Part shown: positions 1 to 23,267 of the stretch, piece after piece | Layout: each line of letters begins with the position of its first letter | Numbering within the stretch: the stretch's first letter is position 1 | Source: a virus | Reading direction: 5' to 3' (one strand) | DNA length: 23,267 nucleotides | Virus record (IMG/VR): IMGVR_UViG_3300032308_001110 | Span: 1 to 23,267 of that record | The notes under the pieces: generated by a model | Told to the model about the DNA's origin: nothing | The model's input: the letters and a program-made list of their open reading frames with translations, nothing else | Database searches by the model: none | Translations under genes and position numbers: made by a program

Positions 1-718
1 CGCTAGTAGTAATACCAGTACCACCAGTAAATGTTAAGTTATCAGTACCAAGAGCAACAGTGGCAGAAGTAGAACCACCAGCATTTAATGATAATGTTGT
101 ACTAATTGCAGCAGTACTAGCTGCAGTTAAACGACCCTTGGAGTCAACAGTAAATGTTGGGATCGCAGTAGAAGATCCGTAACTACCTGCAGTAACTGCA
201 GTGTCTATTAAAGAGATAGTAGAAGTATTACCAACATCAGAGTTAGTAACAGCAATTTGCGAAGCAGTACCAGTTACCGCACCACCAACTGTATCATAGA
301 TGAACTCAGCAAGAGTATCTGTTGTACCATTAATGTACGGATTGTTAAGAACTAACTTACCAGTACCATTTGGTGTAAGAGTAATGTTACCGTTAGTATC
401 AGTAGAAGAGATTGTGTTACCATTTAAATCTAGATTATCAACTTTAAGGTTATCTAACTTACTACTTGCGTCGGTAATTAGTGCAGAAGATGCAGTTAGT
501 GTACCACGAGTATGATCCAGCAAATCAGTGAAGTATTTACCACCAATAACTATATGGTTTGCTGCATCGCCAGCAGTTTCTGTACCGATACCAATGTATA
601 AACGATCACCACCATTAGAGTCGTTATTGGTAAGTGCTGAGTACGCTAACTCACCAGCACCAAGCGTTGTTGGATTTCCCGCTGTCGATGATCTTTTAAT
701 TCTAATTATTGATGCCAT
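1..718 (-). CDS. Tail fibre-like structural protein, 3'-truncated by the window edge
   Basis: This reading frame opens with ATG at 718-716 and stays open to the left edge (about 239 codons), so the C-terminus is missing. The N-terminus MASIIRIKRSSTAGNP followed by LGAGELAYSAL is the pattern I associate with fibre or appendage proteins of marine T4-like phages. Later segments (NGNTISSTDTNGNITL, TPNGTGKLVLNNP, LGTDNLTFTGGTGITT) are the short beta-rich Gly/Thr/Asn repeats typical of trimeric fibre shafts. A GGAG Shine-Dalgarno sequence lies about 9 bases before the ATG. It follows the 82-residue gene after a 19 nt gap and is probably transcribed with it from the late promoter at 1355-1362. Its role as an appendage structural protein is inferred from composition and context; the receptor and exact position in the virion are unknown. 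Confidence 0.85.
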   Translation of the reverse strand, partial: MASIIRIKRSSTAGNPTTLGAGELAYSALTNNDSNGGDRLYIGIGTETAGDAANHIVIGGKYFTDLLDHTRGTLTASSALITDASSKLDNLKVDNLDLNGNTISSTDTNGNITLTPNGTGKLVLNNPYINGTTDTLAEFIYDTVGGAVTGTASQIAVTNSDVGNTSTISLIDTAVTAGSYGSSTAIPTFTVDSKGRLTAASTAAISTTLSLNAGGSTSATVALGTDNLTFTGGTGITTS

Positions 719-737
719 CTTTTATTCTCCGTTACCG

Positions 738-986
738 TTAATATTGTCCACCAGTTACATCTTGCGCATCAAGAATTGTAGTGGAAGTCCATTTATTTGT
801 TGTTGTTTTATATACTAGGACTGATCCATTAATTTTAGTAGTTGTATCGACATCTGCGATATTAGAAACTGATTCCACTACGGCTGGATTAGCCAAATTA
901 GTTGAAGAGTTGAGCACATATGTACCCTCCGACACTGCAACTGTTAATGCCTCATCAGGTGTTACGACTGCTGTAATTTCTGCCAT
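738..986 (-). CDS. Small fibre/tail-associated protein, 82 residues
   Basis: The protein begins MAEITAVVTPDEALTV and ends with NKWTSTTILDAQDVTGGQY. I chose the ATG at 986 because it starts 2 nt after the TAA of the upstream Ig-like gene; the longer frame to 1085 only reads through that gene out of frame. The C-terminal half (NGSVLVYKTTTNKW, then a closing GGQY) resembles a short module seen in fibre-type proteins of marine myoviruses, with hydrophobic LVY, a Thr-rich turn, Trp, and a final GG-x-Y. No enzymatic motif, signal peptide or membrane segment is visible. Its place between an Ig-like tail protein and a fibre gene suggests a virion component or fibre connector, but the exact role is not recognised. 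Confidence 0.75.
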   Translation of the reverse strand: MAEITAVVTPDEALTVAVSEGTYVLNSSTNLANPAVVESVSNIADVDTTTKINGSVLVYKTTTNKWTSTTILDAQDVTGGQY

Positions 987-988
987 AA

Positions 989-1324
989 TTATATTTGAGT
1001 AATTTGAGGGTTTACTGTAACGATCCCCTCTACCACTCTGGTTTTTGTACCAGAAGGAGAAGTAATCTCGACATCGTATAGCCATCTTCCCGCAGGAATC
1101 GCTTCGGATGCAGATGATGTTAATTGTAATCGGATTTTTCCAGTCGCAGCGTCGTAAATACTGGCTGTGAATGCATAGACTGTACTAGACGAATAAGACT
1201 TCCTCATCTGGGAAGCGACAGTGTAACTGGTCAAATCAAGTGCCTGACCATTAGAAGCCGTAACAGTGATGATATTACTGTATGTCGCTCCAGCGTCCAC
1301 ATAAAGATTACTAATAGTTGCCAT
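989..1324 (-). CDS. Ig-like beta-sandwich tail/baseplate protein, 111 residues
   Basis: The start is the ATG at 1324, the first gene after the terminator at about 1390-1415 and the late promoter at 1355-1362. The protein opens MATISNLYVDAGATYSNI and contains NGQALDLTSYTVASQMRKS, AATGKIRLQLTSSAS, AGRWLYDVEITSPSGTK and VVEGIVTVNPQIT. This is the pattern of the BppU N-terminal-like immunoglobulin fold in many phage baseplate or appendage proteins: linear gain term, dLTgytv..qiR, tG.i.l.Lt...t..ip.G.y.YDle, and r.veG.v.v.p.vT. The length fits a single such domain. It probably acts as a small structural adaptor in the tail. The family assignment is by eye from these motifs; I am fairly confident of the fold and less so of its place in the virion. 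Confidence 0.85.
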   Translation of the reverse strand: MATISNLYVDAGATYSNIITVTASNGQALDLTSYTVASQMRKSYSSSTVYAFTASIYDAATGKIRLQLTSSASEAIPAGRWLYDVEITSPSGTKTRVVEGIVTVNPQITQI

Positions 1325-1354
1325 TCTGGAATCCGATAAAATTTGTATACTTCT

Positions 1355-1362
1355 TATTTATA
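1355..1362 (-). promoter_or_regulatory. T4-type late promoter TATAAATA before the Ig-like gene
   Basis: On the minus strand this reads TATAAATA, the exact T4 late promoter octamer recognised by the gp55-type phage sigma factor. It lies 30 nt upstream of the ATG at 1324, in a gene-free gap just after a rho-independent terminator. Two other gap octamers in this window keep the same spacing, which supports real promoter function. Confidence 0.8.
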
Positions 1363-1387
1363 ATACCAGAGACTGCAACTTCTAATA

Positions 1388-1415
1388 ACAAAAAACCCTC
1401 CGAAGAGGGGTTTCT
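1388..1415 (-). terminator. Rho-independent terminator with UUCG tetraloop
   Basis: On the minus strand the sequence directly after the stop codon at 1416-1418 reads AAACCCCTC-TTCG-GAGGG-TTTTTTG. The CCCTC/GAGGG stem is closed by a C(UUCG)G tetraloop, can be extended by A-T pairs across one bulged C, and is followed by six T residues. It ends the fibre transcription unit and lies about 26 nt before the next late promoter. Confidence 0.9.
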
Positions 1416-1685
1416 TTAAACCTTTGGATACTTGTCTTTTATTTCCTGTATTTTTGCTTGCATTTCTGCAGGAAAAACATTGCCGTGGAAGAGAGCATCC
1501 AGTTGATCTCCAATCGAAGGATATTCTTCGGCACGATTTAACCTTGCCGTTTCATTGGCGATAGCATCCCACTGAGCCTGAGTAGTTTCATGTCCATCTA
1601 ACCAGATAAGATCTTGCGTATCAGGATTATATGTGTTAATAAGTCCTGAGTATAAATTTTGTGCTGCTTTAATTCTTTTGTCCAT
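1416..1685 (-). CDS. Small tail-associated protein with YPSIGDQLDALFH motif, 89 residues
   Basis: The protein starts MDKRIKAAQNLYSGLINTYN and carries the signature EEYPSIGDQLDALFHGNVFP followed by a KIQEIKDKYPKV end. The YPSIGDQLDAL(W/F) signature is common in short phage proteins encoded beside tail fibre genes in T4-like marine phages, and related sequences occur as fibre C-termini or XkdW-like proteins. A good AGAGG ribosome binding site precedes the ATG, 15 nt after the end of the adhesin gene. It is the last gene of its unit, since the terminator begins at its stop codon. Likely roles are tail fibre assembly or association; no catalytic motif is visible. The motif is clear, the biochemical function is not established. 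Confidence 0.85.
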   Translation of the reverse strand: MDKRIKAAQNLYSGLINTYNPDTQDLIWLDGHETTQAQWDAIANETARLNRAEEYPSIGDQLDALFHGNVFPAEMQAKIQEIKDKYPKV

Positions 1686-1700
1686 TTTAACCTCTGTTAT

Positions 1701-2633
1701 TTAATATTGTCTAACCCACATTGTGCAGGCTACATGCCATGTTCCATCATATCCACCTGAATATGAACTACCGTGATAAAAAGGAATATTTGTAAACTCC
1801 TGATAACCACATAATGGGCGATCTATATTTGGAACGAAACTAGTATTTCGTCTTCCAGAATATGAAGAACCACCAGAAATTGTTGGGTTTGCTGTTTGTG
1901 GATATCCATCTGCTGTGGCTCTGGTATACCAACTATAAGTGTCTGTGAGAAAACATGTATTACCACCAGTTACATGTCTATACACATTACCAGATGCGCT
2001 ATTTCCACCCAGTGCTCTAACAAATTCAGTAGATAATCTTGCTACACCTCTTGATCCAGAAATAGTACTAGAACCAGAATCAGTCAAACCTTGTGTTGGA
2101 GAATTTAAAGTTCCGATTGCACCTTCACCCAAGGTATCTCCAAGAATTTCATATGTGCCATTAAAACTACCACCAGTGCCAGCATGACGATAATACAACA
2201 TCCACCCATCTGTATCAACATAGACTCGTTGCGCAGTTTGCAAAGAGCCAGGTGCACCAGTTAACCAATATAATCCAGCAGTAAACGATGCACCCTTTAG
2301 TGTAATAATATCAGAACCATATTGTGCTGCTCTTGCTTGAGTAGATCCATCTAAAGGTACATTCGGCAATGAAACCCATGCAGCAGACGCACTATCATAA
2401 TGTTTTGTAGCTTTATTGGTAGTGTCATACCAAAGCATACCATCATAGGGTGTGGGGCTAGTTGGAGCAGTCGCAGAATAAATTGGATTGGTTAACCATG
2501 TAGTTCCATTATAATATTCTATCGTTCCTGTAGAACTATTATGACGAACCATTCCTGCAGCTGCAGTTGGGCGACTAGCAGTACTGCTAGTCGGTAAGAC
2601 CATTCCAAATTCTTTTAGTGTAGTTGATGGCAT
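1701..2633 (-). CDS. Tandem fibre/adhesin paralog C, 310 residues
   Basis: This is the last of three tandem homologous fibre proteins. The N-terminus (MPSTTLKEFGMVLPTSS, then RPTAAAGMVRHNSSTG and IEYYNGTTW) is a small repeat domain common at phage fibre N-termini. The central part carries ARAAQYGSDIITLKGASF and DGWMLYYRHAGTGGSFN, whose Gly-rich DGW-x-hydrophobic-x-x-R pattern recalls fibrinogen-like or intelectin-like lectin domains (weak similarity by eye). It ends in YSGGYDGTWHV then WVRQY. The stretch at about residues 206-290 differs most from its two siblings, as expected of a receptor-contact region. It starts 3 nt after the preceding paralog's stop, within TATTAAAATATG, so it is probably translationally coupled. 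Receptor binding is inferred, not shown. Confidence 0.85.
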   Translation of the reverse strand: MPSTTLKEFGMVLPTSSTASRPTAAAGMVRHNSSTGTIEYYNGTTWLTNPIYSATAPTSPTPYDGMLWYDTTNKATKHYDSASAAWVSLPNVPLDGSTQARAAQYGSDIITLKGASFTAGLYWLTGAPGSLQTAQRVYVDTDGWMLYYRHAGTGGSFNGTYEILGDTLGEGAIGTLNSPTQGLTDSGSSTISGSRGVARLSTEFVRALGGNSASGNVYRHVTGGNTCFLTDTYSWYTRATADGYPQTANPTISGGSSYSGRRNTSFVPNIDRPLCGYQEFTNIPFYHGSSYSGGYDGTWHVACTMWVRQY

Positions 2634-2636
2634 ATT

Positions 2637-3578
2637 TTAATATTCCCTAACATAAATGGTTGTTGATACATGCCAGCCACCATTATATCCACCAGAGAAA
2701 CCATTTCCATGATAGTAAGGGATAGTGTAGATATTTCCTGGATAAGTCCCAAGTGGTCTAGCAGTTTCACCAGTGGCATAACCAGTATAAGTTCTTCTTC
2801 CAGCATATGAAGATCCGTAACTAATGGAACTGTCATAGCCAAAATTATCAGGAGCAGTTGATGCAGCTGTGGCATACCATTGAGCATCTGTGATATATGC
2901 GTTAGTTCCACCACAATTCATCCAAATAACATTAGTTGCTGCGTTTTCTCCTCCAAGTGCTCTAACAAAAGCAGTGGATAATCTTGCTACACCTCGTGAA
3001 CCAGCTGAAGTACTAGAACCTGTATCAGTCAATCCTTGAGATGGACTATACAATGTTCCGATTGCATCTTCCCCGTAATTGTCACCAATAAATTCATAAG
3101 TGCTATTGTAAGTACCACCAGTACCTGCCATTCTAAAAAATAACATCCATCCATCTGCATCTACATAAACTTGCTGTGGTGATTGCCCTGATGAAGTTTT
3201 ACCAGTTAACCAATAACGACCAGCAGTAAATGATCCACCCTTCAGTGCAATAATTTCTGATCCATATTGCGCTGCTCTTGCTTCTGTGGATCCATCTAAA
3301 GGTGCATTAGTCACAGTATACCATATACTATCTGTTGCATTCCATTCTTTATAAACATTAGCTGTTGTGTCAAACCACATCTGCCCAGCAGCTGGACTAC
3401 TTGGAGCGGTAGCACTAAATGGAGCATATTGAAGCCATGCTGCAGCTGTAGTATCATAATACTCAATAGAACCAGTAGTGCTATTATGACGAACCATTCC
3501 AGCTTCAGCAGTTGGTCTTGTTGCTTGACTACTTGTTGGTAAAACTAATGCGTCTTCTAATAATTTTGTTAATGGCAT
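2637..3578 (-). CDS. Tandem fibre/adhesin paralog B, 313 residues
   Basis: This middle copy of the three-gene array starts MPLTKLLEDALVLPTSS and shares the N-terminal fibre repeat (RPTAEAGMVRHNSTTG, IEYYDTTAAAW), the core AAQYGSEIIALKGGSF, DGWMLFFRMAGTGGTYN, GVARLSTAFVRALGG and the ending YSGGYNGGWHV with a terminal REY. It is closer to paralog A than to C: both carry NVIWMNCG followed by an AYITDAQW segment. No transmembrane segment or enzymatic motif is seen. It starts 3 nt after paralog A, again with the TATTAAAATATG junction. The likely role is a tail-tip adhesin or receptor-binding subunit, possibly in a hetero-oligomer with its siblings. The function is inferred from array structure, composition and position. 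Confidence 0.85.
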   Translation of the reverse strand: MPLTKLLEDALVLPTSSQATRPTAEAGMVRHNSTTGSIEYYDTTAAAWLQYAPFSATAPSSPAAGQMWFDTTANVYKEWNATDSIWYTVTNAPLDGSTEARAAQYGSEIIALKGGSFTAGRYWLTGKTSSGQSPQQVYVDADGWMLFFRMAGTGGTYNSTYEFIGDNYGEDAIGTLYSPSQGLTDTGSSTSAGSRGVARLSTAFVRALGGENAATNVIWMNCGGTNAYITDAQWYATAASTAPDNFGYDSSISYGSSYAGRRTYTGYATGETARPLGTYPGNIYTIPYYHGNGFSGGYNGGWHVSTTIYVREY

Positions 3579-3581
3579 ATT

Positions 3582-4517
3582 TTAATACTCCCTAACCCAA
3601 ATAGTTGTCGCTACATGCCAGCCACCATCATATCCACCAGAATAACTGTTCCCCTCATAATATGGAATTAATTGTAAATTTCCCCCATATGGATAAGTGC
3701 ATAGTGGTCTGCTGCTTTGGGTAGTATTATATCCAGTGATGCTTCTTCTTCCTGAATATGTAGTTCCAAAACTAATTGAATCATCCCAGCCATAGTTATC
3801 TGAAGTTGTAGATGTGGCATGCCATTGAGCATCAGTAATGTATGCAGTATTTGCACCACAATTCATCCAAATAACATTATTAGTAGCACTTTCTCCACCG
3901 AGTGCTCTAACAAAAGCAGTGGATAAACGAGCCATTCCTCTGGAACCAGCAGTAGTACTAGAACCAGAATCAGTCAAACCTTGCGTTGGAGAATTGAGAG
4001 TACCTACAGCTGCTTCACCTAAGCTGTCTCCAACAATTTCGTATGTTGGATTGTATGATCCACCAGTGCCAGCATGACGATAGAATAACATCCATCCGTC
4101 AGAATTAACATAAACTTGTCTTGCAGATTGTGCAGATGAAGTTTTACCAGTTAACCAATATAATCCTGGAGTGAATGATCCACCCTTCAGTGCAATAATT
4201 TCTGATCCATATTGTGCAGCTTTTGCAGAACTAGATCCATCTAACACAAGATTGCTCATATAGTACCAAGCTGCTTCTGTGCTACTATAATTTTTATATG
4301 CATGAACAGTTGTATCATACCAAATCATACCATTGGTTGGGCTAGAAGGAGCAGTTGCAGAATGAATAGCACTATTTCTCCATGCAGAATTTACTGAGTC
4401 ATAATATTCTAAAGATGTATTAGAACTACTATGTCGCAACATTCCTGCTTCTGCAGTTGGACGAGTACCACTGGAAGGAAGTGTTGTAGCGTGTTCGCCT
4501 AATATTGTATTAGCCAA
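3582..4517 (-). CDS. Tandem fibre/adhesin paralog A with TTG start, 311 residues
   Basis: This is the first of three tandem homologous fibre proteins. The start codon is TTG (4517-4515), immediately after the TAA of the S74 fibre gene. A strong AAGGGGAG Shine-Dalgarno sequence is embedded in that gene's last codons. The start is supported by alignment of the N-terminus MANTILGEHATTLPSSG with MPLTKLLEDALVLPTSS and MPSTTLKEFGMVLPTSS in the siblings. Core motifs are RPTAEAGMLRHSSSN, AAQYGSEIIALKGGSF, DGWMLFYRHAGTGGSYN, GMARLSTAFVRALGG and YSGGYDGGWHV with final REY. The DGW core suggests a lectin-like domain (weak). It is probably a receptor-binding fibre subunit. TTG may lower its expression relative to its neighbours, but the strong ribosome site could compensate. 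Confidence 0.85.
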   Translation of the reverse strand: MANTILGEHATTLPSSGTRPTAEAGMLRHSSSNTSLEYYDSVNSAWRNSAIHSATAPSSPTNGMIWYDTTVHAYKNYSSTEAAWYYMSNLVLDGSSSAKAAQYGSEIIALKGGSFTPGLYWLTGKTSSAQSARQVYVNSDGWMLFYRHAGTGGSYNPTYEIVGDSLGEAAVGTLNSPTQGLTDSGSSTTAGSRGMARLSTAFVRALGGESATNNVIWMNCGANTAYITDAQWHATSTTSDNYGWDDSISFGTTYSGRRSITGYNTTQSSRPLCTYPYGGNLQLIPYYEGNSYSGGYDGGWHVATTIWVREY

Positions 4518-5423
4518 TTATTTTCTCCCCTTTAATACTTTGATTTCTTCATTAAGTTCTTTAATAGCTTCAATTAATAATGGAACAAGTTTTTCATATT
4601 GAACAGTTTGGTAGTTTTCACCAGATCGGGAAATTTCCGTATTTTCATCAATTCTAACTAAGTCAAATGGTGCAGGTTTAACAGCTTCTGGAAGAACTAT
4701 TTTTACATCACCAGCCAAAACTCCAACTTGAGTTTCTTTACTAGAATATCCAAACGACTCAGCAATCTCATTTGCATTAAAAGTTACTCCACGGAGTGAC
4801 ATAACTTTTTCTAAAGCATTTGGAATAATTTGTATATTTGTTTTTAATCTTTCGTCAGAATACCAAGAAGTTATATTGTTCGCAGCACGAATTTCACCAG
4901 TCGTTCCAGAAGCTGCAACACCAATACCCAAAGAACCAAATTGTGGGTTTGATGTTGTACCAATATCCTGTGGAGTTGCAATAGTAATTGAACCACTACC
5001 ATTGGTAACAGTTATTCTATTTGTAGAACCTGTTAAAGTAGCTGAAGTATATCCACTACTAGCGTTACCAATTAAAAGAGTTCCGTTACTTGGTGTTGTA
5101 GTAATACCAGTACCACCAGAAGCGATAGGTAAAGTACCAGTGGTTAGAGCAGAAGTACTAGTAGCATAAACTGCACCACCATTAGTGAAACTTGTTAGTC
5201 CAGTTCCACCTCTAGTAGTGGCAATAGTCGTCGCACTCCAAGTACCAGTGGTAACTGTACCCAAAGTAACAAGATTAGAATTACCTGTATACGATGCTTC
5301 TAATTTATCAGTGTTTAAACTAATAAAATTATTATCAATTTCAGCGTTTGTTAGAGGGAGATTTTTCCTAGTGACACCACCTGTGCCAGTAGTTCCTGTT
5401 TCTCTAGTTGTAATCGAAGCCAT
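4518..5423 (-). CDS. Tail fibre with C-terminal intramolecular chaperone (peptidase S74) domain, 301 residues
   Basis: The N-terminus (MASITTRETGTTGTGGVTRK, then LPLTNAEIDNNFISLNTDKL) is a fibre attachment-type region. Residues about 50-180 are Gly/Thr/Ser-rich shaft repeats (ATTRGGTGLTSF, IASGGTGITTTPSNG). From about residue 187 comes WYSDERLKTNIQ followed by ALEKVMSLRGVTF, QVGVLAGDV, YEKLVPLLIEAIKELNEEI: the hallmark of the endosialidase-type intramolecular chaperone (peptidase S74). In that family the domain trimerises the fibre and releases itself at the conserved Ser of the SD-x-RLK motif (here S189, with K194 as likely partner). The C-terminus is a short coiled coil. A late promoter octamer lies 29 nt upstream and an AGGA ribosome site precedes the ATG, so this gene likely heads the fibre unit downstream of the enzyme cassette. 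Confidence 0.9.
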   Translation of the reverse strand: MASITTRETGTTGTGGVTRKNLPLTNAEIDNNFISLNTDKLEASYTGNSNLVTLGTVTTGTWSATTIATTRGGTGLTSFTNGGAVYATSTSALTTGTLPIASGGTGITTTPSNGTLLIGNASSGYTSATLTGSTNRITVTNGSGSITIATPQDIGTTSNPQFGSLGIGVAASGTTGEIRAANNITSWYSDERLKTNIQIIPNALEKVMSLRGVTFNANEIAESFGYSSKETQVGVLAGDVKIVLPEAVKPAPFDLVRIDENTEISRSGENYQTVQYEKLVPLLIEAIKELNEEIKVLKGRK

Positions 5424-5452
5424 TTATGGTTGTTCCTATGGGTTTTACAATT

Positions 5453-5460
5453 TATTTATT
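5453..5460 (-). promoter_or_regulatory. Late promoter-like octamer AATAAATA before the S74 fibre gene
   Basis: The minus strand reads AATAAATA, matching the NATAAATA form of the late promoter of T4-like marine phages. It overlaps the stop codon of the oxygenase gene and sits 29 nt before the ATG at 5423, the same spacing as the other two gap promoters. An exact TATAAATA lies 62 bases further upstream inside the oxygenase gene and could serve as an alternative. Confidence 0.6.
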
Positions 5461-6181
5461 ATTTAGGAGTATTACAATACTGTTCGTAAGTTTGCATATA
5501 TTCTCCTTCATACCTATTTATAGATGATTCTAAAATACCTCTAACTTGAGGTTTCCTAGAATCAACATAAAAACGAACCATAATCATAGGTTCATCGCCA
5601 TAATTAAATGCATTATGGTAGTGATAGCTGTTTAGACAGTAAATTTTTCCAGGTTTATACCACTCTTCAAATACCTTAATTGGTTTTGTATAGTCTGAAC
5701 CCCTATAATCCATATAACTTATAAGACTAAATTTAGACTCTTTTGGCATTACTATCGGAAGATTCCAGACTGATATCCACTTAGGTTGTCCTGCTTCTTT
5801 AGCGTGGCTATGCCACCCTGCAGATCCACCTTTAGAAAATACCTCAATCCTAGCCAATAACTCACCACCACCAACAGACTGTAAAACACTATCTAAATAC
5901 GGACATAGTTTTATGGCATCGGTTTTAACAAAATCTCCGCTCCAAGGTTCAGCTGGATTTGAGCTAACAGTACCATCTGTGCTATACAATGCTATTGAAT
6001 CCCATTTATTTAAGTCATCAAGTTGCATGGTTTTATCAAAGGATAATGAACTTCGATATCCTTCTAACTTGTAGGGTAGATTTTCTATTTCCTGCAAAAT
6101 TAGATTATGATTAAATTCAATACCTAAGGGTAGGTGCGCGATTTCATTTAACTTATCCAATGTACTCTCCATCATAAGCAT
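5459..6181 (-). CDS. 2OG/Fe(II) oxygenase-like protein, Asp/Asn beta-hydroxylase type, copy 2, 240 residues
   Basis: The protein has the core order of the aspartyl/asparaginyl beta-hydroxylase fold: LLARIEVFSKGGSAGWHSH (H124, H126), a hydrophobic strand (WNLPIVMP), YKPGKIYCLNSYHYHNAFN (H187, H189, N190), then a late Arg in MIMVRFYVD (R203). In that family two histidines bind iron and an Arg binds 2-oxoglutarate; these residues are the likely equivalents. No acidic residue directly follows the first His in HxD form, which fits AspH-type rather than prolyl-hydroxylase-type enzymes. It is a tandem paralog of the upstream 237-residue gene (both share NxIxHLPL near the start, WHxH and YHYHN) and overlaps it by 29 nt. 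An alternative ATG lies at 6172. It likely hydroxylates a peptide or protein side chain; the target is unknown but may be a cassette product or virion protein. Confidence 0.75.
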   Translation of the reverse strand: MLMMESTLDKLNEIAHLPLGIEFNHNLILQEIENLPYKLEGYRSSLSFDKTMQLDDLNKWDSIALYSTDGTVSSNPAEPWSGDFVKTDAIKLCPYLDSVLQSVGGGELLARIEVFSKGGSAGWHSHAKEAGQPKWISVWNLPIVMPKESKFSLISYMDYRGSDYTKPIKVFEEWYKPGKIYCLNSYHYHNAFNYGDEPMIMVRFYVDSRKPQVRGILESSINRYEGEYMQTYEQYCNTPK

Positions 6182-6866
6182 TCACCGCAGTTTCAACTAA
6201 ATCATAAACTAAATCATCTCTAAGATCTGCAAAGAAACGAATAGTCAATCTAACTCCATCTTCATCAAAATTAAACACATTGTGGTAATGATAAGCATTG
6301 AACACAACTGGAGTTCCAGGAATATAGGTAGCCTCATATACCTTTGGATTACTGATACCAAAATCCATCCCTCTATACTCTTCATTTGCAATAACAGAAT
6401 ATTTAAACTTATTCGGCATAGTTATGGGCAACTGAATAATCATCATAGTTTTAGGGTGAAATAATTCAAACACATGATTGTGCCACCCCATCACAGTTCC
6501 TGGAAGAATCTCTTCAATTCTTGCTAACGCTTTACCACCACCCAGTTTTTCAACTATGTCATAAGTGTATGGAAGATATTCAGACAAACCAGTTTTTTGA
6601 AAATGTCCCCAGATTCTTTCTAACTCACCTGGACCAGCACCTTCTAAACGATCGCAGAAAATCTCACCATTGTAACTAAACAAAGATAGATTGTTCCACT
6701 TACTTTTCTCATGTCCATGATTTTCCTGCATTGTTGCAGCATAAGGCATCAATGGAAATGGACACTCACGGATTTCTTGTTCAATCCGTGCAGCATCATA
6801 AGTAAAATTCAACGGCAGATGAGGAATTCTATTTACTTGTTCAACTAAATTTTCTATATTTCTCAT
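6153..6866 (-). CDS. 2OG/Fe(II) oxygenase-like protein, Asp/Asn beta-hydroxylase type, copy 1, 237 residues
   Basis: After MRNIENLVEQVNRIPHLPL comes the oxygenase core: LARIEEILPGTVMGWHNH (H129, H131), MMIIQLPITMPNKFKYSVI, YIPGTPVVFNAYHYHNVFN (H193, H195, N196) and VRLTIRFFADLR (R206 or R210). The order His, strand, PG turn, H-x-x-N, Arg matches the Asp/Asn beta-hydroxylase family, where two His bind Fe(II) and Arg holds 2-oxoglutarate. It overlaps the end of the B12-type radical SAM gene by 26 nt and is followed by its paralog with a 29 nt overlap, so all three are likely co-translated. Cupin-fold proteins without oxygenase activity are the main alternative. The most plausible role is hydroxylation of a protein or peptide substrate, by analogy with oxygenases in peptide-modification clusters. 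Confidence 0.75.
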   Translation of the reverse strand: MRNIENLVEQVNRIPHLPLNFTYDAARIEQEIRECPFPLMPYAATMQENHGHEKSKWNNLSLFSYNGEIFCDRLEGAGPGELERIWGHFQKTGLSEYLPYTYDIVEKLGGGKALARIEEILPGTVMGWHNHVFELFHPKTMMIIQLPITMPNKFKYSVIANEEYRGMDFGISNPKVYEATYIPGTPVVFNAYHYHNVFNFDEDGVRLTIRFFADLRDDLVYDLVETAVNAYDGEYIG

Positions 6867-8745
6867 TAATAAAGTTTTCGTAGTATGTTCTTATCTGATA
6901 GGTTTTATCGTATTTTGGAGAGATTGAGTCTCTATATTTATTCAGTGATTCTTTAAACTGTTTAATAATATCATCTGGAACATCAAGTCCTAAGTCTTCA
7001 CCCACAGAACATAAAAACTCAATATATTCTTGTTCAAATACATAAACGCAAGATTTGTAGATATAAGAAAAATCTACAGATACATCGGTGAAGGGTAAGT
7101 TGAATTGTTTGTAGTCTACAACTTCTTTTCTGTTACCATCCATTAGATACTGCATCTGGTCGTTTAAGTTTTTCATTGCCAAAACATAATTGTTGGTAGA
7201 GGGAGAAATTATCTTCTCATAAATCTTTCTAAAGATTAACGAAGGAGTTTTTAGCTTGCCATTTTCTATATTGTGTTTTACAATTAAGTCTGTAAACCCT
7301 ATCATGGAAACATTCTCAAGGATCCAATAATTCATAAAGAAAAACTCTGTGAAGTCTTTTCTTGTGAATCCATTTGCTTCTACCACAAACTCTACATCTG
7401 ATGTAAACTTTGGATCTGCAGATATGTGATAATCTCCAAAGGTGTTCACATCGTCAAACGCATAGCTATTCATTCTTGATTTACCAATACAGATTTTTTC
7501 TGTTTTGATATTATGTTCTTTAATATAATCAGGAGAATATGCAGGAGAGTCTGGTAAGAATAACCAAAGGTATCTCTCTAAATTGTAACCATACTCATAC
7601 TGAATATCAACTTCATCATAGAAGTCATTTCGAGTATAACCTGGAAGACCCATCATAAACTCAAAGTCAGAACGAATTCCGTAAGTATCAAAAAGATACT
7701 GAGCAAACTCAAAATCTTTCTCACGAGGAATATCTGTTCGTTTAATATTCTTAAGGACTTCGTTATTTAAAGTTTGCAAACTAAGTTTGTATCGTTCAAC
7801 TACTTTGGCTCTTGCCAATGGCTCGATAGTTGCCCATCGTCTTTCCTGTTTAGACTTTGTCATACCATATATTTCTACATGGTTGGGTAAACCTGAATAT
7901 CCTTTAATCGTTTCAATATATTTGGAAACATCTTCATCTTCCAAATATATTCCATAGTTTGCATCAAGGATTTGAATCTGTTCAATACCAATCTGTGGTA
8001 TCCAATCCAAATCTTCTTTAATCATATCCAAAGATTTACGAATAACTTTACCACCGATACCACCACCCCACTCGCAGAACACACACTCGTATGGGCAACC
8101 ACGAGTCAATTCAATCGGTAAAACTAAAGGTACATTCCTGTCCATGGCAAGATTTTTACATTCAAAAAGAATGTCTTCATTACCTGCAATTAAACTTGAG
8201 GGAAAATCAAAATCAATCTTATTTGGACTTTTACCACGACCAGTTTTGTATATTGCAAACGAAACTTCTTTGTAGTTAATATCACCTTCTACAAATTGAT
8301 CAAGGATGTCAGTAATAAACCACTCACCGTAACTTGTTGGCTCACAGATAGCATCTACAAATTTATGTCTAATAAACCATCCAAGATTATTATGCGTAAT
8401 GTTAAGGTGTGGTCCACCAAGTAGAATAATACGATTTGGATTACGCTTCTTTAGTTCTTCAGCCACAGCCATAATAGCCATATGACTCCAAAGATAACTG
8501 GAGAATGCATAGATGTCCGACTCTTGCTTATCGTAATAATCTACAATCTGCTCAAATGTCCATCCCTCTAAATTAAGGATTGGTTTTTCCCAGATAACTC
8601 TATCTGAATATTTACCATGTTTAGTGTAGTAGTTCTTAAAGTTTAACCAATTGATTGGCAACCTTTGAATTGGAACACGAAGGTCAATATTAAGAAACGA
8701 GATTCTTATGGATTTTTTGAGTTGCTTCAACATAATCTGTTTCAC
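6841..8745 (-). CDS. B12-binding-type radical SAM enzyme, 634 residues
   Basis: Residues about 55-155 look like a cobalamin-binding Rossmann domain: DIYAFSSYLWSHMAIM, then NRIILLGGPHLNITHN and CEPTSYGEWFI. No DxHxxG is present, as in many B12 radical SAM enzymes. The radical SAM core begins at ELTRGCPYECVFCEWGG with C217, C221 and C224 for the 4Fe-4S cluster, and continues with LSLQTLNNEVLKNIKR and DFEFMMGLPGYTRNDF, typical of class B (B12) enzymes. The C-terminal 200 residues are less conserved in appearance. Such enzymes often methylate unactivated carbons or phosphinates, including in modified peptides, but other reactions are known. The ATG at 8745 overlaps the upstream radical SAM gene by 56 nt; a second ATG at 8733 is possible. 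The fold is clear; the substrate is unknown. Confidence 0.85.
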   Translation of the reverse strand: MKQIMLKQLKKSIRISFLNIDLRVPIQRLPINWLNFKNYYTKHGKYSDRVIWEKPILNLEGWTFEQIVDYYDKQESDIYAFSSYLWSHMAIMAVAEELKKRNPNRIILLGGPHLNITHNNLGWFIRHKFVDAICEPTSYGEWFITDILDQFVEGDINYKEVSFAIYKTGRGKSPNKIDFDFPSSLIAGNEDILFECKNLAMDRNVPLVLPIELTRGCPYECVFCEWGGGIGGKVIRKSLDMIKEDLDWIPQIGIEQIQILDANYGIYLEDEDVSKYIETIKGYSGLPNHVEIYGMTKSKQERRWATIEPLARAKVVERYKLSLQTLNNEVLKNIKRTDIPREKDFEFAQYLFDTYGIRSDFEFMMGLPGYTRNDFYDEVDIQYEYGYNLERYLWLFLPDSPAYSPDYIKEHNIKTEKICIGKSRMNSYAFDDVNTFGDYHISADPKFTSDVEFVVEANGFTRKDFTEFFFMNYWILENVSMIGFTDLIVKHNIENGKLKTPSLIFRKIYEKIISPSTNNYVLAMKNLNDQMQYLMDGNRKEVVDYKQFNLPFTDVSVDFSYIYKSCVYVFEQEYIEFLCSVGEDLGLDVPDDIIKQFKESLNKYRDSISPKYDKTYQIRTYYENFINEKYRKFS

Positions 8746-9736
8746 TGTTTATTTTAATAATTCTTGGAGCCAACTGTTTCATATGAACACAGTGCTCTTC
8801 AACCATATCATGGTGTTTTAAATCTTTAATTGTTTTCTTACAACCATTACAAATTGCAAACATTGGGCAACCGATACACTCATCTTTTAAAGAGTATAAC
8901 TCTGGGGCATTTTGTAGTGGTGTAATAAAACCACCTTCTTTAACTTCCTTTACAAAGTTAATAGGGTATTCTTTATCATCACCCATCGCTCCACAAGAGT
9001 AGTAATCACCCTCTGGATTCAATGCTCTAATGTGGTCATCGCAATTTCTTGCTTGAGGACAAACATTGGCAATATTGTTCAGACGAGTCATCATCTGTTT
9101 TGTATTGAATTCCCAATGCCAGAGATCTTTCTCGTATATTTCTATGTATGCTTCATATATTTTACTTAGGCGATATGGTTTATCCTGTTCGCCTGAAGCC
9201 ATAGCGTAATTGAGTTTACATTGAACATCCATCTTCTTGGCTAACTCTACATGTTTAATTGCATGCTTTTCATTCTCTTCAGAGATAACTGCAATAAAAC
9301 CTGGACGATAACCAATCTCTTTTAAGAATAAATCACTAACATCCCAAAAGTCTTTTTCAGTATAGACTCGATTCTCATTAATCTTACGACCAAACCCATA
9401 TTGAAAACTTGTGGTGACTCCGACTCTTGGGTGTTTGAACAAAGGTGTCCACATCTCTGGTTTCTTGTAGAATGCCCAGAGATTGGTCGTTAAACCTATT
9501 GTTGTTTGGAGATTGTGTTCCTCAATATACTGCAGAATTGCAAAGTAGTATTCTGGTTTCACCATCAATGGATCGCCACCATTGACGATAATTGTGTTTG
9601 TATTTGGGAATCTTTTTAGAAAGTCAAAAACATGCTGAAGATTAAGTGTACTGGCTTTGTCTTCTACGATTTTAGTCGATGAGCAAAACGAACACTTAAA
9701 GTTACACAGTTCCGTGGGTTTGATTATAAGTTCCAT
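8690..9736 (-). CDS. Radical SAM enzyme with SPASM-like C-terminus, 348 residues
   Basis: The protein starts directly with the radical SAM strand: MELIIKPTELCNFKCSFCSS, giving the CxxxCxxC motif C11, C15, C18. It then shows the SAM-binding IIVNGGDPLM (GGDP at 53-56) and GLTTNLW. The C-terminal third is Cys-rich: C226, C232, C248, then C287, C290, C296, C299, C316 in DECIGCPMFAICNGCK, consistent with a SPASM or twitch domain carrying auxiliary clusters. SPASM enzymes commonly modify ribosomal peptides or proteins. The start at 9736 overlaps the upstream gene by 35 nt but is required, because the first strand of the barrel begins at residue 2. It lies between the unknown paralog pair and the B12-type enzyme. 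It has no leader-recognition (RRE) domain that I can see. The substrate is unknown; the Cys-tailed 178-residue protein of the same cassette is a candidate. Confidence 0.88.
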   Translation of the reverse strand: MELIIKPTELCNFKCSFCSSTKIVEDKASTLNLQHVFDFLKRFPNTNTIIVNGGDPLMVKPEYYFAILQYIEEHNLQTTIGLTTNLWAFYKKPEMWTPLFKHPRVGVTTSFQYGFGRKINENRVYTEKDFWDVSDLFLKEIGYRPGFIAVISEENEKHAIKHVELAKKMDVQCKLNYAMASGEQDKPYRLSKIYEAYIEIYEKDLWHWEFNTKQMMTRLNNIANVCPQARNCDDHIRALNPEGDYYSCGAMGDDKEYPINFVKEVKEGGFITPLQNAPELYSLKDECIGCPMFAICNGCKKTIKDLKHHDMVEEHCVHMKQLAPRIIKINSETDYVEATQKIHKNLVS

Positions 9737-10688
9737 TTTTCACTTTATACTTATTAAGCCATGCTGTATTGTTTTGGTTTTTTAGAATCGTGTTCCAGAA
9801 AATAGGATTAACGGAATCAAAGTTAGAGTAGTTCGGAAATAGTAATTGAAATTCTATAGCAATCTCAGGATTTAGTAAACGAGTTCTAACAAACTCAGAT
9901 TTAGTCATAGTTAAAACAGGATCTAGAATATCTTGGTATTCTTCACTATTGTTCACTATTGTGAAGAAGTGTTTGTGATAGTCAAATCCAAATTTATCTT
10001 TAACTATTGGAACAACAGTATTTGGTAGAAACTCGTCAACTTTAAACTGATCAAGATATTCTTCTCGATATGCATCACTAGTCAAATTCTCTATGGTAAA
10101 CTCTGAATCAGACATAATAGCTGGAAGAGATTGTTCAGCGTATTTTACCCAAAATCCTGGAGATCCATCATACATTTCATTGACACGATCCGTACAATAA
10201 TCCAATGCGTCTTCGTCACCTCTAACTGAGTTTGCAAACGCAATTTCAACTCTGGTATATGTCAATGTAGATGAGAATGTAGATGCAGTATCAGTAGTCT
10301 TTAGGGTTTTTGGTAACTCAACAAACTCAACATCTCTATTTGTGAATGTTCCAATTCTGTAATTCTCTTTTAGTCTGTCGAACGAATATAACTCTTTAAC
10401 TGCATTAGTTTCTAGAACACCATTAAAGAAGTATGAGTACACATACATAAAGTTCTTAGTATCACAATAGATTATAGTTTTTGTATTTGAGTGATCTTGA
10501 TGAATCTCATTAAATAGGGTATCAAGTTGTTCGTCATCGATCTCTTCATATGAATGTAAAATATCATATGTAAGATGAACCATAGAATCACTGGATAGTT
10601 TTGGGTGTGAACCTATCCAAACTTGTTTGCTCTTTTCAAGAATACTATTTGTAGTTGATAGGTAACAATTGTCGAATAGGTATATCAT
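9702..10688 (-). CDS. Unknown protein, paralog of the adjacent 293-residue protein, 328 residues
   Basis: I do not recognise this family. The N-terminus MIYLFDNCYLSTTNSI resembles MLHLYNSCYVYPDAMF of the gene just upstream, and both have a strand of the form (T/F)IIYCD followed by an aromatic-rich helix (here TKTIIYCDTKNFMYVYSYFF). The C-terminal parts also look related (SEFVRTRLLNPEIAIEF here; EEFINDPKFLLLL there). The shared N-terminal half has an alternating beta/alpha look, possibly a Rossmann-like domain, with a Cys at residue 8 in both. No membrane segment or signal peptide is evident. Its ATG overlaps the upstream stop as ATGA, so the pair is translationally coupled. The position inside a radical SAM cassette suggests a partner, scaffold or substrate-handling role. 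This is inference only. Confidence 0.8.
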   Translation of the reverse strand: MIYLFDNCYLSTTNSILEKSKQVWIGSHPKLSSDSMVHLTYDILHSYEEIDDEQLDTLFNEIHQDHSNTKTIIYCDTKNFMYVYSYFFNGVLETNAVKELYSFDRLKENYRIGTFTNRDVEFVELPKTLKTTDTASTFSSTLTYTRVEIAFANSVRGDEDALDYCTDRVNEMYDGSPGFWVKYAEQSLPAIMSDSEFTIENLTSDAYREEYLDQFKVDEFLPNTVVPIVKDKFGFDYHKHFFTIVNNSEEYQDILDPVLTMTKSEFVRTRLLNPEIAIEFQLLFPNYSNFDSVNPIFWNTILKNQNNTAWLNKYKVKNGTYNQTHGTV

Positions 10689-11566
10689 GCTATTAAACCC
10701 AAATTTGTAATTTTTGATTGTGGTAATTTAAGTAGCCATCTAAGCAACCAAGTGTCTACTTTATCACTGGATAGTAGTAATAAAAATTTTGGGTCATTTA
10801 TGAATTCTTCAGTAACACCATCTTCAAAAAACTTTAAAATTAAAGAATCTGTAAAAATAGATCTATCTTTTCTCATTTCCATGTATAAATCTTTCATGGA
10901 AATAACTGTTCTAAATTGTTGGTTAAATGGATCTGTTGCCCAGCCATCTTCTTTTCTGGATAGGTAACATTGTCTTGCATCACCAAAGAATGAATATACA
11001 TAACGATTGATAAGTGCTTTTAAAATACCATCATAGTTATTTGGAACACCACATTTTCTATTAGCTATCTTCCATTCAATTCCTGCGTTTTCCCAAATCC
11101 AATATTGAGACATTGGAAATTTATCAACTGAAGACGGTGCGGTTAAATCAATAAACTTATCACCAAGATCGCTAATAATCTGTTTATTAGTAGAGTCAAT
11201 TAGTTTTGACTTTAATTTTAAACGAACACCAAATAGTTTTGCAAACTCAAGGAATAAAGATTCGTCAAAATTAAAGATATGCGATTTAATCTTTGCAGTA
11301 AAAAACTTGACTAGTGTTTCATCATCACAATAGATTATAAACTTCTCTTTATTACTGCAGACTGGTTCAACTAGATTACTATTAATAAAATCTTCATAGG
11401 TAGCGAATCGACCAAAGCACTGCTTTACTGCTACATTATTATAGTAAAAACTATTTTCGACTTGAGTGCCTAAAATAGCATGTTTTTGACCAACCACGAT
11501 ATAATCAGTGGAAGGATCAAACATTGCGTCTGGGTAGACATAACAAGAATTATAGAGATGTAGCAT
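10685..11566 (-). CDS. Unknown protein, first of a paralogous pair, 293 residues
   Basis: No family is recognised. The protein starts MLHLYNSCYVYPDAMFDP, has a predicted strand KFIIYCDDETLVKFF near residue 75, and a Trp/Tyr-rich middle (QYWIWENAGIEWKIANRKCG, then NRYVYSFFGDARQCYL). The C-terminus is helical and Leu-rich (DTWLLRWLLKLPQSK). It shares its N-terminal pattern and the IIYCD strand with the next gene, so the two probably arose by duplication and diverged strongly. The start overlaps the end of the 253-residue gene by 17 nt. There is no CxxxCxxC motif, so it is not itself a radical SAM enzyme. It is plausibly an accessory protein for the cassette enzymes; this rests on context alone. 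Confidence 0.8.
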   Translation of the reverse strand: MLHLYNSCYVYPDAMFDPSTDYIVVGQKHAILGTQVENSFYYNNVAVKQCFGRFATYEDFINSNLVEPVCSNKEKFIIYCDDETLVKFFTAKIKSHIFNFDESLFLEFAKLFGVRLKLKSKLIDSTNKQIISDLGDKFIDLTAPSSVDKFPMSQYWIWENAGIEWKIANRKCGVPNNYDGILKALINRYVYSFFGDARQCYLSRKEDGWATDPFNQQFRTVISMKDLYMEMRKDRSIFTDSLILKFFEDGVTEEFINDPKFLLLLSSDKVDTWLLRWLLKLPQSKITNLGLIA

Positions 11567-12311
11567 TTGTCTCTTCGTAGATAGATTGAAATTGTTCAGT
11601 GGTTAATGGTGTTTCTAACATAATTCTTAACAACGGAAAAATAAAACAGTTCTTCGATGTTATAAAGTTAATCAGAGTTTTACCTGAGTAAATCGGTCTA
11701 TCAAAATAGTGGTCGAAATACTTTATGTTATCAAACGATGGAACAGAACTATAATAGTGACAGTTGAATGTTATATTATCAAATAAATTTACAAATGTTT
11801 TTCCAATGTCTTGTTTTTCAGTGACAATATTATTTGTAATAAAATCACCCTGCTCTTCTTTATATACATTTAGGTTTTTAATTGCATATAATAAAACACC
11901 ATCCAATATTTCAGATAATTGTTTAATTAAATCTTTGTTCTGTTCTACATATTGTTGCACTTCATCATTAGATAAAATACATTGTTCTAGAACTGTTTTA
12001 TCATCTTCTGATTTATCAACCAAAGATAAATCGTATCCTCTAAAATAAAACAAACATTTAATTACAGTTGCTTCTAATTGATTAATATGACAAGTTGAAT
12101 TGTGTTTAATAAACTCACAAACTAATTCAGATCGTTCTTCGAAAGATACATCTGTTAAATTAATATTTAAAGATTCGTACTTTAAGTTACTCAAATATGT
12201 AACAAAGTTTTTAGCTTTAATTTTTGAATTAGCATAATCAATTTCAGGAGATTTAATATCTCCTGTTATAATACTTCTTAAAGTTTCAGAATCAAATGGT
12301 ATAGTGTACAT
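11550..12311 (-). CDS. Unknown cassette protein, 253 residues
   Basis: I chose the ATG at 12311 (MYTIPFDSETLRSIITG), which overlaps the stop of the Cys-tailed protein as TAATG. A longer frame from 12341 would reuse the codons of the Cys-His repeat out of frame and is unlikely. The protein is acidic to neutral and mainly helical in appearance, with scattered single cysteines and no known cofactor motif, membrane segment or signal peptide. The C-terminal region (FNCHYYSSVPSFDNIKYF, DRPIYSGKTLINF) is aromatic-rich. Its tight coupling to the candidate precursor suggests it may be made in fixed ratio with it, for example as a chaperone, leader-binding or scaffold partner. No family is recognised; function is unknown. 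Confidence 0.8.
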   Translation of the reverse strand: MYTIPFDSETLRSIITGDIKSPEIDYANSKIKAKNFVTYLSNLKYESLNINLTDVSFEERSELVCEFIKHNSTCHINQLEATVIKCLFYFRGYDLSLVDKSEDDKTVLEQCILSNDEVQQYVEQNKDLIKQLSEILDGVLLYAIKNLNVYKEEQGDFITNNIVTEKQDIGKTFVNLFDNITFNCHYYSSVPSFDNIKYFDHYFDRPIYSGKTLINFITSKNCFIFPLLRIMLETPLTTEQFQSIYEETNATSL

Positions 12312-12847
12312 TAAATGCTTCCGTGGCAAGATCCATGACAATTACTATGACAATAAAATTCTTCAATAGTGACTTGACTATTTCTATTGGTACTAATTGC
12401 AGTGGATAATGATGCCACAAATGCGTCTAATTCAGAAGCAGAAACAGTTCCATCTGCTGATGGTGGGGTTGTTCCAGCTAATGATACATCAAATGCTACA
12501 GCGTCATATGCTGCACTTAAATTAGTTATGTTAGAAGCATCAGATGATAATGACGCTCTAACATCACCTTGAATTTGATACCATTTTAATAATCGAACGA
12601 TTCTAATTCTAGATAATAATCTAGCGTATGCTCTAAAATTTGTAGTCAGAGTAGAAGCAGTTATATTAGTATCGGAAATATCACTTTCTAGCGTATGGGA
12701 ATAACCACCAGCACCACCGCCAGTAATATCTGTTTGAAAGGGTTGATTAGTACTATGCCACACAATACCAGTATTATATGTGCTCGATAACGCTGCCATC
12801 GCTTCAACGATGTTCGCTTTCGTTATATTATCGCCAGCTGTTGTCAT
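12311..12847 (-). CDS. Candidate RiPP-type or modifiable structural protein with CHxx-repeat tail, 178 residues
   Basis: The first 160 residues contain no cysteine and look like a small soluble or virion-type domain (MTTAGDNITKANIVEAMAAL; a Gly-rich TGGGAGGYSHTL loop; a basic helix RAYARLLSRIRIVRLLKWY; a Ser/Thr/Asp-rich region). The last 13 residues are three tandem Cys-His-x-x units, CHSN, CHGS, CHGS, plus Ile (C166, C170, C174). Such a Cys-rich repeat at the extreme C-terminus, directly downstream of and overlapping (20 nt) a SPASM radical SAM gene, is what a radical SAM-modified precursor looks like. An AAAGG ribosome site precedes the ATG. There is no double-Gly cleavage site just before the repeat and no transporter or protease nearby, so the tail may stay attached. 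A metal-binding tail on a structural protein is the main alternative. Confidence 0.8.
   Translation of the reverse strand: MTTAGDNITKANIVEAMAALSSTYNTGIVWHSTNQPFQTDITGGGAGGYSHTLESDISDTNITASTLTTNFRAYARLLSRIRIVRLLKWYQIQGDVRASLSSDASNITNLSAAYDAVAFDVSLAGTTPPSADGTVSASELDAFVASLSTAISTNRNSQVTIEEFYCHSNCHGSCHGSI
12314..12352 (-). repeat. Three tandem Cys-His-x-x codon units encoding the candidate core
   Basis: These 39 bases encode residues 166-178 of the 178-residue protein: C-H-S-N, C-H-G-S, C-H-G-S, I, directly before TAA. The last two tetrapeptides are identical but use different codons (TGT CAT GGA TCT against TGC CAC GGA AGC), so the protein repeat appears to be kept by selection rather than by recent DNA duplication. 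Confidence 0.85.
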
Positions 12848-13907
12848 TCTTTAACCTTTGCATTAGTGTTTTCGGTGCTGCACAGATATCTCCTTGCCAC
12901 TTCAATTGATGGCAGTCGCTATTACAGATATCAAATACATCACAGGTATAGCAACGAGGGTCTCTTTCTATCTCGCATGTAATGTTATTTATTCTTCCTC
13001 TGGCGGACAGTAGAGTTCTAATAGGTTGGAATATATCTCCAAATCCATTACCAACTGCAGCATTTGGACAACCAGCCACAGTTCCGTCGGCATTAATCGT
13101 AAAGATTTTTTGCTCACAATCTCTACATCGAACCCCACCATGTATACCTTTAGTCAAAGAAGAATATACACCTTCCAAGAGGACATCTTTATATTTAGGT
13201 TTTATTGTCTGATAGGTTTCATGCATTCTAACAAACCAGTCATCTTGATCTTTATTTGCAGGAAATATATGGGTATTTACCAGAGCCGAGCCATCATGGG
13301 TTAGTCGTTCAAACTGCACCCAATTAACACCTAGAGTATTGAGCCATAGAACTAACTCAGTGGTATCCATTTCCATTAATTGTTTATTCAGACTAATGTT
13401 TAGGGTGATGTTATGCCCTGCGTTTACTAGAGTTTGTAAATTCTTTCGCCAGAGTGCTTCTTGTTTATCATTCTCAAACCGAATACCCTTATCCCAAGAA
13501 GTGCAGAATCCATTCTTTAGAACAGTTCTGAAAAACTTCATGTGGTCTTCCGTTAAATTAAAACAGAGATTAGTCGAACACGACCAGTTAAGATTTGAAA
13601 ATAGTTTAGAAACCTTATCCCAGACATAGTACATATCATCTAGCGGAGCAAGGAATGGCTCTCCTCCATGAAATGTAATATTCCCACCATTAAAAGATGG
13701 GCATTCCTCGTGGAGTCGTTCAAACCACTCTACAGTATTATGGGGATTAAAGTATATCTTTTTGCCATTAACACCATTTGTAAAACAGTGTTGGCAGTTA
13801 AGTTGACAAGTCTCAGTGGTCTTAAGATAGACCACTAAGTCTTTTGGGATTAGTATATCTGAAAGAGATACATTTGTCTTATGAAAGACAATTGGATGAG
13901 TTATCAT
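12828..13907 (-). CDS. SPASM radical SAM peptide/protein maturase, 359 residues
   Basis: The radical SAM core begins VVYLKTTETCQLNCQHCFTN with C34, C38, C41 (CxxxCxxC), followed by NITFHGGEPFLAP (GGEP at 81-84) and NWSCSTNLCF. The C-terminal domain is a full SPASM-type cysteine set: C261 and C264 in GGVRCRDCEQ, C280 in DGTVAGCPN, then C311, C319, C322, C328, C332 and C342 (RCYTCDVFDICNSDCHQL). Anaerobic sulfatase-maturase and RiPP maturase families share this architecture, with auxiliary 4Fe-4S clusters that act on peptide substrates. It starts 6 nt after the stop of the 404-residue fibre gene and its end overlaps the Cys-tailed protein gene by 20 nt, so enzyme and likely substrate are co-translated. 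I infer it modifies the CHxx tail (thioether or C-C crosslink); the reaction is not determined. Confidence 0.9.
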   Translation of the reverse strand: MITHPIVFHKTNVSLSDILIPKDLVVYLKTTETCQLNCQHCFTNGVNGKKIYFNPHNTVEWFERLHEECPSFNGGNITFHGGEPFLAPLDDMYYVWDKVSKLFSNLNWSCSTNLCFNLTEDHMKFFRTVLKNGFCTSWDKGIRFENDKQEALWRKNLQTLVNAGHNITLNISLNKQLMEMDTTELVLWLNTLGVNWVQFERLTHDGSALVNTHIFPANKDQDDWFVRMHETYQTIKPKYKDVLLEGVYSSLTKGIHGGVRCRDCEQKIFTINADGTVAGCPNAAVGNGFGDIFQPIRTLLSARGRINNITCEIERDPRCYTCDVFDICNSDCHQLKWQGDICAAPKTLMQRLKNDNSWR

Positions 13908-13913
13908 GAATCA

Positions 13914-15128
13914 TTATAAAATTACACATTCAACTAATTTTTCAGAAATGTCTGAGTTTGATTCTAAAGCAATACCAATAACATCATTTGAATGTGCAAC
14001 ACCAGCAGAAGCTAAACCACCAGCAGAAGCGATGATTCGATCGCCTTTACGAATTGCTCCAATAATGCGAACTGGAACACGACCCTTAAGAGCGATAGCA
14101 GTACCACCTTCTAGGTCATCATTCATAATGTATGCAGGGTTAGCAGATACAACACCAATGGCACGACTACCCCAAGATGCAGCAGTAACTTCTGCATCAC
14201 CACCAACCATCACAACTGTACCAACTGCGTATTCGGCATCAGCAAGATATTTTTCTGCCAAGTCAGCGTAGCGAGCAGATGTAGAAGTACCATAAATTAC
14301 AGCAAATCTATTTGCAGATTGACCAATATCACCAGAACCATTAGCTCCAGTTTTAACGATATAATCTACAGATGGATTTGAAGAACCAGTAATTGTTGGA
14401 TTACCAGAGACTCCATCACCATTAGTGATAGAAATATTAGTACCAGCTGCAAGGCTTCTTGTTAATGCTGTACCTGCGGTATTTTTAACAAAGAAGCCAT
14501 GGGTAGTTATAGCTGCTAGTGCTGTTAAATTATTAGAGAATGGTTGAATGTCAGAACCAATAACTAAACCCAAGTTTGTTCTTGCTTGATTTACAGATGT
14601 AGCTGCAGTACCACCAGAAGCAATTGCCAAAGCAGTCGTTAGCGTTACTGTACCACCAGTTATAGTAACATTATTTGCAGCTTGTGTAGCCATGGTTCCT
14701 AAACCAAGAGCAGTTCTTGCTGCAGTATCAGTCGTAGCACCAGTACCACCATTATTAATAGCAACAACACCACTAACATTAGTTGCATTACCAGTCACAG
14801 TTCCAGTTAGATTACCAGTAACATTACCAGTAACATTACCAACCAAATTAGCAGTAATAATATTTGCAGAAAAATTACCAGAAGATCTAATCACAACAGA
14901 ATTTCCACTAGTATCATTAACGCTAGTGTTTAAACCATCCAGTAAGTCGGCATCCAAACCAGAACCTGTTCCATCAACTGTTTTAATCTTTGTAAGAACA
15001 TCAGATGCAGTATAGTTAGTGGCAGTTAATTTTGTCCCAACCTCAGTGTTTAGGTTATCAAAGTTAGCGTCTGCCTCTGCAATCGTTAGCGGACTGCCTT
15101 TTACACTGCGAAGTACGATTGTTGCCAT
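13914..15128 (-). CDS. Tail fibre with C-terminal ADLAEKY-type cleavage/trimerisation domain, 404 residues
   Basis: The N-terminus MATIVLRSVKGSPLTIAEAD and NFDNLNTEVGTKL is a fibre attachment region related to that of the S74 fibre at 4518-5423. Residues 98-119 are a TGN/TGT repeat (GNVTGNVTGNLTGTVTGN), followed by INNGGTGATTDTAARTALGLGT, a classic tail-fibre repeat. The C-terminal 120 residues (ARYADLAEKYLADAEYAVGT, VGGDAEVTAASWGSRAIGVV, NPAYIMND, IALKGRVPVRIIG, KGDRIIAS) form the ADLAEKY domain found at the end of many T4-like marine phage structural proteins, resembling the peptidase G2/IMC autoproteolytic family. It starts as TAATG with the preceding 76-residue gene, with an AAGGG ribosome site. 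It ends 7 bases before the radical SAM cassette. Role as virion fibre is well supported by composition; attachment site unknown. Confidence 0.88.
   Translation of the reverse strand: MATIVLRSVKGSPLTIAEADANFDNLNTEVGTKLTATNYTASDVLTKIKTVDGTGSGLDADLLDGLNTSVNDTSGNSVVIRSSGNFSANIITANLVGNVTGNVTGNLTGTVTGNATNVSGVVAINNGGTGATTDTAARTALGLGTMATQAANNVTITGGTVTLTTALAIASGGTAATSVNQARTNLGLVIGSDIQPFSNNLTALAAITTHGFFVKNTAGTALTRSLAAGTNISITNGDGVSGNPTITGSSNPSVDYIVKTGANGSGDIGQSANRFAVIYGTSTSARYADLAEKYLADAEYAVGTVVMVGGDAEVTAASWGSRAIGVVSANPAYIMNDDLEGGTAIALKGRVPVRIIGAIRKGDRIIASAGGLASAGVAHSNDVIGIALESNSDISEKLVECVIL
14772..14837 (-). repeat. TGN/TGT tandem repeat in fibre shaft
   Basis: Short in-frame repeats of the unit Gly-Asn-Val-Thr (variants Gly-Asn-Leu-Thr, Gly-Thr-Val-Thr, Gly-Asn-Ala-Thr) encode the shaft segment of the 404-residue fibre. 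At the DNA level the plus strand shows repeated ATTACCAGTAAC-like units, which could vary in number by slippage. Confidence 0.75.
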
Positions 15129-15358
15129 TATTGTTTACCCTTAATAAGCATTGCGAGCATCTCTTTTATCTCTGTTACATCTGACTCAATCTTTTCAATC
15201 TTATCAGCATTTTGTTTAATTTGTTGATTTAATTCTTTGGATGCAGTTTTTCTTTGCAAATAGTTTTCATATTCAGTTCTATTTGTATTTATTACTGCAC
15301 CACTGGATAGGTCTCTCACGAGACCATCCTTATTTTGTATGTTAACAAAACCTTTCAT
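15128..15358 (-). CDS. Small coiled-coil virion-associated protein, 76 residues
   Basis: The protein starts MKGFVNIQNKDGLVRDLSSG and, from about residue 36, is a strongly amphipathic coiled coil (KELNQQIKQNADKIEKIESD then VTEIKEMLAMLIKGK). Proteins of this size and shape, with a short N-terminal beta segment (DGLVRDLSSGAVINTN) and a C-terminal coiled coil, are common between tail and fibre genes of T4-like marine phages. Both junctions are TAATG overlaps of one base, so it is coupled to the giant DUF4815 gene upstream and the fibre gene downstream. It may act as an oligomerising adaptor or assembly factor. The function is inferred from shape and context; the family has no role I can name with confidence. 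Confidence 0.85.
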   Translation of the reverse strand: MKGFVNIQNKDGLVRDLSSGAVINTNRTEYENYLQRKTASKELNQQIKQNADKIEKIESDVTEIKEMLAMLIKGKQ

Positions 15359-18300
15359 TATACGCAGGCAAGCACACGAAGATCTTTAATTCTTGGTACT
15401 TGAGAACTATTTGAAGACTTCATAACAATCTTAATTTGAACAGCATCAAAAGCCACTAAATCATCCAGTGAATAAGAAGCATCATAGAATTGATCTTGTG
15501 CATTTGATGAAGTTGGAACTGCAGCATCTATTGTCATTTGCTGATAAGAAGCATTTTCAAATGGTGTATTAGAACCAACAATATTAGTTTTATACCAAAC
15601 TTCAATAGATGCTTCAGCTGGAATGTTAGCTGCAAATTTAACTCTTAGATAATTAGAGTGATTTGCCAGATTAACTCTCTTAGTTACATACTTACTATAT
15701 GTAGAACTTTCCAACGGAGCATTTTCAGCAACAAATCTTTCTCTTTGAGTTAATGTAGCATTACCAGTAATTGCTGTAACAGCAGAATCGAATGTGATAG
15801 AAGATCCATCTGCAGCAACTGCAGTTATCAACTTAGTGCTTGTTCCAGAACTTGCACCAGCGATAGTTAGATACTTACCAACAGTCGCAGTTTTAAACGC
15901 ATCATTTTGAGTAGAAGTAGTAATAGTGCTACCAGAAACAGTTACACCAGTAGCGTTACTTAATATTACACTAGCATCTAAAGAAGCCACATTCAAATTA
16001 GTTTCTGTGGGTTGATTAACTTTGTTGCTAATAGTAATCAAACTTGTTCTGTGAGTATCAATTACTGGAGATAAAGCATCATTTGAACTGCTCATAACAA
16101 TGTTAAATTTAACTGACTTGGCACCATTTAGACCATTTGATAGATCTGAATTTGCCTCATTCTGTTCCGATGCAATCATTTTTGGTGAATCAAAATAATT
16201 AGTTTCATTTGCAAGAACACCGATATAATTAGCATCTTGAGTATAAGCTGCTTGTGTAGTAGAATCCACAGATTTACCACTAGTACCTTTTATACCAAAC
16301 GCTATTGGAGTTTCAGAGAATGATTGTAGTTGAACTAATGGTTGAACTGCATCAAACTGAAGATGTCTTGTAGCCTTAACTGCAGAACCACCACTATATC
16401 CAGATGCAGTTGCGCTTGAACCAAGAGTGATACAATAACTATCTAAGTCAACATCGCTAATTGTATGAGTTGTGTTAAATCCAGCAAAGGCAATACCATT
16501 CACATTTGCACTGACACCACTAATAGTCACAAAGGAACCAGATGGTATACAATGATTTTGGTGATATACACGAACTTTAGCAACACCAGCTTTAGTTTCA
16601 AATGGGTCACGACCTAAAGTAACTTGTGGTAAAGCATCATTTTGATATTGAATATTTGAGTTAACACCAGTTGCAAACTGGCAACGATAAATCGTAAATT
16701 TCAAATCTTGAGTTTGATCAGCTGTCCAAGTAGAAGCGTTTTGAGACTTAAACAATGAACCAAGATATGGTTGCTCAGAAATAGTTCGAGCAGTTCCAGG
16801 CATTAAATCACCAACTTGAGAAATCCAAACTTTATAGTTATTAGAATCTGATGAAAGAACAATCGCATACTCAGTATTTTCTTGAACATACACTGGACTT
16901 GGGAAAGTAAATGTAGTTGCCGTATCATAAGAATTAACATCAACATCATCGAGTAGCACTGTGTTTGGAGAAATATTTACATATTCTGGTTTTAAAGTTA
17001 CACGAGAGAATGGAAGAACTCGTTTTCCTGGATATCCATTAACAACCTCACGAATCTCTAATGAAACAGGAATTGATGTATCTTTAGTTGAGAAGAAAAC
17101 ATCAACCTTAGATAAGAAACATCCACCTTTTTGTTCGATTAAGAATGATTGTGCCAGTGGATCCCACCAACCAGTATCAGCAACAACTCGTTCAGAAGTT
17201 TGAGTAATAACTTGATTATCTGCAAGTGGCTCTTGTGCTAGTTCTGCATTACGAACTGCATGCACTGTTCTTTGTTTAGTTTCAAGAACACCTTCTGCAC
17301 GATAGTTTTCTCTAGCACGAGAAGTAAAAGCACCATTTGCAGTAGTAACATCAACTAATTTTAATTCACGACTTCCGCAACGGAATCTTAATGAATCATT
17401 ATTTGGAATGTTAAACAGTAATTGTAAATCACCATTGAAATTAGAGATTAAAGTACTACCAAGTGCTTTAGTGGTAACTGTTCCAACAACTCCAGTAGCT
17501 GCAGATGCAAAACCTAATGGATTTGATGCAGTGATTGTTTCGCTTGTTGAGAATGTCCCTTGAATATTAACCACAAATAATGCATATGTATTAGCATCTG
17601 GATTGTATTCTCTACCCACTACAACAGCAGTTGCTCCAGAAGTTCCACCAGTAATAATATCACCACGATTTAAACAAACTTGAGAATCACCAGCAATTCT
17701 TCTAGATGCAGCTGTTGCATTTGAGCCAACATTAGTCTCAATATCAAACTTATTATGAGTCACTAACTTTGCTGCAGCAGTTGCTCCAGAAGGAACATAT
17801 TCAATTTTAGATGCTGGTGTACAATAGGCGGAAATATCAATACCATCAAAAAATGGATAGAAACGAGTACCTGGTTTTAACTTTTGAATTTGAACAAGAA
17901 TGTTTCTTGAACGAATATATGGAATAGCTGCAGTTGAAAGAATACGATCTCCAACAACCTGTCTATCAATTTTTTCGACAATAGTAGTTTTAATACCTGT
18001 TCTAGATTGACCAACTTGAGTTGCAGTAGTTTCAGATGTAATCTGACGAGCATTACCCCAATCATTAATACCAAATCTTGCTTGAACTTCTGCTTGCGAT
18101 AAGCGGACATCTCCTTGACCAGCTGCCCAGTTACCACCAAATGTGTATACTACTGCACCAGTACTAATAGGTGCACCAGTCCATTGAGTTTGCCATGCGT
18201 TCCATACAGATCCAAGCACACCTGCTTTTTCAGCAAGGTTTTTAACTGTACTAAAGTTACCTTCAATATCAATAACTAAGTCTGGACGACGATCTGTTTC

Positions 18301-21300
18301 AAACCAATCGTCAGTTGATGGATTAATTTTTACATGACCAAGGAATGTAAATACAGCAAATGGATTAATATTTTCTAAACGAGAAGCATATGTTTGCTTA
18401 ACTATTGGTAGATGATCAACAACTGGTAATGTTATAACATCACCATATAATTTGTAATTTGCAGCAGTGCGATCACTATCAGCAGAGACAGCTTCAATTA
18501 AATTCACATTCTGCATTGTATAGAATGGACGAAGTTCTGCTCTTTCCATATCAATAGAACACAAATAGTCAGGGGATGCAGAATCACCTGTGTTATGTCC
18601 AGAGAAATTATCTACAATAAATCCATTTTTAAATCTATCTAATCCATTAGCATCGATAATGTTTAAAGATTCTGTTTGTTGTTCTAGTAATGATAATGAA
18701 GTGTAGTATTCTAGATTGTCAATTCGTTTTTCTAATTTACCGATATCACGCATAGTGTATCGTTTATTATCAATTCTATTAATCTGAACATTATTGCTTA
18801 ATGTTCCAAATGTGTATGGCTCTAGTGTTAGTTTATAAAGAACCAAACCAAGAGTTGGATCTAATGGTTCACCTGGATTTAAAGATGACACACCATCGAT
18901 AGCAAAGAAATTACCACCGAAGTCTACCGCAATTTTAGTTTTTCTTGCTAGGTAGTATGAAAAATCAGTTGTGATATCAATACCACGCTTCGGTAATAAT
19001 GTTACAGATGGGTTTGTGCCAGTATATCCTGTACCTTCATCATCTATTTTTGGTCTAAAGTCAATAACATCTCTTAAAGGAATGCCTTGGAAATACGGTA
19101 AAGCACCATATTGAATAGATGCAGGATATGAATCCTTAGTAAAGTAGTCACCAGTTCCATGAGTAAAGTAATCGAATGTTACTTCAATAGGTGCTTCTGG
19201 TGGTGCATATGAATTCTTAAGAATTAATCGTGCTTGATCATAGTGAGTAGATCTTTGCCCATCATCCCAGATAAAACGATCTGAAATATCAATAGAATAT
19301 GTAGCACCTGGAGATGCAAATGTCCCAGATTTCATTTTAACCGAAACCAAACGGTAACCATCCCCCTTACCAAGTTTTAATTCAGTTAGTTGTGCAGTTG
19401 CTGCAGTAGTAAATGTTTTAGTGGCATTAACTTCTAATGATTTTGTCTTTTGAGTTAATGAAGCACCGCTTTTATTAACAGCTGCAATAACAAAAACAGT
19501 TCTACCATTTAATCCTGTGCTAACAGCAATCGTGGCATTAGCACCAGATGGAGTTGCAGTCGCTGCAACAATAGCACCACCAGAAGTTGCATCAGTATCA
19601 ATAACAGTATAGTTATCTTGATCTGCAGCTGAAGCCATTGTTCCAGATGCAGTAGAAATAGAAATTGAACCAGCAGAAACGCTACTAGTAAATGTTTCAT
19701 ATACAGTGTAAACTGTATCGCTTATACTTTCAATCGCATAGTATGGGAATGGAAACAGTAAAGAAGTATTTTCTGGTTCAAGTAATTGAGTTTCAACTCT
19801 ATCAATTGTGACACCAGCTACTGAAGTTGAAGCATCTACTGTCAAAGAAACTTGAGATGCAATTGCAGTAACTCTTCGTAAAGTAGTACCCAAGAAAATA
19901 TAATCACCAACTTTTAACACAGTTTGGAAAGATGTTCCAGAACCAGTAATTGTAGTTGATGCAGAAGCTGTAGCAGAACCGATCAAACGAACCAATGTTC
20001 CAGAGCCAACTGCAGTTGTAGATTCAATATCAGCAGTAAAGTTTAAGTTTACATCGCTACTAGAACCAACATGATACACTGATTTAACATCTCTGTTAAA
20101 ATCATATCCAGATATCATCTGGACATCAAACAAACCTAATTTATAGATAGCAGTTTGTGTTCCAATAGTTCCATTATGATATTCCATAAAGCGAACACGA
20201 GCAGTACCAACTGCAGTCGCACCCGATGGACCACCAATATTTCCAACAGCAGAAGATACTCTATTATAAAGGGTAACTTGTTTTAATGTATTGATTCCTG
20301 GAGCACCATTAATATTAGTCACTAAAATATAGTTACCAACTGTGGCTGGAATTACTGCATTATTAACTGCCACAGTATCTCTTGCTTTTTGAACTGTTAC
20401 ATACTCAGTGGAAGGTTTTTCAATTTCATAACCTTGCACATATGCTTTTCCTGGTTCTAAACCAATTGCTAATTTTGCTTCATTAGCTTGTTGTGTGCCA
20501 AGATTTTCTGAAGTACCTGGAGTATAGATACCACGGTTGTAGTATGGAGTTTCATTATATTCCCATTGAATACCTGAAGTACCAACACCTGCAACTGCGC
20601 CATCATAAACAAGTCCAGAAGTATGAGTTGGTGGAGTGCTACTAGAAGAAGTTCCAGAATTTTTAGCGACATATGTATAACCACTATTGGTTACAACATC
20701 ACCATTTAAATAAACACGACCTGATGTCCATGCATTACGATTATTGTTTCTGTATTCACGAACATCAATTTCAAAATTCTTAACTGTGTAATCTCCAGAC
20801 TCATCGTATGTTCTATGAGCAAATTCTTTTTCTAGATATGAGTATTCTGATTTGTCAACTATTTTTTGAGTTTGTCCACCACCAGTACGAAGCAGTTCAA
20901 TAAAATCTGTATCTGCTGTGCTGTCTATTGAAAGTTTAGTTAGTACTGCATCGATGTAGTAGCGATGAGCACCTGGAGCAGCATAGTTGAATGAATTTTG
21001 TGCATTATCAAAAAGAGTTCCGTCTTCTTCTGCAGTAATGATAGACTCAGAAGTCACTAGACCAATTCTATAAGATGGTGTATTTGTAAACTTATCAAGG
21101 ATAATAGTTTGTGCTGGAACTAGAACAAAATGCCCTTTAATATAATAAACACCTTGTTGAATAGCTGCAATAGAACCAATTCCAGTTGCATCTGATGTTG
21201 CAGCTTGAACTGTAAATTGTCCTGCAGTAATTTCAGTACCAGCAGAGTTTGTTCCTGCAAGGTTTGTTAAAATATCTGAATTAGAGAATGTTTTGGTAGT

Positions 21301-21699
21301 ATTATTATCACCAGAATTTAAATAACGAATAAAAAATGCTGCAGCATCTGCGCCAGAGGAAACAGTGTGATAAATTACCTGTGCTTGTACACCAGCAGCA
21401 TTCTCAATAATTAAACCATCAAATTTAGCTACAACAGTATCGGCAAGAACGGCACTATATGTTGCTTCTAATTTAACATATCCAATTTTAGTATCAATAC
21501 CAATATTACCTGGAATGACCATGGAGCCTTCTTTGAATACATGGTCACCAAAACGAGAGATTTGATTTTGCAGAATAGTCTGCATTTGAGTTAACTCTCG
21601 TGCTTGGACAGCATATCCTGGGCGATAAAGAATCTTCAAGAATCTTTTTGATTCGTTGAAATCGTCGTAATACGGTTCGGTGTTAAAATCAATAGCCAT
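15358..21699 (-). CDS. Giant DUF4815-type virion structural protein, 2113 residues
   Basis: The N-terminus is diagnostic: MAIDFNTEPYYDDFNESKRF, then LYRPGYAVQARELTQMQTIL and RFGDHVFKEGSMVIPG, the start of DUF4815 proteins of marine T4-like phages. Further family segments are YSYLEKEFAHRTYDESGDYT and GLEPGKAYVQGYEIEKPS. At about residues 323-392 is an inserted SGRVYLNGDVVTNSGYTYVA...PTHTSG module also present in the gp8-like protein. From about residue 1510 comes DPLAQSFLIEQKGGCFLSKV and LEIREVVNGYPGKRVL, a beta-rich C-terminal domain frequent in this family. Middle regions hold Ser/Thr/Gly-rich insertions that may be accessory Ig-like domains. At 2113 residues it is a large member. It is a virion protein, probably of the baseplate or tail periphery; the exact T4 counterpart is unclear. 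A late promoter octamer lies 30 nt upstream. Confidence 0.92.
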   Translation of the reverse strand: MAIDFNTEPYYDDFNESKRFLKILYRPGYAVQARELTQMQTILQNQISRFGDHVFKEGSMVIPGNIGIDTKIGYVKLEATYSAVLADTVVAKFDGLIIENAAGVQAQVIYHTVSSGADAAAFFIRYLNSGDNNTTKTFSNSDILTNLAGTNSAGTEITAGQFTVQAATSDATGIGSIAAIQQGVYYIKGHFVLVPAQTIILDKFTNTPSYRIGLVTSESIITAEEDGTLFDNAQNSFNYAAPGAHRYYIDAVLTKLSIDSTADTDFIELLRTGGGQTQKIVDKSEYSYLEKEFAHRTYDESGDYTVKNFEIDVREYRNNNRNAWTSGRVYLNGDVVTNSGYTYVAKNSGTSSSSTPPTHTSGLVYDGAVAGVGTSGIQWEYNETPYYNRGIYTPGTSENLGTQQANEAKLAIGLEPGKAYVQGYEIEKPSTEYVTVQKARDTVAVNNAVIPATVGNYILVTNINGAPGINTLKQVTLYNRVSSAVGNIGGPSGATAVGTARVRFMEYHNGTIGTQTAIYKLGLFDVQMISGYDFNRDVKSVYHVGSSSDVNLNFTADIESTTAVGSGTLVRLIGSATASASTTITGSGTSFQTVLKVGDYIFLGTTLRRVTAIASQVSLTVDASTSVAGVTIDRVETQLLEPENTSLLFPFPYYAIESISDTVYTVYETFTSSVSAGSISISTASGTMASAADQDNYTVIDTDATSGGAIVAATATPSGANATIAVSTGLNGRTVFVIAAVNKSGASLTQKTKSLEVNATKTFTTAATAQLTELKLGKGDGYRLVSVKMKSGTFASPGATYSIDISDRFIWDDGQRSTHYDQARLILKNSYAPPEAPIEVTFDYFTHGTGDYFTKDSYPASIQYGALPYFQGIPLRDVIDFRPKIDDEGTGYTGTNPSVTLLPKRGIDITTDFSYYLARKTKIAVDFGGNFFAIDGVSSLNPGEPLDPTLGLVLYKLTLEPYTFGTLSNNVQINRIDNKRYTMRDIGKLEKRIDNLEYYTSLSLLEQQTESLNIIDANGLDRFKNGFIVDNFSGHNTGDSASPDYLCSIDMERAELRPFYTMQNVNLIEAVSADSDRTAANYKLYGDVITLPVVDHLPIVKQTYASRLENINPFAVFTFLGHVKINPSTDDWFETDRRPDLVIDIEGNFSTVKNLAEKAGVLGSVWNAWQTQWTGAPISTGAVVYTFGGNWAAGQGDVRLSQAEVQARFGINDWGNARQITSETTATQVGQSRTGIKTTIVEKIDRQVVGDRILSTAAIPYIRSRNILVQIQKLKPGTRFYPFFDGIDISAYCTPASKIEYVPSGATAAAKLVTHNKFDIETNVGSNATAASRRIAGDSQVCLNRGDIITGGTSGATAVVVGREYNPDANTYALFVVNIQGTFSTSETITASNPLGFASAATGVVGTVTTKALGSTLISNFNGDLQLLFNIPNNDSLRFRCGSRELKLVDVTTANGAFTSRARENYRAEGVLETKQRTVHAVRNAELAQEPLADNQVITQTSERVVADTGWWDPLAQSFLIEQKGGCFLSKVDVFFSTKDTSIPVSLEIREVVNGYPGKRVLPFSRVTLKPEYVNISPNTVLLDDVDVNSYDTATTFTFPSPVYVQENTEYAIVLSSDSNNYKVWISQVGDLMPGTARTISEQPYLGSLFKSQNASTWTADQTQDLKFTIYRCQFATGVNSNIQYQNDALPQVTLGRDPFETKAGVAKVRVYHQNHCIPSGSFVTISGVSANVNGIAFAGFNTTHTISDVDLDSYCITLGSSATASGYSGGSAVKATRHLQFDAVQPLVQLQSFSETPIAFGIKGTSGKSVDSTTQAAYTQDANYIGVLANETNYFDSPKMIASEQNEANSDLSNGLNGAKSVKFNIVMSSSNDALSPVIDTHRTSLITISNKVNQPTETNLNVASLDASVILSNATGVTVSGSTITTSTQNDAFKTATVGKYLTIAGASSGTSTKLITAVAADGSSITFDSAVTAITGNATLTQRERFVAENAPLESSTYSKYVTKRVNLANHSNYLRVKFAANIPAEASIEVWYKTNIVGSNTPFENASYQQMTIDAAVPTSSNAQDQFYDASYSLDDLVAFDAVQIKIVMKSSNSSQVPRIKDLRVLACV

Positions 21700-21729
21700 T
21701 CGTAGTTTTCTCTTTAGTTGTTTCTAATC

Positions 21730-21737
21730 TATTTATG
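21730..21737 (-). promoter_or_regulatory. Late promoter-like octamer CATAAATA before the DUF4815 gene
   Basis: The minus strand reads CATAAATA in the 38-base gap between the gp8-like stop codon and the DUF4815 start, 30 nt before the ATG at 21699. It fits the NATAAATA late promoter form of T4-like marine phages. It is the last gap promoter before the enzyme cassette, so transcripts starting here would need to run about 8 kb to reach it. Confidence 0.6.
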
Positions 21738-23267
21738 TTAGAATCTGATAACTGTTCTTAAAGTAACTGTTTCATCAGCTGAAGGTGTAAACCCAGCTTT
21801 GTTATCAATAAACATTAACTGACCAGAATATTTATCTATGGTTGGAGAACCCACTGATGTTATACTAAAAGTATATCCATCAGCATTTGAAAAAGTATCA
21901 TTGACTAACGGTATGTCGTTATCTAATGATTGCAGCAATGCACTAGTCTCAGAAGAAGCCACCACACGATATCTTCTATCAAAAGGATCACCACCAATAG
22001 TTCTTGTGACTGTTACATCAGTATCTCTTGGGAATTGCGTAGTGTTAACTGATGCTTGAACAATAAAACATCCTGAGCCAATAGTTCCTTGGAATCTTTG
22101 GTCAGAGTTATACTGATTTGGGTTTTTAATAATACCTAACTGACGATAGTCGTTATTTACAGAAACACCCTGATTTAAGTCAGTTGATACATTGCTATAA
22201 AACATTAAAGTTCGGGCAAATAACTCATTTGGTGCATTTTTACCATGACCACCAAAAGGAGGCATAATTGCTCTAAGGTTGGCTCCATATCCGTTACCTG
22301 TTACAACAACATTGGCGAAGGAATAATTTTGTCCTGGATTTGTAATATTAATTTTAGTAATTTTCCCAGATGCTGAATCAAGAGTAGCAGTGGCTGTAGC
22401 ACCTGTTCCATCACCTTGTATTTCAATATCTGCCACACCGTAACCATATCCACCAGAAATAATTTTTATGGCATTAATAGTTCCAGGAGAAGTTAAAATT
22501 TCATTATTTGCCTGAAGTGATTGAATTGTACCAATATTAAGATCAGCTGCTAATGCAGCATTAGTTCCATCACCAGTAACTGCAATAGTTGCAGTTGAAT
22601 ATCCGATACCTGCATTCTCAACAATAACTGCAACTATTTGACCACCCTCAATTACTGGTAGCAATTTTGCTTCAGATTTTGCTGTTAGAAAGGATAATTC
22701 TGCTGCAGCAGTTCCTGCTCGACCAGCATCAGTGATAGTAATAGCAGGTGCTGCGGCATAACCAGCTCCAAATTTACGAGCAACTTCGCCTGATGCTGGG
22801 ACACCTGCATATGTTAATGCAGCGGGAACACCAAGATATAATAAATCAGCAGTTCCATTAGTTACAGTTCCAGTAGTATGTGACGGAACAGTAGAAGCAT
22901 GCGTTGTGCCAGCAGTTGTAACTTTATATAATCTACCAGAAACATGGACAGTGCTGTTTAATGTCACTGCAGTTGATGCTGCAAAAGCTGGAGAGTTTAT
23001 TGCTGTTCCAGATGTATGAGATGGTGCCACTGAGCCAAAAAAACCAGCAGTAGATACAGTGTATAATCTTCCAGAATGAAAATATTGTTCACCGATTAAT
23101 ACTGGTGATAACGCACTCCATGCAGTTCCAAAGGTTACTGTTGGATCAGTAGTGTAATTATCACCTTTATTTGATATAGTACAAAATAATATTGAACCAG
23201 AACTCATTTTTGCGGTGGCGACTGCACCCGAACCACCACCACCAGAAAATGTTATTGCTGGAGCAGA
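21738..23267 (-). CDS. 8: gp8-like baseplate wedge protein, 5'-truncated by the window edge
   Basis: The frame is open to the right edge, beyond the first in-window ATG at 23207 (upstream codons read SAPAITFSGGGGSGAVATAK), so the true start lies outside. The core motif at about residues 315-360 from that ATG (MPPFGGHGKNAPNELFARTL, then VNNDYRQLGIIKNPNQYN) matches the GHG...EL...NDFRQ.G.I.NP pattern of T4 gp8, and the ending YSGQLMFIDNKAGFTPSADE then TVTLRTVIRF matches the family's closing (I)(E/D)N...R..DQ....L.I.F. Two N-terminal modules (SGRLYTVSTAG, PSHTSG; SGRLYKVTTAG, PSHTTG) and several Gly-rich GYG...GDGTGATA repeats are extra insertions, as common in marine phages. In T4, gp8 is a baseplate wedge subunit. 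Confidence is good on family, moderate on the exact role. Confidence 0.82.
   Translation of the reverse strand, partial: SAPAITFSGGGGSGAVATAKMSSGSILFCTISNKGDNYTTDPTVTFGTAWSALSPVLIGEQYFHSGRLYTVSTAGFFGSVAPSHTSGTAINSPAFAASTAVTLNSTVHVSGRLYKVTTAGTTHASTVPSHTTGTVTNGTADLLYLGVPAALTYAGVPASGEVARKFGAGYAAAPAITITDAGRAGTAAAELSFLTAKSEAKLLPVIEGGQIVAVIVENAGIGYSTATIAVTGDGTNAALAADLNIGTIQSLQANNEILTSPGTINAIKIISGGYGYGVADIEIQGDGTGATATATLDSASGKITKINITNPGQNYSFANVVVTGNGYGANLRAIMPPFGGHGKNAPNELFARTLMFYSNVSTDLNQGVSVNNDYRQLGIIKNPNQYNSDQRFQGTIGSGCFIVQASVNTTQFPRDTDVTVTRTIGGDPFDRRYRVVASSETSALLQSLDNDIPLVNDTFSNADGYTFSITSVGSPTIDKYSGQLMFIDNKAGFTPSADETVTLRTVIRF

Follow-up and report, generated by a model that had tools for sequence, protein, structure and literature searches.

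Why does a virus carry, in its tail gene region, a radical SAM enzyme whose gene runs into that of a small protein ending in three Cys-His units? The locus lies in the viral record IMGVR_UViG_3300032308_001110, the whole of which (23,267 nucleotides) is the window analysed here; the cassette is on its minus strand (Table 1). A first-pass annotation had described a SPASM radical SAM gene followed, with a 20-nucleotide overlap, by a 178-residue protein whose only cysteines lie in a CHSN-CHGS-CHGS tail. Both open reading frames (rSAM1 and the CH-tail protein) were confirmed where it had placed them, on the same strand and sharing 20 nucleotides, and the second ends in EEFYCHSNCHGSCHGSI and has exactly three Cys, all within the tail. 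The stop codon of the CH-tail gene overlaps in turn the start of the next gene (TAATG), encoding a partner of about 253 residues. The cassette is bracketed by a G2-like and an S74 fibre gene, with a baseplate-wedge-like gene upstream. This set of radical enzymes occurs in many large phages and in some bacteria of the predatory Bdellovibrio group, nearly always together with a small fibre-associated protein that ends in three Cys-His-x-Ser units; the association suggests a chemical remodelling, after synthesis, of the tip with which a virus tail contacts a surface.

Table 1. Features of the window, with coordinates, strand and the basis of each assignment.
Feature	Coordinates	Strand	Basis
rSAM1, 359-aa radical SAM/SPASM enzyme	12828..13907	-	phrog_1802 4.4e-55; CQLNCQHC; SPASM Cys pattern
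CH-tail protein, 178 aa, proposed substrate	12311..12847	-	phrog_35144 1.4e-5 (C-terminal part)
Tail CHSN-CHGS-CHGS-I, proposed modification site	12314..12352	-	conservation; low-confidence, unstructured in model
Core partner, ~253 aa, proposed adaptor/chaperone	11550..12311	-	family in 155 fetched loci; model pLDDT 92
293-aa protein, cassette-conserved family	10685..11566	-	relatives in 102 loci
328-aa protein, distant relative of 293-aa protein	9702..10688	-	profiles of the two cross-hit
rSAM2, second radical SAM, SPASM-like C-terminus	8690..9736	-	profile searches
B12-binding-domain radical SAM protein, KedN5-like (below cut-off)	6841..8745	-	window clade and some others
Weak 2OG-Fe(II) oxygenase-like protein 1	6153..6866	-	PF13759 E 0.034, below cut-off
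Paralogue of 2OG-Fe(II) oxygenase-like protein 1	5459..6181	-	similarity to 6153..6866 protein
Tail-fibre protein, Peptidase_G2-like C-terminus (intramolecular chaperone-like, weak match)	13914..15128	-	upstream neighbour of cassette
Tail-fibre protein with Peptidase_S74 intramolecular chaperone domain	4518..5423	-	PF13884 3.6e-13; other end of cassette
Baseplate wedge-like protein, marks tail/baseplate region	21738..23267	-	phrog_438 1.1e-38

Could the tail be a fortuitous motif? In the clade of the window (20 distinct homologues), five of the six Cys/His codons vary synonymously without a single residue change, and the amino acid varies in 122 of the 170 body columns. The tail is thus under strong purifying selection, and on this record of substitutions the motif is far beyond chance. 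Within much of this clade rSAM1 shares about 95% identity, against about 60-71% for the CH-tail protein. Altogether, 124 distinct proteins were found with three C-terminal CHx[S/N] units, usually followed by RGRR. Apart from the six Cys/His and R82, no column is invariant in an alignment of 53 sequences that reaches down to 20-30% identity, although these homologues were picked by their tail, so that the Cys/His invariance is not independent. The independent evidence is therefore the S or N at the fourth position of the units (101, 103 and 100 of 105, in order) and the R-x-R-R end, which about 90 of 105 tail proteins have. The bodies of the first 82 tail proteins fall into 17 clusters at 40% identity, and the tail is common to all.

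In the structure model of the window protein, a folded alpha/beta body of about 165 residues (mean pLDDT 82) is followed by a flexible, unstructured C-terminal tail of low confidence. The body has no PDB match in Foldseek and hence no fold-based function. Domains of similar predicted fold occur in three proteins of 500-660 residues from Myoviridae sp. ctijX18 (BFVD A0A8S5USJ7, A0A8S5USJ8 and A0A8S5USV2; Foldseek prob 0.93-0.99), in which tails were not seen. Variants with five CHxx units are present on two large phage contigs (L172 and L271), and a 127-residue type of tail protein, encoded by twin genes, has no match in named phages. A heme-c motif was rejected by inspection, the spacing of the tail being CxxxCH and not CxxCH.

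Does the tail depend on the enzyme? A DNA pattern scan for the tail only, blind to rSAM1, matched at least 120 viral stretches. The 120 matches listed comprise 32 loci with a proper C-terminal tail and 88 other pattern matches, and among them rSAM1 was found in the fetched stretch of 23/32 and 1/88, respectively (Fisher p 2e-16). The single case among the 88 (L143) is a true variant with internal CH units. A whole-contig search located the enzyme elsewhere on the contig for eight of the nine remaining tail loci; in several of these the tail gene is present as two copies side by side, at a great distance from rSAM1. Among the matches listed, 31 of 32 tail contigs thus encode rSAM1, many kilobases distant in some lineages, so that the search for tails lacking a radical SAM gene, which the first-pass annotation had put forward as a check, favours its proposal that the tail is the substrate. 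The sole exception among them (L116) is a 24-kb fragment; L122 also lacks rSAM1, has a different motif and was not counted as a member. In the reverse direction, 95 of the 111 rSAM1 loci with downstream room have the tail and 8 have a variant such as CHGNFPPPCHGSRGRR. An apparent miss on a 151-kb contig (L074) seems, by its neighbours, to be on the same contig as the twin genes of L182, whose contig is of equal size, and for L238 and L239 the tail genes lie at separate loci of the respective genomes (L295 and L306). The substrate assignment is strong, and rSAM1 very likely modifies the CHx[S/N] units.

Alternatively, the Cys-His units might bind Fe or Zn within an oligomeric fibre tip while the radical SAM enzymes act elsewhere. 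Cys and His are classic ligands, the HxH motifs of the T4 gp37 tip coordinate iron, and the tail is C-terminal and adjoins fibre genes. Yet tail and enzyme co-occur even where they are unlinked, their genes overlap in the window, and metal binding needs neither the conserved Ser/Asn at position 4 nor RxRR; we consider this explanation improbable.

The rSAM1 CxxxCxxC motif (C34, C38 and C41) is invariant in 14 divergent homologues, and so is the complete 7-Cys SPASM pattern (C264-x10-G275-x4-C280, C319-x2-C322-x5-C328-x3-C332 and C342; plus C261). Against the SPASM domain model TIGR04085, the window enzyme scores 22.9 bits for a cut-off of 27, while the enzymes of L226 and L088 score above it. 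With both Cys motifs, rSAM1 has the hallmarks of a radical SAM/SPASM enzyme. It has no N-terminal extension of RRE size and lies below every curated cut-off, the nearest models being DarE, DynA, PapB and the anaerobic sulfatase maturase; the last of these gives the L226 enzyme its highest score. Together these four account for ether and C-C crosslinks as well as thioethers and formylglycine. Since the nearest models differ in chemistry, any of these products is possible for the tail. A Cys thioether or Cys/Ser-His crosslinks seem the most plausible; formylglycine is also possible, given that some members have the anaerobic sulfatase maturase as one of their nearest characterised models. The cassette shares with these SPASM maturases the radical SAM core, the auxiliary-cluster Cys and a C-terminal substrate motif encoded next door, but its enzymes fall far below the curated cut-offs and its substrate is folded and fibre-associated.

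The His-Xaa-Ser system (HxsA/HxsB/HxsC) also has tandem C-terminal His-x-Ser units beside two radical SAM enzymes, whereas each CH-tail unit has an added Cys, the end is RxRR and the setting is a fibre cluster. The NCBIfam results for tail proteins, rSAM1 and rSAM2 speak against membership of this system: the CH-tail proteins have no NCBIfam match, no Hxs model is among the rSAM1 matches listed, and rSAM2 scores 33.6 bits against the HxsC model (cut-off 267.9).

The gene pair of the first-pass annotation exists, but the description is too narrow, as the pair belongs to a multi-enzyme cassette. The conserved core consists of rSAM1, the tail protein, the partner of about 250 residues and a second radical SAM enzyme, often with more radical SAM proteins and 2OG oxygenases, and lies next to tail-fibre/baseplate genes. 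rSAM2 accompanies rSAM1 in each of the seven named phage records that have the latter. The jumbo phages Atu_ph07, Phosso, FLC6, DT01 and SURPRISE13 all carry the pair and extra radical SAM genes, several with oxygenases. In the window, the two paralogous proteins are only weakly 2OG-oxygenase-like. The core partner, despite its confidently predicted fold, has neither a Pfam match nor a significant Foldseek PDB match, and its identification as an RRE finds no support. Several additional radical SAM-like genes follow the CH-tail genes of L127, L130 and L193 (single in L130, twin in the other two). In Burkholderia jumbo phages, two dihydrofolate reductase genes lie within the radical SAM cluster (L088:16310-17523 and L090:14394-15571). 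The additional radical SAM enzymes may act on other substrates.

Where does the CH-tail protein end up? In phages, most of the contexts inspected belong to a tail or baseplate region or have fibre genes nearby. A G2-type fibre gene lies no more than 2.5 kb upstream of 68 of 104 testable tail genes, and fibre chaperone neighbours are missing from some lineages. Following the S74 fibre gene of the window (1701-4517) are three tandem, mutually similar proteins of about 310 residues with GGYDGxWHV...WVREY ends, possibly alternative host-recognition proteins. For Atu_ph07, a virion mass spectrometry study reports that gene clusters including CDS 170-215 supply most virion proteins (Attai et al., 2018; PMC6102473). 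The CH-tail homologue of this phage is gp170, the boundary gene of that cluster, whose other edge is gp215, the major capsid protein (numbering checked against five named genes: gp198, gp204, gp215, gp221 and gp227). By Foldseek, the window model matches a protein of Atu_ph07 with 296 residues, as many as gp170 has (E 2.6e-5, prob 1.00). We infer from its position at the cluster boundary that gp170 is a virion protein. At L143:2489-3433 (-), a natural fusion joins a four-unit CH protein to a Peptidase_S74 chaperone domain, with CHTSCHSSCHDSCHGD just before the S74 cleavage motif SDERLK. S74 domains in fibre tips self-cleave at that serine (PMC10769870); the cut would fall after, not before, the CH units, which would be left near the new C-terminus. 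The gene of the CH-tail protein is thus placed amid tail fibre genes or joined to one, and a virion location is well supported but partly inferred.

These observations bear on the 'RiPP-type' label of the first-pass annotation. In a classical RiPP, the C-terminal tail would be cut off and released as a modified antibacterial, signalling or superinfection-exclusion peptide. The pair does look like a ribosomal precursor with a conserved C-terminal core beside its maturase, the variable body adds to the likeness to precursor architecture, and rSAM1 resembles the peptide maturases DynA, PapB and DarE, at low score. However, the body is predicted to be a folded domain and not a short leader, the cassettes inspected showed no recognisable dedicated peptidase or exporter, gp170 marks a virion cluster and the S74 fusion ties CH units to a fibre chaperone. 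A released peptide is unlikely as the product, and less likely than a modified structural fibre-tip protein. That the CH-tail protein is instead a small enzyme subunit, in which the radical SAM enzymes build a redox or electrophilic cofactor, is very improbable: SPASM enzymes do modify whole proteins (quinohemoprotein amine dehydrogenase, sulfatases) and the L226 enzyme scores best as a sulfatase maturase, but the body is poorly conserved, the modelled motif lies in a flexible terminus and not in a folded pocket, and no companion oxidoreductase subunit was seen.

The first-pass annotation had called the pair phage-encoded; is the cassette confined to phages? Bdellovibrionota bins account for most of the rSAM1 genes found when bacterial genomes were scanned, and of 291 Bdellovibrionota genomes sampled, 16 carry the enzyme, most of which had already been found. 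These loci come mostly from metagenome-assembled genomes, and the source bacteria are possible predators; the bacterial tail scan used a pattern with a fixed CGN codon, though Arg is often AGR. Some contigs look clearly chromosomal, with ribosomal protein S20, FeoB, HPF and TlyA-like neighbours (recognised by eye), which rules out a phage-only pair. The bacterial cassette adjoins a protein with a prepilin-like N-terminus and an S74 chaperone (PF13884 4.6e-17; PF07963 0.004, below cut-off). Beside the prepilin-S74 gene lies that of a conserved protein of about 200 residues ending in GRHWVK[IV]K, with no Pfam match (L226:6934-7563 (-), L233:366-953 (-) and relatives). In the tree, bacterial rows are scattered among phage rows, forcing at least five changes, so the cassette has probably moved between phages and bacteria; phage contigs binned with their host may account for a few bacterial rows.

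How might the parts work together? We propose that rSAM1 carries out an oxidative modification of all three Cys-His-x-Ser units, which lie in the flexible end of the CH-tail protein, with the core partner probably presenting the substrate or assisting. rSAM2 and the other radical SAM and oxygenase genes would add or finish further modifications. The matured protein would be built into the virion beside chaperone-dependent tail fibres, which would place the modified tail at the point of contact with the host cell; in Bdellovibrionota, the same cassette would be paired with the prepilin-S74 fibre. As a whole, the cassette probably serves the maturation of a fibre or tail-tip protein, of a virion or a pilus, that touches another bacterium. 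Taken part by part, the mature product is likely a structural tip protein, and the chances are about even that it acts in contact with another cell. More tentatively, and with the odds somewhat against it, a mobile cassette common to phages and Bdellovibrionota might chemically arm the fibre tip for binding, perhaps covalent, to the surface of another bacterium. Such arming, equally tentative, might crosslink the tip into a rigid knob or create a reactive group, and the product might be the first radical-SAM-matured viral adhesin.

Two known systems offer partial parallels. In some T-even phages, gp38 sits on gp37. There, too, the gene of a small protein, here a proposed tip, follows that of a chaperone-dependent fibre; the likeness shown is one of arrangement, and gp38 is not known to undergo radical SAM maturation. 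The MAT fibres of Bdellovibrio are S74-terminated, phage-fibre-like proteins of predatory bacteria involved in prey contact (PMC10769870), whereas in the bacterial loci described here a prepilin-like protein bears the S74 domain, next to a CH-tail protein with its radical SAM cassette; the words radical and pilin are absent from the main text of that paper. On radical SAM genes and phage tails, the literature found holds only passing gene annotations: they are merely listed for FLC6 (PMC8066314) and S13 (PMC11898562), and radical SAM gene cassettes are mentioned in the host-recognition region of pelagimyophages (PMC7029224). The CH-tail motif was found in no paper searched, most subscription journals and preprints lying outside the reach of the search. 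As far as the searches reach, novelty lies in the target and the setting, within a known class of chemistry.

In each cassette, several uncharacterised radical enzymes come with a defined substrate, and the tail is a sharp and cheap test object: a single C-terminal peptide of exact mass, for which cultured carrier phages exist. Known targets of radical SAM maturation are peptides and enzyme cofactors. If the proposal is true, a widespread form of it that uses several enzymes and has a tip protein of a virion or pilus as its target would be a new role for radical SAM chemistry, and would add a new layer to the way in which phages, and perhaps predatory bacteria, make contact with their targets.
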